Below are positions 1 through 56,502 of a stretch of DNA of 56,502 nt, piece by piece. The stretch comes from a virus. A model generated the notes under the pieces. That model did not search any database, was not told the origin of the DNA, and worked only from the letters and a program-made list of their open reading frames with translations. Numbering within the stretch: the stretch's first letter is position 1; each line of letters begins with the position of its first letter. The translations under genes and the position numbers were made by a program. The stretch lies in the IMG/VR virus record IMGVR_UViG_3300038701_002364, positions 1-56,502 of that record. One strand, written 5' to 3'.

Positions 1-200
1 GAGACTTGCCCGCCGAAGCGATCAACTCGCCGCACTTCATTGGGGACATGACCCGGACGAACGGCGAGATTGTCCTGAACATCATCTGCACGCACGGGAA
101 ACTTGCGTCAGACGCGGCGCGTCGGCCTGATCCGGTTGTGATGTCAGACTCTCCGCGAGCTGATGGCTACCTGCCGCTGCCGCCATATGAGGGCGAATAA
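1..200 (+). CDS. C-terminal end of a phage gene, cut by the window edge
   Basis: An open frame enters from the left edge (first full codon at base 3) and ends with TAA at 198-200. About 65 residues are visible, rich in Pro, Ala and Asp, with no domain I recognise. The next gene starts directly after the stop, so the two are co-transcribed. Lying just before the lysis cassette, it is probably the end of a tail, fibre or baseplate gene (inference from position only). Confidence 0.6.
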   Translation, partial: DLPAEAINSPHFIGDMTRTNGEIVLNIICTHGKLASDAARRPDPVVMSDSPRADGYLPLPPYEGE

Positions 201-554
201 ATGAGCAATATCGACTGGTCTCAGATGGAGACCCCTGAAGATCGGGACGCAGCACGGATCTCGGAACAGCGCGACAAGACGTCCATGAGCCGCGTCGATT
301 TTACGATTGCGGTGGCCGGCGCTGGCTTGATCACAACTGCCGAAGCGACGGCATATCTGCAATCTGGCACGCTGCCTGCGGCGGCAAGCTCGGCGCTGTC
401 AGCCATACCCGAGGGAGCGCAGAGAACAGAGGCGCAGCTGCGCTTTATCGGCGCCACGGAGATCAGACGCAACGATCCGTTGATCGACATTTTGCGCACC
501 AATGCGGGCCTGACGCACTCACAACTGGACGCGATTTTTGGCATTGCTTCGTGA
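201..554 (+). CDS. Hypothetical phage protein, 117 aa
   Basis: ATG directly abuts the preceding stop and has GAGGGCG upstream as ribosome site. The middle (residues about 32-75) is Ala-rich and mostly helical, and the C-terminal third ends in a short helix-forming segment. No membrane segment. Small helical proteins of this kind often follow fibre genes in roseophages, sometimes as fibre chaperones, but I do not recognise the family. Confidence 0.65.
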   Translation: MSNIDWSQMETPEDRDAARISEQRDKTSMSRVDFTIAVAGAGLITTAEATAYLQSGTLPAAASSALSAIPEGAQRTEAQLRFIGATEIRRNDPLIDILRTNAGLTHSQLDAIFGIAS

Positions 555-909
555 TCTCTGGGAGTCGCTTTCGTCACCCTCACCGCGAAACCCGGACCCT
601 CACCACAGGGCGTCGACCGGGGCCTGGCATTGGGCCTTCGGGATATATCCGGGCGCTGTTCTGGCTTGGGGTGGTGCGCAGATCCTACCCACAATCCTGC
701 TGTGTGGGCTGATTTACTATCTGACAAAAGAAATCCCGGACAGACGCAAGGGTGGGTCTGTCCGGGACGGTATCGAGGATATGCTATTCGTGAGCATGGG
801 CGCCGCAACCGGCTGGTGGGTGCCCATCATGGGATTGGCGGTCATTCCAATGCATCTTGCGGCGCTGTTCGTGATGGGCGCGCAGATCTATTGGGCCAGG
901 CGCGGTTAG
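538..909 (+). CDS. Small membrane protein, 123 aa
   Basis: TTG start at 538 overlaps the end of the previous gene by 17 bases (TTG at 544 is an alternative). Hydrophobic segments lie at about residues 34-62 and 84-118, separated by a charged stretch with KEIPDRRKGG, giving a likely two- or three-span membrane protein. It lies just ahead of the lysis region, so a holin-like role is possible but unproven. Confidence 0.6.
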   Translation: MALLRDLWESLSSPSPRNPDPHHRASTGAWHWAFGIYPGAVLAWGGAQILPTILLCGLIYYLTKEIPDRRKGGSVRDGIEDMLFVSMGAATGWWVPIMGLAVIPMHLAALFVMGAQIYWARRG

Positions 910-975
910 GTTCGGCTGCGTCCGTTCCATTAGGGCTATGCCCCAAAGGCTTCACGCTTTAGCCCGCCGTAGGCT

Positions 976-994
976 GTCACAGTATCGCTGTGAC
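976..994. terminator. Hairpin between convergent genes
   Basis: GTCACAG (976-982) pairs with CTGTGAC (988-994) around a 5-nt loop. It lies between the plus-strand gene ending at 909 and the minus-strand gene ending at 1004, as expected of a bidirectional terminator, though there is no long T run. Confidence 0.5.
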
Positions 995-1003
995 CCGGTC
1001 CTT

Positions 1004-1426
1004 TCATTCGAAATCAGTGGTCAGCTCTTCCCAGCTTCCCGTCAGGTCAATGTCTGGCACCAGTGACTGAGGTTTCCAGATGATCCGGTTGTGGTAGGCG
1101 CTTGTCTTCACGCCCTCCATTTGCTGCGAGAGATATGTGACGTCTTCCCCGCGCCCGAGCTGGTGCCGCACATACGTGCTTGGGCCAGTTCGGCATGTGA
1201 CCTGCACTTTGTGGACGTTGTCGGAGATGTCGCACTTACCCTCAAACAGTGCGATTTCAGTGCCAAGGCGGACATTGTAGAAAACGATCCGGCGGTCGAG
1301 TTCGAATTGTTCGGCGGCTGTATCGAGGTTCTTTCTGACAACGGTCGCGTCCGTATTGGTGCAGTCGCTTGCCATCAGCGCCATGCAAAGTCCTGCGAAG
1401 ATTCCGGCTTTAGTTATGGTTTTCAT
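1004..1426 (-). CDS. Probable exported or lipid-anchored protein, 140 aa
   Basis: The N-terminus has a signal-peptide shape: MKTITK, then a hydrophobic stretch, then a Cys at about residue 22 (ALMASDC). The residue before Cys is Asp, not the usual Gly/Ala/Ser, so lipidation is uncertain. The mature part looks beta-rich and has two further cysteines that could form a disulfide. RBS AAAGGAG lies 7 nt upstream. It is the last gene of the minus-strand operon starting at 2697. Exported proteins of this type are often encoded near phage lysis genes and may alter the lysogen's surface (inference). Confidence 0.65.
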   Translation of the reverse strand: MKTITKAGIFAGLCMALMASDCTNTDATVVRKNLDTAAEQFELDRRIVFYNVRLGTEIALFEGKCDISDNVHKVQVTCRTGPSTYVRHQLGRGEDVTYLSQQMEGVKTSAYHNRIIWKPQSLVPDIDLTGSWEELTTDFE

Positions 1427-1428
1427 CT

Positions 1429-1638
1429 TTATGCTCCTTTGTTTTGCGCGGTTTCGACCACGGCCACACCGATTGATCCGTCGCCGACGACGATTGGTTT
1501 CCGCGGCTGGTTATCCATTCGCTCATATGTGCCGTCTGCCTTGAGTGAACCCCATTGCGAGAACTGAACGGATCTTGGCATCCCGATGCGCTCAAATTCA
1601 GGGTTCTTGTTCATCCACTCGATCTGCGCTTCGGTCAT
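1429..1638 (-). CDS. Hypothetical phage protein, 69 aa
   Basis: The start at 1638 was chosen because its ATG overlaps the stop of the upstream gene (ATGA), the rule throughout this operon. A longer upstream start is possible. Small soluble protein beginning MTEAQIEW, no recognised domain. Its stop lies 2 nt before the start of the 1004-1426 gene. Confidence 0.65.
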   Translation of the reverse strand: MTEAQIEWMNKNPEFERIGMPRSVQFSQWGSLKADGTYERMDNQPRKPIVVGDGSIGVAVVETAQNKGA

Positions 1639-1853
1639 GATTTCGGCCCTGGTTGCGGCAACTCGCCCTCGGGGCAAGGTTCCTCGTGATAGTATTCCCA
1701 CTCGGCCCGGGCCTTGCGCCGCTCTTCGTGGTGCTCCACACAGAACTCACACAAGTTGATTGGCCAACTGTCCCACATCCCGTCCTCGTCCTTAGCGCTG
1801 TCAAGCAACAGGTTGCGATCACCCCCGCAGTATCGACATGTGACCCGGGTCAT
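1635..1853 (-). CDS. Small zinc-ribbon-like protein, 72 aa
   Basis: Two CxxC pairs (CRYC near residue 6, CEFC near residue 35) suggest one structural zinc site. The C-terminal half is rich in Glu, Tyr and Pro. Both ends overlap neighbours by 4 nt (ATGA), so translation is coupled. Phage zinc ribbons of this size are usually uncharacterised; nucleic-acid or protein binding is possible. Confidence 0.7.
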   Translation of the reverse strand: MTRVTCRYCGGDRNLLLDSAKDEDGMWDSWPINLCEFCVEHHEERRKARAEWEYYHEEPCPEGELPQPGPKS

Positions 1854-2194
1854 TCGCTTGGCCCCGGCAGTTCGGCCCAGGCTTCCACGTCGCCGCTGAC
1901 CGGGTTGTAGAACCCATCGTCACCATTCTCGACGGTCTCGTAGAACCAACCTGTGGTAGGGCATGGGCCGCCGTTCACCTGCTTGCAGGTGTCATCAAAC
2001 GGGCAATCACTGCACCCGTCTTCGTAATTGAGACCGTATTGGTTCAGGTAATAGGCCGCGAAGGTGCGGACCTTACCATCATCCCGGTTAATACACCGGA
2101 TCAGAAAGTAGCCCATTGATCCCCGCTTAACTGGCGGGCGGTGGGTGCAGAAATTCAGGGTGAGAGAGTAGATGGGCTTTATTTGGTCGCTCAT
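1850..2194 (-). CDS. Hypothetical Cys-containing phage protein, 114 aa
   Basis: The start at 2194 (MSDQIKP) gives an ATGA overlap with the upstream stop; a start at 2293 would run into the upstream gene. A central cluster of five or six cysteines (CSDCPFDDTC, then C about 8 residues later) could bind metal. Aromatic residues are frequent around it. Function unknown. Confidence 0.65.
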   Translation of the reverse strand: MSDQIKPIYSLTLNFCTHRPPVKRGSMGYFLIRCINRDDGKVRTFAAYYLNQYGLNYEDGCSDCPFDDTCKQVNGGPCPTTGWFYETVENGDDGFYNPVSGDVEAWAELPGPSE

Positions 2195-2391
2195 AGCTTT
2201 TTCACCGCGCCTATGAAGGTCACAATGAAGATCAGGACGAAAACAAGCAGCCCGCAAATCCACAATGGTGAGAGTACCCACCACCAAGACCAATCGATGT
2301 TGTCTGTTAGCTTGAGGCCTATGAAGAGGATGGTCAGCAAGCCGACAAATCCGATGCCACTACTGCTGCTTGAACTGTTGTTTTTTGACAT
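2191..2391 (-). CDS. Small membrane protein, 66 aa
   Basis: A Ser-rich N-terminus (residues 3-11) is followed by two hydrophobic segments, about 13-27 and 36-62, with Trp at the boundary. It ends in KKL. Coupled to the next gene by ATGA. Likely a two-span inner-membrane protein of unknown role. Confidence 0.65.
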   Translation of the reverse strand: MSKNNSSSSSSGIGFVGLLTILFIGLKLTDNIDWSWWWVLSPLWICGLLVFVLIFIVTFIGAVKKL

Positions 2392-2415
2392 GTCGTTTTC
2401 CTTTTCTGGGATAGG

Positions 2416-2697
2416 TCAGCGGAAGTCTTCGGTCTCAAGAACCCGGAATTCGGGCTGATATCCGAGCGCGAATGTCATCGTTTCTTTGAAGTTTTCGATC
2501 CTGACTTGGGCCAGAGCGTCCACCACGCTGCTGAGGTCGGACATCAACTCCAGGCATTTGACATCGTCGCCTTTCCAGACGTGCGCAAAGACAGTGGCGT
2601 GGCGGCCGTAGTGGGTGATCTGGAACTCGAGGTCGACCTTCGGTGAATAGCGATCTTTGAGCAATTTCATCAGGCGCGGGTCGTGCTGGGTATTCAT
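2416..2697 (-). CDS. Hypothetical protein, 93 aa, first gene of a repressor-controlled operon
   Basis: Soluble alpha/beta-looking protein without a recognised domain. It is the promoter-proximal gene of the minus operon 2697-1004. The start is supported by AAAGGAC 8 nt upstream, and the leader has the GGCC box at 2718-2731 and operator palindromes at 2746-2758 and 2777-2789. This places the operon among genes silenced in lysogeny (inference). Confidence 0.65.
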   Translation of the reverse strand: MNTQHDPRLMKLLKDRYSPKVDLEFQITHYGRHATVFAHVWKGDDVKCLELMSDLSSVVDALAQVRIENFKETMTFALGYQPEFRVLETEDFR

Positions 2698-2717
2698 TCC
2701 AATGTCCTTTCATCTCA

Positions 2718-2731
2718 GGCCGTCCATGGCC
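2718..2731 (-). promoter_or_regulatory. GGCC leader box, copy 1
   Basis: On the plus strand GGCCGTCCATGGCC. It lies 21 nt upstream of the 2697 start and 15 nt from the operator at 2746. The GGCC ends can pair into a small hairpin, which would sit near the 5' end of the mRNA. The same box and spacing recur at 26188, 26760 and 29172. Confidence 0.6.
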
Positions 2732-2745
2732 TCATATCAACGATA

Positions 2746-2789
2746 TCGCTAATAGAGACTTTATGCAATAATGAAATCGCTAATAGCGA
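2746..2789. promoter_or_regulatory. Divergent promoter region with two operator palindromes
   Basis: TCGCTAATAGCGA at 2777-2789 is a perfect TCGC-N5-GCGA site; TCGCTAATAGAGA at 2746-2758 has one mismatch. On the minus strand TTGCAT, 17 nt (containing the 2746 site), then TATCGT forms a candidate promoter for the 2697 operon, so bound repressor would block it. Confidence 0.6.
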
Positions 2790-2856
2790 CCACGAGGCTC
2801 GAGCAAGAAACCGCCAGGCGGATGAGCCGAGCGAACAGAGAGAGAGTGTGAAACCG

Positions 2857-3438
2857 ATGTCAGACGTCGAAGTCGAAAAATTCAGGCGGGGCGGAATGGC
2901 CTTTGTCGCTCAGACCGGGGCGTTCTTGACGGCCATTGGCGTGTGCGCAGCCGCTGGCTGGTGGGCGTTGGAGCCGCGAGTCATGGCGAGCCTGAACAGC
3001 ATATTAGACAGCCGTGATGAGGCTGTAGTTGAGGCAATGATAGCTGAGATCAACGCGCGCTGGCCGATTGAGCAGCCAGTATTGATTGAGTTTGGCGGAA
3101 CGGGCGCTCAGTTGGTTCCCGGCGAAATCAAATCAGGTGGAGTTGTTGAGTTTCTGTTTTTCTTACGTCGGAACGATGACTGCAGAACCGATATTTTGGT
3201 TCAGTTCTGGAGCTACGAGAGCAAGCGCATCGAGCCTCGGTACAGTTATACGATCCCGACACAACAAGCTCCCGCCAGCTTCGACATGATTGAGTTTCTG
3301 ATCGAAGTCCAAATCCCCGACAGCATGCCGCCCGGGGTTTATTCCTACATGCCGATCATTTTGCCGGATCAAACAGAGTGTCCGCAGTTTGATCGCTTGC
3401 ATGTTCCCCCATCACCATTTTTCGAGGTCTTGCCATGA
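2857..3438 (+). CDS. Membrane-anchored phage protein, 193 aa
   Basis: The ATG at 2857 is the likely start (a GTG 9 nt earlier is possible); GAGAGAG lies upstream. One membrane segment at about residues 15-37 (AQTGAFLTAIGVCAAAGWW). The rest, about 150 residues, looks beta-rich and Pro-rich, perhaps an Ig-like periplasmic domain. Its stop overlaps the endolysin start, so it belongs to the lysis operon. Confidence 0.65.
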   Translation: MSDVEVEKFRRGGMAFVAQTGAFLTAIGVCAAAGWWALEPRVMASLNSILDSRDEAVVEAMIAEINARWPIEQPVLIEFGGTGAQLVPGEIKSGGVVEFLFFLRRNDDCRTDILVQFWSYESKRIEPRYSYTIPTQQAPASFDMIEFLIEVQIPDSMPPGVYSYMPIILPDQTECPQFDRLHVPPSPFFEVLP

Positions 3439-4157
3439 GCACCAAAAAAGAACTGGTTTCAGCTGTCCAAGCGCGGCTGGCTGATCTGGGCTATTACCGA
3501 CAGCCGGTCGACGGGATGCCAGGTCCAGCCACCAGCAACGCGATCATCGACTTCAAACAGGCGCACGGCCTTCGTGCTCGATCCTTCGTCGGGCAAGTGA
3601 CCTTGTCACGGCTGTTCGACCCGGCAGCGAAAATGGCACCTAAACCTGCGTCGAGTGGTTCAGATCCCACCTGGCTTGTCGAAGCGCGTCGTTTGCTGGG
3701 CACGCGCGAAGTCAAAGGCCCCGGTGACAATCCCCGGATCATGCAATGGGCGAAGGATCTCGACGTCTGGTATCCGGGCGACGACACGGCTTGGTGCGGG
3801 CTTTTCGTGGCCCATTGCTTGAGGTCGGCGGGCCTGCCCGACGCTATGCCGGCGAATGTCCTCGGCGCTCGGAAATGGCTGGACTACGGGGCGACTGTCG
3901 AGCCGCACAATGTCAGGACCGGCTCGATCTGCGTTCTGTGGCGCACGCACAAAACCAAGAGCTGGCACGGCCACGTGTTCTTCGTGACCGGGACCAGCGC
4001 GGACGCGATCCGCGGTATCGGCGGCAATCAATCGGATAACGTCACTGAGACGTGGTTCCCGAAATCGCGGCTTCTCGGATACCGCTTGCCAGCTGATGTC
4101 GTGCCACCGTTGGCGCCCGTTGCGTCGACCGGCGAGATCTCGAGGCGAGAGTCGTGA
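3435..4157 (+). CDS. Endolysin: peptidoglycan-binding domain plus CHAP-like amidase/peptidase
   Basis: Residues about 5-60 match the PG_binding_1 pattern (VQARLADLGYY, then GPATSNAIIDFKQAHGL), which anchors the enzyme to cell wall. Residues about 85-220 match the TIGR02594/CHAP-type lysin domain. Catalytic Cys lies in TAWCGLFV and the His in WHGHVFFV. Length is normal for the family. It cleaves peptidoglycan at the end of the lytic cycle. No signal peptide is visible, so it needs the holin for export. ATG overlaps the upstream stop. Confidence 0.9.
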   Translation: MSTKKELVSAVQARLADLGYYRQPVDGMPGPATSNAIIDFKQAHGLRARSFVGQVTLSRLFDPAAKMAPKPASSGSDPTWLVEARRLLGTREVKGPGDNPRIMQWAKDLDVWYPGDDTAWCGLFVAHCLRSAGLPDAMPANVLGARKWLDYGATVEPHNVRTGSICVLWRTHKTKSWHGHVFFVTGTSADAIRGIGGNQSDNVTETWFPKSRLLGYRLPADVVPPLAPVASTGEISRRES

Positions 4158-4435
4158 TCCGTCTATTCCGAACTTGGGTGATCGGCGGCAAATCCGGGAA
4201 CCGCGAAACTGCGGTTTTTGTTTTTGTCGTTGTGACCGCCTTGGTCGTCTGGGTCATCCACCGCGAAGCGTCTGGCATAGCAATGCCAGGCGCCTATGGC
4301 CTGCTCGCCTTGGGTTGGCCTGCTTCTATCGCTGGTGTCGTCGGGGCACACGCCCTCAAGCACCTCAAACCAGACGGTATGGCGGACGTCACCCAGCGTC
4401 CCCGTGATCCCGTCCAAATGCCGGAGCTTGATTGA
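4154..4435 (+). CDS. Holin-like membrane protein, 93 aa
   Basis: GTG start overlaps the endolysin stop (GTGA). Two hydrophobic segments (about residues 20-37 and 45-66) separated by a short turn, with a charged C-terminal tail, which is the class II holin layout. Placed between endolysin and spanin genes, it probably forms the membrane lesion that releases the endolysin. Confidence 0.75.
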   Translation: MIRLFRTWVIGGKSGNRETAVFVFVVVTALVVWVIHREASGIAMPGAYGLLALGWPASIAGVVGAHALKHLKPDGMADVTQRPRDPVQMPELD

Positions 4436-4833
4436 TGCTTAGGAGTATCCCGATGATCGCTGCCACGTTTGTCCTCGCCCTGTTTATCGGCTTCGTTTGG
4501 TACATGACCGGAAAGCTGTCTGAGACGCAGCATCAGCTCAACGCCATGTCAGAATTTGCCGATGCCATGGAGGCCAAGGCTGACGGACTCGAGTCAGAAC
4601 TCGCAGCATCGAAAGCAAGCCTGGCGGTAACTGTCGAAACCCTTGAGCGCGTCGAGCAAGAGCGCGCCCAGATTGCGGATATGGTCCGCCAATGGAGTGA
4701 GAGCCATGATGATCAACTGGACAACCCAGTCAGCGATGCTTTGCTTGATCTTGCTGAGCGCTTGCGCACCAGAGACCCGGACAGTGACAGTGACCCAGAT
4801 CGTCATCCCGCCGGTCCCGGAGGTTCTGACTGA
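4435..4833 (+). CDS. Inner-membrane spanin subunit (Rz-like)
   Basis: The start at 4435 forms TGATG with the holin-like stop. Residues about 7-24 form one membrane anchor, followed by a long coiled coil (about 30-90: KLSETQHQL... MEAKADGLESELAASKASL... LERVEQERAQ). This is the Rz layout: type II membrane protein with a periplasmic coiled coil. The Rz1 partner gene lies nested in another frame. Confidence 0.85.
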   Translation: MLRSIPMIAATFVLALFIGFVWYMTGKLSETQHQLNAMSEFADAMEAKADGLESELAASKASLAVTVETLERVEQERAQIADMVRQWSESHDDQLDNPVSDALLDLAERLRTRDPDSDSDPDRHPAGPGGSD

Positions 4834-5005
4834 CCCGGTCCCGCAGCCAGAGCTGGAAGGACGCGACGAGCGTGCTTTCGGGAAATGGATCTCAGAGCTG
4901 GATGCGGCCCGGGTAGAGGCCAATTGTCACAAATCTGCGATCCGGGAAATTCTGGATAGGGCGCAGGACGAGGACATTCAGCCAGAACCCGTCGACTGCA
5001 AGTGA
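4706..5005 (+). CDS. Outer-membrane spanin lipoprotein (Rz1-like), nested in Rz
   Basis: Starts inside the Rz gene in the +2 frame at ATG 4706 and runs past its end. The N-terminus is a lipoprotein signal with lipobox LLSAC, Cys at residue 20. The mature protein has a Pro-rich stretch (PPVPEV, DPVPQP), typical of Rz1. Together with Rz it spans the periplasm and fuses the membranes at lysis. The nested arrangement is the classical lambda one. Confidence 0.88.
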   Translation: MMINWTTQSAMLCLILLSACAPETRTVTVTQIVIPPVPEVLTDPVPQPELEGRDERAFGKWISELDAARVEANCHKSAIREILDRAQDEDIQPEPVDCK

Positions 5006-5006
5006 T

Positions 5007-5037
5007 GTTGCGGGCCTAATCTGGATAGGCCCGCAAC
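5007..5037. terminator. Bidirectional terminator after the lysis cassette
   Basis: A perfect 12-bp stem, 5007-5018 with 5026-5037, around a 7-nt loop, lies between two convergent genes. The minus-strand side is followed by TCACTT, the plus side by GCTTTA. Confidence 0.75.
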
Positions 5038-5040
5038 GCT

Positions 5041-5559
5041 TTACTTGATGTTGTTCAGGCGAACTAAGATGCGGTCCAACGCATCAAGTCCATTTGCCTC
5101 TAACCCGTGACGGATCTCTTCCATGTCAGTGATCGATTGCTGCAATACTGCTTCGATCTGACCAATTTTCTCTGCGATGCCGTTGTCGAACATGACTGCG
5201 ATCGATCTGCCAAAATCACCTTCGTCAGTAAGTGCGACTGCGGACATGATCACAGGCACGGGTTCGCCGTCTGAGTCCTGAAACACATAGCGGATGTTAT
5301 GCATCCGGCCGGTTTCGAAAAATTTTGGAAGCGTCACGTCTTCTGCGTATTTTCGGCTTGCAGGAGTTAGAAAGTCCACCGACTTGCGGCCAATCATTTC
5401 CTCTGCCCTGTAACCCAACCTCTCAGCCCAAAGGTTAGACACGTTCATCAAGTACCCCTTGTCATCGATACTATGACACATGGCGGGGACTTCCCGCATA
5501 AACACGTCGAAGGGAACGCGCTTACTGTTTCCCCACATGTTCAAAAGTTCATCTACCAT
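5041..5559 (-). CDS. PAS-domain protein, 172 aa
   Basis: Residues about 17-128 match a PAS sensor domain: VPAMCHSIDDKGYLMNVSNLWAERLGY, EEMIGRKSVDFLT, then the beta-sheet part with FQDSDGEPVPVIMSAVAL. A helical C-terminus of about 45 residues follows. No kinase, GGDEF or HTH domain is attached, so it may act as a ligand-sensing partner of a host regulator. Strong RBS GGAAGGAGG upstream; transcribed alone. It is not needed for phage growth by family logic and is probably expressed in the lysogen. Confidence 0.8.
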   Translation of the reverse strand: MVDELLNMWGNSKRVPFDVFMREVPAMCHSIDDKGYLMNVSNLWAERLGYRAEEMIGRKSVDFLTPASRKYAEDVTLPKFFETGRMHNIRYVFQDSDGEPVPVIMSAVALTDEGDFGRSIAVMFDNGIAEKIGQIEAVLQQSITDMEEIRHGLEANGLDALDRILVRLNNIK

Positions 5560-5682
5560 CTATCCTCCTTCCAAGGCTCAAAGGCGAGAAGGTCAGCACG
5601 CATCTGCGATTGCTGTCAAGGATCACGAGTATGTGAAAAACCATAGGTTGTGGCCAGGCGCGTTGCCGTAGTTATTGCCCGC

Positions 5683-5868
5683 ATGACATGGCCAAACCGC
5701 ATACCACCTGACCTAGCGCACGAAATCGAGACTGTCTTGGGGATGCGTTCTCACGGGTCGCAAGATGTCTGGGTTGCAGTGCAAGAGTGGCTACAAAAGC
5801 ACCAAGTCGAAGCGCCAGACAGTCTGCCCATCAGACCTGAAATACAGGCCGACTTGGGCCACGGTTAG
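5683..5868 (+). CDS. Possible small protein, 61 aa
   Basis: ATG at 5683 opens MTWPNRIPPDLAHEIETVLGM and continues with a helical composition. No convincing ribosome site and no family match. The surrounding 336 bases between the PAS gene and the tRNA contain nothing else I can support. Confidence 0.35.
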   Translation: MTWPNRIPPDLAHEIETVLGMRSHGSQDVWVAVQEWLQKHQVEAPDSLPIRPEIQADLGHG

Positions 5869-5895
5869 GGTTGCAGGGGGCGTGTGGGGGTTAGG

Positions 5896-5972
5896 TGGCC
5901 TGCGCGGAAGGATTCGAACCCTCAACCAACGGTGTAGAAGACCGATGCTCTATCCAGTTGAGCTACGCGCAG
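5896..5972 (-). tRNA. tRNA-Arg (anticodon TCT)
   Basis: 77 nt with encoded CCA. Acceptor CTGCGCG/CGCGCAG, TA at positions 8-9, D stem GCTC/GAGC, anticodon loop CTTCTAC (TCT), T stem GAGGG/CCTTC with TTCGAAT loop. The outer anticodon-stem pair is T-T. AGA codons are rare in rhodobacterial genomes, so it may help translate phage genes. It stands apart from the att core, so I read it as phage-borne. Confidence 0.85.
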
Positions 5973-5982
5973 AAATAGATAT

Positions 5983-6117
5983 CTACCCCAGCCAGAAGAA
6001 GGCTAGGATGGTGCCGATTATCCCGGTGGTCACACCAGCGCCATACCGCTTTGACCCTCCCCAGCCAAGGGCGAAGCCCGCAAGGAACGCGGGCACGATC
6101 CACAGCCAATCTATCAT
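5983..6117 (-). CDS. Small membrane protein, 44 aa
   Basis: MIDWLWIVPAFLAGFALGW at the N-terminus and a second hydrophobic stretch to the end. Start at 6117 is set by AAAGGAG, 7 nt upstream, within the last codons of the previous gene. One of several tiny membrane proteins in this phage. Confidence 0.65.
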   Translation of the reverse strand: MIDWLWIVPAFLAGFALGWGGSKRYGAGVTTGIIGTILAFFWLG

Positions 6118-6118
6118 C

Positions 6119-6424
6119 TCACTCTCCTTTGATCTGTGTGGTGGTATTGGCAGCAAGAAAGTCGCGCTCTGCCTCGCATGTGGGTCCATGCCTCTGGATT
6201 TGTGCGCGAACAATGTCCGCAAGCGCGCTGTCTGCCCCCACTTTCGCCCCCTTTTTGCTCAGGGCAAGCAGGCTGAGAAACGCGAAGTCGAGTTGCGCAT
6301 ACCGTTCTTGATCGGCCTTTTGTCTTTGAGCATGGCCCGCCAAAACGCCTTGGATTGCAGAGTTGAAGTCCAGAGCGGCAGCCTCCTTGGCGAGCCTAAA
6401 TGCCTGCATTTCGTCCGTTGCCAT
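6119..6424 (-). CDS. Hypothetical helical protein, 101 aa
   Basis: Ala/Gln-rich helical protein (MATDEMQAFRLAKEAAALD...). Its last codons (TTQIKGE) lie in a 27-bp sequence that is repeated exactly at the 5' side of its own start (6115-6141 and 6422-6448), carrying the ribosome site of the next gene. The repeat suggests insertion of a gene cassette between identical junctions. Confidence 0.6.
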   Translation of the reverse strand: MATDEMQAFRLAKEAAALDFNSAIQGVLAGHAQRQKADQERYAQLDFAFLSLLALSKKGAKVGADSALADIVRAQIQRHGPTCEAERDFLAANTTTQIKGE

Positions 6425-6451
6425 CTCACTCTCCTTTGATCTGTGTGGGGG

Positions 6452-6853
6452 TTAGTCGCCGTTGGCGGCTCGTCGCGCTGTAACATCTCTTGCCCATTTA
6501 TCGGCATCGCGAATAAGGGCCGGGTTTTCGGCGCCGATGTAGGACAGGATAAGCCGGTCACGCGAGTTATCGCGCTCAATTTGGGCGATGCGGGACAGCT
6601 TCCCCTTCTTCGCGTTGATCAGGGCAAGCCCTAACTTCTTCCATTTAAGCGCCGCCTTTGCGCGCGCAATCTCGGACGATTTCTCCCTGTGCAGTTGCAG
6701 CAAATCAATGCGGTGCTCAATGGCTGCACATTGCGAGATCAGAAGTGTGTGCGCGTCCTCGCAATCGTCAATCGTATCGACGTCATCAACCGCCCAGTCG
6801 TCTGTGATGTAGACGACCGGAATCTCTATGTCGTCAGTGTAGTCGTCTGGCAT
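6452..6853 (-). CDS. Hypothetical protein, 133 aa, acidic N-terminus
   Basis: Residues 1-35 are very acidic (DDYTDD, DDVDTIDDCED). Residues 40-120 are helical and Lys/Arg-rich, possibly a coiled coil. First gene of the small minus operon 6853-5983. Two direct repeats GGGTACACACCG (6870, 6924) lie just upstream. Confidence 0.6.
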   Translation of the reverse strand: MPDDYTDDIEIPVVYITDDWAVDDVDTIDDCEDAHTLLISQCAAIEHRIDLLQLHREKSSEIARAKAALKWKKLGLALINAKKGKLSRIAQIERDNSRDRLILSYIGAENPALIRDADKWARDVTARRAANGD

Positions 6854-6869
6854 CCTTCAGTCCCTTCTT

Positions 6870-6935
6870 GGGTACACACCGCGTGTAACCCATTGACAAA
6901 CATGGAGCGCCCCAGCCGAAGCCGGGTACACACCG
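6870..6935. repeat. Direct repeats GGGTACACACCG, possible integrase arm sites
   Basis: Exact 12-mers at 6870-6881 and 6924-6935, 54 bp apart, the second about 30 bp from the att core. Position and spacing suit arm-type binding sites of a tyrosine integrase or excisionase. Operator sites for the 6853 gene are the alternative. Confidence 0.4.
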
Positions 6936-6966
6936 TCGTTGATTTTGTTGGATAAATTGGGATTTT

Positions 6967-6991
6967 TGGTAGGCCCGGAGGGACTTGAACC
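6967..6991 (-). other. Putative attP core: 3' end of a tRNA gene
   Basis: Read on the minus strand: T-loop TTCAAGT, T-stem half CCCTC, acceptor half CGGGCCT, discriminator A and CCA. The matching 5' T-stem half is absent (GCCGG instead of GAGGG), so this is not a whole tRNA. Such fragments next to an integrase restore the 3' end of the host tRNA on integration. The host tRNA should start AGGCCCG. Confidence 0.75.
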
Positions 6992-7270
6992 GGCAGGGCA
7001 AAGATCCGGTCGATTTTCAGGTAAAACGCGCGCGCAGTGCCCGCGAATTCCCCAAGTGTTCGATAAGTATATGAAGCAGAAAGGCTATCAAGACACTTCA
7101 CCCGCACCATATTATCCCAGACTTGGTAGGCTGTGAAAAACATATGTTTACAAAACGGCACCTTAACGACCGTTCACATTTGTTCTGAATTGCCCTGAAA
7201 CGCAGGTTTGATCAACGCTTCCCCCGCGCGCTCCCCAATTCACTCCCCGCGCGCAATTGTGGGTGGACCG

Positions 7271-8242
7271 ATGGCAAGCATTACGAAGCAGGAGAACGGG
7301 CGCTGGCGTGCTCAGATATACGTGTCTGGCAAGCGGGCCAGCAAGACGTTCAACACCAAAAGCGCTGCGAAATCGTGGGCTGCGCGCAAGGAATCGGACC
7401 TGGAAACCCCACAGGTCGCCGCATCGCGCCTGACGTTTGGCGAGGTGATGGATCGATACTCGCGTGAGGTCTCGGCCAATAAGCGCGGCGCGCGGCCTGA
7501 GATGATCCGGATCGAACGCATTAAGCGCGACAAACTGGGCAAAGTCGAAATGGGTAAGCTGGCGTCTGCGGATCTTGCGGACTGGCGCGACCGACGCCTT
7601 CAGGAAGTCAAAGGCTCGACGGTCAGGCGGGAGATGGAACAGATCGGGGCGATCCTGAACCACGCTGTCCGCGAATGGGAAATGCTCGAAAAGAACCCTA
7701 TCAGCACGGTACGCAGGCCGAGCGATGGCAAGGCGCGGGACCGGCGCCCATCTCGTTCCGAGATAGAGCGTCTGCGCCTGGCAGGCGGCAAGCGTCTGGA
7801 CACCATCATCGGGCGCACAATGCACGCATGGCTCTTTGCCATCGAGACCGCAATGCGGGCCGGGGAAATCGCCAACCTGACGTGGGGCGACACTAATTTG
7901 AGTAAACGCTTCGTCCATCTGCCCGAGACCAAAAACGGGAGTTCTCGAAACGTGCCCCTGTCCGCTGAAGCCGCGCGCCTCATCGAGAGTTTGCCACGTG
8001 ACTTTGGTGATGATGTCTTCGGGCTGACCAGCTCTCAGATCACGTCTCAGTGGCGCAAAATAACTGGTCGTGCTCAGGTCGTGGACCTGACGTTTCATGA
8101 TAGCCGTCATGAGGCGATCACGCGCCTGGCGCGCAAAATCGACGTCTTGGATCTTGCTCGGATGACGGGGCATAGGGACCTCAGACAATTACAGCGATAC
8201 TACAATCCAACCGCGACCGAGATTGCGAAGCGGTTGGACTAA
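7271..8242 (+). CDS. int: Tyrosine recombinase integrase, 323 aa
   Basis: N-terminal SAM-like core-binding domain (about residues 55-150) and a catalytic domain at about 165-320. Visible catalytic residues: Arg in AMRAGEIANL, His-x-x-Arg in FHDSRHEAITRL, His in TGHRDL and Tyr in QRYYNP. A short N-terminal MASITKQENGRWRAQIYVSGKR arm-binding-type segment precedes them. The ATG at 7271 was chosen over upstream TTG codons because homologs begin with this segment and GGTGGA lies before it. Integrates the phage at the tRNA site adjacent to the gene. Confidence 0.93.
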   Translation: MASITKQENGRWRAQIYVSGKRASKTFNTKSAAKSWAARKESDLETPQVAASRLTFGEVMDRYSREVSANKRGARPEMIRIERIKRDKLGKVEMGKLASADLADWRDRRLQEVKGSTVRREMEQIGAILNHAVREWEMLEKNPISTVRRPSDGKARDRRPSRSEIERLRLAGGKRLDTIIGRTMHAWLFAIETAMRAGEIANLTWGDTNLSKRFVHLPETKNGSSRNVPLSAEAARLIESLPRDFGDDVFGLTSSQITSQWRKITGRAQVVDLTFHDSRHEAITRLARKIDVLDLARMTGHRDLRQLQRYYNPTATEIAKRLD

Positions 8243-8481
8243 GGCTTAGGGCGCGGGAACATCAATTCGTCACCGACTTCGACGGTTTCCAGCTTGCCAG
8301 CTTCGGCCCAGCGTTTGATCGTCTGCTTGCTCTTTCCGACCAGTTCGGCCATCTCGTCGGCGGTTAGAAGGTCTTTTTGCGGGCGCATCTCAACTTGTGC
8401 CAAGCGCCTCTCGATGCGGTCAATCGCGTCGGTTAAGCTAGTCAGATCCGCCTCTGTGATGGCGATAAGCGTCTGCGTCAT
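8239..8481 (-). CDS. Small helix-turn-helix protein, candidate excisionase
   Basis: 80 aa: a coiled-coil-like N-terminus (DLTSLTDAIDRIERRLAQVE), then a MerR/excisionase-type helix-turn-helix (LLTADEMAELVGKSKQTIKRWAEAGKLETVEVGDELMFPRP). It overlaps the integrase stop tail to tail. Proteins of this fold beside integrases are often recombination directionality factors, but the same fold also serves plain regulators. Confidence 0.75.
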   Translation of the reverse strand: MTQTLIAITEADLTSLTDAIDRIERRLAQVEMRPQKDLLTADEMAELVGKSKQTIKRWAEAGKLETVEVGDELMFPRPKP

Positions 8482-8527
8482 CTCTTACCTCCGACTGTCG
8501 GCTTGGTTGCTGCTGTGGTGCGGCGGG

Positions 8528-8731
8528 TCATTGGACTTCGCCAAACATTGCCAGGACAGCAAAAAAGCCGATGACTCCCGAAACGAATAGGATGGCGACA
8601 GTCCCGTTCGTCAAATCGTCAGAGCTTGGTGACCAGCTTCTGCCTGACATCTCGTGAATGTGCTTGATAAGCCTTAAGACCACCACAGGTCCTCCGAGCG
8701 TGATTGCAAGCCAGATAAAAAACGGCATCAT
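8528..8731 (-). CDS. Small membrane protein, 67 aa
   Basis: Two hydrophobic segments (about residues 3-20 and 44-62) flank a polar loop. The ribosome site GAGGTAAGAG upstream is the same as that of the 8481 gene. Coupled to the upstream peptide gene by ATGA. Confidence 0.6.
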   Translation of the reverse strand: MMPFFIWLAITLGGPVVVLRLIKHIHEMSGRSWSPSSDDLTNGTVAILFVSGVIGFFAVLAMFGEVQ

Positions 8732-8805
8732 CTCTTACCTCTCATAATCATCCTGACCAGCGCTCTCAGCGCGCCTGTGCGGGGGTATGTGCGGGTCTTA
8801 GTCAT
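8728..8805 (-). CDS. Very small basic peptide gene, 25 aa
   Basis: MTKTRTYPRTGALRALVRMI then five more residues; nine of 25 are Arg or Lys. Too short for usual gene callers, but both ends overlap neighbours by exactly 4 nt (ATGA), as for the other genes in the chain. It could be a real peptide or a translational bridge that keeps ribosomes on the mRNA. Confidence 0.45.
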   Translation of the reverse strand: MTKTRTYPRTGALRALVRMIMRGKR

Positions 8806-8963
8806 TCCACGTCCTCCGCTGGCACATAGACCCGCACGCAGTCATCGACGTTGTGCTCACGCTCGCAGGCGGCTTTCTCTCCGGCCGGCGCCAAGAAGGT
8901 GACAGCGACAATGATAGCTAAGATTCCCCATAGGATTACGTCCACGACAGCCCACGCCCTCAT
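8802..8963 (-). CDS. Small membrane protein, 53 aa
   Basis: Start at 8963 (MRAWAVVDVILWG) makes TGATG with the upstream stop. One membrane span at residues 4-25, then an acidic tail with two Cys (CEREHNVDDC) that could form a disulfide outside the membrane. Confidence 0.6.
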   Translation of the reverse strand: MRAWAVVDVILWGILAIIVAVTFLAPAGEKAACEREHNVDDCVRVYVPAEDVE

Positions 8964-9148
8964 CACCCCAGCCCCCAGCAAAGACCCAAGCCCATGAACA
9001 GCGACACAGCAGCAACGCCCACAAGGCTCGGCCATGACCACCCCGCCATAGCGACGGGCTTGTCCTGCGAGTAGTCATCACCAGCCACGCGGACCCCGTA
9101 TGTGTGCTCGGCAATCTCGCGGGCACCGGATTTGTCGTTGAGGGTCAT
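8963..9148 (-). CDS. Small membrane protein, 61 aa
   Basis: A soluble N-terminus of about 35 residues and one C-terminal span (PSLVGVAAVSLFMGLGLCW). ATGA overlap with the upstream gene. Confidence 0.6.
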   Translation of the reverse strand: MTLNDKSGAREIAEHTYGVRVAGDDYSQDKPVAMAGWSWPSLVGVAAVSLFMGLGLCWGLG

Positions 9149-9435
9149 GATGTGGCCTCCACGGACGCTATCGCCCGGTCGAACAGCGCCAGAATATCGG
9201 CGTGGGTGGTGTGGAAATAGTCATTGTACAAGCTTACCAATGGCCTATCAGCAGGCAGGGCAGACTGGAGTTTGGAAAAGGCGTCTTCGCTGCCATCAAA
9301 GAGCATCAGCGCCCCAAGCGCGCAACAGCACCTTGTGGTCTTATCGTTGTCTTTGAAAAAATTTCCGTCCCTGTTCCAGTTCCCCGGGTCAAACAGGTGC
9401 TCACGGGCGCGCTTCAGCGTCTCAAGCGTGGTCAT
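9145..9435 (-). CDS. DUF6197-like protein, 96 aa
   Basis: Matches the DUF6197 pattern: CCALGALMLF near the middle and a C-terminal VSLYNDYFHTTHADILALFDRAI. These domains occur in many phages and actinobacteria; function unknown. Four cysteines cluster at residues 36-39 (CCC) and before. Overlaps both neighbours by ATGA. Confidence 0.7.
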   Translation of the reverse strand: MTTLETLKRAREHLFDPGNWNRDGNFFKDNDKTTRCCCALGALMLFDGSEDAFSKLQSALPADRPLVSLYNDYFHTTHADILALFDRAIASVEATS

Positions 9436-9602
9436 GCCTCTTCTCCTACATGTGCCAGCGCAGCCATCGCGCGGCGTCTGGTGGCTGTTTCACGGGTGGT
9501 GGACTTGATTTCGTCCAGGTGAATGCGGGCGACGGCAAGCTGCTGGTCGCGCTCATGGATCTGGCGGCGCAGCTGGACGATCCTCAGGCTCTCAGGACTC
9601 AT
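9432..9602 (-). CDS. Small coiled-coil protein, 56 aa
   Basis: MSPESLRIVQLRRQIHERDQ starts a helical, highly charged sequence ending MAALAHVGEEA. ATGA overlaps at both ends establish it as a gene in the chain. Confidence 0.55.
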   Translation of the reverse strand: MSPESLRIVQLRRQIHERDQQLAVARIHLDEIKSTTRETATRRRAMAALAHVGEEA

Positions 9603-9940
9603 TGGATCTCAAGCCCCGCGTCGATGTGCATGTGCTTCACAGCCCGCTCCGCTTCCCAGAGCAGGCCCTCAAGCATCTGCCGTTGCTCGTCCTCGTCATC
9701 GCGTGACATGGGTGACAGGCTGTGCGCTGCGGCCACGTATTCATTGAAAATGTTGAGGATGTAGGTCTCCCCCGCATCGGCCAGCAGGCGCGCAACGATG
9801 GCGCGGACAAGGCTCTGCTTGGCCAGTTTCTGCGACAAGCCCATGTCAGGGGTGGTGACGTTTTCCGCGATCAAGGCGTCAATGTCGGCAATGACCTTGC
9901 TTGCGACTTGGCCTGCGGTGGGTGGTGTGTGGTCGAGCAT
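9599..9940 (-). CDS. Hypothetical helical protein, 113 aa
   Basis: Start at 9940 makes TGATG with the upstream stop. All-helical composition, acidic C-terminal half with SRDDEDEQRQMLEGLLWEAE. No family recognised. Confidence 0.6.
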   Translation of the reverse strand: MLDHTPPTAGQVASKVIADIDALIAENVTTPDMGLSQKLAKQSLVRAIVARLLADAGETYILNIFNEYVAAAHSLSPMSRDDEDEQRQMLEGLLWEAERAVKHMHIDAGLEIQ

Positions 9941-10584
9941 CACGATGCCTCCCGAATGAGCTTGAGGATGGTGTCTTTTTGGCGCTGGCGGGCGGCGTCA
10001 TAGGCGGCGGCACAGGCGGCAATATAGGCGGCATGGGCGGCATGGGCGGCACCGGCGGCAATGGCGGCATAGGCGGCGGCATCGGCGGCGGCATAGGCGG
10101 CACGGGCGGCGGCATCGGCGGCAATGGCGGCATAGGCGGCATAGGCGGCGGCATAGGCGGCATAGGCGTCCGGCCATTTCTCTCCAGCAGCAAGCAGGTC
10201 CATTCCGGCAATCACGTCGCTAATGGCGGTGCAGTCAGCACCCGGAATGTTGCGCAACTCACTGCCGAGAAACGCCCAGACAACCCGCGTCAGGTCTTTG
10301 CCATCGCAACCAACGGCATCACCAATCTGCGCAAAAAAGTCTTTAGCGTCATCTTCGGGGAGGCCTTCGAAAATGTTTTCGCAGACCTTCACCAGCATCA
10401 GCGGCAGGCCGTATTTTTCGCCCAAAATTCTTGCGTCTTCCGAGTGTGCAAGGCACCCGATAAAGCAGCCCCTGCCGCCGACGGCGTTTTTCGCGCCACG
10501 CCAGTAATCCCCCTGAACCACGGCATCTGCTGCGATGTGATGGGCTATCTCGGACTTGAGCAGATCGGTGTTTTTCGTGAGCAT
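9940..10584 (-). CDS. Phage protein with alanine-rich repeat tail, 214 aa
   Basis: The first about 135 residues are an ordinary folded domain with CFIGCLAHSED, a motif seen in a family of phage proteins that carry Ala-rich tails. Residues about 140-200 are a run of AYAA, AIAA, ADAA type units encoded by GGC-rich DNA at 9993-10165, predicted to form one long Ala-lined helix. Ends in RQRQKDTILKLIREAS. Copy number of the units probably varies by slippage. The opposite strand shows long but artificial Gly- and Pro-rich frames. Confidence 0.7.
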   Translation of the reverse strand: MLTKNTDLLKSEIAHHIAADAVVQGDYWRGAKNAVGGRGCFIGCLAHSEDARILGEKYGLPLMLVKVCENIFEGLPEDDAKDFFAQIGDAVGCDGKDLTRVVWAFLGSELRNIPGADCTAISDVIAGMDLLAAGEKWPDAYAAYAAAYAAYAAIAADAAARAAYAAADAAAYAAIAAGAAHAAHAAYIAACAAAYDAARQRQKDTILKLIREAS

Positions 10585-11228
10585 CACCGCGCCCCCTTGA
10601 TTGCGCTTTCAAGGGCTTTGCTTACAAAGGCACGCTCTTCGGCGATCTTCTTGCTGACAGTAGCTTTCACCTGCGCTGTGATCTCGGTGCGCAATTCCGT
10701 GAATGCCTGTTCAATCTCTCGCTTGAACATCTGGCGGAGCTCTTTTGCGATGATGTATTCTGCACGGGACTTATTGCGCGCCCTAAACCCACCAGAACTT
10801 GGCCTTCCTTCACTATCCACTGTTTCAGTCAGGTACGCGCGCCCTTCGATACCGATAGCTTGGGCAATCGAGACATTTTCAGCGCCGCGACGGTAGGCCG
10901 TTTGCTGCATCACCTCGCCAGCCACCTTGGACATCTCGGCGTTGACCTTCGCGCCAACCTGATCAAGTGCCGCCTCTTTAATCTCGCGCTGGACGTTCAT
11001 AGAGGACGTCAGTTGCCGTGCGGCAGCTTCGATCACCAATGCCTCAAAATCATAGAGCGTGTAGCTGTTCATCCTGACGTGGAAATCCATCGTCTTAGGC
11101 TTGGGCGCGGGTTCATCCTCAAGCGCCTCAAGGCTGGCAATCTCGGCCTCGTCATCGTCGATGCCGTGGTTGATCGCGATGTCTTCGCGGTCTGCCAGTG
11201 CAGGCTGTTGGGTCGGTGTGTTGGTCAT
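10584..11228 (-). CDS. Hypothetical phage early protein, 214 aa
   Basis: Start at 11228 (MTNTPTQQPAL), with GGAGAAAATC before it and an ATGA overlap. Acidic N-terminus (about 1-45), then a helical domain with DFHVRMNSYTLYDFEALVIEAAARQL. The C-terminal 80 residues are helical and charged. A nucleic-acid or replication-linked role is plausible from position only. Confidence 0.6.
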   Translation of the reverse strand: MTNTPTQQPALADREDIAINHGIDDDEAEIASLEALEDEPAPKPKTMDFHVRMNSYTLYDFEALVIEAAARQLTSSMNVQREIKEAALDQVGAKVNAEMSKVAGEVMQQTAYRRGAENVSIAQAIGIEGRAYLTETVDSEGRPSSGGFRARNKSRAEYIIAKELRQMFKREIEQAFTELRTEITAQVKATVSKKIAEERAFVSKALESAIKGAR

Positions 11229-11455
11229 GATTTTCTCCGGTACATTGATATTTTGTCGCCCCGGACGCGCTCTTTGATCAGTAGGCCTTCTCGGACCATC
11301 ATCGATAAGATGCGCGCGCAGGTTTTGCTGGTGGCGCCTGTTTTGATTGCGAGGTCGCTGGATGTGCGCCAACGACCGTCCGACATGATGTTCTCCAAGG
11401 CATTCCTGAGAGCGATGTTGCGAACCTGCTTGGCTTGATCAGCTATCGTCGTCAT
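11225..11455 (-). CDS. Winged-helix DNA-binding protein, 76 aa
   Basis: NALENIMSDGRWRTSSDLAI, then SKTCARILSMMVREGLLIKE reads as a MarR/winged-helix fold: helix-turn-helix plus wing (RVRGDKISMYRRKS). The 11574-11795 gene has a similar layout (IMSDGRERTWGDLDRAI), so the two look like paralogs. Confidence 0.65.
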   Translation of the reverse strand: MTTIADQAKQVRNIALRNALENIMSDGRWRTSSDLAIKTGATSKTCARILSMMVREGLLIKERVRGDKISMYRRKS

Positions 11456-11577
11456 CGCACGACCTCGCACCCGACAAAGGTCAGAAACAGTGAGCAAGCC
11501 AGCCACGCGATCTTGATCTCGATCCGGATGCCGGAAAACGCTTGCAGGTCATTCGGGGACTGGTCGTCTTCGCTCAT
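11452..11577 (-). CDS. Small membrane protein, 41 aa
   Basis: MSEDDQSPNDLQAFSGIRIE leads into one membrane span (IAWLACSLFLTFVGC). Overlaps both neighbours by ATGA. Of the same size and layout as other tiny membrane proteins in this operon. Confidence 0.5.
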   Translation of the reverse strand: MSEDDQSPNDLQAFSGIRIEIKIAWLACSLFLTFVGCEVVR

Positions 11578-11795
11578 GTCGTTTCTGTCGGGCATCGGTA
11601 TATTGCCTCATGTCCTTGGTATGTGCGGGACAGCGTTTTGGCCAAAAGCATTGATTTGATGGCACCTTTGATAAACGTCGTCTCACCTTCGATGGCTCGA
11701 TCCAGATCGCCCCAAGTGCGCTCGCGACCATCGCTCATGATGATCGCGATTTGCTTGGAGATGCGCTCAATCTCGAATGAGCGCTCAGCCGTCAT
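11574..11795 (-). CDS. Winged-helix-like protein, 73 aa
   Basis: Start at 11795 makes TAATG with the upstream stop. Contains IAIIMSDGRERTWGDLDRAI and then FIKGAIKSMLLAKTLSRTY, the same helix-turn-helix-wing pattern as the 11225 gene. It lies directly downstream of the IS110-domain gene and is probably co-translated with it. Confidence 0.6.
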   Translation of the reverse strand: MTAERSFEIERISKQIAIIMSDGRERTWGDLDRAIEGETTFIKGAIKSMLLAKTLSRTYQGHEAIYRCPTETT

Positions 11796-12757
11796 TACGG
11801 TCTGTTGATCGCGCGCCATTCGACTGTGAGGTCCTTTAAGAGGCACTTCGTCATGTAGCGGAGTGCCCGGTTGTGGGCGTGCAGGTCGGACATCGGTTTT
11901 TCCTCCGTGCCCTTGGCTTTCTCGAATGCCTTGCGCGCATCGTAGATCTGGCGATACGGGCCTGCATCCTCGTCCTTGCCTTGGCATTTCAGCAGAGCGT
12001 CAGCCATGTTCCAGAATGTGCTGCGGCGGGATGGGCTGTATCCATGCGCAATGGCCTTTTCGGCGTTTGAGCATTTGCGTTGTCGCTCGCCATCGATCAC
12101 AGCCAAGCCTGCGCGTTTCCAAACAGCGGCGACAGATTTGTAAGCGCTGAGATCGCCGCATTCAGCGACGACCTTTGCCAGCGCTAGGTGGCCGATGCCT
12201 TTGATCTGGTCGGACATGTGAGCGATTGGCAGCTGTGCGCCCAGTTTGGTCAGATGCCGCTCAAAGGCCGCGCGGTTTTTGACAAGGGGCTGCATGGCGT
12301 CGACGAGCGGCATGATTGCGAATCCGGCCGACGCGGCGAGAGGGTGATCCTTGCCTTTCGTCACAGCGGTATAGAGCTTGTCGGCTTCTTTGATCTCGCC
12401 CTCGCAGAAGCGACGGCAGATGGCCTTTGCCTGCAAGGTCAGCCGAGATTGCGCCCGGACCATGTCCCGACGCATGCGCCAGGTTTCAAGGATCTCGGCC
12501 ACAAGCGGGTCTGAAAAGCGGTGATCGACGAGAGCGAGGTTGGCATGGTTTCCGTCCTCTTTTTGGCCCTCGTCGATCACCTCCCCGGCGATCCACGTGT
12601 GGTCCTGCGTTGCTTCAATGGCCGGGGAAATTTCGTCGAGCGCAGCGCCGTTTCCATGGTCTTCGTGGGGGCTATGGCTGTCGCTCGACCTGGCCTTGTC
12701 GACTGTGGGCGTGTCCGCCTGTGGGAGGAATGGGCCAGTATCTAGGTTGTCTTTCAT
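11795..12757 (-). CDS. Stand-alone IS110-type transposase C-terminal domain protein, 320 aa
   Basis: Residues about 185-315 resemble the C-terminal domain of IS110-family transposases (Transposase_20): IKGIGHLALAKVVAECGDLSAYKS is the helix-hairpin-helix, followed by VWKRAGLAVI, a Ser-Arg-Arg segment (GYSPSRRSTFWNMADALLK), YRQIYDARKAFEKAK and AHNRALRYMTKCLLKDL. The N-terminal RuvC-like DEDD catalytic domain of IS110 is not visible; residues 1-90 are acidic and low-complexity, 90-180 helical. So it probably binds nucleic acid but does not recombine DNA by itself. RBS AAAGGAC at 12768-12762. The hairpin array ends about 20 nt upstream, so array and gene probably share a transcript. Related proteins occur in other phages without known function. 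Confidence 0.7.
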   Translation of the reverse strand: MKDNLDTGPFLPQADTPTVDKARSSDSHSPHEDHGNGAALDEISPAIEATQDHTWIAGEVIDEGQKEDGNHANLALVDHRFSDPLVAEILETWRMRRDMVRAQSRLTLQAKAICRRFCEGEIKEADKLYTAVTKGKDHPLAASAGFAIMPLVDAMQPLVKNRAAFERHLTKLGAQLPIAHMSDQIKGIGHLALAKVVAECGDLSAYKSVAAVWKRAGLAVIDGERQRKCSNAEKAIAHGYSPSRRSTFWNMADALLKCQGKDEDAGPYRQIYDARKAFEKAKGTEEKPMSDLHAHNRALRYMTKCLLKDLTVEWRAINRP

Positions 12758-12776
12758 GTCGCAGTCCTTTGGTTGT

Positions 12777-14093
12777 GCCGGGCGTGGCGTCCATGGGTTT
12801 GGGGTTGTTATTGGCCCGGCGGTTGCGCGCCTGCTCTTAGGTTCACGATTTATTCACGGCGCAAATTTCGTGCCGGCGGGGGAACGGGGAGCCTGGCGAG
12901 TGGCTCTCCCGACGCCGGCACAGGTGATCAGGGACTCTGGGGGGGTTGAGCGCCCCTGATCACCAAAACTGGGCGCGCGGCAAGCCGCTAATGGGTCAAT
13001 CTGGCTAGATGGCCGCGCGCTTCCGAGCGCTCGCCGATTGGTTTTCAGGCACCAGATGGCTCGGAAATTTGTCCCGCTGCGCGTTACTTTCGATGGGTCT
13101 CGGCGTGTTGATGAGCAGCGGGCGGTCAGCGGGCCGTCCGAGGTTTTCGTTCGATGAATGGCTGACCGTATCTTGTCCTGCGCGACGGGTTTACCTTGGG
13201 TATCGGTGGCGACCTGATCGCGCAGGTTCGGGCGTCTTTTGAATGGATGTCTCAATCCCGTTGGCCCGAAATTTCTGGTGCCCGCGTCCTTCCTTGGGTT
13301 GTCGCAGAGAAATTGGCGGGCACCGCCGGTGACGTGCTCTACATGGGAAACACTCGTGCCCCGGTCACCGGAATTGAGGCGCGCGCAGAGGTCAGGCTGT
13401 GGGTGCCGATATTCTATAGCTGCGCACGCCGCCTGAGCGAATTCCCCATGGGAGGCGGTTGTTTCCTGGCTCAGGCGAATTGATGGGGAGGGCGGGCTGG
13501 AAGTGGGTGTCAAAAGCCGCGTGGCCCTCCCCGCAGCTGCGCTAGCCCTATGGGTGACGAGGCCCTGTTGGCAGCTGAATTCTGTCCGAGTCTGCGTTTC
13601 GCGTATGGAGATCGAGCGTTCGGTGGCAGACTCGGGCGCCGCGATTTTCGATAGGGCGTCACATCCCCTCTGGCGGCGTGTTTGGTGTCCGGTGGCGCGA
13701 CGTGGTATTGGGTTACACAAGGTTTTCGGCGCCCCCGGACAGCTGGCAAAATTCGCTTGGTGATCAGCGGTCAAGTGGCCAGCGAAATTGATTGGGGTAG
13801 GCGTACCGAACATGGGTGTCTGACTTCTGTTGGCCCACCCCGCGACCGCAGCCGTGATATGGTGCTCGTATCTGATTTGGCGGTCGAATTGGTCCCGGAT
13901 CTGCGGGTGCATATTGGGTTTTGATTTTTCTATGGCAGATCCGGGTGTCGGTGCGGTCTTATGCTGAGCATAGCTTTTATGTTGGCACCAAAATTCTGTC
14001 CCGCCTGACGATCCGAAAGCGGGAAACGTCATGTTGCTGGTCAGGCGGGTGGTGGCGAAGGCAATGAGGTCTGCATCCATCAAGTGGCCACCA
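12777..14093 (-). repeat. Array of 26 hairpins with variable stems, mostly 30-nt loops
   Basis: Units (outer coordinates): 12777-12820, 12823-12864, 12870-12921, 12923-12964, 12973-13020, 13021-13066, 13073-13122, 13123-13168, 13177-13226, 13227-13270, 13277-13324, 13326-13371, 13378-13430, 13430-13477, 13485-13532, 13534-13577, 13586-13635, 13637-13678, 13687-13740, 13742-13783, 13794-13841, 13843-13886, 13894-13945, 13950-13989, 14000-14049, 14050-14093. Stems are 5-12 bp, differ in every unit and are perfect or have one mismatch. Loops are exactly 30 nt in 21 units; the others have 20, 31, 32, 34 and 34. In the 24 alignable loops (plus strand) position 12 is always G, positions 11-14 are mostly TGGG, the last base is always G (TG in 20) and the closing pair is C-G in nearly all. 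Spacers are 0-10 nt. Strand is inferred from the surrounding minus operon. Confidence 0.9.
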
Positions 14094-14110
14094 AACTGTT
14101 CGGGAGGCAT
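12854..14110 (-). CDS. Uninterrupted frame through the hairpin array, 418 codons
   Basis: Starts at an ATG that forms TGATG with the stop of the 14110-14622 gene, the same coupling used elsewhere in this operon, and stays open through 25 hairpins to a stop inside unit 2. The translation (rich in Arg, Thr, Ser, Pro) has no hydrophobic-core pattern or known domain. Two readings: the frame is kept open so that ribosomes shield the RNA from Rho, or a real, repeat-derived protein is made. Absence of stops over 1.25 kb is unlikely by chance at this G+C, but array composition may bias it. Confidence 0.3.
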   Translation of the reverse strand: MPPEQFGGHLMDADLIAFATTRLTSNMTFPAFGSSGGTEFWCQHKSYAQHKTAPTPGSAIEKSKPNMHPQIRDQFDRQIRYEHHITAAVAGWANRSQTPMFGTPTPINFAGHLTADHQANFASCPGAPKTLCNPIPRRATGHQTRRQRGCDALSKIAAPESATERSISIRETQTRTEFSCQQGLVTHRASAAAGRATRLLTPTSSPPSPSIRLSQETTASHGEFAQAACAAIEYRHPQPDLCARLNSGDRGTSVSHVEHVTGGARQFLCDNPRKDAGTRNFGPTGLRHPFKRRPNLRDQVATDTQGKPVAQDKIRSAIHRTKTSDGPLTARCSSTRRDPSKVTRSGTNFRAIWCLKTNRRALGSARPSSQIDPLAACRAPSFGDQGRSTPPESLITCAGVGRATRQAPRSPAGTKFAP

Positions 14111-14622
14111 CACACGTCCCCCTTCAAGCGCTGCAAGTCGGTCTCGCCATAGGCCTCGGAAACACGCACGCCGGGGTTCATCCCATCTGCGATGCGGTTC
14201 AACCAAGTGCCCTTGGCGACGGCGTCCCTGCCGCGTTCGAGATAGTAGATTGCGCCTTGGGCGACCTCTTCGGCTGTCGCGAGGTGCAGAGGCTTTCCGC
14301 CTGGCAGGGGGAAATCCATCAAGGCTGTCGAGTTTGCGCGCGCCAGCATCTGGACACGGGCGTCTGGCTGCTTGGGGCGCACGAAGTCGCCCCGTGTTCG
14401 GGTCCAGACGTCTTTGCGGTTTTTGGCGATGGCGGCGCTGATCATGCGGCGCGCGGCGTCCAACTCGTATTGTCCGAGCAATGCCTGATAGAGATCACGG
14501 TCACCCCGTGCTCGATCCAACAGGAAATTCGCGGCGCTGGTGATGTCACCGGGATAAGATGACAGCGCGTCATTGACCAAGTCAGAGAGGTTCGCCGCGC
14601 TGATTTTCTTGTGTGCGTTCAT
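14110..14622 (-). CDS. Hypothetical phage early protein, 170 aa
   Basis: Helical protein (MNAHKKISAANLSDLVNDAL...). Residues about 45-85 carry LLGQYELDAARRMISAAIAKNRKDVW; the C-terminal half has AIYYLERGRDAVAKGTWLNRIADGM. Similar early proteins occur in many alphaproteobacterial phages, function unknown. GGAGACC lies before the start. It is the promoter-proximal gene of the transcript that continues into the hairpin array. Confidence 0.65.
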   Translation of the reverse strand: MNAHKKISAANLSDLVNDALSSYPGDITSAANFLLDRARGDRDLYQALLGQYELDAARRMISAAIAKNRKDVWTRTRGDFVRPKQPDARVQMLARANSTALMDFPLPGGKPLHLATAEEVAQGAIYYLERGRDAVAKGTWLNRIADGMNPGVRVSEAYGETDLQRLKGDV

Positions 14623-14646
14623 CGGTGGTCTCCGGTGTGTGGATAG

Positions 14647-14659
14647 TCGCGATAAGCGA
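14647..14659. promoter_or_regulatory. Operator palindrome upstream of the array operon
   Basis: TCGCGATAAGCGA, a perfect TCGC-N5-GCGA site, 25 nt upstream of the 14622 start. On the minus strand TTGCAC lies 7 nt before it and CTATCC follows, giving a weak candidate promoter. The array operon may therefore have its own repressible promoter. The rest of 14660-14823 holds nothing else I can support. Confidence 0.6.
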
Positions 14660-14823
14660 TAACGGTGTGCAAATTTTTTTGGTGAACTCCGTCAATCTTG
14701 CCCAAGGGTCGACGGAGCTATGGGACAACAATAAGGTCGCGTCCTTTTTCTTGACGATGCTGAACGGGAGGGTCAGTCCGCTAACACCGGGGCGTTGAGA
14801 TGTGACCCGAAATCAGCCGCCTA

Positions 14824-16020
14824 TCACCAAGCTACGGTGACATGCGGGATCTGACCGTCGATCAGAGCCTGCGGAATGTCCGCCTTTTTGATCTTCGAAA
14901 TTGCGGCCGAGATTTCTGACAGCGCCGCCTGGCGTTTATCGTCCTCGGTTGGCTCTGCCGGGGTGCTGTCAATATCGCTATTTGCGTTGTCATCAGGCAC
15001 AGAAACATCGGGCTTTGCCGTTGGCTGGGGCAGGGCGGCTTTGACCCTGTCAACGACACCGGTGAACACCGCGTGCGTCTGGTCGTAGTGATCGCCCAGC
15101 TCGTTCTTGGAGATCTCGATGCTGCGCAGCGCATCCATGGCGTTCTGCGCTGTGATGCTCTCGGTGATGACGTCACGCTCGAGATCCTTGATCGTCGAGA
15201 TGATCATGATCGCGTGCGTCTTGCGCTGGTTCTCACGCGCCGCACGATCCATTTCCGCCTTGTGCGCGGCCCGCTCGGCCTCGGCCTTGGCTTCCGCCTC
15301 GGCACGTTCCGCCTCGGCCTTGGCTTCGGCTTCCTTGCGCTGCTTTTCGGCTTCGGCCAGTTCTGCCTCGGCCTTGGCGCGCGCAGCCCGCTCACGCTCC
15401 ATGTCCTCGGCCTGACGGACGCGCAGTTCCGCGTTCTCAAGCGTGACCTCGAGCCGATCCTTGGCCCGGGTCCGGGCATCGGCTGCTTTGACCTCGTATT
15501 CCTGCAGCGCCTCGTCAATCTGGATCTCGGCCAGGCGGTCCAGCTTGGCCCGGATGTCCGCAGGATCATCCCGCCAGTTTGCGTCGAGCGCGTCGATCTC
15601 GTCGACAACAGCCTGATGTTTCGCCTTCCGCTCGGCCTCTTGTTCTTCCCAGAGTGTCAGAGGTGCGCGGACGTCATCACGGATCGCGTCCATGCTGTCC
15701 CGCATGGTTTTGCGTTCGGCGTCCACAGCCTTGATCGCGGTCCGCATGTCCTCGGTCATGTCTTTGCCGTAGTCATCAAGGAACGTCTTCGTGCGGCTGA
15801 CCTTGTAGGCAAGAGACTTGACCCGGTCGCGGCCCTTTGTGGTCGTCATATCCGGCGCTTCTGACATGACGTCTTTCCGGATCGCATCCACAATTGCAGG
15901 GAGCGTCTTGTTCTCGTAGGCCTCGGCGATATTGATCGGGCAGTCTTCCGACTGGATCATGTCGAGCGTCACAATCACCTCTTCGGCGTCTGTGACGGCA
16001 ATGGCTGTTTCGTCGTTCAT
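14824..16020 (-). CDS. Coiled-coil phage protein, 398 aa
   Basis: Residues about 35-150 are helical with KVSRTKTFLDDYGKDM, typical of a phage family near recT. Residues about 185-270 form a long Ala/Glu/Lys coiled coil (AEAELAEAEKQRKEAEAKAE and repeats). The C-terminal end (SEISAAISKIKKADIPQALIDG) looks folded. Its place beside recT and recE-like genes suggests a recombination accessory function. ATGA overlap with the upstream gene. Confidence 0.65.
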   Translation of the reverse strand: MNDETAIAVTDAEEVIVTLDMIQSEDCPINIAEAYENKTLPAIVDAIRKDVMSEAPDMTTTKGRDRVKSLAYKVSRTKTFLDDYGKDMTEDMRTAIKAVDAERKTMRDSMDAIRDDVRAPLTLWEEQEAERKAKHQAVVDEIDALDANWRDDPADIRAKLDRLAEIQIDEALQEYEVKAADARTRAKDRLEVTLENAELRVRQAEDMERERAARAKAEAELAEAEKQRKEAEAKAEAERAEAEAKAEAERAAHKAEMDRAARENQRKTHAIMIISTIKDLERDVITESITAQNAMDALRSIEISKNELGDHYDQTHAVFTGVVDRVKAALPQPTAKPDVSVPDDNANSDIDSTPAEPTEDDKRQAALSEISAAISKIKKADIPQALIDGQIPHVTVAW

Positions 16021-16397
16021 AGGATCTCACTTTCGTCAAAAGACAGGATGCCAAGCGCGACAAGCATGGCGCGCGTTTCTGCGGTTCCGGAAAGCAACCG
16101 GCGGTAAAATTCCACGGGCCGATCCCGCAGGACGTCGTGGATACGAGGATCGACCATGTCGATCAGCATGTGGCAGTGCAGGCAGGCCGCGACCAGTTCA
16201 ATGTCCGACGCCTTGGTCGACATGCCTTTGCCCACGTTGCCCACATGAGCGGGCACAACCGTGTCGGACGGGGCGCATCTGTGACCTGGAACAAAGCTGC
16301 TGACCCGCGCATTACATGGCATCTTTGCGATCGCCTGCGTCACGCGCGTCGACCTGACTTTTGGTAGGAGGTGCGGCGGTGGGAAAACATGCTTCAT
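16017..16397 (-). CDS. DUF1364-like, HNH-type zinc protein, 126 aa
   Basis: CNARVSSFVPGHRCAPSDTV, then PAHVGN, GMSTKASDIELVAACLHCHMLID match the DUF1364/Rap-like phage family: paired Cys and His for zinc and an HNH-like H-x-x-C-H core. Members are suspected endonucleases acting on recombination intermediates. ATGA overlap at both ends. Confidence 0.75.
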   Translation of the reverse strand: MKHVFPPPHLLPKVRSTRVTQAIAKMPCNARVSSFVPGHRCAPSDTVVPAHVGNVGKGMSTKASDIELVAACLHCHMLIDMVDPRIHDVLRDRPVEFYRRLLSGTAETRAMLVALGILSFDESEIL

Positions 16398-16702
16398 GGC
16401 ATCGCCAACTCTGCTTCGATCAGTGTCAGGGCTTCACCCGCTGGGATCTGCTTTTCCTTGTGCGCATCAATGATCTGGCTGATCCGGATCTTGAGCGCGT
16501 CCCTGACAAAATAGCAACGTGTATGGCCGGCGGCGGTTTTCTCAACAAAGCCTCTGTTGATCAGGCTGTTAAGCATCCGATGGATGTTTGAGCGCTGCTT
16601 CACCCCGACATGAGCCGCTATCTCCGTCATCGTCGGAGGCACGCCATTTGCCGCTGTATAGTCAGACATGAACTCGAGAACCTTCCGCTGGCCCTTGGTC
16701 AT
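16394..16702 (-). CDS. LexA-type winged-helix regulator, 102 aa
   Basis: Residues 4-62 match the LexA DNA-binding domain: TKGQRKVLEFMSDYTAANGVPPTMTEIAAHVGVKQRSNIHRMLNSL split by a turn, then the wing GFVEKTAAG. No S24 protease domain follows, so it is not cleaved by RecA. Probably a local regulator of early genes. Confidence 0.75.
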   Translation of the reverse strand: MTKGQRKVLEFMSDYTAANGVPPTMTEIAAHVGVKQRSNIHRMLNSLINRGFVEKTAAGHTRCYFVRDALKIRISQIIDAHKEKQIPAGEALTLIEAELAMP

Positions 16703-17592
16703 TCGCTTTGCTCGGGCATCCCCACCCGAAACCCTTCAAGCCAGTTTTCCAGAAACACCGGGTCGTCCTTTTTCGGGCACTGATCGATTGTGATCATGTC
16801 GCCAGCGCCAGCTTCAAGGCCCATCTGGTAAGCGGGGCTATCAACGTCGACGGCGATTGCGTCTACCGGATCTGCATCGGTGGCCCGAGATGTGGAAAAC
16901 GCCGACGTGTGTTGTATGGGTTTTTTCGCATTATTGGTGGCGTTTTCCCCGGCCTCTTGTGCCATCTTGGCGAAGCCGGATTCCTTTGGGGTCACATCGC
17001 GCATATTGCGTTGGTCAAGAACTTCCTCCCGGACTTCGATACCCATCAATGCGTCAGCAGCTCCGTCGCGGCATGCCCAAGAGCGCGCTCGCATGGCTAA
17101 CATTCGCTTTGGGTATTGTTGCCAAGGGCCTTTCTTGCTCATCAAGCCGGCGGTTTTCGCATCCTCCATACTGAATTCACGAACATATTTATGTCCGGTG
17201 TCTCCCCTCGTGAGTGTGGCAATAGCAGTTGTAACGCCGTCTCGATCTTCCACCACGTGATCAATGTGATGCCCGGACTTCTGCATCAAAGCAGGTAAAG
17301 CATCACCCCAAAGAGTGGCCCTGCCGTTGATCACAGCTATTGATTTCAGCGCCTGCATCGGCGTGAGCTTCACCTCCATCCCACTCAAGATTGCGGCCAT
17401 GATCATTTCAGCGTCACCCCTGAAATGCTCGGGTATGAGGTCGCCCGACTTCGAAAGCGCGGTCGCCAGCCGAAAAGCGTCATCAAGATTACTTGGGACG
17501 ATGGCGTCAATGCTCTCGCCGGTTTGGATGCGCGCTCTGATTTCAGATCTACGCTCTTCGCGCTCGGCTTCCGTCAGTTCAGTGGTGGTCAT
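16699..17592 (-). CDS. recT: RecT-family single-strand annealing protein, 297 aa
   Basis: Core (about residues 60-200) matches RecT: MQALKSIAVINGRATLWGDAL, then AIATLTRGDTGHKYVREFSMEDAKTAGL broken by variable turns, and YPKRMLAMRARSWACRDGAADALMG. The start at 17592 (MTTTEL) has GGAG 6 nt upstream; an ATG 12 nt earlier is also in frame. With the RecE-like exonuclease it forms a homologous recombination pair for genome replication and repair. The two genes are separated by an HNH endonuclease gene. Confidence 0.88.
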   Translation of the reverse strand: MTTTELTEAEREERRSEIRARIQTGESIDAIVPSNLDDAFRLATALSKSGDLIPEHFRGDAEMIMAAILSGMEVKLTPMQALKSIAVINGRATLWGDALPALMQKSGHHIDHVVEDRDGVTTAIATLTRGDTGHKYVREFSMEDAKTAGLMSKKGPWQQYPKRMLAMRARSWACRDGAADALMGIEVREEVLDQRNMRDVTPKESGFAKMAQEAGENATNNAKKPIQHTSAFSTSRATDADPVDAIAVDVDSPAYQMGLEAGAGDMITIDQCPKKDDPVFLENWLEGFRVGMPEQSE

Positions 17593-18166
17593 TTGACACT
17601 CCATTTGGAAAATTCAGTCGAGCGAACTCGCCAAAGTATTCTTGGGCGGCAACATCGTAAGCACGCGCTGCTGCAACTTCTGAGGAAAAAGAGCCTAATT
17701 GCTTCATGATGCCATCAACTTTAATGGTTGCAGAATATGCTCTTCTCCGAGCAGGTCGGTGTACTCCTTTGAATTTTGAGGTCTTGTGAAGTCCATCTCT
17801 GTTGGCTCTGTTTTGCGAAAACGTAGCTTCACGGAGATTACAGAGGCTGTTGTTAGAACAGTCACCGTCCTTATGATCGATTTCGAATTTCGGCCACCGA
17901 CCGTAAGTGATTGCAAAGCCGACTCTATGTGCCCTGAACATCACTCCAAATACAGATCCTGCCGAGTATCCGTGACTATCTTTTGCTGTGAAGGCCGGTT
18001 TCATTGCGTACCTAGAATTCCAGATTGCCATACTGTGAGATGCGTCACGAAATGGAGTTTTTCGGAACCATTTTACTTCCCTCGGCTTCCACATAAGGTC
18101 ACCGCTTTCGGAGTCGTATAAAAGTAGCTCTCGAAGTATTTGAGGAGTAATATCTGAACGGTTCAC
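17579..18166 (-). CDS. HNH endonuclease with AP2 domain, 195 aa
   Basis: GTG start overlaps the exonuclease stop (GTGA). HNH_3 core: FEIDHKDGDCSNNSLCNLRE with SQNRAN. C-terminal AP2 DNA-binding domain: FKGVHRPARRRAYSATIKVD and AARAYDVAAQEYFGEFARLN. This is the usual layout of free-standing phage homing endonucleases. The gene is AT-richer than its neighbours, a sign of recent entry, yet it is neatly coupled to the surrounding genes. Confidence 0.88.
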   Translation of the reverse strand: MNRSDITPQILRELLLYDSESGDLMWKPREVKWFRKTPFRDASHSMAIWNSRYAMKPAFTAKDSHGYSAGSVFGVMFRAHRVGFAITYGRWPKFEIDHKDGDCSNNSLCNLREATFSQNRANRDGLHKTSKFKGVHRPARRRAYSATIKVDGIMKQLGSFSSEVAAARAYDVAAQEYFGEFARLNFPNGVSNDHH

Positions 18167-19128
18167 AAACCCATTTCCTCGGCGTAATTTGCCACAGCCC
18201 ATTCTGGACGCACGAAGTCACCGACATCGACACCCGGCCCGGGCCAGTTCTTTTCGTTGAAGCATTTGCGAAATTCGCGCCGTTGCCTTTGGCATTCGAA
18301 TGCGCCGATCCGAAGATCCTGATCACTGAGGCCACGCGCGATCACGCTGAACGGTGGCTTGTCCATCTGGAAGATCAGTCCAGCGGTTTCGCACCACTGA
18401 CCCGTGAGGCGTTCAAAAGCCTCGTTGGCCAAGCCCATTTGGATGTCGTAGCGATAATTCTGGATCTTGCGATCCACCAACCACCAGTTCATTGGGGCGC
18501 CTTGCGTGGACACCTTTTTGTAATCTGAAAGCATGCCGGAAAAGCTGGTCACGTCGGGGCGTGAAAGCACCCACAAACCCGTGTCCTCGTCGAACCATGC
18601 CATCGTGATTTCTGGGATGCCTTCGAGACAAGCACGGGCAATTGGGTCTTGCCCAACAACCTTGCCCATCGCGCAGAGCATTTCCCATTCGTCCTCGCTG
18701 AGTTGCATGCGGGGATCCGCATCAACCTTGCGCCAGAAGTTGATCGACTTTAGGCCAGCCTCGGAAGGTGACCCTTCGTTGTAGCGGCGGATCTGTGCGG
18801 CGGTTGGCTTGTTCGGCTTGTCTTTGGGAAGGACAAACGCCGCTTCCTCAAGTCCTTCCGGCCCGTTTTCCACGTAAGCTGCCATCGCCCGACCAAGCCG
18901 GAGCGCGTCGGTTTCCTTGCGCTCATAGCGTTTTTCGTTCAGCCGGGAGAATGCCCAGACATACTCTGGCCCGTGCAGCAGCATGTCGCGCAGCGTCGAT
19001 GATGTGACGCTGATCCCGTCGCAGGGTTGCGAGTGATGCCGATCAAGTGAGATCTCGTAGAACCCTGGCTCTGTGATCAGTTCGTCCGGGCCAAGTGTGC
19101 GCACCTGTGGCGTCCCAATGTCTTTCAT
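18163..19128 (-). CDS. RecE-like exonuclease (PD-(D/E)XK), 321 aa
   Basis: Resembles the DUF3799/RecE C-terminal nuclease: SVTSSTLRDMLLHGPEYVWA at the front, LRLGRAMAAYVENG, then the catalytic strand SRPDVTSFSGMLSDYKKVST with Asp and D-x-K. Followed by YRYDIQMGLANEAFERLTGQ as in the family. Processes dsDNA ends to give the single strands that RecT anneals. First gene of the long minus early operon, directly behind operator sites. Confidence 0.85.
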   Translation of the reverse strand: MKDIGTPQVRTLGPDELITEPGFYEISLDRHHSQPCDGISVTSSTLRDMLLHGPEYVWAFSRLNEKRYERKETDALRLGRAMAAYVENGPEGLEEAAFVLPKDKPNKPTAAQIRRYNEGSPSEAGLKSINFWRKVDADPRMQLSEDEWEMLCAMGKVVGQDPIARACLEGIPEITMAWFDEDTGLWVLSRPDVTSFSGMLSDYKKVSTQGAPMNWWLVDRKIQNYRYDIQMGLANEAFERLTGQWCETAGLIFQMDKPPFSVIARGLSDQDLRIGAFECQRQRREFRKCFNEKNWPGPGVDVGDFVRPEWAVANYAEEMGL

Positions 19129-19161
19129 TGTCCATTCCCGCTTTGTTGCCTATCTGGAATA

Positions 19162-19217
19162 TCGCAATAAGCGACATCAAGTCAACTGGGGAAGTCGAAA
19201 AAAATCGCTTTCGGCGA
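19162..19217 (-). promoter_or_regulatory. Early leftward promoter with two operators
   Basis: Perfect palindromes TCGCAATAAGCGA (19162-19174) and TCGCTTTCGGCGA (19205-19217). On the minus strand TTGACT, 18 nt containing the first palindrome, then TATTCC makes the best promoter of the window, aimed at the recombination operon. This corresponds to PL/OL of lambda (inference). Confidence 0.7.
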
Positions 19218-19338
19218 CATTGTCCTTTCCGAGGGCGCATGATAGGTGTCGCCCGGAGCAATTAGCTCGCGGGCGATTTTTCAGTGTCGGGTGACGATAT
19301 TGGGATATCGGCCTGTCCCCGGAATAGGGAGTTTAGCC

Positions 19339-19515
19339 GTGCAAGAAGACAAAGACCTTCTCGAGGCCCTGTCCAGACTATCAAATGAAGACTTAGATCG
19401 CGTTAAGACTTTTGTTGATCAGCTGCATCGTCAAGCGACTCGATCAACTGACGGACCAGCACTTGATTGCTCTCCGGCAGGGAGTGGATCTTCTCAACGA
19501 GGTCCCCATATTTAG
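19339..19515 (+). CDS. Possible small protein, 58 aa
   Basis: GTG start with GGGAG 8 nt upstream. LLEALSRLSNEDLDRVKTFV resembles the C-terminal helical segment found after many phage HTH domains, so it may be a remnant or a small partner of a regulator. It runs antisense over the 3' end of the repressor gene (19403-19515), which lowers confidence. Confidence 0.35.
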   Translation: MQEDKDLLEALSRLSNEDLDRVKTFVDQLHRQATRSTDGPALDCSPAGSGSSQRGPHI

Positions 19516-19732
19516 TGATCAACATCGCCTGGCGGGCGTTGGTTTCATCAACCAAGATCTCATGGGGGCTGCGGCCCAAGGCCTTTGAGATCGTCGTCAA
19601 GCGGTGCTGGTTCAGCTGCTTTTTGCCAAGCTCAAGCTCGGTATAGTAGCTCACAGACAGCCCGGCACGTTCAGCAACCTCACGCTGCGTCAGGCCCATG
19701 GACTTCCTGATTTCTTTAAGTCTCAACAACAT
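19403..19732 (-). CDS. CI-type repressor, HTH_XRE, 109 aa
   Basis: ATG 19732 chosen because MLLRLKEIRKSMGLTQREVA starts a complete XRE helix-turn-helix (recognition helix SVSYYTELELG). Upstream codons would read through the operators. The C-terminal half is helical (MLITKYGDLVEKIHSLPESN) and probably a dimerisation region; there is no S24 peptidase domain, so induction would not follow RecA-driven cleavage. The gene is divergent from the Cro-like gene, with three operator sites between them. Confidence 0.8.
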   Translation of the reverse strand: MLLRLKEIRKSMGLTQREVAERAGLSVSYYTELELGKKQLNQHRLTTISKALGRSPHEILVDETNARQAMLITKYGDLVEKIHSLPESNQVLVRQLIESLDDAADQQKS

Positions 19733-19736
19733 ATTA

Positions 19737-19815
19737 TCGTTGTAAGCGACAGCGTTAAGCCGTCCAAGTTGCTTTTGGCGACATTCGCGCTTGCCCAAAA
19801 AGTCGCTATGTGCGA
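19737..19815. promoter_or_regulatory. Repressor/Cro operator region with three sites
   Basis: Three 13-mers: TCGTTGTAAGCGA (19737, one mismatch), TTGCTTTTGGCGA (19769, one mismatch) and TCGCTATGTGCGA (19803, perfect), centre to centre 32 and 34 bp. They fill the 94 bases between the two divergent start codons, the OR-like arrangement of a lysis-lysogeny switch. Confidence 0.75.
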
Positions 19816-19826
19816 CTAACGGCGTC

Positions 19827-20096
19827 ATGACTGACATCCGAACACTCCTAAAAAATCATGATCTGACAGTCGGGAAGCTCGCAAAAGCAGTCGGCTGCAC
19901 GTCGTCACACATGTCGGAGATGATCGGGGGCAAGAAAACGCCCTCGCTGCTGACCGCCATGAAAATCCAAAAGGCATCTGGCGGGGCAATTCCCGTCGCC
20001 AGCTTTGTCGACCCGAAAGACCTGAAAGATGTTGTTATTTTGCGTCCCAGCAGTTCGCAGATAGCGACGGACCCCACCAAAATCAAGAGGCATTAA
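19827..20096 (+). CDS. Cro-like HTH protein, 89 aa
   Basis: Start at 19827 (MTDIRTLLKNHDLTVGKLAK). Helix-turn-helix DLTVGKLAKAVGCTSSHMSEMIGG with a typical KKTPSLLTAMKIQKASGG follow-on. It is the first gene of the rightward early operon, as Cro is. A perfect operator palindrome lies inside its 3' part (20055-20067). Confidence 0.75.
   Translation: MTDIRTLLKNHDLTVGKLAKAVGCTSSHMSEMIGGKKTPSLLTAMKIQKASGGAIPVASFVDPKDLKDVVILRPSSSQIATDPTKIKRH
20055..20067. promoter_or_regulatory. Operator palindrome inside the Cro-like gene
   Basis: TCGCAGATAGCGA, perfect match to TCGC-N5-GCGA, within the codons for SSQIATD. It is the only perfect copy inside a gene and could be fortuitous or act as an intragenic site. 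Confidence 0.4.
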
Positions 20097-20097
20097 C

Positions 20098-20400
20098 ATG
20101 AGCGAAGTTGGTGACAACTCGAAGATCGAGGTCGAATACGAATTCTTGCAGCAGGTTTTGGATGACCTGGCAAACAGCAAAAAGTCTGTGTCTGAGGCCA
20201 ACGGCAAGCACCGCGCCGACATCAAAGAAATTGTCGATAAAGAGTCGTGGAATGCACAGGCGTTGGGCACGATCCGCATGATCAACGACAAGTCAGAGAC
20301 CGGGCGGGCTGACTTCCTGCGCACGTTTGAGCCTTTGTTCGCGGCGATGAAAGAGGGTCGCTGGGACGAAGACACTGCGGACTTGTTCAACGAAGAATGA
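20098..20400 (+). CDS. Hypothetical early protein, 100 aa
   Basis: GAGGCATTAAC precedes ATG. Helical, charged (EYEFLQQVLDDLANSKKSVSEAN). The layout, a coiled coil followed by a DNA-binding-like end, recalls small DUF2312/GapR-type proteins, but the match is weak. Confidence 0.6.
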   Translation: MSEVGDNSKIEVEYEFLQQVLDDLANSKKSVSEANGKHRADIKEIVDKESWNAQALGTIRMINDKSETGRADFLRTFEPLFAAMKEGRWDEDTADLFNEE

Positions 20401-20957
20401 CGCAGCGTGTTCTGGCATTTGATCTCGCAACAAAATGTGGCGTTGCCTTTGGCGACGTCACGGGGTCGCCGAGATTCCTGACGGAGGTTTTGGGCAATGC
20501 GAGCGAGGGTCATCCCGCTCGGTTTTCCCAAACTCTCCACCTCACTCAAATCCTGATTAAGCGACACAAGCCCACTGTCATCGCTCTCGAGAAGGCGTTG
20601 GCTGCGGGGCCAGTCGGAGGACAGGAGCGCGTCCAGATAGCGATGGGGATGCGTGCATGTGTGATGGGTGTCGCTCGGATGCGGAACGTCCGGGTGAGCG
20701 AATATCCGATTGCGACAGTGCGAAAGCATTTCATCGGCCACGGCGGGTTGCCGGGCAAGGAAGCAAAAGCGGCCGTCATGGCCCGGTGCAGGGCGCTTGG
20801 CTGGGATGTCGAAGACGACAACCAAGGCGATGCCTGCGCTGTCTGGGACTATGCCAGGATGAAGCTTTTCAAGATAGCGACCCCTCCGACCGGTGATCTT
20901 TTTGCCCAATATGGGATCGACACTCATGAAAGAAGTGCGGGCAATAAACGAGCGTGA
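20397..20957 (+). CDS. RuvC-like Holliday-junction nuclease, 186 aa
   Basis: RNase H fold acidic residues are visible: LAFDLATKCGVAFG (Asp in the first strand), IALEKALA (Glu) and DDNQGDACAVWDYARM (Asp in the last helix). The order and length fit phage RuvC-like resolvases. It would resolve branched DNA before packaging. ATGA overlap with the upstream gene. Confidence 0.8.
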   Translation: MTQRVLAFDLATKCGVAFGDVTGSPRFLTEVLGNASEGHPARFSQTLHLTQILIKRHKPTVIALEKALAAGPVGGQERVQIAMGMRACVMGVARMRNVRVSEYPIATVRKHFIGHGGLPGKEAKAAVMARCRALGWDVEDDNQGDACAVWDYARMKLFKIATPPTGDLFAQYGIDTHERSAGNKRA

Positions 20958-22377
20958 CACGCTTGCCCCGGCCAGTATCGAGGCGGAACAGCAGATCCTT
21001 GGTGCGATCCTCACGGACAGCGCTCTTTTGGATCGTGCGTCTGATCTTGTGGACAAAAGTACCTTCTTTGACCCGGTCCACGCCGAGATCTACGAGGTTT
21101 GCGTCAACCTGATCGAGTCAGGGTCTCCGGCCACGCCCATCACGGTCCAGCCTGCATTCGAGCACAACGAACAACTCAAGGCACTCGGCGGCGTGCCGTA
21201 TCTCGCCAAGCTGGTGGTACACGCTGTGATGCCGGACCAGATCCGGGATTATGCCCAGCTGATCGCGGATCTTAAAAGCAAGCGCGATCTGCTGGTGGCC
21301 ATGCGGCAGTCGTATGCGGACCTTAAAGAGGGCAAGAAGCCCAGCTACACGGTCGCCTCGTATCTCGAGGACGCCGCAGGCAAGGTCAACCAAGCCACAA
21401 CCACTAAGCCACTTGTGCGATCGCATCTGTCGACGCTGATCAGTGCGATGGACCAGATCGAAAAGGCCCGGCAGGGCTTGTCGGATCGCTGTGTCCCAAC
21501 CGGGCTGAAAAATCTCGACTCGCAATTGGCCGGCGGATTCCGCGGTGGTCAGCTGATCGTTCTGGGCGCACGTCCTGCGATGGGCAAAACAACCCTGGCA
21601 CAATCCATCGCTTACACGATGGCGCGAAACGGTACGGGTGTTTTCTACGGCTCTCTGGAAATGAGCGGACCTGAGAACGCAATGCGCCTCTTGTCTCGAG
21701 GACTCAAAGAAACAGGCCACAGCTTACCCTACAAAGCGCTCGTCGAAGGCCGGATATCCGATGACCAGATGCGCGTTCTAGTCGACGAGGCGAAGGTGCA
21801 GCAATCCTTGCCGATCTTCGTATCAGAACGGCACGTGCGGGCGCTGTCGCGGTTCCGTGCTGCGATCAAGCGGGTCCACCAACAACTTGCAGACACGCCC
21901 ACACCTCTGGGATGCGTGTTTGTGGACTACCTTCAGTTGTTGCAGGGGGATGATCGCAGTAGCGCATATGAGCGCGTCAGCGCCGCCTCGGACATGCTCA
22001 AATCGGTTGCGTTGGAACTCGACATTCCCGTGGTCGCACTGGCCCAGTTGAACCGGTCTGTCGAAAACCGAGAACCACCTGTGCCAGGCCTTGCTGACCT
22101 GCGGGAGTCCGGGAAGCTGGAAGAAGACGCTGATGTCGTCATGTTCTGCTACCGCCAAGCCTATTACATCAAAAAGGCGCTCGAGCTGGCCAAGCGTGGC
22201 GGGTCCATGGACAAACTGGCCGACACGCAAGCGGATTATGACGCCTGCAAAGACCTCCTGACAATCATCATCGACAAGCAGAGATCCGGCCCGACTGGGA
22301 ACGTCGATCTCTACTGCGACCTACCCACAAGCCACGTGTTCAACGATCGATCTGAGAGAGAGGATTACCTCATATGA
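20926..22377 (+). CDS. dnaB: Replicative DNA helicase, DnaB-like, 483 aa
   Basis: Start at 20926 (MKEVRAINERD) overlaps the nuclease gene by 32 nt. N-terminal DnaB domain with PASIEAEQQILGAILTDSAL; RecA-like domain with Walker A GARPAMGKTTL, Walker B CVFVDYLQLLQ and downstream ALAQLNRSVE and LRESGKLEEDADVVMF. Full length for the family. It unwinds DNA at the phage fork; the adjacent gene is the likely loader or initiator. Confidence 0.93.
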   Translation: MKEVRAINERDTLAPASIEAEQQILGAILTDSALLDRASDLVDKSTFFDPVHAEIYEVCVNLIESGSPATPITVQPAFEHNEQLKALGGVPYLAKLVVHAVMPDQIRDYAQLIADLKSKRDLLVAMRQSYADLKEGKKPSYTVASYLEDAAGKVNQATTTKPLVRSHLSTLISAMDQIEKARQGLSDRCVPTGLKNLDSQLAGGFRGGQLIVLGARPAMGKTTLAQSIAYTMARNGTGVFYGSLEMSGPENAMRLLSRGLKETGHSLPYKALVEGRISDDQMRVLVDEAKVQQSLPIFVSERHVRALSRFRAAIKRVHQQLADTPTPLGCVFVDYLQLLQGDDRSSAYERVSAASDMLKSVALELDIPVVALAQLNRSVENREPPVPGLADLRESGKLEEDADVVMFCYRQAYYIKKALELAKRGGSMDKLADTQADYDACKDLLTIIIDKQRSGPTGNVDLYCDLPTSHVFNDRSEREDYLI

Positions 22378-23495
22378 GTGGATGGCTCCCCCTGTCGCGA
22401 GCGATATTCAGCGACCCTCGATATGTCGAGAAAACCTTCACCAAGTTTCAGGCAATCGTCTGGCTGGCGCAGGATGCGACCACGCAAGACGGACGGACAT
22501 TCACGACCAAGCACGGGTCTGTCGTGACGCTCAAGCGGGGTCAGGTATCGCATTCTCTGCGGTATCTCGAGACCAAATTCGGGTGGTCAAAATCGAAGGT
22601 TCACCGGTTCCTAAAGGCCCTTGAGGCCGATGGCGTCATCGAGATCACCCGCCTCAAGGTGGGACAGCTCGGCGAAAAGGTGGGACAGCTTTGTGGGACA
22701 GCTTCGGGCGAAAAAGTGGGACAGCTTGCGGGACAGCCTAAAGCACAAGAGGTTTCCGTCATAACTATTTGCAATTACGACGAATTATTCGGCGTTGGTG
22801 CTGTCCCAAAATCAGAAGGTGGGACAGCTTCCGGGACAGCTTCACTCGAAAATGTGGGACAGGTTTGTGGGACAAATCCTAATAAAGATATAATACCTAA
22901 AAATAAAAAAGATCCTTCGGATCTAAAAAAGGATTTTGACCAGAATTCAGTGGATGAACCGCCGGAAGGGTGGGACAGCTTTGACGACGAAACTCCGGTC
23001 AATCAGGAAGCTCTGAACGTTCTCGGCGATATGTTCGGATCGGTGCCCAAGACGCCGTTCGACAAACTTGTCGACATCGTTGGCCAAGCGCTAGCGGGAG
23101 ACTTCCTCGAGCATCGACGGCAACGCAAAAAGCCGATGACGGACATCGCCATCGACCGGCTGGCCAAGAAGCTCTCAAACGCTGAGATATTCCCGGATCC
23201 TGCCGGGTCGCTCGACCTGGCAATCGAACGGGGTTGGTTGAACCCCGTGGCCCCGAAAGATCTCGGGGGAGGTCACGCACCACCACCGGCACGCCACGAG
23301 ATCACGCCGGAGCGGCAAGCCCAGCAAAGGCGGATGATCAATCTGGAAGCCGAGCGACGTAGGCGGGCGGAAGAACAGGCCGAGCAAGACCGTCAAGAGA
23401 TGGAAGAAATTCGTAAATCTGCGACTGGTTCCAGCCAGGAAGTAAAATCGCTACTGGCCGAACTGCGTCGATCACAAGCCGCAAAGAGGATCTAA
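22374..23495 (+). CDS. Replication initiator-like protein containing the origin, 373 aa
   Basis: Residues 1-90 form a winged-helix domain of the phage replication-protein type (WLPLSRAIFSDPRYVEKTFT, then FGWSKSKVHRFLKALEADG). Residues about 95-165 are low-complexity (VGQL, GTAS) because the DNA there consists of iterons. Residues 200-280 look folded and the C-terminus (about 300-373) is a charged helix. As in lambda O, the gene probably carries its own origin. ATGA overlap with dnaB. Confidence 0.75.
   Translation: MSGWLPLSRAIFSDPRYVEKTFTKFQAIVWLAQDATTQDGRTFTTKHGSVVTLKRGQVSHSLRYLETKFGWSKSKVHRFLKALEADGVIEITRLKVGQLGEKVGQLCGTASGEKVGQLAGQPKAQEVSVITICNYDELFGVGAVPKSEGGTASGTASLENVGQVCGTNPNKDIIPKNKKDPSDLKKDFDQNSVDEPPEGWDSFDDETPVNQEALNVLGDMFGSVPKTPFDKLVDIVGQALAGDFLEHRRQRKKPMTDIAIDRLAKKLSNAEIFPDPAGSLDLAIERGWLNPVAPKDLGGGHAPPPARHEITPERQAQQRRMINLEAERRRRAEEQAEQDRQEMEEIRKSATGSSQEVKSLLAELRRSQAAKRI
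22659..22978 (+). other. Putative replication origin: iterons plus AT-rich region
   Basis: Nine GGGACAG copies, mostly in the longer form GTGGGACAGCTT (starts 22661, 22682, 22695, 22718, 22730, 22821, 22833, 22856, 22972), one GGGACAA (22869) and one inverted CTGTCCC (22801). A strongly AT-rich stretch at 22874-22936 with a small hairpin (AGATCC/GGATCT) lies within the cluster. This is the iteron-plus-unwinding-element pattern of lambdoid origins. Confidence 0.75.
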
Positions 23496-23498
23496 CCC

Positions 23499-23708
23499 GT
23501 GTATTTCGCTGAACAAAAAACCATTTTTGGCAAATGGACGCCGGTGACGTTCGACCAGAAACCCAACGTCGACGACTGGAAGAAACGAGGGTTCCTGTTG
23601 CGCAGTGTCGCCGAAATCGACCCGAATTACCGAAAATTGACGCTGGACCAGCTTGGCGAGATCTATGGCGCTGATGGGCGTTTCCAGAGCCAGGCGAGGT
23701 CTGTTTGA
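23499..23708 (+). CDS. Hypothetical protein, 69 aa
   Basis: GTG start with AGAGGATC upstream. MYFAEQKTIFGKWTPVTFDQ, then KPNVDDWKKRGFLLRSV; compact small protein rich in aromatic residues. Function unknown. Coupled by TGATG to the methylase. Confidence 0.6.
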   Translation: MYFAEQKTIFGKWTPVTFDQKPNVDDWKKRGFLLRSVAEIDPNYRKLTLDQLGEIYGADGRFQSQARSV

Positions 23709-24259
23709 TGGCGATCCTGACCGACCTAGCGCAGGCCCGAAGCGGCCGATACTCGATCATCGTCGCGGACCCGCCATGGCTGTTTTCTTCAAATTCTGAG
23801 GCAAAGCCCGGGCGGAACGCGAGGCGGCACTATCCGTGCATGCCTGACGCTGAGATCAAGCGATTGCCGGTTTTTACCAAAGCGGCGAACAGCGCGATCC
23901 TGTTCATGTGGACGACTGTCCCGATGCTCGAACGGTCGTTTCCGGTGCTGGACGCTTGGGGCTTCAAATACAAATCACAACTGGTCTGGGTGAAGTCGCG
24001 AACGTCGACCGGGTTCTGGGTCCGCAACAGGCACGAAATCGTTTTGATCGCGACCCGTGGCCGGTTCCCGTGCCCGGACGTTGCGCCCTTCAAAGACAGC
24101 GTGATCGACCACCCGACGATGCGTCACAGCGAGAAACCCGAGACTCTGCAGGACATGATCGACGAGATCTGGCCTCGCCGGCGAAAGCTGGAAATGTTTG
24201 CCAGGCGGCAGCGTCCGGGTTGGGACGTCTTCGGCAACGACAAAGCACTGGCAGCATGA
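23708..24259 (+). CDS. MT-A70 family N6-adenine DNA methyltransferase, 183 aa
   Basis: Motif IV DPPW is visible (YSIIVADPPWLFSS), followed by ILFMWTTVPMLERSF, VWVKSRTSTGFWVRNRHEIVLIATRG and the HSEKPE block of MT-A70 enzymes. Full family length. Modifies adenine in phage DNA, probably to evade restriction; it has no cognate nuclease nearby. Confidence 0.88.
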   Translation: MAILTDLAQARSGRYSIIVADPPWLFSSNSEAKPGRNARRHYPCMPDAEIKRLPVFTKAANSAILFMWTTVPMLERSFPVLDAWGFKYKSQLVWVKSRTSTGFWVRNRHEIVLIATRGRFPCPDVAPFKDSVIDHPTMRHSEKPETLQDMIDEIWPRRRKLEMFARRQRPGWDVFGNDKALAA

Positions 24260-24432
24260 TCGAACTATGCCACACGGTCTCTGTCGCGGTGTCATCGATT
24301 TCATCGCTGGACGAACTTGATGGCTTCGTCGAGACGATCAAGCGGCACCCTGACGCAACGAAAACGCCCACATCGCGCGAGTGGGAAGAGATCGCACGCA
24401 AGCGCATCGAATTTCAAAAGCGGAGGACATGA
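24256..24432 (+). CDS. Small hypothetical protein, 58 aa
   Basis: ATG overlaps the methylase stop (ATGA) and its own stop overlaps the next start. Helical; ends in REWEEIARKRIEFQKRRT, which may bind nucleic acid. Confidence 0.55.
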   Translation: MIELCHTVSVAVSSISSLDELDGFVETIKRHPDATKTPTSREWEEIARKRIEFQKRRT

Positions 24433-25157
24433 TGATCGACCAAGCACGAAAATCGCCTGTGACCCCGAAAAATGCGCGTGTGAGCGCTGAAGCAGCTGAT
24501 CCGTATGCTTGGACTATGGACACGCGCCAGGCGCTTGAATGGGCGTTTCTGTCCGAGAGGACGAAACTTGAACACCCGTCGAAAGGCACACGTAAACCTG
24601 GCGGCGTTGGGATGGAGCACCGACTTGCTGTTTTGGGCACAATGGTGGACGGCTCTGGTGACGGCGCAGCGCACCACACGGATGCCATGCTGATCATGGC
24701 TGTGGTTGCCATGACCCCGGAAAGCCTTGGCGGTTTCGATGCGGCTCGGCGTGCGTATAGCTACGCGCGGACCGGCCGGTTCCCAGATCCCTTGGTTGGC
24801 GTCAAAGGCAAGGTCCACCCACAGCATTGGAACGCTGGCAGGACGACCGCAAGAGCTGTCGTCATTGGGAAGAAAAAGACGGTGATCAGGGTCAAGAACC
24901 CACGCGCCAAAAAGGGCTATTCACGCCGCGAGCACGTCGAACGGTATGAATGGTGCCCCATTAGGTACGATCCGCATCCCGAGATGATCCGGCAGGCTCG
25001 ACAGGATTACACGGAGTGGCGCCGGGTTCTGGAATACGTCAGGGACAAGTTTTATGAGGCTGGCGATGATCTGACGTTGTCGCACGTAGATCTGACGTTC
25101 AACTTGCCGGAGGCTGAGCCTTGGCTGCACAGTGGCGCGCGTAAGACCAAGCAATAA
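24429..25157 (+). CDS. Hypothetical phage protein, 242 aa
   Basis: MMIDQARKSPVTPKNARVSA starts a basic protein. Residues about 150-200 are Lys/Arg-rich (VIGKKKTVIRVKNPRAKKGY), suggesting nucleic-acid binding. The C-terminal 60 residues are helical with YVRDKFYEAGDDLTLSHVDL. Its 3' end overlaps the convergent HTH gene by 59 nt. Family unknown. Confidence 0.65.
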   Translation: MMIDQARKSPVTPKNARVSAEAADPYAWTMDTRQALEWAFLSERTKLEHPSKGTRKPGGVGMEHRLAVLGTMVDGSGDGAAHHTDAMLIMAVVAMTPESLGGFDAARRAYSYARTGRFPDPLVGVKGKVHPQHWNAGRTTARAVVIGKKKTVIRVKNPRAKKGYSRREHVERYEWCPIRYDPHPEMIRQARQDYTEWRRVLEYVRDKFYEAGDDLTLSHVDLTFNLPEAEPWLHSGARKTKQ

Positions 25158-25497
25158 ACCGTGCGACAAAGGCTGGCGGGCCGTGGAAATCGGCTTCGAA
25201 CTTCTCGACGGTCTCGTCATCCAGTTTAAGCAATTCGCCCATTTCCGAGATGGTCATCCCCATGTCGATCCGCACTTTCTGCATTTTCGGGCCGGTCATG
25301 TGCCAGTCATCAGGGCGCCAGCCGGTCAGCAGCAGGTCCACCATCGCTGACGCAGTAGGGTGCACTGGGATCTCTCCGCGCACCCATTTCTTGAGGGTTC
25401 CCTCTGGTACGCCGAGCACCAAAGCTGCGCGTGTTCGCGTGCGAAACAGCTTATCGATAGCGGCGTTGAAGTCTTCGGTTTCTGTCGTATCGATCAT
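25099..25497 (-). CDS. Protein with two HTH-like segments, 132 aa
   Basis: Start at 25497 (MIDTTETED) overlaps the upstream stop. Residues about 15-50 (TRTRAALVLGVPEGTLKKWVRGEIP) and about 75-105 (KVRIDMGMTISEMGELLKLD) each read as helix-turn-helix, in the style of HigA or phage transcriptional regulators. Probably controls this minus block or the late genes. Confidence 0.65.
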   Translation of the reverse strand: MIDTTETEDFNAAIDKLFRTRTRAALVLGVPEGTLKKWVRGEIPVHPTASAMVDLLLTGWRPDDWHMTGPKMQKVRIDMGMTISEMGELLKLDDETVEKFEADFHGPPAFVARFIAWSYARHCAAKAQPPAS

Positions 25498-25667
25498 TCT
25501 TCTTTTTCCCTTACGCAAGCACCCACTGCCAAGTCGAAGGTTGGCCACTGGCCGTCAATCCAGACTTGATGAACGGAAGCGACAAAGACTTCATCGACTG
25601 GGTAGATCCTTGACTCTTCTTTTTCCCAACATCTACGCATTTCGTCCCAAACCCAGCCGACTGTCAT
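25494..25667 (-). CDS. Small Trp-rich protein, 57 aa
   Basis: ATGA overlaps at both ends. MTVGWVWDEMRRCWEKEESR, then a segment with VWIDGQW; five Trp in 57 residues. No known family. Confidence 0.5.
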   Translation of the reverse strand: MTVGWVWDEMRRCWEKEESRIYPVDEVFVASVHQVWIDGQWPTFDLAVGACVREKEE

Positions 25668-26167
25668 CGTAAGAATCCCTTCACTCGCATTGAGACAACT
25701 TGGTCACCCGCCACAATGACGTGGTCATGCAGCGTGATGGACAGAGCCTCGCATGCTGTTTGAATTTTCGCCGTCATTGAAACATCGCAGCTGCTTGGGG
25801 TGGGGTCACCAGATGGGTGATTATGCGCAAGGATCAAAGCCGTCGCGTTTAGTTCCAACGCTTTGGCCACAATCTCTCGAGCATAAACGCTGACGTGGTC
25901 CACAGTTCCGCGCGCCACTTCCAAATCGGAGATCAGCCTATTCCGCTTATCCAAGAAGATCACACGGAAGCTCTCCCTTGTCAGTCCAGACATCGTGACC
26001 GCCAAATAGGCATGTAAAGACGTGGACGATGAAAGGATTGGGCCTTTGGCGACCATGGTCTTAAGGATCGCGCGAGCGTCAGCCAAGCAAGCCAGATCAG
26101 CCTCCGTCAAGTGCGGTTTGAAGTCAAAGTCGTTGAGGTCTTTGAATGTTGGCATCTGGTCAAACAC
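25664..26167 (-). CDS. RadC-family JAB/MPN protein, 167 aa
   Basis: Contains the JAMM motif ILAHNHPSGDPTPSSCD with an upstream acidic residue, plus the RadC flank RESFRVIFLDKRNRLISDLE. The N-terminal helix-hairpin-helix of chromosomal RadC is missing, as usual in phage copies. The GTG start at 26167 follows AGGACC; an ATG 12 nt inside is the alternative. Role unclear; phage and plasmid copies may counter host defence or process DNA ends. Confidence 0.82.
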   Translation of the reverse strand: MFDQMPTFKDLNDFDFKPHLTEADLACLADARAILKTMVAKGPILSSSTSLHAYLAVTMSGLTRESFRVIFLDKRNRLISDLEVARGTVDHVSVYAREIVAKALELNATALILAHNHPSGDPTPSSCDVSMTAKIQTACEALSITLHDHVIVAGDQVVSMRVKGFLR

Positions 26168-26187
26168 TTCTAGGTCCTTTCGTCATC

Positions 26188-26201
26188 GGCCGTCCGTGGC
26201 C
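26188..26201 (-). promoter_or_regulatory. GGCC leader box, copy 2
   Basis: Plus-strand GGCCGTCCGTGGCC, 21 nt upstream of the 26167 start. Unlike the other three copies there is no operator palindrome 15 nt beyond it; only 28 bases separate it from the next gene's end, so this gene may be read from the 26739 promoter. Confidence 0.55.
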
Positions 26202-26229
26202 GTCCATGTGGATGCAGGGCGGGCAGCAG

Positions 26230-26739
26230 TTACTTTTTGCCAAGGTTTGAGCGCAGCCGAAGGTAGGCAACCGAAAGAGCGTTGTTGATGCTGGTCATTT
26301 CATCTTCGTTATCGAAGTCGATCTCACGTCCGAATACTTCCTCAAACACGTCGCACGTGCTCTGGTTCGCATCGTAGAAGTCGTGCTCGCTGACGCGGTT
26401 CTCTGTGACCTTTTTCAATTGCTCGTCGGTCAAGGTTTCGCGCACGTCAGCGACGTAGCCTTCGACAAAGCGGCTCCAATCGTCGTTGCATTCGTCGAGG
26501 TAGAAGTCCTCGTAAAGCCGCGCTGTGACATGTTCCAGCGAACCTGAAGGCATGTCTTGAAAGATGACCGTGTAATACGTTCCGTCGTCGTATTTGAAAG
26601 CGTAACAGCCATCCGCAAAGATCAAGCCCGATGCTACGCCGTGCATGTCTTCGACTGTGTATTCGGCATGCTCTGCAAGCTCTTGAGGCGTCACTTCGCG
26701 AGCTGACTTGCGGAACTGTTCTAGGGTGAGGAAGGGCAT
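26230..26739 (-). CDS. Acidic hypothetical protein, 169 aa
   Basis: Start at 26739 (MPFLTLEQFRK) sits behind AAAGGA; an upstream ATG would include the operator. Strongly acidic, with VTARLYEDFYLDECNDDWSR, ADVRETLTDEQ and REIDFDNEDEM. The charge pattern would suit a DNA-mimic (anti-restriction) protein, but I see no ArdA or Ocr signature. It is expressed from a repressor-controlled promoter. Confidence 0.6.
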   Translation of the reverse strand: MPFLTLEQFRKSAREVTPQELAEHAEYTVEDMHGVASGLIFADGCYAFKYDDGTYYTVIFQDMPSGSLEHVTARLYEDFYLDECNDDWSRFVEGYVADVRETLTDEQLKKVTENRVSEHDFYDANQSTCDVFEEVFGREIDFDNEDEMTSINNALSVAYLRLRSNLGKK

Positions 26740-26759
26740 TTTGTATTCCTTTCTTTGCT

Positions 26760-26801
26760 GGCCGTCTGTGGCCTGAACATAGGTATAATCGCATATAGCG
26801 A
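26760..26801 (-). promoter_or_regulatory. Promoter with operator and GGCC box (copy 3)
   Basis: Minus strand: TTGATC, 17 nt containing the whole perfect palindrome (plus strand TCGCATATAGCGA, 26789-26801), then TTATAC, a clear promoter. The GGCC box (26760-26773) lies downstream near the mRNA 5' end and 21 nt before the ATG. Repressor would sit between -35 and -10. Confidence 0.72.
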
Positions 26802-26838
26802 CATTGATCAAGTGGGGTCTTGGCGTTTTCCCCCTCCA

Positions 26839-28452
26839 TCATATTCCCCATTCAAACAGATCGCCGGCCATCGGCTTGGCCAAGTCGCGGGTCATGTAGG
26901 CGCGGACAAAGCCCGTCGCTTGCGCAAGGTCGAGGCCGTTTCCGTAGGCGCGCAGGCGTCCCAGACGGCTGGGAGCCGTTGAAGCCAACGGGAAAGTGCT
27001 GGGTTCAACTGGCCGCCAGACTCCATCCCGGCACCAGAGCCAGTCAGCATCGCGCCAGTAGCCGTCAATCGGATCGGCGATGACATCTGCGAACAGATCG
27101 CTTGTGCTGATTGCAGCGTCGGGCGCTGCCGTGTCCCGCCGTGGCCCGTGCCTCTGTTCTGGCTCATGTTCGGGGCTTCGGTTGCCATCGGCGTTGGCCA
27201 GCCGGTCAGTTGTGACGCTGACCCGATCGTCAGGCCCGCGCCATTGCTGTTGCCGTGTTTGTGTTTCAGTTTTTCCCGGCGCGCTTGCGTTGTCTCCGCG
27301 CTGGACGTCACGTTGAATGCTCCCGCGTCCGGTGTCGGCCAGCCGCTCACTGCGTCCACCACTTTGCGGCTGTAATCCGAGTTCCCCGCCGCGTTGTTGC
27401 CGTTCTGCGCCGGTGTCCCGGCCATCGGTGTCGGCCAGCCGGTCAGCTGTGCGTTTGTCACAAGACTCGGGCCGCCCGCGCCCCTTGTCTTTGATGTGTA
27501 GTCCGCGCCCGCTGTCGCTTCCGCTGTTTTCGGCGTCGGCCAGCCGGTCATGTGCGCAGCCTGTATCAGATCCTGTGGCTGACCCTTGCGTGCGATTTCC
27601 CTCACCGATCCGGCGTGCGTCCTGACGTTCTTTTCCGCGTCCCCCGCCCGCGCTGTCGGCCAGCCCGCCATAGCAGCATCTGCATTCAGGTCCGCACACC
27701 CGTGTTTTGTCCCGTGCTTGGCCTTCTGACCTTTTCCCCTCGGGGACGTATCGTGCGCCATGGGGGTTGTCCAACCCGCAAGCTGCGCTTGCCTCGGCAA
27801 TTGATCGGTGCGGTCGCGCGTCGAGCCATCCGGGTTCTGACCTGTCAGCGACATGCCCGCAGTGTCTTTCCAGTCCCGCGCCGAGGCTGTTGACCAGCCC
27901 GCCATATCGCCGGGCAGTGTCTGCCCACGCCTCACGTTTGGCAGATTTGTTATCCTCGGCCGCGAAATAGAGCCTTTGCCGGATGTGGAATGACCGGAAG
28001 CCCGCAGCGCAGGTATCTGCAAGCCCGAGGGCGTAGTCCGTCGCTTCCAAGTCAGACGATACAAGGTCGGCCCAGACCAGTCCGTCAGCGCTTGCAACCT
28101 GCTCTCCAAAGACAGTTTCAGGGCGACACTGTTCGATGAGCCAGTGCCAGTGGGGCCACAAGTGCCGCTCATCATCAAACCCAGCGCTTTGGCCTGCCGC
28201 GCTGAAAGGTTGACAGGGACATGACCCGGTCCAGACCGGCCTGTCATCAGGCCATCCAGCCGCGCGCAAAGCCGCCGACCAAATCCCGATACCGGCAAAA
28301 AAGTGGCATTGTGTAAAGCCGTCGAGGTCTGCGGGCGCCACGTCTGAAATCGAGCGTTCATCAACAATGCCGGGGGCGATGGCACCGCAGGCAATGAGGT
28401 TTCGCAGCCATTCGGCAGCATAGGGATCATATTCATTGTAATACGCTTTCAT
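26839..28452 (-). CDS. C5-cytosine DNA methyltransferase, 537 aa
   Basis: Motif [20 protein letters not shown], motif [14 protein letters not shown] with catalytic Cys, motif VI FGEQV, motif VIII-like HIRQRLYF, and the family's C-terminal block FWRDADW-like ([31 protein letters not shown], the last being motif X). Residues about 170-430 are a low-complexity insertion with repeated RLADA/RLADT units. Methylates cytosine in phage DNA. The same DNA is open in a second frame for almost its full length. Confidence 0.85.
26892..28436 (-). CDS. Second long frame inside the methylase gene, 514 codons
   Basis: Starts 16 nt inside the methylase gene in another frame and stays open to 26892. Its translation has GWPTP repeats (LTGWPTPMA and variants, at least six), and blocks such as [16 protein letters not shown]-like and [10 protein letters not shown]...[10 protein letters not shown] that I recognise from phage and prophage proteins elsewhere. 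The repeated DNA unit reads DRLADA in the methylase frame and TGWPTP here. Either a genuine overlapping gene or a long-lived shadow of repeat DNA. Confidence 0.45.
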
Positions 28453-28469
28453 CTTCGACAGCCCTCAAA

Positions 28470-28513
28470 TCGCTATTGATGACACAATGACGGTTGTGAG
28501 TCGCCATTTGCGA
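28470..28513. promoter_or_regulatory. Operators upstream of the methylase gene
   Basis: Perfect palindrome TCGCCATTTGCGA at 28501-28513 and an imperfect TCGCTATTGATGA at 28470-28482. They fill the 79-base gap between the methylase start and the upstream gene. No clear -35/-10 pair. Confidence 0.55.
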
Positions 28514-28531
28514 CATTTAACTGCCAAAAAA

Positions 28532-28993
28532 TCAGCCTTCGCGCATGGCTTGGAGCCATTTGACTTGGCCGGTTTCGACATAGTTCTCGATCACCCGAGC
28601 CGCTTGCTGTGGCGTGGCACCCATGAAATAGGTTTCTGCGTCATTCTTGCGCGCCAGTTCTTCGGGAACGCCTGTCATATCTGCGGTTTCGCCGAACATG
28701 ATGGGCGGAAAGCAGATTGCGTTTGCGGCTTGTCGGTCTCCAAGGACCTTCGCGATTTCGTCGATAACGACCCACTCCCACTGCATCAAATCGGGCGAGA
28801 AGTCTCCGGTGTTCGCAATGTAAACCCAGCCCGCAATGCAGCATGCAGTCCCACAGGCGTGCTCGGTATTGGTAGACGCTGTAAGGCGAAGCATGTCAAA
28901 GCCACACTCGGCATCTTCTGAGTTGTCCATCGTCCGAAGGAACCGGGCAATGTCTAAAGGAGTTTCGAGTTTTTCTGGCAGCATCATGATCAT
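28532..28993 (-). CDS. Hypothetical phage protein, 153 aa
   Basis: Contains EHACGTACCIAGWVYIANTG, a motif common in phage proteins of unknown function, and a C-terminal helix ENYVETGQVKWLQAM. ATGA overlap with the upstream gene, whose end (TRIKGE) resembles the junction repeat near 6115. Confidence 0.6.
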   Translation of the reverse strand: MIMMLPEKLETPLDIARFLRTMDNSEDAECGFDMLRLTASTNTEHACGTACCIAGWVYIANTGDFSPDLMQWEWVVIDEIAKVLGDRQAANAICFPPIMFGETADMTGVPEELARKNDAETYFMGATPQQAARVIENYVETGQVKWLQAMREG

Positions 28994-29151
28994 TCTCCCT
29001 TGATGCGTGTGAATTCTGCCTTCGCAAGTTCGACATCTGCCAAGGCAACAATCCCATTATGGAACAGCTGGATTGTCCTGTTCACGTGACGCCGGGCGTC
29101 CTCGAGTGCGGTTCCGGTTTCTACTGTGGTCTGGAACTGGATGGCGGTCAT
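28990..29151 (-). CDS. Small protein, 53 aa, promoter-proximal
   Basis: MTAIQFQTTVETGTALEDAR, then helical to the end (ADVELAKAEFTRIKGE). Its start lies 21 nt from the GGCC box at 29172. Confidence 0.55.
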   Translation of the reverse strand: MTAIQFQTTVETGTALEDARRHVNRTIQLFHNGIVALADVELAKAEFTRIKGE

Positions 29152-29171
29152 TGGTCTGTCTTTTCATCGCT

Positions 29172-29185
29172 GGCCGTCAGTGGCC
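29172..29185 (-). promoter_or_regulatory. GGCC leader box, copy 4
   Basis: Plus-strand GGCCGTCAGTGGCC, 21 nt upstream of the 29151 start and 15 nt from the operator-like 29201-29213, the same geometry as copies 1 and 3. Confidence 0.6.
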
Positions 29186-29200
29186 GATGTTCATACCTTG

Positions 29201-29430
29201 TCGCAAATGGGGACTTACATCAACCTATAAATCGCTCACAGCGATAATAGAAGATCTTCAAGACGTTTGACGACAAGAGAATCGCTTTGGAGAAATATCG
29301 CTATATGCGATGTATTAATTTGTAAGCGTCCCGCGCAAGAGGCCAGAAAAGAGGGGGTTCTGGCGAGAACAAGTTGCTGAAAATTCAAGCCACTAGCAAA
29401 GTTATTCGGGCAAAATATCGCTATAATTGA
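29201..29430. promoter_or_regulatory. Operator cluster between early and late genes
   Basis: TCGCAAATGGGGA (29201, one mismatch), TCGCTCACAGCGA (29232-29244, perfect), TCGCTATATGCGA (29298-29310, perfect) and TCGCTATAATTGA (29418, two mismatches). The region has no genes. On the minus strand TTGATG lies upstream of the first site; on the plus strand TTGGAG, 18 nt, TGTATT spans the third. A divergent control region for both the 29151 block and the late operon is likely. Confidence 0.6.
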
Positions 29431-29513
29431 CATTCTGAGAAGGTTTTGACAGCATTAGGACATCGCCAAAGGAATGTCGCAATTCGGGCGCTGCAACTTC
29501 GCTCACGGAAGAG

Positions 29514-29550
29514 ACCGGCCTGTCCCCATAGCAGGCCGGTTTTCTTTTGC
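29514..29550 (+). terminator. Rho-independent terminator before the terminase genes
   Basis: ACCGGCCTG/CAGGCCGGT stem (29514-29522 with 29532-29540), 9-nt loop, followed by TTTCTTTT. It lies downstream of the operator cluster and 80 nt before the small terminase. Late transcription must start after it or pass it by antitermination. Confidence 0.75.
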
Positions 29551-29620
29551 GCACCCCTCCAAAACGCAACAAGACGTCGAGCCAGAAGCGCACAACAAGT
29601 GAAAAAGGGAGCCACTAGGT

Positions 29621-30217
29621 ATGAGCCGTTCAGCGAAACAAGATCGCTTCGTCGAGGAATATCTGGTCGACCTGAACGCAACGCAGGCAGCAATCAGAGC
29701 GGGATACAGCCCAAAGACGGCAGGAATTCAGGGCCACGACATCTTAAAAAGACCTAAAGTGGCAGAAGCCATTGCAAAAGCGTTTAAGAAACGCTCAGAA
29801 CGTACTGAAATCACACAAGATCGCGTCTTGAAGGAACTTGCTCGCATCGGGTTCTCTGATTTGCGGCGTGTCATGACGACTGGTGGAAATCTCAAAGACC
29901 CTTTGCTGTGGGATGATGATGTCGCGCCAGCGATCTCTTCCATCGAGGTCGTAACAAAGCCCGGCCCCCCCAATAAAGACGGTGAGCGAGAAGTCGAGCA
30001 TGTGGCCAAGATCAAGACATGGGATAAAGTCGCAGCGCTTGAGAAGATCGGTCGCCATCTTGGGATGTTCCCCACTCGGGTCGAACACACAGGCCGCAAC
30101 GGAGGCCCAGTCTCGGTTCAAAGCGATTACTCTCCGGAATTCCTATCTCGTTTGAGCAAGGCAACTCTGGAAGATATGCGGCAAGCAGCGTTGTCGGGAA
30201 CGAAAGACGACGGATGA
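29621..30217 (+). CDS. terS: Terminase small subunit, 198 aa
   Basis: Terminase_2 pattern: SAKQDRFVEEYLVDLNATQA, then AAIRAGYSPKTAGIQGHDIL (helix-turn-helix), KRPKVAEAIAKA, and TQDRVLKELARIGFSDLR. Recognises the packaging site and recruits the large subunit. No pac or cos site is identified; the bases upstream contain the terminator only. Confidence 0.88.
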   Translation: MSRSAKQDRFVEEYLVDLNATQAAIRAGYSPKTAGIQGHDILKRPKVAEAIAKAFKKRSERTEITQDRVLKELARIGFSDLRRVMTTGGNLKDPLLWDDDVAPAISSIEVVTKPGPPNKDGEREVEHVAKIKTWDKVAALEKIGRHLGMFPTRVEHTGRNGGPVSVQSDYSPEFLSRLSKATLEDMRQAALSGTKDDG

Positions 30218-31776
30218 CGCGCGAGGCAGACCTCATCGCTATTGAGCAAGAGCTTTGCAGCAGGTCCCTTGCATCATTCGTCAAGTTTGCTTGGGATCAC
30301 ATTGATCCAGAGCCTTATTCCCACAACTGGCACATGGATGTTGTTTGCGAGCACCTAGAAGCCTGCGCCTCTGGTGAAATCACCCGCCTGCTGATCAATG
30401 TCCCGCCTGGCATGTCAAAGTCGAGCGCTGCAGCTGTTTTCTTTCCTGCTTGGCTCTGGGGGCCTGGGAAGCGGCCGCATTCAAAGTACATCGGAGCAAG
30501 CTTCGCTGAAGACATCGCTCAACGTGACAACTCACGCACAAGACGCCTTGTGAAGAGTGATTGGTTCCAAGATCGGTGGCCCACCAAGATCCGACCAGAC
30601 CAAGATACGAAGACGAACTTCGAAAACTATAGCGGTGGGTTTCGCGTCTGTTCCGCTGTTGACTCCATGACAGGGAAGCGAGGCAATTTCGTTACGTGGG
30701 ATGACCCGCACTCGCCCAAGCAGACCGACAGCATCGTCAAACTTCAAAGCGCAGTGGGGACGTTCAAAGAGACGCTGACGACACGTCTGGTAAACCAAAA
30801 GACATCAGTAATCACCGTTATCATGCAGCGCTTGCACGAGGGTGATGTCTCGGGAGAGATACTGTCTGGCGACTATGGCTATACGCACGTGATGCTCCCC
30901 ATGGAATTCGATCCGGCGCGGCGTTGCTATACAGCGGTTAAACCGAAATGGCGCAAACAAGTCCCGGTCAAGGCCCGGTACGACATGAAGTTTCAGCGGT
31001 GGTATCTACCTCGGACGCCGCGGCCCCACGATCGGGAAGAAGTGATCAACAAACTCCCCGTGCAAGATGTCTATGATCAAGACCCTCGTACTGAGCAAAA
31101 TGAGTTGATGTTTGCTGATCGTTTCCCGGATTGGGTTGTCGCTCGAGACAAGAAGGCGATGGGTGCCTATGCGACTGCTGGTCAGTTCGATCAAAGCCCA
31201 ACACCCCGTGAAGGTGCTATGTTCGACACGACGCTGATCGAGATTCTACCGACTTGCCCGCCCCTGAAAAAGGTTGCGCGTGGCTGGGACTTGGCGGCTT
31301 CAAAGCAAGCGACATCAGCCTTCTCGGCAGGCGTGCTGGTTGGTGAGGACTTTAACGAAAGAACCATCATTGTTGACGTCGAGCGGGGCCAATGGTCAGA
31401 CGCCGAGGTCAAGGTGAAGGTCAAGAACATCGCAACTCAGGATCGAAAGCGGTTCTCTCGGGTCAGGACCTCAATACCGCAGGACCCGGGCGCCGGCGGT
31501 AAGGCATACGCAAATTCGATCATCCGCAATGCTCAAGGCCTCGATGTAACCAAGTCTGTGGAAAGCGGTGACAAGGAAATGCGCGCCAGGCCGGTCTCTG
31601 CGCAGTGCGAGGTAGGCAATCTTTATCTCGTGGAAGGTGACTGGAATTCTGCGTTCCTCGCGGAACTGAAAGGGTTCCCCACTGCAAAGCTTAAAGACCA
31701 AGTCGACGCAACGTCACGCGGTTACGAGCACATGCAAAAGGCATCTTCAGCACCTCTCACCGGCAAGCAAAAGTGA
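30214..31776 (+). CDS. terL: Terminase large subunit, 520 aa
   Basis: ATPase part with Walker A-like LINVPPGMSKSSA, Walker B-like NFVTWDDPH and coupling motif ITVIMQRLHEGDVSG. Nuclease part starts GWDLAASKQATS and includes PQDPGAGGKAY. Full length. Translocates DNA into the prohead at the portal and cuts it. ATGA overlap with terS. Confidence 0.93.
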   Translation: MTREADLIAIEQELCSRSLASFVKFAWDHIDPEPYSHNWHMDVVCEHLEACASGEITRLLINVPPGMSKSSAAAVFFPAWLWGPGKRPHSKYIGASFAEDIAQRDNSRTRRLVKSDWFQDRWPTKIRPDQDTKTNFENYSGGFRVCSAVDSMTGKRGNFVTWDDPHSPKQTDSIVKLQSAVGTFKETLTTRLVNQKTSVITVIMQRLHEGDVSGEILSGDYGYTHVMLPMEFDPARRCYTAVKPKWRKQVPVKARYDMKFQRWYLPRTPRPHDREEVINKLPVQDVYDQDPRTEQNELMFADRFPDWVVARDKKAMGAYATAGQFDQSPTPREGAMFDTTLIEILPTCPPLKKVARGWDLAASKQATSAFSAGVLVGEDFNERTIIVDVERGQWSDAEVKVKVKNIATQDRKRFSRVRTSIPQDPGAGGKAYANSIIRNAQGLDVTKSVESGDKEMRARPVSAQCEVGNLYLVEGDWNSAFLAELKGFPTAKLKDQVDATSRGYEHMQKASSAPLTGKQK

Positions 31777-31785
31777 GGACTGCCC

Positions 31786-31917
31786 TTGACCCTGTCGCTC
31801 GACGAAAAGCTCGAGATCTACCAGCGCACGCTTGAGCGGTACGAGGCCGAAGGCGACACCGAGCGGGCCGAGATCCAGAAGCGGATGATCAAGTGGCTGA
31901 AAGGAAAGGGTGAGTGA
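31786..31917 (+). CDS. Small helical protein, 43 aa
   Basis: TTG start with GAGGA upstream. MTLSLDEKLEIYQRTLERYE continues to AEIQKRMIKWLKGKGE; a single amphipathic helix pair. The end GGGTGAGTGATG is the junction seen before the next three genes. Confidence 0.55.
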   Translation: MTLSLDEKLEIYQRTLERYEAEGDTERAEIQKRMIKWLKGKGE

Positions 31918-32165
31918 TGGCGAGTACGATCCAAGAGGAAATCAAGGCGCGGCTATTTTCGGACAGCTTTGGCGAGCATGTTGCGGTTTTGGTTTATCAG
32001 GCGATGCGATTTGAGAGAGAGGACGAAACCCCTGATTGGGAGATCTGTGGCAATTCCCATGCGCAACAAGAGGCCCGCGCCGTTTCTGCGCGGCTGGTTG
32101 AGAGATTCCGCCTTGAACTGCGGGACTTGCCCGACACCAGCGACGTTTGCGAGGTGGATGGGTGA
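31917..32165 (+). CDS. Hypothetical protein, 82 aa
   Basis: Start at 31917 makes TGATG with the upstream stop. Helical acidic protein (MASTIQEEIKARLFSDSFGE). Not recognised. First of a chain of small genes with the same start junction. Confidence 0.55.
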   Translation: MASTIQEEIKARLFSDSFGEHVAVLVYQAMRFEREDETPDWEICGNSHAQQEARAVSARLVERFRLELRDLPDTSDVCEVDG

Positions 32166-32168
32166 GTG

Positions 32169-32378
32169 ATGACTAAACCTTACGCCGCCGATTATGCTTT
32201 CGCGTCCCCGTCTGGCCCATGGTTGCGTTTTTTCGCTTGGCGCCCGCGTCGCATGTATGATGGGCGCATTCTTTGGCTCCGCTCTGGCTGGCGGCAGATA
32301 ATGACGGTGCATTGGCACCTGTCGCCCGGTGGGGGTGAAAGCTTTTGGCGGTACACAGACCACACCAATGGAGGGTGA
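32169..32378 (+). CDS. Hypothetical protein, 69 aa
   Basis: Start at 32169 after GGGTGAGTG. Arg- and Trp-rich (FFAWRPRRMYDGRILWLRSG). No known family. Confidence 0.5.
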   Translation: MTKPYAADYAFASPSGPWLRFFAWRPRRMYDGRILWLRSGWRQIMTVHWHLSPGGGESFWRYTDHTNGG

Positions 32379-32381
32379 GTG

Positions 32382-32576
32382 ATGGCGGATCTTGTTGATC
32401 GTCTACGTTCCGAGGTCACGATTGGTAGCGGGACTGTCTCGCCCCTTCGAATAGAGGCCGCGGATGAAATCGAGCGTCTTACCGGCGCTTTTTTGATTGT
32501 GTTGGCGTTGATGAAAGCTGGCCATTGGGGCTTGGCTAAGTCTGCTCTTGAGGATGCTTTAAGCGAGGGTGAGTAA
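32382..32576 (+). CDS. Hypothetical protein, 64 aa
   Basis: Start at 32382 after GGGTGAGTG. MADLVDRLRSEVTIGSGTVS, then IEAADEIERLTGAFL, a pattern found in phage ead/Ea22-like N-terminal segments; the rest is helical. Low certainty on family. Confidence 0.55.
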   Translation: MADLVDRLRSEVTIGSGTVSPLRIEAADEIERLTGAFLIVLALMKAGHWGLAKSALEDALSEGE

Positions 32577-32701
32577 TGCTGACGTTTGCCGTGGCTTGGT
32601 ACTGCGTGAGGATCAATCGCTGGAACCCGTGGCTGGTGTTCGGCGTGTGCATACTTGACGCAATGTGGATAGGGAGTGTCGGCGGTGCCGCGTTTTCGTG
32701 A
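32576..32701 (+). CDS. Small membrane protein, 41 aa
   Basis: TAATG overlap with the upstream gene, again preceded by GGGTGAGT. MLTFAVAWYCVRINRWNPWL and a second hydrophobic stretch to the end. Confidence 0.5.
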   Translation: MLTFAVAWYCVRINRWNPWLVFGVCILDAMWIGSVGGAAFS

Positions 32702-32709
32702 GGTGAAAG

Positions 32710-32865
32710 ATGCGCACTAAGCCCATATACGGCCAATACTCGGCTGGCGTATGCTGGTCAGATTGGTTTCTCAGCCTGTCCCGGTACGACGACGGGTCAT
32801 GGCTGATTGTCGTCGGTCCCTTTGGCCTTCTTCGTCGCGGCTCTGTCTATAGGCATCCGCATTGA
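32710..32865 (+). CDS. Small Trp/Tyr-rich protein, 51 aa
   Basis: GAGGTGAAAG lies just before ATG. MRTKPIYGQYSAGVCWSDWF, later WLIVVGPFGLLRRG. Soluble or peripheral. Unknown. Confidence 0.5.
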   Translation: MRTKPIYGQYSAGVCWSDWFLSLSRYDDGSWLIVVGPFGLLRRGSVYRHPH

Positions 32866-32965
32866 GACCCTACCAAGGGCAGCGCCGTTGGCCCGTGGCG
32901 CTTTAGAAATCTTCGGGGTCGAGGGCTGGGTCCAAACCAGCCAGGCTAACGGGCCTGCCAATTCA

Positions 32966-33042
32966 TGCAGGTTAGAGCGCTGGGTCCGCTCACTTGGTTC
33001 ATACCCAAGAGACGGCAGGTTCGATTCCTGCACCTGCAACCA
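32966..33042 (+). tRNA. tRNA-Met (anticodon CAT)
   Basis: 77 nt with encoded CCA. Acceptor TGCAGGT/ACCTGCA fully paired, TA at 8-9, D stem GAGC/GCTC, anticodon arm CTTGG-TTCATAC-CCAAG, variable loop AGACG, T arm GCAGG-TTCGATT-CCTGC. It lacks the three G-C pairs in the anticodon stem and the 1-72 mismatch of initiators, so it is an elongator Met or an Ile(CAU) type. Confidence 0.85.
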
Positions 33043-33551
33043 ATACCGGCAAAAAACCGGTGTAGCTGCATCTGCACGCCCTTGCTTGGGCAGATGTGGT
33101 CCCGAAAGGGCTGGACAGCAAGGCGCTACGTGTCTGCCCGTCGGGCGCGTCTAAGAGAAGGTTGCTGGTGAAACCGGCGGCTTAGGGCGGGCCAACAATC
33201 AGGATCGATGGGCACGGCGAACAACGCAGTAGGGACGCGATGATCTGCTTGCTCCGGTGCAGAGAAACCTGCGGCCTGCGGTGATGACGGTCTGTCTGGT
33301 CTCGTGATGCGAGACCGGCAGGCAAGAGCTGACAGGGAACCAAACGCCCTCCGTGTCCTTCCATCCTGATCAGAAATTCCAGAGGGAGCGGATAGCTCAC
33401 CCCCAGATGAAACCCCTGCGGAACGGCATGGGGCAGGGTGACCTATGCCCACGATGCGCCTCGGCAGCGGGCGTCAATCGTCAGGACAAACACCTGCACC
33501 ACGGGAGAGATCACCCGTGGCAGCTGTCAGCTTTTCAAAAGGAAGATCTCC
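33043..33551 (+). other. 509-base region without genes, predicted structured leader
   Basis: No supportable ORF. Many local inverted repeats: CCGG-N8-type hairpin at 33045-33060 (ACCGG/CCGGT), CATCTGC/GCAGATG with nested GCCC/GGGC at about 33068-33097, GGTCTCG/CGAGACC at 33296-33314 inside a longer stem, and CCACGGG/CCCGTGG near 33497-33519. It lies between tRNA-Met and the portal start. It may be a structured 5' leader or a separate RNA; I cannot assign it to an Rfam class. Confidence 0.4.
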
Positions 33552-35039
33552 GTGAAACTCGACCCAACAACAAAGGCCTCTGACATCGCGGCCAATGGTG
33601 AATTCTGGGCCAAGGTCAAAGCCGTCATGAGCGGTTTGGCCGCGGTGAAGCGGGCCAAGGATACCTTCCTGCCCAAGCTCGAGAACGAAAGTGCGGAGCG
33701 CTACAAGCTGCGCCAATCGGTGATGAAACTGACCGGCATCTATCCCGACATTGCCGAAAGCCTGGCGCAACGGGTGTTTGCCGAAAAAGTCGATCTGTTG
33801 GACGGCGCACCATCCCAGCTTGTGGATTTTGTCGAAGACGTCGACGGGCGCGGCAATAACCTGCACGTTTTCGCAGGGGATCAGCTCAAGGACGGGATTG
33901 CCTACGGGCTGGACGTCATGCTGGTGACCTATCCAGATGACATCCCGCCAGACGCCACGGTTGCGCAAGAACAGGCTTTGGGTGGGCGTGTCCGCTGGGT
34001 TCGGTATCCCGTCAATTCGATCCTTCAGCTTGAGACTGATCTGATCGAAGGGGCCGAGCAATTCGTGCATGTGCGGTTTCTCGAAGAGGAAGTCATCACC
34101 GAGGGCTTCAAGGAACGGACCATTCAGCGCGTGCGTCAGCTGGTCCGCGACAAGATCGGCGAAGGGTATGGCCCCCCGCGCTTTGCGATCTGGGAAAAGG
34201 TGAAGTCTGCGACCGGCGCCGAGGAATGGGTGATCGTTCGAGAGGGGGTGATCGATCTAGGCTATATCCCAGTCGTGGCGTTCCTGACCGGTGAGCGTGA
34301 ACGGGGCTACCACCTGACGCCACCTCTGCAAGCGGCGCTTGATCTGCAATGCACGCTGATGACGCAGGAAAGCAATCTCGAATTCGCCAAGATGATGACT
34401 GCGTTCCCGATGATCGCTGGTAACGGTGTGACGCCTGAGATGGACGAGAACGGTGAACCAGAACCGTTGGCCATTGGGCCAGGCGTTGCTTTGTACGCGC
34501 CGCATCAAGGCGAGGGGGTCACGCCCCGTTGGGAGATCCTTGAACCTTCTGCGGAGTCGCTTCGGTTTCTCGCGGATGACATCGAGAAGACCAAGGACGA
34601 CCTGCGCGAACTCGGCCGTCAGCCTTTGACATCCAAGTCGGGCAATCTGACCCGGATCACAGCGGCGACAGCGGCCAACAAGGGCAACAGCGCTGTGTCG
34701 GCGTGGGCGCTGGACCAAAAGGACGCGCTTGAGCTGTCCCTTCACATGACTGCCGACTGGATGAGTCTTGATGCAGATCCAGAGGTGGCCATCAACACGG
34801 ATCACCAGATGGATCTGGATGACGACGACGGCTTTGCACATGTCCTGTCCTTGCGCAGCACGGGCGAGATCTCGCGAACAGCCACGATCCACGAGGCGCA
34901 GCGCCGCAACATCCTTGATCGCGACTATGACGAAGAGGCGGACCTTGACGCGCTTCTGGACGAGATCGAAGACGATGAACTCGAGGGGGAAGACGTCGAG
35001 GACGAAGACGACGAGGACGAGGACGATCAGTTAGCGTGA
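33552..35039 (+). CDS. Portal protein, DUF4055-like, 495 aa
   Basis: GTG start at 33552 chosen because AAGGAAGAT sits 7 nt upstream and homologs start near KLDPTTKASD. Fold signature of DUF4055 portals: YKLRQSVMKLTGIYPDIAES near residue 45, AYGLDVMLVTYPD, LGYIPVVAFLTGERE, and the late helix LDLQCTLMTQESNLEFAKMM. Ends in a highly acidic tail (EDVEDEDDEDEDD). Forms the dodecameric ring for DNA entry at one capsid vertex. Confidence 0.85.
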   Translation: MKLDPTTKASDIAANGEFWAKVKAVMSGLAAVKRAKDTFLPKLENESAERYKLRQSVMKLTGIYPDIAESLAQRVFAEKVDLLDGAPSQLVDFVEDVDGRGNNLHVFAGDQLKDGIAYGLDVMLVTYPDDIPPDATVAQEQALGGRVRWVRYPVNSILQLETDLIEGAEQFVHVRFLEEEVITEGFKERTIQRVRQLVRDKIGEGYGPPRFAIWEKVKSATGAEEWVIVREGVIDLGYIPVVAFLTGERERGYHLTPPLQAALDLQCTLMTQESNLEFAKMMTAFPMIAGNGVTPEMDENGEPEPLAIGPGVALYAPHQGEGVTPRWEILEPSAESLRFLADDIEKTKDDLRELGRQPLTSKSGNLTRITAATAANKGNSAVSAWALDQKDALELSLHMTADWMSLDADPEVAINTDHQMDLDDDDGFAHVLSLRSTGEISRTATIHEAQRRNILDRDYDEEADLDALLDEIEDDELEGEDVEDEDDEDEDDQLA

Positions 35040-35053
35040 TCGGTCCACGAAAT

Positions 35054-35127
35054 ACGCTGGTAGCTCAACGGTAGAGTGGTGCCCTTGCTGGGTGCAGGCG
35101 CGGGTTCGAATCCCGTTCAGCGATGGC
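35054..35127 (+). tRNA. tRNA-Ala-like sequence (anticodon TGC), possibly degenerate
   Basis: Acceptor ACGCTGG with TCAGCGA (1-72 A-A mismatch, 7-66 G-T), TA, D stem GCTC/GAGT, anticodon arm GTGCC-CTTGCTG-GGTGC with two G-T pairs, T arm GCGGG-TTCGAAT-CCCGT. Position 37 is T (normally purine) and no CCA is encoded. It lies between portal and scaffold genes. Either a divergent phage tRNA or a tRNA-like RNA element. Confidence 0.5.
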
Positions 35128-35261
35128 GACGGTATTTCAGTGACTAGAATGCTCGAGGTTCAGGATCTGAACTGTTGACGGAGGCGCAGGTGGAATTCCT
35201 GCCCGTCGCCTATTTTCAGCACGGCCCGGATAGGCCACAGCAACCGCAGGAAAGCGAGAAC

Positions 35262-36059
35262 ATGAAACTAAAAACCATCGAAGTTGAGGGCCAGACATAT
35301 GCGGTCATTCAGGACGGCAAGCCTGTCTATGTTGACGACAGCGGCAAAGAGACGCCGTTCGACGCGGTGCATGTCACAAACAAAGTCGCGCAGCTGAACC
35401 ATGAGGCGATGTCCCACCGCAAGGAAAAGGAAGCGCTTGAGACCAAGGTCTCTGCGTTCGGCGATCTGGATCCCGAAGCCGCCAAAAAGGCTCTCGAGAC
35501 AGTCGCAAACATCGATGCCGCAAAACTCATTGATGCAGGCAAGGCGGAAGAGGTCAAAACGGCAGCGGTGGCAGCGGTCCAAGAACAGATGGCGGCGGCA
35601 GTAGCGGCCAAGGACGAAGAGATCGCAACCATCACCGGTGAGCGCGATACAACCCGCAACCAGCTGCACAGCGAGTTGATTGGCGGCGGCTTTGCCCGGT
35701 CGAAATTCGTGCAAGAAAAGATCGCCATCCCCTACGACATGGTCGAGACGTATTTCTCGAAGAATTTCAAAGTGGAAGACGGCGCTGTTAAAGCATACGG
35801 CTCTGACGGCTCAATGATCTATTCCAAGCAGCGTCCCGGCGATCCGGCAGGCTTCGACGAAGCGCTTGAGATCCTCGTCGATAACTATCCCAACAAGGAT
35901 TACATCCTGAAAGGAACCGGCAAGCAGGGGCCAGGCGCTGGAAGCCCCGGCAATGGCCAAGACGGAAAAACGATGACACGAGCGCAATATGACGCTATGT
36001 CCCACTCAGATCGCGCGGCCAAGATGGCTGACGGGTTCTCGATTGTCTCGGCTGACTGA
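35262..36059 (+). CDS. Capsid scaffolding protein, 265 aa
   Basis: Start at 35262 (MKLKTIEVEG) has AGGAAAG upstream; earlier codons are in the tRNA-like leader. Layout typical of the DUF6651-like scaffolds: N-terminal domain, Ala/Glu-rich coiled coil (about residues 45-135), then ELIGGGFARSKFVQEKIAIP and a C-terminal Gly/Pro linker with a short helix (TMTRAQYDAMSHSDRAAKM) that probably binds the coat protein. Confidence 0.8.
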   Translation: MKLKTIEVEGQTYAVIQDGKPVYVDDSGKETPFDAVHVTNKVAQLNHEAMSHRKEKEALETKVSAFGDLDPEAAKKALETVANIDAAKLIDAGKAEEVKTAAVAAVQEQMAAAVAAKDEEIATITGERDTTRNQLHSELIGGGFARSKFVQEKIAIPYDMVETYFSKNFKVEDGAVKAYGSDGSMIYSKQRPGDPAGFDEALEILVDNYPNKDYILKGTGKQGPGAGSPGNGQDGKTMTRAQYDAMSHSDRAAKMADGFSIVSAD

Positions 36060-36152
36060 TCTGCCCTGACATCACAGCACGGCGGGCGGATGCCTGCAAA
36101 GCACTGGGCTGGATGGCCCCCTCAATCTGAAATTTCATAGGAGGCCATCCCC

Positions 36153-37304
36153 ATGGCTCGAACTCTGGATGATATCATCCCGACGATCTACGCGGGTCTG
36201 AACCAAGTCTCGCGCGAATTGATCGGCTTTATCGGCAACGTCAACATTGATGCTCAGGCGGAATCCGGCGCGGTTGGTCAAACCGTTCGCTCGCCTGTCG
36301 CAACGCCCATCGTGCTCGAGGACATTGTCCCCGGCAACGATCCTGCGGATTCCGGTGATCACGATCCTGACTTTGTCGACGTCTCGATCACCAAGTCGCG
36401 TGCGGCTCCGATCCGCTGGAACGGTGAGCAACAGCTGTCGCTGACCAAGGACGGCGTGATCAACACCCTGATGGTTGATGAATTTGCCGAGGCCTTCCGC
36501 GCCCTGACCAACGAAGTCGAAAGCGATCTGGCCGCTCTCTACATCAATGCGGCCCGGGCCTATGGCACAGCCGGAACCACGCCTTTCGGTACTGCCGATG
36601 ACCACACCGACTTTGCCGAGATGAACCGCATTCTCGACGAAAATGGTGCGCCGGCATCCGGTCGCATGATGGTGCTCGGCTCGGCGGGTCGCGCCAAGCT
36701 GGAAGGCAAACAGCCCGGTCTATTCCGTGCCAACGAAGCGGGGGACGGTGGTGCGATGCTGCGCAACCGTGAACTGCGTCGGATGCACGGTTTCACCATG
36801 GGCTATTCGGCAGGCATCAAGACCCACACCAAGGGTACAGCCACCAGCCTGCAAACTGCTGCTGCCGAAAGCGCGGGCGACACGTCCATTGCGCTGGATA
36901 CCGGCAGCGGTGGTACACTCCTGTCGGGTGATGTCGTGACGTTCGCCGGGGACAGCAACAACTATGTCGTGGGCACCGGTTTTACCGCGGCCTCGGGCAC
37001 AGCTGTTCTCAACAAGCCAGGCCTGCGTCTGGACGCGGCGGATAACACCGCCATGACCATCGGCAACAGCTATACGGCAAACCTCGCCTATCATCGCAAC
37101 GCGATGCTTCTGGCTTCGCGCTTCCCTGCGATGCCCGAAGGCGGCGACAGCGCGGACGATGTGACTACGATTGTGGATCCGGTTTCCGGCCTGACGTTTC
37201 AGGTCGCGCTGTACCGTCAGTACCGCCGCATCAAGTACGAGATCGGCTTGGCGTGGGGTGTGGCAGCGCCCAACTCCAAGTGGCTCGGCACTTTGATGGG
37301 CTAA
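36153..37304 (+). CDS. Major capsid protein, P22-coat-like, 383 aa
   Basis: GGAGG lies before ATG. MARTLDDIIPTIYAGLNQVS, then GAVGQTVRSPVATPIVLEDI and the long middle helix VDEFAEAFRALTNEVESDLA match the P22 coat/HK97-fold family. Residues about 225-305 (TSIALDTGSGGTLLSGDVVT and on) look like the inserted I-domain. C-terminus GLTFQVALYRQYRRIKYEIG as in the family. Forms the icosahedral shell. Confidence 0.87.
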   Translation: MARTLDDIIPTIYAGLNQVSRELIGFIGNVNIDAQAESGAVGQTVRSPVATPIVLEDIVPGNDPADSGDHDPDFVDVSITKSRAAPIRWNGEQQLSLTKDGVINTLMVDEFAEAFRALTNEVESDLAALYINAARAYGTAGTTPFGTADDHTDFAEMNRILDENGAPASGRMMVLGSAGRAKLEGKQPGLFRANEAGDGGAMLRNRELRRMHGFTMGYSAGIKTHTKGTATSLQTAAAESAGDTSIALDTGSGGTLLSGDVVTFAGDSNNYVVGTGFTAASGTAVLNKPGLRLDAADNTAMTIGNSYTANLAYHRNAMLLASRFPAMPEGGDSADDVTTIVDPVSGLTFQVALYRQYRRIKYEIGLAWGVAAPNSKWLGTLMG

Positions 37305-37327
37305 GGCGACCATAGGTTTGTTTTTGG

Positions 37328-37356
37328 AAGGGCCGGGGGAAACCTCGGCCCTTTTT
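37328..37356 (+). terminator. Terminator after the coat gene
   Basis: AAGGGCCG (37328-37335) pairs with CGGCCCTT (37346-37353), followed by a T run to 37356. It may lower expression of downstream neck genes relative to coat. Confidence 0.8.
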
Positions 37357-37387
37357 GTGAGCAAATCACGGGAAAAGGAGAAGGCTC

Positions 37388-37702
37388 ATGACGACCATGA
37401 CTCTCGCAAAGGTGTTGGCGCTGTCCGCGATCCTTTCCCCAACTCTGTCTGAGGCCCAGACAAACAGGAATTGCGCGCCGCGTTCGATCATCGTCGAGCG
37501 CCTGGCGGACAAGTACGGCGAAACCCGTCGCGGCATGGGGCTGGGCAATAACAATTCGGTTGTCGAGATCTTCGCATCCGCTGAAAGCGGCACATGGACG
37601 ATCATCGTGTCGATGACCAACGGCATCTCCTGTCTGGTTTCGAGCGGGCAAGCCTATGAAGCCGTTGCCGATGCTCTCCCGCCGAAGGGTGAAAAGCTGT
37701 GA
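37388..37702 (+). CDS. Small exported protein, 104 aa
   Basis: Signal peptide MTTMTLAKVLALSAILSPTL with cleavage near SEA-Q. Mature part CAPRSIIVERLADKYGETRR, then VVEIFASAESGTWTIIVSMT and a second Cys. Close relatives are common in rhodobacterial genomes and phages, function unknown. Oddly placed inside the head operon. Confidence 0.7.
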   Translation: MTTMTLAKVLALSAILSPTLSEAQTNRNCAPRSIIVERLADKYGETRRGMGLGNNNSVVEIFASAESGTWTIIVSMTNGISCLVSSGQAYEAVADALPPKGEKL

Positions 37703-38058
37703 TGACAATTGCCATCTGCGGGGGTCGAGACTTCGCGGATTGGCGGTGCCTCTGTGCGGTCTTGGACGCTTTCGCTGAATCCATAGGCGGGCCTGTCACG
37801 CTTGTCGAAGGCGGCGCACGAGGGGCTGACCGGATGGCTCGACGCTGGGCAAACGAGCGCGGCTATCCGGTCAAGACCTTCGAAGCAGATTGGGCCGAAC
37901 ACGGCAGATCTGCTGGCCCAATTCGAAACGGTCGAATGATCAAAGAGGGTCAGCCTGACGTCGTGATCTCGTTCCTTGGTGGGGCAGGGACGGCGAACAT
38001 GGTCAAGCAATCTCAAAAGGCCGGCGTCCCGGTTTTTGAAGTCCACGTAAAAACATAG
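37702..38058 (+). CDS. YspA-like SLOG-domain protein, 118 aa
   Basis: MTIAICGGRDFADW is the Rossmann nucleotide-binding start of the DUF2493/YspA family; LVEGGARGADRMARRWANER and GRMIKEGQPDVVISFLGG are the other SLOG hallmarks. Binds or cleaves a nucleotide ligand; SLOG proteins can act as sensors in anti-phage signalling, and a phage copy might sequester the signal (inference). TGATG overlap with the upstream gene. Confidence 0.8.
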   Translation: MTIAICGGRDFADWRCLCAVLDAFAESIGGPVTLVEGGARGADRMARRWANERGYPVKTFEADWAEHGRSAGPIRNGRMIKEGQPDVVISFLGGAGTANMVKQSQKAGVPVFEVHVKT

Positions 38059-38069
38059 CAGAGGAAAAC

Positions 38070-38399
38070 ATGCGCGTTCCAACCATCGAAATCGAAGCGC
38101 CCAACGGCGAGACGCTGATCATCAACCAGTCGGATTTTGACCCTGAGATCCACACCCCGGCAGGTGGCAGCGGTCAGCGTGAACCGGCAAAGCCAAAACC
38201 CGAGACGCCGAAGAAAGCTAAGGCTGAACCGGAACCAGCCGAGCCGGAAGACCCCGAGGACGAAGACGAGATCGACCTGGCGTCTTTGGACCGGGCCGAT
38301 CTTGAAGAGATCGCTCGCGAGATGGGCATCGGTTTCAACATCCGCACCGAAGACGAAACCCTTGTGACCCGGATCAAGGACAAACAGGCAAAGGGCTAA
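38070..38399 (+). CDS. Hypothetical head-region protein, 109 aa
   Basis: N-terminal 40 residues, then a Pro/Lys/Glu linker (AKPKPETPKKAKAEPEPAEP), and a C-terminal helical domain LASLDRADLEEIAREMGIGF like the Rho-N/SAP-type helix-extended-helix often found on phage head or tail adaptors. Confidence 0.65.
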   Translation: MRVPTIEIEAPNGETLIINQSDFDPEIHTPAGGSGQREPAKPKPETPKKAKAEPEPAEPEDPEDEDEIDLASLDRADLEEIAREMGIGFNIRTEDETLVTRIKDKQAKG

Positions 38400-38402
38400 A
38401 AC

Positions 38403-38930
38403 ATGTCGCTGATCGTCGAAGACGGCACGGGGTTGACCAATGCGGACAGCATGATCTCCCTCGCATATGCCGACACCTATCATTCTGATCTGGGAAATAG
38501 CGATTGGACCGGATCTGACGCGGACAAGGAATCGGCGATCCGGCGAGCATGTGCATACCTTCGGGACGCGCTGGACTGGGTCGGGTTCCCGGTCGGCCAG
38601 CGCGAGCAATCGATGCCTTTCCCCCGCGACGGTCTTTGTGACCGGCATGGGTATTCTGTGGCAAGCACGTCTGTTCCTGCGGAGATCCAGAGGGCGACGG
38701 CCGAACTGGCTCTCCGCGAGTTGACCACGCCAGGATACCTTCAGCCCGACGTCACCCCAGCCCAAGCGGTCAAGCGCGAGAAGGTCGGACCTTTCGAAAC
38801 GGAATTCGACATCTCGCAGAACTCGCCCAAGGACAGCCGACCCGTCATGCTGATCGTCAATGATCTGATCCGTGACTTTGTCCGGTCGGCTGGGGGCAAC
38901 CGGTTCTCGGCCCAAAGCATGAGGGTCTGA
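38403..38930 (+). CDS. Head-tail connector (adaptor), 175 aa
   Basis: Pattern of the gp6/DnaT-like adaptor family: MSLIVEDGTGLTNADSMISL, AYADTYHSDLGNSDW, KESAIRRACAYLRD, WPFPR-like MPFPRDGL, AEIQRATAELALREL. Docks beneath the portal in mature heads. Confidence 0.8.
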   Translation: MSLIVEDGTGLTNADSMISLAYADTYHSDLGNSDWTGSDADKESAIRRACAYLRDALDWVGFPVGQREQSMPFPRDGLCDRHGYSVASTSVPAEIQRATAELALRELTTPGYLQPDVTPAQAVKREKVGPFETEFDISQNSPKDSRPVMLIVNDLIRDFVRSAGGNRFSAQSMRV

Positions 38931-38931
38931 C

Positions 38932-39192
38932 ATGAGCAACATCAAAAGCATCACCGGCGAAACCCTGTCGGATGGCAAAACACCCAACGAAATGTGCGTC
39001 AAAGGTCTCGAAGAGATGCTTGAGATGGCGCGCAGCGGTGAGATCGTTGGGATCGCTGGTGCTGTGCAATTCCACGACAACTCCGGCGGCTACCACTTCC
39101 ACGGCCATGTCGGCTCATATTCCGTTCTTGGCGCATTGCAGGTCGGTTTGCACGCATTAGTGCTCGACCACGTCGAAGACGACAGAAACTAA
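38932..39192 (+). CDS. Hypothetical protein, 86 aa
   Basis: Helical first half (CVKGLEEMLEMARSGEIVGI), His-rich centre (FHDNSGGYHFHGHVG). Similar small proteins occur near connectors in rhodobacterial phages. Unknown. Confidence 0.55.
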   Translation: MSNIKSITGETLSDGKTPNEMCVKGLEEMLEMARSGEIVGIAGAVQFHDNSGGYHFHGHVGSYSVLGALQVGLHALVLDHVEDDRN

Positions 39193-39225
39193 ACAAATCA
39201 ACCACCTACACAAGGAACTTAACCC

Positions 39226-39687
39226 ATGGCTGCAAATCCTTGGGCCGTCTACGGCCATGCTCTCGAAAAGATCCTCGACGGCACCATCGATCTCGACACT
39301 GACAGCTTCCGCATGGTGCTGGTCGGCACGGGATATACACCAAACCAGAACACGGATGACGCGTGGTCTGATATCTCGGCGAACGAGATCAGCGGCACCG
39401 GCTACACGGCCAACGGCAAGGCCCTGACGACAGGACTGACACGGTCGAACCTTGTGGCGACCTTTGATGTCGATGACCAGACATGGACCACGTCGACCCT
39501 GTCGAATGTTGCCTACGCGGTGATCGTTCGCGATGCCGACGACAACGGCGCATTGGCGACAACCGATATCCCGCTGTGCTTCTGCGAACTCGAAGATGGA
39601 TCGTCTCTGTCGTCCAGCTCGGATGATTTCTCTGTGACCATCAACGCTTCGGGCGTCTTCACCATCACCGCCACCGCCGCAGCATAA
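39226..39687 (+). CDS. Putative head decoration or tail-associated protein, 153 aa
   Basis: Starts MAANPWAVYGHALEKILDGT, with FRMVLVGTGYTPN and many Thr/Ser strands; all-beta. Proteins starting this way appear in several phages next to fibre-like genes. Likely a virion surface component. Confidence 0.6.
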   Translation: MAANPWAVYGHALEKILDGTIDLDTDSFRMVLVGTGYTPNQNTDDAWSDISANEISGTGYTANGKALTTGLTRSNLVATFDVDDQTWTTSTLSNVAYAVIVRDADDNGALATTDIPLCFCELEDGSSLSSSSDDFSVTINASGVFTITATAAA

Positions 39688-39714
39688 GCGGCCCATCACC
39701 GGGAGCCGTAACGC

Positions 39715-42681
39715 ATGGCATATTCGATTGTCGGCACAGCCGAGGGATCTATCGCCGAAGGTGCGGTGACCACGGCGATCACCTTGCCAGGCGGCACAGC
39801 CGAGGGCGATCTGGTCCTCGTCCTGTGTGGCGGCGACACCAACCCGGATGGCTTTACAGCAACCGGCAACAACTCGGGCGCCTATACCAGCCATTTCGAG
39901 GTCACCAGCTCGGCCCCGACATCGTCCCTGTTTTCACAGGTCATGGGCAGCACGCCCGACACCAGCATTACGGTCTCCGAGATTATTGACCGGAGCACTG
40001 TCGACCGGGCGCTTGTCGTTGTCCTGCGCGGTGTTGATGGCACGCTGTCGGCGATCCAGTCGGCCTCTGCATCGTCTGGGATGCCAAACCCTCCGTCTCA
40101 CACAACAGGCGGTGCGGACAAACTACGGGTGATCTGCGGCTTTCTGGATGACGAAAACGTCGCTTCCAGTATCACGGCACCATCGGGCTTCGAGAACGTT
40201 CAAGCGATCGATGAAACCAATCGCATCACGATCATGGCCGCGTTTAAGGCGGAGGCCACAGCCGGGGCGCTGGATCCGGATGCGTTCGGCGGTTCAGGAA
40301 CCGACGCATGGGTTGCCCTGCATTTCGATATCGGAATCACGACATCGGGGTCGAGCGCAGAGGCGACACCTGGCGCTGGTTCTGTCACGGCCTTGGGTCA
40401 GGCACCGACACTGCCCAGCGGTATTGGTGGCGCACCGGGCGCGGGAACCGTCGCGGTTGCAGGTTTGGCACCAAGCGTGTCAGCGGCGTCCACAGCGTCA
40501 CCCGGCGTCGGTGCCGCGACAGTCGCAGGGCGCACACCCACAGCCGGAAACGCATTGGCCACAGACGTTTTGATCAACGTTGCGGGCCAGTCGAATTCGC
40601 GGATTGCAGGTCTGTCATCGGGAACGCCGCCCGCGTACCTGACAGATGGCTCCCTTGGGGATGTCAAAATCTTTGTTAAAGGCAGCGGCGACGACATCTC
40701 GACCGGGACGTTTGAGAACTATGTCGTCGCCGCCGATGGCACCAGCACGTCCGATCCTGACAACACCGGATGGGCGTGGGGCGCAGAGGCCGAGTTTATC
40801 TACCAGATGCGTCAGGCTGGGGACACGCGCCCTGTCAAAGTGGTCAAAGAAAGCGTCAATGGTCAGGATATCGCGGACCAGTGGGCGCCTGGATCATCTG
40901 GCAAGCGCTTCGATCAACTCGAAGACAAGATGGACCGGGCAAGGGCGCTGATCCCGCTTGGCTTCATCGAAGAGATCACCCTGTGGAATCAGGGCGAGGC
41001 CGACGCCAATGACGAGACAAAGGCGACCAATTACAACACAAACTTCACCACGTTCCTGACCGCATACCGGTCGCGGATCTCAACTGGCTTGTTCATCGCT
41101 CAGCGTATCCGCCCGCTCGGCTACGAGGGCGCGTCCGAGACTGAAAACAGCGCAGGCTTCGGTCGTGCCCAAAAGGTGCGGGAAGCCACGATTGCTGTCT
41201 GTGTTGCTGACGGGAATGCCGCGGTTGTCGATACCGACTTCGACGTCACCAATTTCAACTCGATCCACCCTGTCGAGGTCTCATGGGCGACCGGCATCGG
41301 CCAGCGCTCCTATGCGGTTTATGACGACACGCATGACGCCACCTATGGCGCGATCACTGATGCGGTGCCTGATGCCTTCAGCGTCCCGGACGTCTCGGGT
41401 GTTGCCCCTTCGGCAACGGTCTATTCCCGACCCATCGACATCGAGGGGATCGAACGCCAAGCGGCTGTGACGATCACCAACGGTGAATTCCAAGTGCTCA
41501 ACAGCTTGGATCTCGACTATGAGCTGGCGACATGGGCCTCGTCCGGGTTTGTCGACAAGTTTCAACGGATCCGGGTTCGGACCACTGCGGATGCATCGAC
41601 CAACACAGCCAAGGACGTGACTGTCGAGATTGGCGGTGTATCGGATACATGGACCGTCACCACGTATGCGTCCGCGCCGACCCGGGAAGCGGAGACCACT
41701 GCGTTTGCGGCTGCGGTCGAAGCGTCGAAGGGTGGGACGATCTCTGGCTCAGAAGCGGACCAGTTCGACACGTTTTTCACCACAGCCAAGGCGTCCACCT
41801 GGTGGGCCAAGCTGTTGCGTGTCTTCTTGCGCCTTGGGGATCGCTACGCGTCTGCGCAGGATCTCGTCAACGCGGATCATGAGCTGGATCACCAATATGG
41901 GCAGCTGACCGATATCTGGGACTGGGATCCGGTGTCTGGCTGGACCGGCAAATCCGACTCCACAGGCGGTCTGCGTCTTGGCGTGAACCCCAGTTCGGAA
42001 ATGGGTCAGAACGCGTCCGCCTATGGCGTCAAAGTTGCGGCAGTCGGGTCCAACTCGAGCTATATGATCAACTCGGACGACAACAATACGCGTCTGCGCA
42101 CGATCAATACCGGGGCAGCGCGCTACAACCTGTTTTCAGGGTCGAACGAAAATGTCAGCGGACTCGATGTGGATCCCGGCTGGCGGTCTGTGGTGCGCAG
42201 CGCGAGCAACGTCATCTCATTGCACGGCACGGATGGCGTGGCTTTGGATACCGGCAACGCTGTGTCCGAACCCGATGCGGTCACCTACATGGAGATTGGC
42301 AATAGCTCGGGGATCTACTCCGACGCGTCGATCTTTGCCGTCTTCGTTGCGTCCGATGCATTGAGCGTTACCGAACTGGCAAACATGCACGCGGCGTTCG
42401 ACACGTTGCAGGCCAATTATGACACCGGTGGATCAGCTGAGGCCCAGCCAGGCTTAGGCACCGTAGGTGTTTTGGGGGCCGCGCCATCGACCCGGGCTGC
42501 GGCAGAGTCTCAGCCCGGCACCGGTACGATTGGCAGCGTGGGCCACGCGCCATTTGTCCTGACCAATTCCGACATCACGATCCAGTCGATGGACGAGGGT
42601 CTGTGGCGCGGGCAGGGCACGGTGTCGGGGACTTGGCGTGCTCAAGGATCCATCGCAGCAACTTGGAAGGACAAGGCATAA
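39715..42681 (+). CDS. Large virion protein with SGNH/sialate-esterase-type domain, 988 aa
   Basis: Residues 1-215: beta-rich jelly-roll-like domain. About 218-285: three PGxGxVxxxGxAP units. About 285-530: carbohydrate-esterase (SASA) domain with block I INVAGQSNSRIAGL (Ser nucleophile) and a C-terminal N-x-I-H-P (NSIHPVEVSWA). About 560-680 Ig-like, 680-900 concanavalin-like, 905-950 two more PGxG units, then a Trp-rich end. It probably de-acetylates host surface polysaccharide; the place in the head-neck region is unusual for a depolymerase, so a decoration or whisker fibre is possible. Confidence 0.75.
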   Translation: MAYSIVGTAEGSIAEGAVTTAITLPGGTAEGDLVLVLCGGDTNPDGFTATGNNSGAYTSHFEVTSSAPTSSLFSQVMGSTPDTSITVSEIIDRSTVDRALVVVLRGVDGTLSAIQSASASSGMPNPPSHTTGGADKLRVICGFLDDENVASSITAPSGFENVQAIDETNRITIMAAFKAEATAGALDPDAFGGSGTDAWVALHFDIGITTSGSSAEATPGAGSVTALGQAPTLPSGIGGAPGAGTVAVAGLAPSVSAASTASPGVGAATVAGRTPTAGNALATDVLINVAGQSNSRIAGLSSGTPPAYLTDGSLGDVKIFVKGSGDDISTGTFENYVVAADGTSTSDPDNTGWAWGAEAEFIYQMRQAGDTRPVKVVKESVNGQDIADQWAPGSSGKRFDQLEDKMDRARALIPLGFIEEITLWNQGEADANDETKATNYNTNFTTFLTAYRSRISTGLFIAQRIRPLGYEGASETENSAGFGRAQKVREATIAVCVADGNAAVVDTDFDVTNFNSIHPVEVSWATGIGQRSYAVYDDTHDATYGAITDAVPDAFSVPDVSGVAPSATVYSRPIDIEGIERQAAVTITNGEFQVLNSLDLDYELATWASSGFVDKFQRIRVRTTADASTNTAKDVTVEIGGVSDTWTVTTYASAPTREAETTAFAAAVEASKGGTISGSEADQFDTFFTTAKASTWWAKLLRVFLRLGDRYASAQDLVNADHELDHQYGQLTDIWDWDPVSGWTGKSDSTGGLRLGVNPSSEMGQNASAYGVKVAAVGSNSSYMINSDDNNTRLRTINTGAARYNLFSGSNENVSGLDVDPGWRSVVRSASNVISLHGTDGVALDTGNAVSEPDAVTYMEIGNSSGIYSDASIFAVFVASDALSVTELANMHAAFDTLQANYDTGGSAEAQPGLGTVGVLGAAPSTRAAAESQPGTGTIGSVGHAPFVLTNSDITIQSMDEGLWRGQGTVSGTWRAQGSIAATWKDKA

Positions 42682-42998
42682 TGGCTGTCGCAGACATCTA
42701 CGACCTCGATAACCAAAAGATCCTCGTCACGATCACGGACGAGGAAAACGATCCGGCGGCGAAGGATATCACGGGAGCCACCCTTGCGGCCTATGCAAGG
42801 GCCGGGACCGATGCGCCGATTGTCGGAACTGCGTCGATCTCGAACGCTGCTGGTGGCGAAGTGCTGATCAGCTTTGCCGCCGGTGCCTTTGCGGACAAGC
42901 CGGGCCTCTACGACGTGCAACTGCGGGTCACCATTGGCTCGGATGTCCAGACGGTGTCGGCGTTTCAATTCACGGTGTTCGAAGCGATTTCACCATGA
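42681..42998 (+). CDS. BppU-like/Ig-like virion protein, 105 aa
   Basis: TAATG overlap with the esterase gene sets the start at 42681. IYDLDNQKILVTITDEENDP, ITGATLAAYARAGTDAPIVG and GLYDVQLRVTIGSDVQTVSA match the short beta-sandwich found at phage baseplate or fibre N-termini. Likely attaches to the neighbouring large protein. Confidence 0.65.
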   Translation: MAVADIYDLDNQKILVTITDEENDPAAKDITGATLAAYARAGTDAPIVGTASISNAAGGEVLISFAAGAFADKPGLYDVQLRVTIGSDVQTVSAFQFTVFEAISP

Positions 42999-43621
42999 CC
43001 GTTTTAGCCTGCGTCCTAAGATCCGGTGGGATCTATTCCGCCGAATGGGTCCAGCACTTGGCAAGGATGGCGCGAGAGCATGCGCCTGGCATTGATGTCG
43101 TTTGCCTGACCGATACGCCTACACTTGTCGAGATGTATGGGGTCAGAGCAATCCGCCTGAAACATGATTGGCCGGCGGTCTGGTCGAAGATCGAACTTTT
43201 CCGGCCGGGCCTGTTTGACGGGCCTGTTGTGTATCTGGATCTGGACACGGTGATCATCGGCGACGTGAGGTATCTGCGCAGGTCACGCCTTTCGATCATG
43301 GTCGACCCCAATGGCGTGACCCCGTTCTGCACGACGGCCATGTCTTGGGAGGGGGATGACGCCGGGCACCTATACGACCGGATGTCAGCCCATCCGCATT
43401 CTGTGATGCACAGCTTTTCGCAGTCGAAATACCGAGATCAGGGATACATCTGCGCGCGTCATCCTGAGATCGATCCGCTGCCCGGCGTCGTGAGTTTCAA
43501 GGCGCATTGTCGCAACGCGCCCCCCAAAGATCCGAATGTGGTGGCTGTCGCATTCCACGGGAAGCCAAAGCCCAATGATCCTGCCGCCGGTTGGGGCTTT
43601 AAGATTTGGCGCACGAAATGA
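42995..43621 (+). CDS. Phage glycosyltransferase, GT-A type, 208 aa
   Basis: GT-A features: N-terminal MTVLACVLRSGGIYSAEWVQ, VYLDLDTVIIGDVRYLRRSR with a DxD motif, and a C-terminal VSFKAHCRN. The family occurs among phage genes of alphaproteobacteria. It may glycosylate a virion protein encoded next to it or host envelope. ATGA overlap with the upstream gene. Confidence 0.75.
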   Translation: MTVLACVLRSGGIYSAEWVQHLARMAREHAPGIDVVCLTDTPTLVEMYGVRAIRLKHDWPAVWSKIELFRPGLFDGPVVYLDLDTVIIGDVRYLRRSRLSIMVDPNGVTPFCTTAMSWEGDDAGHLYDRMSAHPHSVMHSFSQSKYRDQGYICARHPEIDPLPGVVSFKAHCRNAPPKDPNVVAVAFHGKPKPNDPAAGWGFKIWRTK

Positions 43622-43664
43622 GGCGGTATTCCCGTGGCTTAGCCACCTACCGAAGGGATGAACC

Positions 43665-43919
43665 ATGTCACCGACACCATTGGACCTGAAGTATGCTCAA
43701 GATGCGAAGCATCTGCGCGAAGTGAATGGTCAACAACTAAGACAAATCAAATCGCTTGAGGTGCAACTTGCGAGAAGCATCTGCGCGAGAAAGCAGGCGG
43801 AAAAATCGGTTAATCAGGCGACCAAGACGCTGGGCGTGTTTGTGATCGTCCTGACCGCTTTCGCGACCTTAGCCATTTTGGCCACGCTCTTTGTCTTTTT
43901 CCTGCGGTTGGTTTTATGA
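43665..43919 (+). CDS. Coiled-coil membrane protein, 84 aa
   Basis: Residues 10-50 are a coiled coil (KHLREVNGQQLRQIKSLEVQ), residues about 58-83 a membrane span. The soluble-coil-then-anchor shape is of unknown function here. Confidence 0.6.
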   Translation: MSPTPLDLKYAQDAKHLREVNGQQLRQIKSLEVQLARSICARKQAEKSVNQATKTLGVFVIVLTAFATLAILATLFVFFLRLVL

Positions 43920-44467
43920 CTGTCGCACTTGTCTTGGGCGGCGCCGAACACGTCTTCGACGACATCAAGGCCTATCGGGGCGTGGTCGATGGCGTGGTCG
44001 CCTGCAACGAGATCGGAACGCTTTGGGGCGGCCCGCTCGATGCGTGGTGTTCAATCCATCCAGCCAATTTCCAGAAGCGAAACTGGATCTCGACACGGCG
44101 CCAGAACGCCTATCCGGATGCCTTGCGCCTGTATTGCCACGAGACGCCACACGGCCCGGTGATGCCCGATGTGATCAAGACACCCTTGGCCTTTCCGGGC
44201 ATGGACATGTCGATAAGCGGGTCGAGCGGCCTTCTGGCCTTGCGCGTGGCGCTGGTCGATCTGGGCTTTGACCAGGCGCTTCTGTGCGGCATGCCCCTGA
44301 CCGCGTCTCCCCACTATGGGGGCCGGGAAAATTGGGTGGCCAAGAACGGGCACAGCCCAGCCTACGACTTTCGAAAGATCTGGCAGACTATCCCGCCCGA
44401 ATGGGCGTCACGGGTACGGTCCATGAGTGGATGGACAGCCAGCGTATTCGGGCGCCCGCACGACTAG
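43916..44467 (+). CDS. Rossmann-like phage protein, 183 aa
   Basis: MTVALVLGGAEHVFDDIKAY is a beta-strand plus Gly turn. Further motifs: NEIGTLWGGPLDAWCSIHPA and SGSSGLLALRVALVDLGFDQ. It resembles the small sugar-related or DUF115-like phage proteins next to glycosyltransferases; possible partner of the upstream enzyme. ATGA overlap. Confidence 0.6.
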   Translation: MTVALVLGGAEHVFDDIKAYRGVVDGVVACNEIGTLWGGPLDAWCSIHPANFQKRNWISTRRQNAYPDALRLYCHETPHGPVMPDVIKTPLAFPGMDMSISGSSGLLALRVALVDLGFDQALLCGMPLTASPHYGGRENWVAKNGHSPAYDFRKIWQTIPPEWASRVRSMSGWTASVFGRPHD

Positions 44468-44483
44468 GAGAAAGGACAAACAG

Positions 44484-44579
44484 ATGTTTGTCGAACTTGT
44501 CGAAGCGGTTTCACCAGCAATTCTGATCATCAACCTCGCCTACGTGGCCTTGGTCACTCTGGCCTATCTTTTGGGATGA
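44484..44579 (+). CDS. Single-span membrane peptide, 31 aa
   Basis: AGGAG upstream. MFVELVEAVSPAILIINLAY and on to VTLAYLLG: almost wholly hydrophobic after residue 9. Too short for standard calling but well placed, 3 nt before the next gene. Confidence 0.5.
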   Translation: MFVELVEAVSPAILIINLAYVALVTLAYLLG

Positions 44580-44582
44580 CCC

Positions 44583-44762
44583 ATGAAAAAGAAACAACCT
44601 AGCAACGCGCGCCTGTACGCCACTCTTGGCCTCGGCGCGTCCACAGTCGCTGGCATGCTGTATTTCGTGCCGGGCCTGTTTTTCCTGCTTCTGGCGCTCG
44701 GCGTAGGGATCGGCGTGGTCCTCATGGGCCTTTTTGGCGACGGCTTCGACATCGATTTTTAA
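44583..44762 (+). CDS. Small membrane protein, 59 aa
   Basis: Basic start MKKKQPSNAR, then two hydrophobic segments (about residues 12-32 and 35-51), acidic end DGFDIDF. Positive-inside orientation predicts both ends in the cytoplasm. Confidence 0.55.
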   Translation: MKKKQPSNARLYATLGLGASTVAGMLYFVPGLFFLLLALGVGIGVVLMGLFGDGFDIDF

Positions 44763-44776
44763 GAAGGCAAAATCCC

Positions 44777-45133
44777 ATGGAACTGACGAACAACACGATG
44801 CAGACGATCACAGCGCGCACGGGTCACGTGATCCCGGCGGAAGGGTCTTTGCGGGTCGACGTATCGGCCCTGTCCGCGATCCAGAAGTGCCCGCACATCC
44901 AGTCGCGGATGTCAGCCGGTGATCTGACGTTACAGGACGACACGCCAGAACCGCAGCCACCCTTACCGGTGTCGCGGGAAGAGGTGAGGCAAGCAACCCG
45001 CGCGGAGCTTGTCGAGATACTGCTGATCCACGGCTTCGAAGAGGACGAGCTGTCGGGCCTCACGATTGCAGACAAGGACGACGAGCCAGGCCTTCGTTCG
45101 ATGGCTATGGCGGCAATGTTTACGGAACTCTGA
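44777..45133 (+). CDS. Hypothetical neck-region protein, 118 aa
   Basis: First 50 residues beta-rich (MQTITARTGHVIPAEGSLRV), C-terminal 50 residues helical with REEVRQATRAELVEILLIHG, a small helical bundle seen on phage head proteins. The stop lies 2 nt before the head-closure fusion gene. Confidence 0.6.
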   Translation: MELTNNTMQTITARTGHVIPAEGSLRVDVSALSAIQKCPHIQSRMSAGDLTLQDDTPEPQPPLPVSREEVRQATRAELVEILLIHGFEEDELSGLTIADKDDEPGLRSMAMAAMFTEL

Positions 45134-45135
45134 AA

Positions 45136-47751
45136 ATGACCTTCAACTACGCCCGAATGAAATCTTCCGCCGAGCGCTTGATTGCGCGTTTCGGGCGTAG
45201 TGCGACCTTGCGTCAGAAGGGGACCGGCAGCGATCCTTGGGCGCCGGCCATCGAGTATACCGACACAGCGATCATCCTGTGTGACTTGGGCCAAATGCAG
45301 TCCGATGCATCCCGTGATGACGTGTCGACCGGTCAAGAGACTCGCAAAGTGTTTGTGTCGACCTCCGCTGGTGTTGCCCCCCAGACCAAGGACGAAATCG
45401 GCATCGGCTCGGAGGCTTTTGAGGTGGTGTCAGTCACCATTCTCAATCCCGGCGGAACGGTTCTCTATTACGATCTGCAAATCAGCCATTCGGGTGTGTT
45501 CACACCGATGGTGAGCGCGGAAGCTCAGCCCGGCGTGGGTGAAGTTACGTTTCTCGGCCATGCACTGCCGACCGTTCCCGCGCTTGCGGAACCTGGCGCT
45601 GGTGCGATCGCTGCGGCGGGTCAGGCTCCGACTGCTGGTGTGTCGACGTTTAACCCGACTTCGCTATTCACTGGCGGCGAAGAAGGCGTGTTTATCGATA
45701 CCGCCAAGGGCGCATTGTCGAGCCTTTCGCCTGTTACAGCTGCTGGGACGGGAGATGCCGTTGCGCTTTTGATCGACGGTAAGTACGGCGCGGCCTACTC
45801 GGACGGCAGCTTTAGTGGCTTGGGATCTGAGCTTATCACGAATGGTGACTTTGATAGCGATATCTCAAGCTGGAACCCACACGGGGGCGCTCCCGGCCTC
45901 ACATGGTCCGCCGGACGCATGAACCTTGATCCGGGGACAACATTCAACGGGGCAAAACAGCAGGTCCCAACAGAAGCTGGCAAGTGGTACGTGTTCTCGC
46001 TCGACTATTTCCCGATAGACAATAACGAAGCCCGCCTGAGCGTCGGCGACGGTTCGAGCGTCAACAGCATCCTCAACTACACGGTCGCAGACGGCGTGTC
46101 AGAAAATGGCACCTATACGATCTTGTTTAAGGCTGAGTCTTCAGCTTCGACGGTCTCCATCAGGTCCGGGAACACCACAGGCGAATTCGAGGTGGACAAC
46201 ATCTCCGTCAAGCACCTCCCCGGCGACCACATCTACCAGTCGGTCGTCGCCGAACGGCCCACGCTGTTTGCGGACGGGTCTCTGGGCTTTGACGGCACTG
46301 ACGACAATCTGACGCTGATGTCGGCGGGGCTGGGGTCGGACATGACCTTTGCGCTAAGTCTGAAGGGTTCCGACCAACAGTTCCTCGTGTTCTCTGGAGA
46401 CGCTGGTTCTCAACACAGTCACCCCGCACACGACGGCTCCACCGGTTCCACCGCAGAGCCTAGCTTCATGGGAGACGCCGACCTCTACGTCAACGGCGAT
46501 CTCTTGGAAGGTGCGGCTTTGGCGACACGTGACGCCCTTCATGAAACCTTGTCTGACGGCAACTGGAAGTCGATGATGATCCAGAACGCGGATATCTCGA
46601 GCTGGACCAATCTACACTTGTCTAACTACTCGGGTTGGTGGTTCGACGGCAAAATTGGACCCCGCATCCTTGTGATAGACCGAGACCTGACAGCAGGAGA
46701 GGCGACCCAAGTCGAAGATCTGGTAACTGTACCGTTCGACCCCGTTGCACTCTTCGAGAGCTCCGAAGAAGGCGTCCTTTGGGCCAACGACATCAACCGG
46801 CCTCTCACAAGCCTGACCCCTGTCACACCGGCATGGTCAGCGGCTGAGAAGGGCGCAGGTTCCGGGGATGGTGTGGCGTTCATTCTGGACACGAGCCAAG
46901 GTGCCGGAATGGTCACCTCCGGTACGAGCGGGTCCAGCACGACGGCGTTTAGTGGGTTGGGATCAGAACTCGCGTCGGGTGAGTCTCAAGCTCTCGTTGA
47001 GAACGAGAACCTTATTTTGACGCCCACGCTTGTTCCGGGAGACTACTACCTGATCGACTACACCGTCAGCGGTTCTACCGGTGAGGGTGCTCACACGGTC
47101 AGATGCGGCACGTACTCGACCGGAAGCCCGTACTCCGCCAGCTTCTCAGGAGACGGTAACTTCGTGAGTATCTTGCCCGCCAAGGACTCTAATGTCATAT
47201 CGATCGGTGCGAACGCCTTTTCCACACTAACTGTCACGGTGAATTCCGTCAGACACCTTCCCGGCGACCACATCTATCAGCCAACCGAGGCTGAACAGCC
47301 CGAGATGTATGACAACGGGGTGCTTTACTTCGATGGTGTGGATGATGGACTGACGTTGATGTCATCGGGGCTGGGGTCGGACATGACCGTCGCATTGGCA
47401 CTCAAGACGAGTGACCCGAAATTTATTGTCTTGAGTGGAAGCGGGAACCAGTACATCGCAGCTTCCGAGGAATCGTCGGCGAGTACAGGAGTTAACGCGG
47501 GCGCGGGGGCAGTCACACTAAGCGAGGGAGGATCTGCTCCGGCAACGCGAGGTGAAAGTCACAGCCTGTTGGCCACCGGGAATTGGGTCTTTTTCAAGGT
47601 TTCTAATGCCGTTCTCGGCAGTTGGCCCGGTGTAAAACTTCCTGCCACCGGTGCTTGGGTGCTGGAAGGCGAAATTGGCGCGCGCGGTATCGTCATAGAC
47701 CGCGATCTGACCGCTCAAGAGCAAACCGACTTTGAGGCTTGGCAGTCTTAA
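45136..47751 (+). CDS. Head-closure protein fused to a large duplicated surface region, 871 aa
   Basis: Residues 1-120 match a normal head-closure/stopper protein (MTFNYARMKSSAERLIARFG, ATLRQKGTGSDPWAPAIEYT, QTKDEIGIGSEAFEVVSV), which usually ends there. Residues 127-170 carry two PGxGxVxxxGxAP units. Then two similar halves, about 172-535 and 536-871, share xxLFxxxEEGV, LSSLSPVT/LTSLTPVT, FSGLGSEL, LPGDHIYQ, LTLMSxGLGSDMTxAL and VIDRDLTA. The halves look like carbohydrate-binding/LamG-like domains. The connector thus probably displays a collar fibre. Confidence 0.75.
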   Translation: MTFNYARMKSSAERLIARFGRSATLRQKGTGSDPWAPAIEYTDTAIILCDLGQMQSDASRDDVSTGQETRKVFVSTSAGVAPQTKDEIGIGSEAFEVVSVTILNPGGTVLYYDLQISHSGVFTPMVSAEAQPGVGEVTFLGHALPTVPALAEPGAGAIAAAGQAPTAGVSTFNPTSLFTGGEEGVFIDTAKGALSSLSPVTAAGTGDAVALLIDGKYGAAYSDGSFSGLGSELITNGDFDSDISSWNPHGGAPGLTWSAGRMNLDPGTTFNGAKQQVPTEAGKWYVFSLDYFPIDNNEARLSVGDGSSVNSILNYTVADGVSENGTYTILFKAESSASTVSIRSGNTTGEFEVDNISVKHLPGDHIYQSVVAERPTLFADGSLGFDGTDDNLTLMSAGLGSDMTFALSLKGSDQQFLVFSGDAGSQHSHPAHDGSTGSTAEPSFMGDADLYVNGDLLEGAALATRDALHETLSDGNWKSMMIQNADISSWTNLHLSNYSGWWFDGKIGPRILVIDRDLTAGEATQVEDLVTVPFDPVALFESSEEGVLWANDINRPLTSLTPVTPAWSAAEKGAGSGDGVAFILDTSQGAGMVTSGTSGSSTTAFSGLGSELASGESQALVENENLILTPTLVPGDYYLIDYTVSGSTGEGAHTVRCGTYSTGSPYSASFSGDGNFVSILPAKDSNVISIGANAFSTLTVTVNSVRHLPGDHIYQPTEAEQPEMYDNGVLYFDGVDDGLTLMSSGLGSDMTVALALKTSDPKFIVLSGSGNQYIAASEESSASTGVNAGAGAVTLSEGGSAPATRGESHSLLATGNWVFFKVSNAVLGSWPGVKLPATGAWVLEGEIGARGIVIDRDLTAQEQTDFEAWQS

Positions 47752-47786
47752 GATCTCCCTTGATCGTGAGTATGCCCGCAAATAGC

Positions 47787-47818
47787 GACACCGGCGCGAA
47801 ACCCATTGCGCCGGTGTC
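47787..47818 (+). terminator. Hairpin after the head-closure fusion gene
   Basis: A perfect 11-bp stem (47787-47797 with 47808-47818), 10-nt loop, no T run on the plus strand. Attenuator or mRNA processing/stability element. Confidence 0.6.
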
Positions 47819-47843
47819 CTGATCAGGCAAGCGTTTTGGCGTC

Positions 47844-48068
47844 ATGCCAAAACACGAACCGGATCGATCAGCACTTTCTGACTACCCAGAACAATCGGCG
47901 CGGCTGATCCAGTCGGCGTTTCTGGCGGGTAGGTGGCACGCTGTTGCCTACCTGATCCTTTTTTTTGGCAGATACGGACCAAGACATGACAACCCTCAAA
48001 CCGAAGCCGCCCATTCTGAACCCGGAAACGGAAGCGGACCACGCAAAGAACATTCACCGTGCCGTTGA
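47844..48068 (+). CDS. Possible small gene ending past a T8 tract, 74 aa
   Basis: MPKHEPDRSALSDYPEQSAR, then LIQSAFLAGRWHAVAYLILF: a helical, protein-like sequence up to the T8 tract at 47959-47966. After it the frame turns into unlikely sequence, while the better frame continues as the 47986 gene. A slippage product joining both is possible. Confidence 0.35.
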   Translation: MPKHEPDRSALSDYPEQSARLIQSAFLAGRWHAVAYLILFFGRYGPRHDNPQTEAAHSEPGNGSGPRKEHSPCR

Positions 48069-48216
48069 CGCGTTGAACCTGGCGATCCGCAATGCCTATG
48101 GCGACAACGTGGACGCGACCATCACGGCAACGCCTGTCCAACCGACTCCGGCCGCTCGGCCCATGCCCATCTTGCAGGTGGTCACTTCGCGGGTGATCCC
48201 GCCTTATGGCGGGTAA
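47986..48216 (+). CDS. Small hypothetical protein, 76 aa
   Basis: MTTLKPKPPILNPETEADHA, then a helix IHRAVDALNLAIRNAYGDN and a Pro-rich end. The ATG at 47986 is 19 nt after the T8 tract. Overlaps the head morphogenesis gene by 11 nt. Confidence 0.55.
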   Translation: MTTLKPKPPILNPETEADHAKNIHRAVDALNLAIRNAYGDNVDATITATPVQPTPAARPMPILQVVTSRVIPPYGG

Positions 48217-49237
48217 ACAGACGCTTGCAGACCTGATCGAAGCACTCGGCCCGGAATTTGTAGCGGCTTTTCTTGAGTCCATCGCTTCCATCAAATCAGA
48301 CGCGCAAATCGGTCTGATCGTGCAAGCTATTGCTGACCGGGATGCCGACGAGGCGCTGCGCCTGTTGAACATGGAAGAAGGCTATTTCAGGTCTCTCGAT
48401 GACGCGATCCGCAATGCCTATACTGCGGGCGCGGTTTTCGGTGTCGATGATGTGGTGAGCCAGGCCAAGGCGGCGGGTGTTCGGGTGTCCCATCAATTCA
48501 ACTCGATGAACGTCCGCGCCCGAGACAACGTCGCAGCCCTGTCTTCGCAGCTGGTCAAGGAGATCACCGAAGAGCAGAGGGCATCCCTGCGTGTGGTCTT
48601 GCGGGAAGCGTTCGAGCAAGAGCGATCACCGCGCTCTGTGGCGCTGGAAATTGTGGGCCGGGTAAATCGTCAGACGCGCAAGCGAGAGGGGGGCATCATC
48701 GGCCTTCTTCAAAGCGAGAAAGATATGCGGAACACCGCGTTTGCCGAGTTGACAAGTGGTGACCCCAAGGCGCTTGCAAATTACTTGGACCGCAAGACCA
48801 GAGACAAACGCTACGACAAAATGGTCACGCGGGCCATCTTCGCCAAAAAGCCCATCTCAGCCAACGACGCCCGCAAGATCCTGACGGGAATGGAAAACAA
48901 CCTGCTACGCAACCGGGGCGAGCGGATTGCCCGGACTGAGCTGCTGGGTGCTGTCCATGCTGGGAAACACGAAGGCCTCGAGCAGATGGTCGACAAAGGC
49001 GAGATCGACCGCAGCGCCATCGTGAACATCTGGGACTCTTCGTCTGACCGAGATACGCGCGACACGCACCGGGCGGCGGATGGCCAAGAGCGCGGGCAGG
49101 GCGAGACCTTCAATGTCGGCGGCTACAGCATGCGCTATCCCGGAGACAGATCCCTGGGGGCGCCGGCGAAAGAGATCATCAATTGCCGGTGCTTCCTCCG
49201 CCAGCGCATCGATTTCATTTCCAAGCTGGGGCGGTGA
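48206..49237 (+). CDS. Phage head morphogenesis protein (SPP1 gp7/Mu F-like), 343 aa
   Basis: Helical N-terminal two thirds; C-terminal MuF domain with RIARTELLGAVHAGKHEGLE, IWDSSSDRDTRDTHRAADGQ, FNVGGYSMRYPGD and the hallmark EIINCRCFLRQ. Minor head protein bound to the portal, often ejected with DNA. It usually lies next to portal; here it is about 13 kb downstream. Confidence 0.85.
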   Translation: MAGKQTLADLIEALGPEFVAAFLESIASIKSDAQIGLIVQAIADRDADEALRLLNMEEGYFRSLDDAIRNAYTAGAVFGVDDVVSQAKAAGVRVSHQFNSMNVRARDNVAALSSQLVKEITEEQRASLRVVLREAFEQERSPRSVALEIVGRVNRQTRKREGGIIGLLQSEKDMRNTAFAELTSGDPKALANYLDRKTRDKRYDKMVTRAIFAKKPISANDARKILTGMENNLLRNRGERIARTELLGAVHAGKHEGLEQMVDKGEIDRSAIVNIWDSSSDRDTRDTHRAADGQERGQGETFNVGGYSMRYPGDRSLGAPAKEIINCRCFLRQRIDFISKLGR

Positions 49238-49238
49238 T

Positions 49239-49979
49239 ATGACAGTCAGGACTTGCGCCATTGAAGGCTGTAGTCGCAGTTCACTAAGGAAAGATGGTGG
49301 TGTTCGCGGCTGGTGCCGAACACACTACAAGCGTTGGCAGCGAAATGGCGATCCGAAAAAAACGGTTGTTCAAATTGGCGGGTCACAGGGTGATTGCACT
49401 GTCGAAGGATGCGAAAACGCGGCTCATGCGCGTGGACTTTGCTCAACCCATATTCGGCGACTAAAATTCCACGGCGACTTAAACGGGCGATCAAATAGCC
49501 TCCATTTTTCTGTTGAGATTGAAGAATGGATCGAACGTCATGTCGCTTATGATAGGAAAGCGTGCCTTGTTTGGCCTTTTGGCAATTTATCGAACGGATA
49601 TGGTGTTGCTCGGTCGGCGATGGGCACGCAATCCACTGCTTCGAGGGTTATTTGTGAGCGCAAGCACGGGAAGCCGCCGAAGACTGAAATGCATGCCGCT
49701 CACAGGTGCGGGAATGGGCACCTCGGTTGCGTGAACCCTGTGCATTTGTACTGGGCTACGGCATCGCAAAACCAAATGGACCGGGTTCTGCATGGAACGT
49801 CCAATCGAGGTGAAGGTCATGGTTCTGCTAAGCTGACGGCGGCTAACGTCATAGCGATAAGATCGCTCGCAAACACTCGCTCGCAAACGTCTTTGGCAAA
49901 GCAGTTTGGTGTAAGTAAATCAGCAATCAGCTCCATTGTGCGTAGGAAATGCTGGGCTTGGCTCGAAGATCCGAGGTGA
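49239..49979 (+). CDS. HNH endonuclease with N-terminal zinc fingers, 246 aa
   Basis: Start at 49239. Two similar Cys motifs: CAIEGCSRSSLRKDGG with WCRTHYKRWQRNG, and CTVEGCENAAHARGLCSTHI with RRLKFHGD. HNH core HAAHRCGNGHLGCVNPVHLYW; C-terminal helix-turn-helix TSLAKQFGVSKSAISSIVRR. This is a free-standing homing endonuclease inserted between head and neck genes. AT-richer than flanking genes. Confidence 0.85.
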   Translation: MTVRTCAIEGCSRSSLRKDGGVRGWCRTHYKRWQRNGDPKKTVVQIGGSQGDCTVEGCENAAHARGLCSTHIRRLKFHGDLNGRSNSLHFSVEIEEWIERHVAYDRKACLVWPFGNLSNGYGVARSAMGTQSTASRVICERKHGKPPKTEMHAAHRCGNGHLGCVNPVHLYWATASQNQMDRVLHGTSNRGEGHGSAKLTAANVIAIRSLANTRSQTSLAKQFGVSKSAISSIVRRKCWAWLEDPR

Positions 49980-49982
49980 CTT

Positions 49983-50417
49983 ATGACAGTGTATCTGTTC
50001 CAGGAACTCCCCCAATGGGCAACCAAAGTCGGCAAGCGTCTGGATGTGATCGCTCAAGAGTCCGTGGGCCGGATGATTGGCGGCATCGATGTCGCGCCGG
50101 GTATCACACGGGGCGGGAGCCGTACCCGTGGCGTCATCCCCCGTGATCTCGGCAACCTTGCGGCGTCTCTGACTTCCTCGCTCTATGGTTCGACAAGCCT
50201 TGGCGGCGGCGGTGACAGCCACGTCATGAGTTTGGCGGGCTTCCGGGCCGGGATGTCGATTACGTTCTCATGGGGCGGCGGTATCGCGCCCTATGCGGGG
50301 TATGTCCACGATGGGACAGACTCCACGCCCGGCACCTTCTGGATTGATGCGGCGGCAGAGAAATTTCCGGGCTACGTGGCCGCAGCTGTGGCCGAAGCGA
50401 AGGCGAGGTTCCCATGA
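49983..50417 (+). CDS. Neck/tail completion protein, 144 aa
   Basis: HK97 gp10-like position and pattern: RLDVIAQESVGRMIGGID, RTRGVIPRDLGNLAASLTSS, ITFSWGGGIAPYAGYVHDGT and C-terminal KFPGYVAAAVAEAKARF. Bridges head and tail. Confidence 0.78.
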   Translation: MTVYLFQELPQWATKVGKRLDVIAQESVGRMIGGIDVAPGITRGGSRTRGVIPRDLGNLAASLTSSLYGSTSLGGGGDSHVMSLAGFRAGMSITFSWGGGIAPYAGYVHDGTDSTPGTFWIDAAAEKFPGYVAAAVAEAKARFP

Positions 50418-50821
50418 CGCGTGATGACATCAAAACAGCGCTGATCCTGCGCGCTCAAACTGTCGTCGATGGTTTGGGCCTCACACCGGTCCTGCCGGGG
50501 TTTGACCGTGAGCCAGGCGCGGGTCAGGTGCTTTTCGACTTTGCCGAGATGGATGACCGAGGCGGGACGATCAAGGGCAATGCCAACGTGCAGACGTTCG
50601 GCACCATGATCATAACGATCTGCACGACCCTCAACGAGGGCACGGCCCTGAACACCAGCCACGCTGACGCCATCGCCGCAGTCTACCCCGAGGGCGATCG
50701 GTTTTCGATCACCGGTGGGGCCATCCTGATCCGCATGGTGCCGCAAAAGGCGGAGCCATACCCAGATACTGCGGTTCTGCGCGGCACGGTCCGCGTGCGC
50801 TTCGTCGCTTACCCAGCCTGA
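50414..50821 (+). CDS. Tail terminator protein, DUF4128-like, 135 aa
   Basis: MTRDDIKTALILRAQTVVDG, LDVLF-like VLFDFAEMDDRG, FGTMIITICTTLNEGTALNT, and C-terminal VRVRFVAYPA fit the DUF4128/tail terminator fold. Caps the growing tail tube and joins it to the head. ATGA overlap. Confidence 0.78.
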   Translation: MTRDDIKTALILRAQTVVDGLGLTPVLPGFDREPGAGQVLFDFAEMDDRGGTIKGNANVQTFGTMIITICTTLNEGTALNTSHADAIAAVYPEGDRFSITGGAILIRMVPQKAEPYPDTAVLRGTVRVRFVAYPA

Positions 50822-50847
50822 TCCATTCACAGCGCTGATTTCAGAAT

Positions 50848-50870
50848 ACCGGCCTCCCGGGCGGGCCGGT
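50848..50870 (+). terminator. Hairpin before the tail tube gene
   Basis: ACCGGCC (50848-50854) pairs with GGCCGGT (50864-50870), loop with CCCGGG. No strong T run. Likely an mRNA processing or partial termination point. Confidence 0.5.
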
Positions 50871-50919
50871 TCCGCGTGTGCGGTTGTCGCCCGGGTCCAA
50901 CCCACCAAAGGAGTCCAAA

Positions 50920-51357
50920 ATGACCAGCTATATCGGCTCAACGGTCAGCGTCGTATCGGGTGAGCCGGCGACCGAAGACGATACCGGATATTCCGCACTG
51001 TCCATGACGGAAGTGTCGAACATCATCTCGTTCTCGCCTCTGGGTGCTCAGCACTCGGATCTGTCGGCCACACGCCTCAAGTCCGGTGTTGTCAAACACG
51101 GCAACGGTGCGCGTGATGGCGGCGAAGTGACCATTGTCCTCGACGAAGAAGACCTGACCGATGCCGGTCGCGTCATCCTCGAAGCGGCCAACGGCAACAA
51201 CACCAACCACTCGTTCCTGATCCAGACCCCGGTGCAGAAGCACTATTTCTACGGCCTGGTGCGCAACTTCCAGACGTTGCAGGGCGATGCGGGCACCAAG
51301 CCCGGCTACCAGCTGGTGATCGTCGTCAATAGCGACTTCACCAAGGTCGCTGTCTAA
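50920..51357 (+). CDS. Major tail tube protein, 145 aa
   Basis: Start at 50920 (MTSYIGSTVSVVSGEPATED), RBS AAGGAG. TEVSNIISFSPLGAQHSDLS and GYQLVIVVNSDFTKVAV frame an all-beta barrel. Position between tail terminator and chaperones identifies it as the tube. Confidence 0.82.
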   Translation: MTSYIGSTVSVVSGEPATEDDTGYSALSMTEVSNIISFSPLGAQHSDLSATRLKSGVVKHGNGARDGGEVTIVLDEEDLTDAGRVILEAANGNNTNHSFLIQTPVQKHYFYGLVRNFQTLQGDAGTKPGYQLVIVVNSDFTKVAV

Positions 51358-51360
51358 GGA

Positions 51361-51432
51361 ATTCCGGCGACTCCTCCCAAGGAAATATCCTGCCGGAATG
51401 CGGCCCGGGCGTATTCGGTGGCGTCCGGGCCG
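51361..51432 (+). promoter_or_regulatory. Two tandem hairpins between tail tube and chaperone genes
   Basis: ATTCCGGC/GCCGGAAT (51361-51399, 23-nt loop) and CGGCCCGG/CCGGGCCG (51401-51432, 16-nt loop). They separate an abundant virion protein from a scarce chaperone and may act as attenuators. Confidence 0.5.
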
Positions 51433-51474
51433 ATCAAACAAACACCGAAACACACATCGAAACAGGAATTCAGC

Positions 51475-51990
51475 ATGGACATGCAAACACAGGACACGCG
51501 TCAGCGTGCCGAAGACGGCTACTTTGTGCCTCTGGTCGATCAAATGACCGGCAAAGATCTGGGTGACGGGAAAACGGGCTTTTGGGTTCGTGGCGTGATC
51601 TCACCCACGGCGCAAAAGGCGATGAACGAAAAGGTCAAAGCCGAGAGCCGCAAGAAAGGCAAGAAGGACCAGACGCCCGAAGAGGCGTTTATGAGCGAGC
51701 AGCACGAAACCCAGATCCAGACGGCCATGCGTTATATCATCCGGGCGGATGACGAAATGAGCATCGGCGATGTTCTGGTCGGGTCCGATATGACGATGAT
51801 CCGCAAAGTCCTCAACATGACGTTCCCCGCCTGGGAACTTGAAAAAGACGAAAACGGTGAAAACGTCCTGATGGATGTCGACGTCGACGGTAAAACGCAG
51901 AAGGTGCCCAAGCCTCGTGTCGTCAACCGGACATTCGCCCAGCAAGTGATCGACGCGGCGGAAGACCACGACCGCTATCTGGGAAACTGA
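51475..51990 (+). CDS. Tail assembly chaperone, short form (gpG-like), 171 aa
   Basis: Start MDMQTQDTRQRAEDGYFVPL. KAMNEKVKAESRKKGKKDQT and HETQIQTAMRYIIRADDEMS match the chaperone family of alphaproteobacterial siphophages. The frame ends GGA-AAC-TGA, with the heptamer GGGAAAC at 51981-51987 just before the stop. Chaperones the tape measure protein during tail assembly. Confidence 0.82.
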   Translation: MDMQTQDTRQRAEDGYFVPLVDQMTGKDLGDGKTGFWVRGVISPTAQKAMNEKVKAESRKKGKKDQTPEEAFMSEQHETQIQTAMRYIIRADDEMSIGDVLVGSDMTMIRKVLNMTFPAWELEKDENGENVLMDVDVDGKTQKVPKPRVVNRTFAQQVIDAAEDHDRYLGN

Positions 51991-52406
51991 CAGCCGACCT
52001 TGGACTCTATTCGGCACAGCTGGGGTGGCTCTTTGCTACCCCAGTGGACAAGGTCGACGGCAAGGACGTGCCGCACGAGATGAACCGGCTATCGGTTTTC
52101 AAGGAATACAAACAGGATCTCGATCTGCCGCACGTTAACTACGGCGCACACCTGATTGAAATCATGCTAAATCTTCCGCCAACCCGGCCCATGCCCATGG
52201 GGGGTGACAGAGCGACCGACTGGCCGGAGATCCAAGCCTATGTCGCGCTGACTGAGCGGCTTTCGACGGTGTGGGAAATCGAGACAGTTCACGCGATGTG
52301 TCAACGATTTGCCGATGGGTTCGCGCGCAAAGACCCGCGCTCCTACTCACCGATGGAGCAACATCGCAAGGCGCTGAAAGAGGCGGCTGACGGTCAGTCT
52401 TCGTGA
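51475..52406 (+). CDS. Tail assembly chaperone long form (gpGT-like) by -1 frameshift, about 310 aa
   Basis: At G-GGA-AAC (51981-51987) a -1 shift reads GGG AAA CTG ACA and continues open to 52406. The added segment starts LTADLGLYSAQLGWLFATPV and has the T-domain look (MNRLSVFKEYKQDLDLPHVN, HAMCQRFADGFARKDPRSYS). The GTG at 52044 has no ribosome site, so fusion is the likely route. A CTGGGGT/ACCCCAG hairpin (52020-52044) lies 33 nt downstream. This is the same design as lambda G/GT. Confidence 0.82.
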
Positions 52407-52501
52407 AAAGCTTTGCGGATCAAGTATAAGACCAGAGCTATAGTCGCGCTGAACGCGAGACCAGCAGCTGCGATTGCTTCCAGGTGAGTAAGTTCAAACA
52501 T
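52394..52501 (-). CDS. Membrane peptide, 35 aa
   Basis: MFELTHLEAIAAAGLAFSAT, then ALVLYLIRKAFHED: one span. Its 3' end overlaps the chaperone gene antisense by 13 nt; its start overlaps the upstream gene by 8 nt. Confidence 0.5.
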   Translation of the reverse strand: MFELTHLEAIAAAGLAFSATIALVLYLIRKAFHED

Positions 52502-52784
52502 CTATCTGAAGCCTCAAGATCAATTGCGCCACCACATGAGTAGCTATCGCCATCGCTGCGACAGGCCACTGAACCAAGGTATACCACGGGCTTTCCATTA
52601 ATATCAGGTTAAGCGTTTCGACTTTTTCTTGTGAGGCAATGTCCCCAAAATCAAAAAAAGGGTTCTCTGGCTGGGCCAGAGGCCCGATCACAGCCACGGC
52701 GAGAACCCCAATGGCCACGGCATTGAACAAGCCTGACACGAGTTTGATATGGTCATTCCAGACTTCACGGCGCTTGATACCCAA
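52494..52784 (-). CDS. Membrane protein, 96 aa
   Basis: TTG start with perfect GGAGG 9 nt upstream. Two spans, about residues 16-37 and 68-92, joined by a loop with Pro and Asp. With the 35-aa peptide it forms a small minus-strand moron after the tail chaperones. A near-palindrome CTAAACTAGAGTTAG at 52811-52825 lies before it and may be a regulator site. Confidence 0.6.
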   Translation of the reverse strand: MGIKRREVWNDHIKLVSGLFNAVAIGVLAVAVIGPLAQPENPFFDFGDIASQEKVETLNLILMESPWYTLVQWPVAAMAIATHVVAQLILRLQIDV

Positions 52785-52819
52785 CGATACGAGCCTCCAA
52801 AAGGTAGTCTAAACTAGAG

Positions 52820-53299
52820 TTAGTCGTCACGAACTGGCGGCTTGTCAAAGGTGCCGTCCCGAACCGCAGGCCTTTCAAGGGCATCGTTCCGAATTTCTCG
52901 ATCCGGCAGATCTTTGCGAGGGTCCGGAAGGAAATCTTCTAATGCGATCAGCAGCGTTTCGTCTGACACATCGAGCGCGCGCGTCACAGCTTTGACCAAC
53001 CGAACATCTGCAAGCTTCAACGCCACAAGCTCTTCGTTTTCTAGAGCGTAGATAAAATCTGGGTAAACGCCCGAGCGCGCGCTCAGTTCTTCGATCGTTA
53101 GACCCTTGGACTGACGCTCAAACGTCAAGAACTCCCCGAAAGTCTCACCGGCAAGTGGCGGATACTCAATCTCGAGACAGCGGACGATCTCAGAATTCAT
53201 CGAAACGCCGCGTTTGGCGGCCCCTGCCTTGATGCGGTCGCGCATACCGTCTGGAACCCTGACGATCAGTTTGTCGCTTCCTCGAGTTGTCTTTGCCAT
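52820..53299 (-). CDS. Ribbon-helix-helix plus HTH regulator (Arc/Mnt-like), 159 aa
   Basis: Start at 53299 (MAKTTRGSDKL). Residues 10-50: Arc-type RHH (DKLIVRVPDGMRDRIKAGAA, KRGVSMNSEIVRCLE). Residues 60-125: XRE-like HTH (LTFERQSKGLTIEELSARSG). The C-terminus is charged and disordered. Diverges from the 53407 RHH gene across a perfect inverted repeat, so the two probably cross-regulate like Mnt and Arc of P22. Confidence 0.78.
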   Translation of the reverse strand: MAKTTRGSDKLIVRVPDGMRDRIKAGAAKRGVSMNSEIVRCLEIEYPPLAGETFGEFLTFERQSKGLTIEELSARSGVYPDFIYALENEELVALKLADVRLVKAVTRALDVSDETLLIALEDFLPDPRKDLPDREIRNDALERPAVRDGTFDKPPVRDD

Positions 53300-53339
53300 T
53301 GCGAATCCAGTTTTCTTCCCGTTTGCCAAAAAACCCACC

Positions 53340-53398
53340 TTGACGCCATAAGTCCACGGTGCCATATCTGCAAGAGTGATGGCACCGTGGACTTATGG
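53340..53398. promoter_or_regulatory. Perfect 20-bp inverted repeat between divergent RHH genes
   Basis: Arms 53346-53365 and 53379-53398, 13-nt loop. Plus strand: TTGACG (53340-53345), 17 nt inside the left arm, CATATC. Minus strand: TTGCAG in the loop, 17 nt, TATGGC in the left arm. Both promoters are thus covered by the repeat, as for an operator bound by RHH tetramers. Confidence 0.8.
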
Positions 53399-53406
53399 AG
53401 GTGACG

Positions 53407-53598
53407 ATGAGCGCAATACAAGCAAGAAAAGGCGGGGATACGGTTTCAACCACCCTGCGCATGCCAAAAAGCCTTCGGAACAGGCTTAAGATTGAAGCGA
53501 TTACGCAGGGGCGTTCGTTGAACACGCACCTGATCATGATTTTGACTGAAGGAGAAGGACAACGCCAACCCAGTGAAGAGGCGTCACAAAAAGCATAA
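53407..53598 (+). CDS. Arc-like ribbon-helix-helix protein, 63 aa
   Basis: Perfect GGAGGTG lies before ATG 53407, which follows the inverted repeat. TVSTTLRMPKSLRNRLKIEA and TQGRSLNTHLIMILTEG are the beta strand and two helices of Arc. Ends in a charged tail. Confidence 0.82.
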   Translation: MSAIQARKGGDTVSTTLRMPKSLRNRLKIEAITQGRSLNTHLIMILTEGEGQRQPSEEASQKA

Positions 53599-53633
53599 AG
53601 GCTGCCGAGGTATCTGACCCTCTCGGCAGCCTT
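53598..53633 (+). terminator. Hairpin after the Arc-like gene
   Basis: A perfect 12-bp stem (53598-53609 with 53622-53633), 12-nt loop, overlapping the stop codon; followed by CGATG. Terminator or attenuator for the downstream genes. Confidence 0.65.
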
Positions 53634-53661
53634 CGATGAAACCCTGCAAAAGGTTTACCCA

Positions 53662-53850
53662 ATGAACATACGTTTATCGGACAATAATATCAACGGCCAA
53701 GAACTCACTCTGGCTGATTTGACGAACGACCCAATTCTGAAACAGTTCTTTCAGCGTGGCGAAGGGTTCGATCCCCTTGCTTCTGTGACGCTGCCAGCTC
53801 CACTGCCAGTCGCGCCGGCCGGTGTGGCTCGTATGCTGGAGGACGCATGA
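53662..53850 (+). CDS. Small hypothetical protein, 62 aa
   Basis: MNIRLSDNNINGQELTLADL, then NDPILKQFFQRGEGFDPLAS and a Pro/Ala end. Weak ribosome site. Coupled to the next gene (ATGA). Confidence 0.5.
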   Translation: MNIRLSDNNINGQELTLADLTNDPILKQFFQRGEGFDPLASVTLPAPLPVAPAGVARMLEDA

Positions 53851-54131
53851 TGGACCGCAGATCGTTTGTTACAGGCGCAGCAATCAGCGCCGTCGCTCCA
53901 ACCGTATCCGTCAGCGATCTAAGCAGCAGCACTTTGCAGGCAGCTATCCAGATGCGTGTTGAAGAGGTCTTAAACTTGTTGCGTGAAAGCGCGCCAACAG
54001 GTCACGGAGAGAACGTGGAAAGCTTTTTCGTTGCCAATGGCAAGACGGGAACAGCCACCGTAGTCGGCGACGAAAGCTCTGGCTTCTCGAAGGCGGTTTT
54101 CAGAATAGATCGCGGATGGGAGATCGTCTGA
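53847..54131 (+). CDS. Small protein with Tat-like signal, 94 aa
   Basis: MMDRRSFVTGAAISAVAPTV carries the twin-arginine pattern RRSFV and a moderately hydrophobic stretch. The mature part of about 65 residues is alpha/beta. If exported by Tat it would be made in the lysogen or early infection. Coupled at both ends. Confidence 0.55.
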   Translation: MMDRRSFVTGAAISAVAPTVSVSDLSSSTLQAAIQMRVEEVLNLLRESAPTGHGENVESFFVANGKTGTATVVGDESSGFSKAVFRIDRGWEIV

Positions 54132-54886
54132 TGCCAGCTAAGAAGTCGGATACACTGCAGATCGACCCACTTAAGCAGGGTAGGGTCACTCTTCGCCTGA
54201 TTGGCACAACGCCTTTCTACTTCAACGCGATGAGTGCCAAGGCGAAACGGTCTTTGCTTATTGGCGGGGGAAGGAAAACTGCTGCTGAGAAGCGCGAAAT
54301 CAAACACGATCCCGAACAGGAGTTTAAGGACAGCGTGTATCGTCAGAAGACCGGTGACACGCTTTTGTGCTTCCCTGCGCCCGGCGTGAAGGGCGCCATG
54401 GCGACTGCCGCGCTTGAGACAGCCGGTGTAACAAAGACCAGCGTCCAACGTTTGATTTTCTTGCCGCAGCAAAGGATCAACATCTGGGGCACGCCTCAGT
54501 TGAAGATGGATGTTGTACGGAGCGCTGACATGAACAAGACGCCCGATATTCGCTCTCGCGCCTTTCTTCCTCGATGGTGCGCAGAGGTCGATATCGCCTA
54601 TGTCACGCCGACATTGTCTGTCCATTCGATCGTTTCGCTACTGTCCAACGCAGGCGTGATCTGTGGGATCGGCGACTTTCGCCAAGAGAAAGGCAAGGGC
54701 AGCTACGGCACGTTCGCAGTCTGCGGCTCTAACGACATGGGCGATTGGCAGGACATCTGGAACGACATCACTCAACAGGGCCGGGCCGCTCAGGTCGAAG
54801 CACTGGATGACCCAGAATACGCTGACGAAGAGACCGCTGAGCTTATGTCGCTTCTTGAGGAAGAGCGAGAACGGAGGGCAGCTTAA
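54131..54886 (+). CDS. Conserved phage protein with RAMP-like glycine loop, 251 aa
   Basis: TGATG sets the start at 54131 (MPAKKSDTLQ). I recognise the family from phages and integrative elements of Proteobacteria: LRLIGTTPFYFNAMSAKAKR, KHDPEQEFKDSVYR, FPAPGVKGAMATAALETAGV, RSADMNKTPDIRSRAFLPRW. At about residue 178, GIGDFRQEKGKGSYGTF resembles the Gly-rich loop of RAMP-type RNA-binding folds. Function not known to me. Confidence 0.65.
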   Translation: MPAKKSDTLQIDPLKQGRVTLRLIGTTPFYFNAMSAKAKRSLLIGGGRKTAAEKREIKHDPEQEFKDSVYRQKTGDTLLCFPAPGVKGAMATAALETAGVTKTSVQRLIFLPQQRINIWGTPQLKMDVVRSADMNKTPDIRSRAFLPRWCAEVDIAYVTPTLSVHSIVSLLSNAGVICGIGDFRQEKGKGSYGTFAVCGSNDMGDWQDIWNDITQQGRAAQVEALDDPEYADEETAELMSLLEEERERRAA

Positions 54887-55389
54887 TGCCTGCATTTGAC
54901 AGGAAGAAGCGCCAGAGGATCATCGATGAGTATCTCGCTGAGACCGGTCGTAACATCTTCCACCCGGGTGAGTTTGTGGACTGGTTGTCTGGTGTTCCAG
55001 ATCACGAAGCTTGGCCTTGGTTCTTCGGTCAAGGAGACGAGGAAGCTGCGCGTCAACACCGTATTTCGCTGGCTCGAAATATGGCGAGCGGATTGCGCAT
55101 CACGGCAGTTGTGAGCACGGCGCCAAACCAAGCGAAAGAGGTCACGGTCGACGTGCGTGAGTTCCCAGCTTTGGTTTCACCGGTGTCGATGCGCCCAGCT
55201 GGTGGCGGCTACGTCGCGTGCGATGTGACCGATCCGAAAATCGTTGCCGAGCTTTTGGGCCAAAGCGCAGTAGCGCTGGAGTCATGGCTCAAGCGCTATC
55301 GTGGTGTAGCTGAGATGTCGGGTGTTGATCTGACGCCCATTGAAGAAATCGTCACACAATTGCGCGGTGACGTGGTGGGGGCGGCTTAG
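54886..55389 (+). CDS. Conserved phage protein, partner of the RAMP-like gene, 167 aa
   Basis: TAATG overlap. MPAFDRKKRQRIIDEYLAET, FHPGEFVDWLSGVPDHEAWP, then a domain VDVREFPALVSPVSMRPAGG and a helical end. Similar proteins follow the RAMP-like gene elsewhere. Unknown role, possibly in a complex with it. Confidence 0.6.
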   Translation: MPAFDRKKRQRIIDEYLAETGRNIFHPGEFVDWLSGVPDHEAWPWFFGQGDEEAARQHRISLARNMASGLRITAVVSTAPNQAKEVTVDVREFPALVSPVSMRPAGGGYVACDVTDPKIVAELLGQSAVALESWLKRYRGVAEMSGVDLTPIEEIVTQLRGDVVGAA

Positions 55390-55424
55390 CCCCTGCTGGT
55401 CAAGGAAAGGCGGTCATGGCAGGG

Positions 55425-55740
55425 TCCGGCGAGGCGTGGCCCGGACCGTTACGGCGCGGCACGTTTTGGCCAGGCGGTCGCGGCAACTCGTGTCGTGTCA
55501 TGTTGAGATACTGCCTGTTTTGGCGGTCGTGGTGTGGCCCGGTTTGGTCCGGCGAGGCCCGGTCCGGCGAGGCTTGGTGTGTCATGGCGGTCATGGTGCG
55601 GCGAGGCGTGGCATGTTCGGTTGAGACACGGCTTGGTCCGGTGGGGTGAGGCTTGGCCAGTTGAGACGGTCATGGTGAGGCGTGGCGCGTCAAAGCCTGG
55701 TACGGCCTGGCACGGTGTGTCGAGTTGGGTTCGGGTGGGT
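55425..55740 (+). repeat. G-rich pentamer-periodic tract (GGYNN)
   Basis: The plus strand reads as a run of about 60 five-base units of the form GGYNN, for example ggtcc-ggcga-ggctt-ggtgt. It is almost without A and strongly G over C. All frames give low-complexity peptides, so it is not coding. It directly follows the RAMP-like gene pair; I recall similar tracts behind the homologous pair in other elements. Confidence 0.6.
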
Positions 55741-55757
55741 TCTGGCAAGCCAACCAA

Positions 55758-55785
55758 AAGGCGCGCATCTCCGGGTGCGCGCCTT
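55758..55785 (+). terminator. Hairpin ending the accessory operon
   Basis: AAGGCGCGCA (55758-55767) pairs with TGCGCGCCTT (55776-55785), 8-nt loop, no T run. Ends the transcript that includes the pentamer tract. Confidence 0.65.
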
Positions 55786-55828
55786 ACAATCGATTGTAGC
55801 AGTTTTAGATTGATTTGAACGACACCGA

Positions 55829-56197
55829 TTGCCTACACCTTGGTGGAAGGTGGTACGAAGTTTGAACTATTTCTTTAAGTCGTTTTACTGGGTTGTTACT
55901 CAACTAACCAAACTTCTGGGGTTAGCTGCTGTCATTGCGGGGTTGGTCAACGACGTACCAGGCCTCAAAGACGATGAAAGTGGTCACAAATTGATCACAT
56001 TCATAGCGTTCCTGTTTAACTGGGCCTTAACTATATTACGTGAGTATTTCGACGGCGTTGTGATTTTTCTGGTCACCGCCACGGTAATACACTTATTCAT
56101 TACCTATCCTCATGCAGACAAGATGAAGCAACAGCTGCGCAATCGAAGAAAACTTAACGTCTCACAGCGCCGCAAGAATCGTGGTAAGCGTAAGTAG
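55829..56197 (+). CDS. Membrane protein, up to 122 aa
   Basis: The frame opens at TTG 55829; TTG 55862 after GGAAGGTGGTACGAAG is the likelier start (111 aa). Three hydrophobic segments, then a basic C-terminus (NRRKLNVSQRRKNRGKRK). AT-richer than its neighbours. Unknown function. Confidence 0.5.
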   Translation: MPTPWWKVVRSLNYFFKSFYWVVTQLTKLLGLAAVIAGLVNDVPGLKDDESGHKLITFIAFLFNWALTILREYFDGVVIFLVTATVIHLFITYPHADKMKQQLRNRRKLNVSQRRKNRGKRK

Positions 56198-56208
56198 GGA
56201 GGAAAGTC

Positions 56209-56502
56209 GTGACACATTTTGAAACGCTGCTCGTGGCGTCATCTCTACTGCTCGTCTACGCGCTCGCATCTGTTCGCTTCTCCAAGGCGATCCAGCCCAT
56301 CCGCATCCGTTTAGTAGACGAGATTGCGGAACTCTGTGAAATTCCAGAAGTCCCTGACGAGGTCAAAGATGATCTGAAGGCCCTCGAACGGCTTCTGTTC
56401 AGCAAGAAGGCAGCTTGGTTCATCGTGTTCTACTTCCCCTTCATTGTCTTCCAGACAAAGGTCAGGGGAAAAAGCTACAGAACGCCAACCAACTACGCTC
56501 AT
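56209..56502 (+). CDS. Membrane protein, N-terminal part, cut by the window edge
   Basis: GTG start with GGGAGGAAAG upstream, 12 nt after the previous stop. MTHFETLLVASSLLLVYALA is the first span; a second lies near KKAAWFIVFYFPFIVFQT. The 98 visible codons show no known domain. Confidence 0.5.
   Translation, partial: MTHFETLLVASSLLLVYALASVRFSKAIQPIRIRLVDEIAELCEIPEVPDEVKDDLKALERLLFSKKAAWFIVFYFPFIVFQTKVRGKSYRTPTNYAH

What the first reader, a model, noticed from the sequence alone, without database searches (positions are those of the whole stretch)
12777..14093. Tandem array of 26 hairpins with private stems and conserved 30-nt loops
Each unit is a 5-12 bp stem around a loop that is exactly 30 nt long in 21 of 26 units. 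Stems have unrelated sequences in each unit, yet pair perfectly or with one mismatch. Loops vary except for (T/A)GG(G/T) at positions 11-14 (G at 12 in all 24 alignable loops) and a final G. Sequence-level repeat finders would miss it because only the geometry repeats. It differs from CRISPR (conserved repeats), REP/BIME (conserved stems), attC arrays and type III toxin-antitoxin RNA repeats. The two variable loop segments (10 nt and about 14 nt) flanking a fixed core look like guides. Strong selection on pairing implies function as structured RNA or as ssDNA hairpins. Read on the minus strand, the loop is CA-N14-CCCA-N10.
Basis: seen in the sequence. Interest (0 to 1): 0.97.

Follow-up and report, generated by a model that had tools for sequence, protein, structure and literature searches.

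The report
Phage TIGR-TasA stem-loop guide array
The hairpin array is a bank of small two-part guide RNAs of the recently described TIGR-Tas kind, carried by a tailed phage next to the gene for its RNA-binding protein TasA; the kind is known, but a conserved second gene, guides inside the protein gene and a paired hairpin layout are not described in the main text of the founding paper.

Summary
Read on the minus strand, each unit is stem-C|CA-N9-YG-N4-CCA-N9-Y|G-stem: two 9-nt spacers between box C (CCA) and box D (YG), closed by a private stem. The next gene (11795-12757, minus) encodes a solo Nop-domain protein related to TasR (PDB 9mty, E 8e-12) and TasH, with no nuclease. This matches the stem-loop class of TIGR-Tas (PMC12045711). 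Of 47 relatives examined in phages and viral contigs, 41 have such units, nearly all with 30-nt loops, on the strand of tas.

Three features go beyond the main text of that paper:
(1) A helical protein (P0002 family) is encoded beside the array in 40 of these 41 loci, in none of six tas loci without the array, and in 6 of 6 further bacterial genomes.
(2) Guide units lie inside coding sequence, including the disordered N-terminus of tasA here.
(3) The 26 hairpins form 13 pairs: linkers alternate 0-2 and 4-10 nt (p=4e-7) and stems alternate about 7 and 10 bp. Only the nearest relative with a long array shares this.

Most likely TasA binds DNA under RNA guidance without cutting it. No targets were found.

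The parts
12777..14093 (-). TIGR stem-loop array, 26 units in 13 pairs, transcribed with tasA
   Evidence: linker alternation
14050..14093 (-). unit 1 (pair 1 first): A CTTGATGGA, B CATTGCCTT
14000..14049 (-). unit 2: A GCAACATGA, B CTTTCGGAT
13948..13991 (-). unit 3
13894..13945 (-). unit 4: A TAGAAAAAT, B ATATGCACC
13843..13886 (-). unit 5: A AATCAGATA, B TATCACGGC
13794..13841 (-). unit 6: A ACAGAAGTC, B TGTTCGGTA
13742..13783 (-). unit 7: A CTTGACCGC, B AGCGAATTT
13686..13741 (-). unit 8
13637..13678 (-). unit 9
13586..13635 (-). unit 10: A CCGAACGCT, B TACGCGAAA
13534..13577 (-). unit 11
13485..13532 (-). unit 12: A CGCGGCTTT, B CTTCCAGCC
13429..13478 (-). unit 13: A GGAAACAAC, B TGGGGAATT
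13378..13430 (-). unit 14 (31-nt loop)
13326..13371 (-). unit 15
13277..13324 (-). unit 16
13227..13270 (-). unit 17
13177..13226 (-). unit 18 (32-nt loop)
13123..13168 (-). unit 19: A TTCATCGAA, B CGGACGGCC
13073..13122 (-). unit 20 (perfect 8-bp stem with a 34-nt loop, or 30-nt loop with one mismatch)
13020..13067 (-). unit 21: A TCTGGTGCC, B ATCGGCGAG
12973..13020 (-). unit 22: A TCTAGCCAG, B TTAGCGGCT
12923..12964 (-). unit 23, degenerate boxes
12869..12922 (-). unit 24, degenerate boxes
12823..12864 (-). unit 25
12777..12820 (-). unit 26: A ATAACAACC, B TGGACGCCA
12643..12680 (-). possible unit 27, inside the tasA coding sequence, 4-bp stem only
   Evidence: weak
12579..12631 (-). unit 28, inside the tasA coding sequence, 31-nt loop
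12515..12586 (-). unit 29, inside the tasA coding sequence, 21-position stem whose 3' arm encodes the first residues of the folded domain
11795..12757 (-). tasA: solo Nop-domain protein, 320 aa; residues 1-71 disordered, 79-320 folded; AAAGGA 7 nt before the ATG
14110..14622 (-). P0002, conserved helical partner protein; its stop codon lies 16 nt before unit 1

Best explanation
It is a stem-loop TIGR array with its TasA effector in a temperate tailed phage. Inferred from the published systems: the minus strand is transcribed from P0002 through the array into tasA; the RNA is cut in the linkers into hairpin units; a TasA dimer holds each unit at its two box C / box D pairs; spacers A and B (9 nt each) pair with opposite strands of one DNA site, whose top strand would read A, 0-2 nt, reverse complement of B. 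TasA has no nuclease, so the complex most likely blocks, bends or marks DNA instead of cutting it. Shown here: units, boxes, spacers, private stems, strand, Nop-domain effector, relatives with the same geometry, conserved partner gene. Inferred: transcription, processing, DNA binding, the outcome. The identity is about 95% likely; non-cutting DNA binding as the mode of action about 60%.
For: [quoted passage not shown] TasA: Pfam Transposase_20 above its cut-off; phmmer to 9mty (described as TIGR-TasR), E 8e-12, and to TasH, E 6e-4; confident fold of residues 79-320 and Foldseek best hits TasR 1.8e-6 and TasH 4.4e-5, then IS621, Prp31 and Nop5 with weak E-values. Units occur in 41 of 47 tas loci examined and on the strand of tas. 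Array above chance.
Against: No expression data. No DNA target found: A+rcB matches are no better than mispaired controls in this phage, in 0.74 Mb of relatives and in the complete Morrissey genome. Some units (23, 24) are degenerate. No sigma-70-like promoter was seen by a simple scan of 10400-14900.
Confidence: 0.93

Rival explanations
1. The hairpin RNPs act on RNA, snoRNA-like or antisense, regulating host or rival-phage transcripts.
For: The fold is shared with Nop5 and Prp31, with weak E-values; no DNA targets were found.
Against: The two solved Tas relatives are DNA-guided, and TasR had no activity on RNA (PMC12045711). The closest sequence and fold matches are TasR and TasH.
Confidence: 0.12
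2. A remnant IS110-type element with bridge RNA.
For: Pfam Transposase_20 hit; IS621 among the fold matches.
Against: No DEDD catalytic domain: the folded part starts at residue 79 with the Nop coiled coil. IS110 has one bridge RNA, not 26 units. Relatives share the geometry as an array.
Confidence: 0.01
3. DNA hairpins (ssDNA recombination sites, attC-like) or packaging signals.
For: Strong palindromes.
Against: Boxes fit the RNA rule only on the strand of tas in the loci with arrays. Stem sequences are not conserved.
Confidence: 0.01
4. Paired hairpins are processed as two-headed guides that hold two DNA sites together, as IS110 bridge RNA does.
For: Unit spacing alternates completely (44-50 / 52-57 nt) over all 25 gaps, p=4e-7; stem lengths alternate 7.4 / 9.8 bp. 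Long linkers are mostly A/U-rich, short ones have almost no room to be cut. L008 shows the same.
Against: Found only here and in L008; other arrays have even linkers of 4-8 nt or longer ones. Could be a relic of pairwise expansion.
Confidence: 0.2

Closest known systems
TIGR-TasA stem-loop arrays (Faure et al. 2025, PMC12045711)
   Same: Solo Nop protein; variable palindromic stems; two spacers of 8-12 nt between box C and box D; phage-borne; tandem units.
   Different: 26 or more units (13 in their example); fixed 9-4-9 layout in a 30-nt loop; paired units; a conserved second gene; units inside tas coding sequence. None of these is in the main text I read; supplements and figures were not seen.
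TIGR dual-repeat arrays with TasR/TasH
   Same: CCA/YG boxes, 9-nt spacers, homologous Nop domain.
   Different: No conserved edge or loop repeats; no RuvC or HNH domain; stems instead of edge repeats.
IS110 bridge RNA and recombinase
   Same: Nop-like RNA-binding domain; two-guide loops on stems.
   Different: No DEDD domain, no transposon, an array instead of one RNA.
Box C/D snoRNA
   Same: Two guides between C and D boxes closed by a stem; Nop fold.
   Different: No K-turn motif, fibrillarin or L7Ae identified; boxes are CCA and YG.

Membership tests
TIGR-Tas, stem-loop class | Tas protein with a Nop domain next to the array | tested here: met
[quoted passage not shown]
   9 and 9 nt; CCA and YG
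TIGR-Tas, stem-loop class | Variable palindromic stems in place of edge repeats | tested here: met
TIGR-Tas, stem-loop class | Array transcribed and processed; RNA bound by Tas | not testable with these tools
   needs RNA sequencing; strand agreement only
TIGR-Tas, stem-loop class | Tandem-spacer DNA targeting | tested here: inconclusive
   no target above control
TIGR-Tas, stem-loop class | Place in the published Tas tree (stem-array clades) | not tested
   published tree not available; a tree of relatives only
TIGR-Tas, dual-repeat class | Conserved alternating edge and loop repeats of 8-12 nt | tested here: not met
   stems private, the 4 nt between box D' and box C' variable
TasR / TasH | N-terminal RuvC or HNH nuclease | tested here: not met
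   residues 1-71 disordered, no nuclease hit
IS110 transposase | DEDD catalytic domain | tested here: not met
CRISPR array | Identical repeats of 25-36 nt between spacers | tested here: not met
   only 2-3 nt boxes conserved

The most novel reading that the evidence does not exclude
Stem-loop TIGR systems are two-protein systems (P0002 family plus TasA), and in this lineage the array makes two-hairpin guides in which each RNA loads two TasA dimers and tethers two DNA sites, a non-cutting counterpart of the IS110 bridge RNA.
Probability: 0.15. Interest if true: 0.85.

Novelty: new member of a known kind. Interest (0 to 1): 0.6.

Why it matters
[quoted passage not shown] A conserved partner gene that tracks stem-loop arrays gives a concrete candidate to test, and it also occurs in Gordonia and Mycobacterium phages isolated on laboratory hosts, which are experimentally accessible. 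Guides inside the tasA reading frame suggest that guide processing and TasA synthesis compete for one RNA, a built-in feedback that can be tested.

Tried and rejected
Rfam found no match other than tRNAs. Single-protein searches in viral and genome contigs found nothing; the alignment-based searches worked. Targets: exact A-N0-2-rcB patterns of three units gave 1-3 unrelated viral contigs each, with GC from 0.32 to 0.66 and no second unit matching within 1 mismatch, judged to be chance; a slight excess of 2-mismatch hits (72 against about 48 in controls) appeared equally in the wrong orientation and so was discounted. PADLOC gave no hit. Foldseek gave no match for P0002 at E<=0.001 in PDB or BFVD. 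That the array is an ordinary coding region was considered, because it is almost stop-free in the tasA frame, and rejected because pairing and boxes explain it; the stop depletion is kept as a separate observation. Whole-genome download of the host was not possible: the window is a virus record.

Full report
What was claimed and what is there. That is correct. An exact scan finds 19 perfect stems of at least 6 bp around a loop of exactly 30 nt, against 0.40 +/- 0.62 (maximum 4) in 1000 dinucleotide shuffles, and no other part of the 56.5-kb window is like it. A tolerant parse gives 26 consecutive units, 22 of them with a 30-nt loop. Pairing holds only within units: 5.85 of 6 pairs in cis against 2.51 in trans.

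The strand and the anatomy. On the minus strand the 22 aligned loops give CA (positions 1-2, after an invariant stem C), nine variable bases, YG (12-13), four bases, CC and usually A (18-20), nine variable bases, Y (30), then an invariant stem G. The unit is therefore boxC-A9-boxD'-N4-boxC'-B9-boxD on a stem. This is the layout reported for TIGR RNAs, where CCA is called box C and UG box D, and for their stem-loop class, in which two 8-12 nt spacers sit between such boxes and variable palindromes replace the edge repeats (PMC12045711).

The effector. The gene directly downstream on the same strand (11795-12757) has a Shine-Dalgarno-like AAAGGA 7 nt before its ATG. Its product hits Pfam Transposase_20, PDB 9mty (TIGR-TasR by its entry title) at E 8e-12 and TasH at 6e-4. 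AlphaFold gives residues 1-71 disordered and 79-320 well folded; Foldseek ranks TasR (1.8e-6) and TasH (4.4e-5) first, then IS621, Prp31 and Nop5 with weak E-values. There is no nuclease domain, so it is a TasA.

Relatives. Six annotated phages and 51 viral contigs encode relatives. Of 47 tas loci examined, after leaving out near-copies, 41 carry units, nearly all with 30-nt loops, on the strand of tas, and with the same CA-N9-YG-N4-CCA-N9-Y pattern. They include Rhizobium phage RHph_X2_25, Gordonia phage Morrissey and Mycobacterium phage Rich. A genome-collection search added Rhizobium esperanzae, Metarhizobium album, Shinella sumterensis and three metagenome-assembled genomes. The window itself is a temperate tailed phage: integrase, DnaB, terminase, portal and head genes, RecT and exonuclease, and a tRNA-Arg near the integrase.

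A conserved second gene. P0002 (14110-14622) ends 16 nt before unit 1. An iterated HMM finds its family in 40 of 41 tas loci with stem arrays (the exception, L052, has an ORF in the same place that the HMM does not detect) and in 0 of 6 tas loci without arrays. In six genome loci not used to build the model it is present 6 of 6 times, with arrays. It lies upstream of tas in all but one case, and the array often starts 5-20 nt after its stop codon. The actinophage members tested are PHROG 4604, function unknown. The predicted fold is all-helical with no match at E<=0.001. [quoted passage not shown] I did not see its supplement, so novelty of the partner is likely, not certain.

Guides inside genes. 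Units 12579-12631 and 12515-12586 lie inside tasA here; the 3' arm of the second encodes residues 75-81, at the edge of the conserved, folded domain, and L008 and L009 have a unit in the same place. In relatives whole arrays lie in the open frame of tas (L008, L011, L014, L030, L053, L055). Over 265 upstream units, stops number 47 in the tas frame against 85 and 112 in the others, with no such bias downstream (18, 13, 11), and the bias is strongest near the gene. The window array has 1 stop in the tasA frame against 15 and 17 (shuffle P of a frame with at most one stop 0.002). That the array is translated is an inference. A consequence worth testing is that one RNA can serve either as message or as guides.

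Paired units. Unit spacing alternates without exception over 25 gaps, 44-50 then 52-57 nt (two-sided p 3.8e-7), and first hairpins have shorter stems than second ones (7.4 against 9.8 bp, Wilcoxon p 0.0005). Linkers alternate 0-2 nt and 4-10 nt, the long ones mostly A/U-rich. The relative L008, at 51% TasA identity, shows the same; other arrays do not. Pairs may be processed as two-hairpin RNAs or may be a relic of expansion by pairs.

Targets. None found. Sites A-(0-2)-rcB, the geometry I derived from the published cleavage rule, are no commoner than with mispaired spacers in this phage, in the complete Morrissey genome or in 0.74 Mb of relatives. Exact scans of viral contigs with three units gave chance-level hits.

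Verdict. A good observation of a known kind of system, in a locus with features that extend it. The identity is near certain, the non-cutting DNA-binding mechanism is inferred, and the biological role is open, as it is for TasA in general.

Noticed in passing
window 14110-14622 (-) and P2 homologues in L002-L070: Conserved helical protein family of unknown function (PHROG 4604 in actinophage members tested) found with stem-loop TIGR arrays in 40 of 41 loci and absent from tas loci without arrays.
   Followed up: yes
window 12854-14206 (-): The array is almost stop-free in the tasA reading frame; one stop at 12854-12856 separates it from tasA, and the first seven pair-to-pair steps are multiples of 3 nt.
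   Followed up: partly
L014 5370-5994, L015 5660-5983, L008 1168-1186: Linkers between units carry small hairpins such as CCCCGNAAGGGG, possibly processing signals.
   Followed up: no
L011 4186-4790: Array whose stems are of two conserved types in strict alternation (GGGCGCGC and TCCCGGCGGC), unlike the private stems elsewhere.
   Followed up: no
L054 5323-5439, L056 6263-6379, L041 6594-6705: Guide units lying inside the body of the tas open frame, not only at its 5' end.
   Followed up: partly
window 26839-28452: Two long overlapping minus-strand ORFs (537 and 514 aa) in different frames; the 514-aa one is a DNA methyltransferase by PHROGs.
   Followed up: no

Follow-up and report, generated by a model that had tools for sequence, protein, structure and literature searches.

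Multispecific C5-methyltransferases of Bacillus phages (the SPbeta, phi3T and SPR group) are orphan enzymes with tandem short recognition units between motifs VIII and IX. M.EcoHK31I belongs to a restriction-modification (R-M) system, and its small chain is said, in work of Lee, Kam and Shaw from 1995, to be encoded in an alternative frame inside the gene of the large chain. M.EcoHK31I (YGGCCR) is a natural two-polypeptide C5-methyltransferase: the large chain holds motifs I-VIII and X, the small chain holds motif IX alone, and the published assignment has a predicted target-recognition domain (TRD) in the large chain (PMC3404938). The split enzyme M.AquI (CYCGRG) is divided elsewhere, with motifs I-VIII and part of the variable region in the alpha chain and the rest, together with motifs IX-X, in the beta chain (PMC3404938). 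An out-of-frame protein, the ShiLan domain, is hidden in an actinophage methylase gene (PMC11855218).

The locus described here lies in a 56,502-nt stretch of virus DNA (IMG/VR record IMGVR_UViG_3300038701_002364, positions 1-56,502), which was analyzed as a whole and is called the window. As judged from sequence, two nested frames very probably specify the two chains of a single C5-methyltransferase here, with the beta chain (GW) as the recognition half. By motif layout, the window resembles M.EcoHK31I, with motifs I-VIII and X in the large chain (alpha, or MT) and motif IX in the second; as in the arrangement reported for that enzyme, the second chain lies in the other frame inside the first gene, here under selection of its own. 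Unlike in M.EcoHK31I, tandem TRD-like modules, variable in number, are found in the small nested chain, and the gene, as far as its neighbors show, is an orphan phage gene with a wide spread. Unlike in M.AquI, whose layout is shared by the actinophage-type loci (L225, L228-L255), beta is wholly nested and motif X is kept in alpha. The SPbeta/phi3T/SPR enzymes share with the window the tandem units of ~40 residues between motifs VIII and IX, by arrangement and not by module sequence, yet they are single chains in one frame. The ShiLan domain, unlike what is proposed for GW, is no part of the enzyme but an HNH homing endonuclease carried on a mobile insertion (PMC11855218). A literature search, with most subscription journals outside it, found no paper on this phage family; the recognition array in a nested frame, the shuffling of modules and the breadth of the family appear to be new relative to the known systems.

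A methylase gene and a 514-codon second frame overlapping it on one strand had been reported in an earlier note, and both open reading frames are present (Table 1), sharing ~1.4 kb of the minus strand. The repeat unit TGACCGGCTGGCCGACGCC occurs in 4 copies in the gene (0-2 mismatches; chance 0.01) and, as the note had read it (DRLADA in one frame, TGWPTP in the other), translates as RLADA, RLADT or RLANA in MT and as GWPTP in GW. Three further, degenerate copies of the module read GWSTA, GWTTP and GWPTA, which gives the GW of the window seven modules. GW extends beyond the repeats on both sides, starting well before them (MT codon ~69-82) and ending after them. Elsewhere in the window, a GGCGGCATA-type tandem repeat array is found at 9994-10168 and a short tandem repeat, GTGGGACAGCTT..., of about 2 copies of 36 bases at 22659-22737. 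A RadC/JAB-domain gene (PF04002, 3e-41) is located close downstream of the methylase, at 25664-26167 (-). No restriction endonuclease was recognized among ten neighbors tested with Pfam, and the methylase gene is an orphan as far as the neighbors show.

Table 1. Features of the nested methyltransferase locus (window coordinates)
Feature	Position	Strand	Basis
MT (alpha frame), C5-cytosine methyltransferase, 537 aa	26839..28452	-	ORF; PF00145; phrog_363; AF2 vs M.HhaI
GW (beta frame), full open frame, 514 codons, +1 relative to MT	26892..28436	-	ORF
GW, likely translated part, 451 aa from ATG 28247	26892..28247	-	best ribosome-binding match in frame; predicted start
Motif IV of MT, catalytic	28192..28227	-	sequence; conserved in relatives
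GW N-terminal domain (NLSARQAK...LTWK...LRAS), overlapping MT motifs IV-VIII	27980..28211	-	AF2; identity above MT-forced level
Motif VIII of MT	27958..27987	-	sequence; aligned to HhaI 71-176 block
Seven tandem GW[P/T/S]T[P/A] modules (MT RLADA linker region), proposed swappable target-recognition modules	27030..27899	-	last boundary approximate
Motif IX of the enzyme, in GW frame	26958..27011	-	sequence; hhalign
Motif X of MT	26932..26961	-	sequence; nearly invariant columns

In MT, a linker of ~330 residues connects motifs I-VIII to motif X; the frame is matched by PF00145 (3e-7), phrog_363 (2e-66) and the M.HhaI profile (6e-16). It has motif I and the motif IV PCQ with the catalytic cysteine, PCQP being invariant in relatives, and its motif VI is EQV (GEQVAS), not ENV, with E and Q invariant in the subfamily. 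From motif VIII to motif X, MT is an unconserved linker, and neither a TRD nor motif IX is found in this chain; single-chain C5-methylases hold both between VIII and X, and known split members are without them in that chain. RLADA thus occupies the usual place of the methylase TRD and is no functional insertion of its own. The AlphaFold2 (AF2) model of MT has a confident fold for residues 1-190 and a C-terminal helix; its best PDB matches, M.HhaI structures (Z 14.2, 172 aligned residues, rmsd 2.9), are in keeping with agreement over the large domain only. The N-terminus of MT looks permuted (window 28267-28443, MT residues 4-62): a motif II/III-like stretch, ...VDERSISDV, precedes motif I (FFAGIGIW), the stretch usual between motifs I and IV is missing from the subfamily, and residue 1 of the model aligns with HhaI residue 34. 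The sole profile match of this N-terminus, to motif II of canonical enzymes, is weak (P 0.014).

Sequence searches of Pfam, NCBIfam and the PDB with GW gave no match, and two PHROGs did match it (phrog_31772, 1e-46; phrog_1008, 1e-30); PHROGs lists beta as 'DNA methyltransferase' families. The chain ends in QLNPA.SRWL..LP..WD, a motif IX pattern; motif X, in the MT frame, follows after 22 codons. When GW is modeled alone by AF2, only the N-domain is confident (pLDDT about 60-88, helix 26-45, hairpin 51-73) and the modules are not folded (mean pLDDT 50); comparison of this model with the PDB gave no methylase, at Z about 3 or less. Across 184 genes, 561 modules were counted, 1-7 per gene with a median of 38 residues, placed between motifs VIII and IX. 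They form 14 clusters present in at least 5 genes each and found at varying ordinal positions, the linkage clustering being loose for the two largest. The same types are thus shared at different positions, as would be expected if modules are exchanged between phages. Genes for a RecT-like annealing protein and an exonuclease VIII-like protein lie at window 16699-19128 (-) and may offer a possible route for such exchange.

GW without a Pfam domain could be a genuine overlapping gene whose function is unrelated to the methylase, e.g., an anti-restriction or regulatory protein. Such a role is unlikely: the motif IX of GW stands colinear before motif X, its [WL]PTP array has an in-frame counterpart in single-chain enzymes, set between VIII and IX, and MT is without these parts, while loci with MT and no such parts were next to absent from the sets surveyed. 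The single-chain case is that of the Mycobacterium prophage prophiGD91-2 and viral relatives (L193, L203-L215), assigned, like other loci, by a classification that rests in part on regular expressions. Their methylase shares with the window motifs I-VIII, [WL]PTP modules, motif IX (L.P.F.EWMMGWP) and motif X, but has them all in a single frame and a single chain, in the order I-VIII, LPTPSVADG.., LPTPSAADG.., LPTPRRSDG.., LAPAFSEWMMGWPAGWV and then GNGV. Alignment of GW with single-chain phage methyltransferases by hhalign places motif IX on motif IX (P=5e-6).

Actinophage-type loci are arranged differently: alpha (motifs I-VIII) ends just after motif VIII, and beta is a separate ORF in +1 phase, overlapping alpha by ~180 nt and comprising the N-domain, LPTP modules and motifs IX and X. 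By hhalign, GW matches this beta with 96.4% and E 1e-9, in an alignment whose 108 columns span N-domain and modules. The N-domain share of the score may be partly a shadow of the homologous MT motifs; the module share has no conserved MT sequence overlapping it. These two-ORF loci are possible intermediates between the single-chain and nested forms. A profile of the GW N-domain built from nested loci also matches the +1 frame of single-chain enzymes, so N-domain similarity in distant families may in part be an MT shadow; the profile was left out as evidence there, and the codon-level tests carry the point.

Synonymous shuffling of the MT codons of the window gene introduces a mean of 2.8 stops into the GW frame, and 0.7% of the shuffled genes keep it stop-free. 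Summed across 81 non-redundant relatives, which are not independent, log10 P(no GW stop) is -145; the +2 frame has 12 stops per gene. A codon alignment of 83 genes gave the entropy at fourfold sites of MT, which is 1.68 bit over the free codons 1-81 and 0.93 bit over codons 82-172. Constraint on third positions starts at codon 82 (about 28207-28209 of the window), where GW reads 'LSARQAK', is strongest at codons 455-506 (lowest entropy, 0.49 bit) and relaxes past codon 507 (back up to 1.42); the contrast has a Mann-Whitney p of 4e-16 on columns. Ahead of the overlap, the three MT codon positions take 0.18/0.15/0.67 of the substitutions; the shares are 0.34/0.24/0.42 for the first core overlap, 0.39/0.22/0.40 for the second and 0.47/0.22/0.31 for the modules.

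The identity that one frame forces on the other was obtained by redrawing synonymous codons with either MT or GW fixed; the loci share ancestry, so the simulated z values are inflated and are not probabilities. GW identity in the two cores is 0.53 and 0.70, vs 0.29 and 0.33 if MT alone were kept, and before the overlap the same frame has 0.37 vs 0.34. MT identity in the cores is 0.62 and 0.71, vs 0.22 and 0.34 if GW alone were kept. Among 1,020 homologous module pairs, GW identity is 0.70 and MT identity 0.36 (0.31 expected from GW alone), and MT has no stops in the modules, with 1.36 expected per module. By the codon-level tests together, strong purifying selection acts on both frames over MT codons 82-165 and 458-506, so that the cores conserve both proteins; in the modules GW is the conserved protein and MT an open linker kept stop-free. 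In distant sets of few sequences, the drop in fourfold entropy is less marked, from 1.58 to 1.00 for the alpha set and from 1.36 to 1.13 for the in-frame control, and the claim of strong dual selection is therefore restricted to the subfamily of the window.

These results divide what the earlier note had left as alternatives, that both proteins are made or that one is a conserved shadow: dual coding is backed by selection in the two cores, and within the repeats it is RLADA that is the shadow. The RLADA insertion, which the note had ranked beside GWPTP as a recurring protein type, loses that standing, as GWPTP is conserved in the repeats and RLADA is only kept stop-free. The pattern that the note had named as contrary, selection in one frame with frequent stops in the other, was looked for in the relatives and did not appear. 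The resemblance of the second frame to the missing half of the same enzyme, recognition modules and motif IX together, goes beyond the note.

An untranslated GW, i.e., a long open frame left behind by GC-rich MT codon use, would have precedents, as spurious long frames arise in high-GC genomes and some conservation carries over to the out-of-frame image of any conserved protein. It is nevertheless very improbable here: synonymous MT constraint starts and stops with GW, GW identity is roughly double what MT forces, the modules conserve GW and not MT, and nested frames hold at GC 0.33-0.45. A GC-rich artefact was rejected on the codon-level tests and the low-GC nested loci. Equally hard to credit is the converse, in which only GW matters and MT past motif VIII is a relic with an unused motif X. 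MT is near shadow level in the modules, as a relic would be, but it is open through all of them in spite of the stops expected, and around motif X it is conserved beyond what GW would impose (0.71 vs 0.34); in the actinophage-type loci, MT stops after VIII, yet motif X is retained in beta.

With constraint present from MT codon 82 on, entry into GW has to lie ahead of this codon. An upstream in-frame ATG is present in 179 of 184 loci. No single ATG is common to all; the commonest, at MT codon 37 (121/184), stands out within the free region (GAT 65/78) and has a ribosome-site score above background. The best candidate in the window is the ATG at 28247 (MT codon 69), behind GGATGG. EBPR siphovirus 2 (L183) has an intein-like insert of 376 codons (2238-3365; C...HN|C) that splits the catalytic PCQ motif just before codon 82; many stops interrupt the GW frame within the insert until close to the insert's end, where GW is open again and an ATG is found, which makes the upstream GW frame dispensable. 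The upstream ATGs and this layout favor translation of GW by internal initiation. A programmed +1 frameshift near MT codon 81, yielding an MT(1-81)-GW fusion and no separate protein, would account for the abrupt onset of constraint at codon 82 and for the absence of a universal start codon. Such a fusion would hold just a fragment of the catalytic fold, however, and with an upstream ATG in nearly all loci and one that stands out at codon 37 it is improbable; a shift past motif VIII is excluded, as GW is constrained from codon 82 on. Internal initiation thus stays the favored route to GW.

A total of 184 related loci from phages and prophages (phage records included) hold both frames intact, with neither chain split between frames. 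Among viral loci, 80 were fetched by GW and 18 by MT; both frames are open at full length almost without exception in these, and intact in 18/18 of those fetched by MT alone. Four domain profiles (MT N-part, MT C-part, GW N-domain and GW C-part) were all matched in 177 of 179 viral and bacterial loci; 3 of the 177 are broken by an indel or stop. Two frameshift-disrupted loci (L073 and L139), in which both frames shift together, look like cases of indel or assembly error. No standalone GW gene without a methylase frame was found in the first 179 loci. Searching a phage collection by tblastn gave 343 records that match MT and 200 that match GW, and several distant phages do carry GW by profile.

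The pair is present in phages N15, epsilon15, BcepC6B, K1H and PMG1. Automatic pipelines call the alpha frame only, and some records call beta too or instead: the methylase alone is annotated in N15, BcepC6B and epsilon15, a beta CDS is annotated in PMG1, and K1H has both, beta as a 'putative Mte8-like protein'. A nested +1 beta with modules and motif IX was read directly in Paenibacillus, Lacticaseibacillus, Porphyromonas and marine (deep-sea) phages, at a locus GC of 0.33-0.49 for the distant nested loci (Paenibacillus phage 0.44, marine phage 0.33). In a sample of 80 loci (L342-L421) fetched with the alpha frame of L201 alone, a nested +1 frame bearing N-domain and motif IX occurs in 67, and in 3 more both are present but the overlap is partial. 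The nested pair thus appears to be spread over phages of Proteobacteria, Firmicutes and Bacteroidetes and marine phages, at GC down to 0.33. This is probably a very widespread and ancient nested phage gene pair, in which a swappable module array and motif IX occupy the +1 frame of the catalytic half and modules can be swapped freely because alpha reads them as no more than an open linker.

The two chains would divide the enzyme as follows. Frame 0 would give the catalytic large domain, i.e., the SAM-binding and catalytic motifs I-VIII, the non-conserved linker and motif X; the +1 frame would give the small domain, composed of an N-terminal docking segment, 1-7 recognition modules of ~38 residues and motif IX. 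Alpha and beta are predicted to assemble into one enzyme, in which beta would supply recognition of the DNA sequence. Each module, by its position, is a candidate target-recognition unit, and tandem modules may confer several target specificities. The purpose would presumably be to shield phage DNA from restriction.

Bacteria and their phages have few long same-strand gene overlaps in which both frames are demonstrably selected; this one exceeds 1 kb and is repeated in hundreds of loci across several phyla. If true, the reading would call for a changed annotation of methylases in many phages and prophages. The arrangement suggests that a phage could re-programme its methylation specificity by swapping short cassettes.
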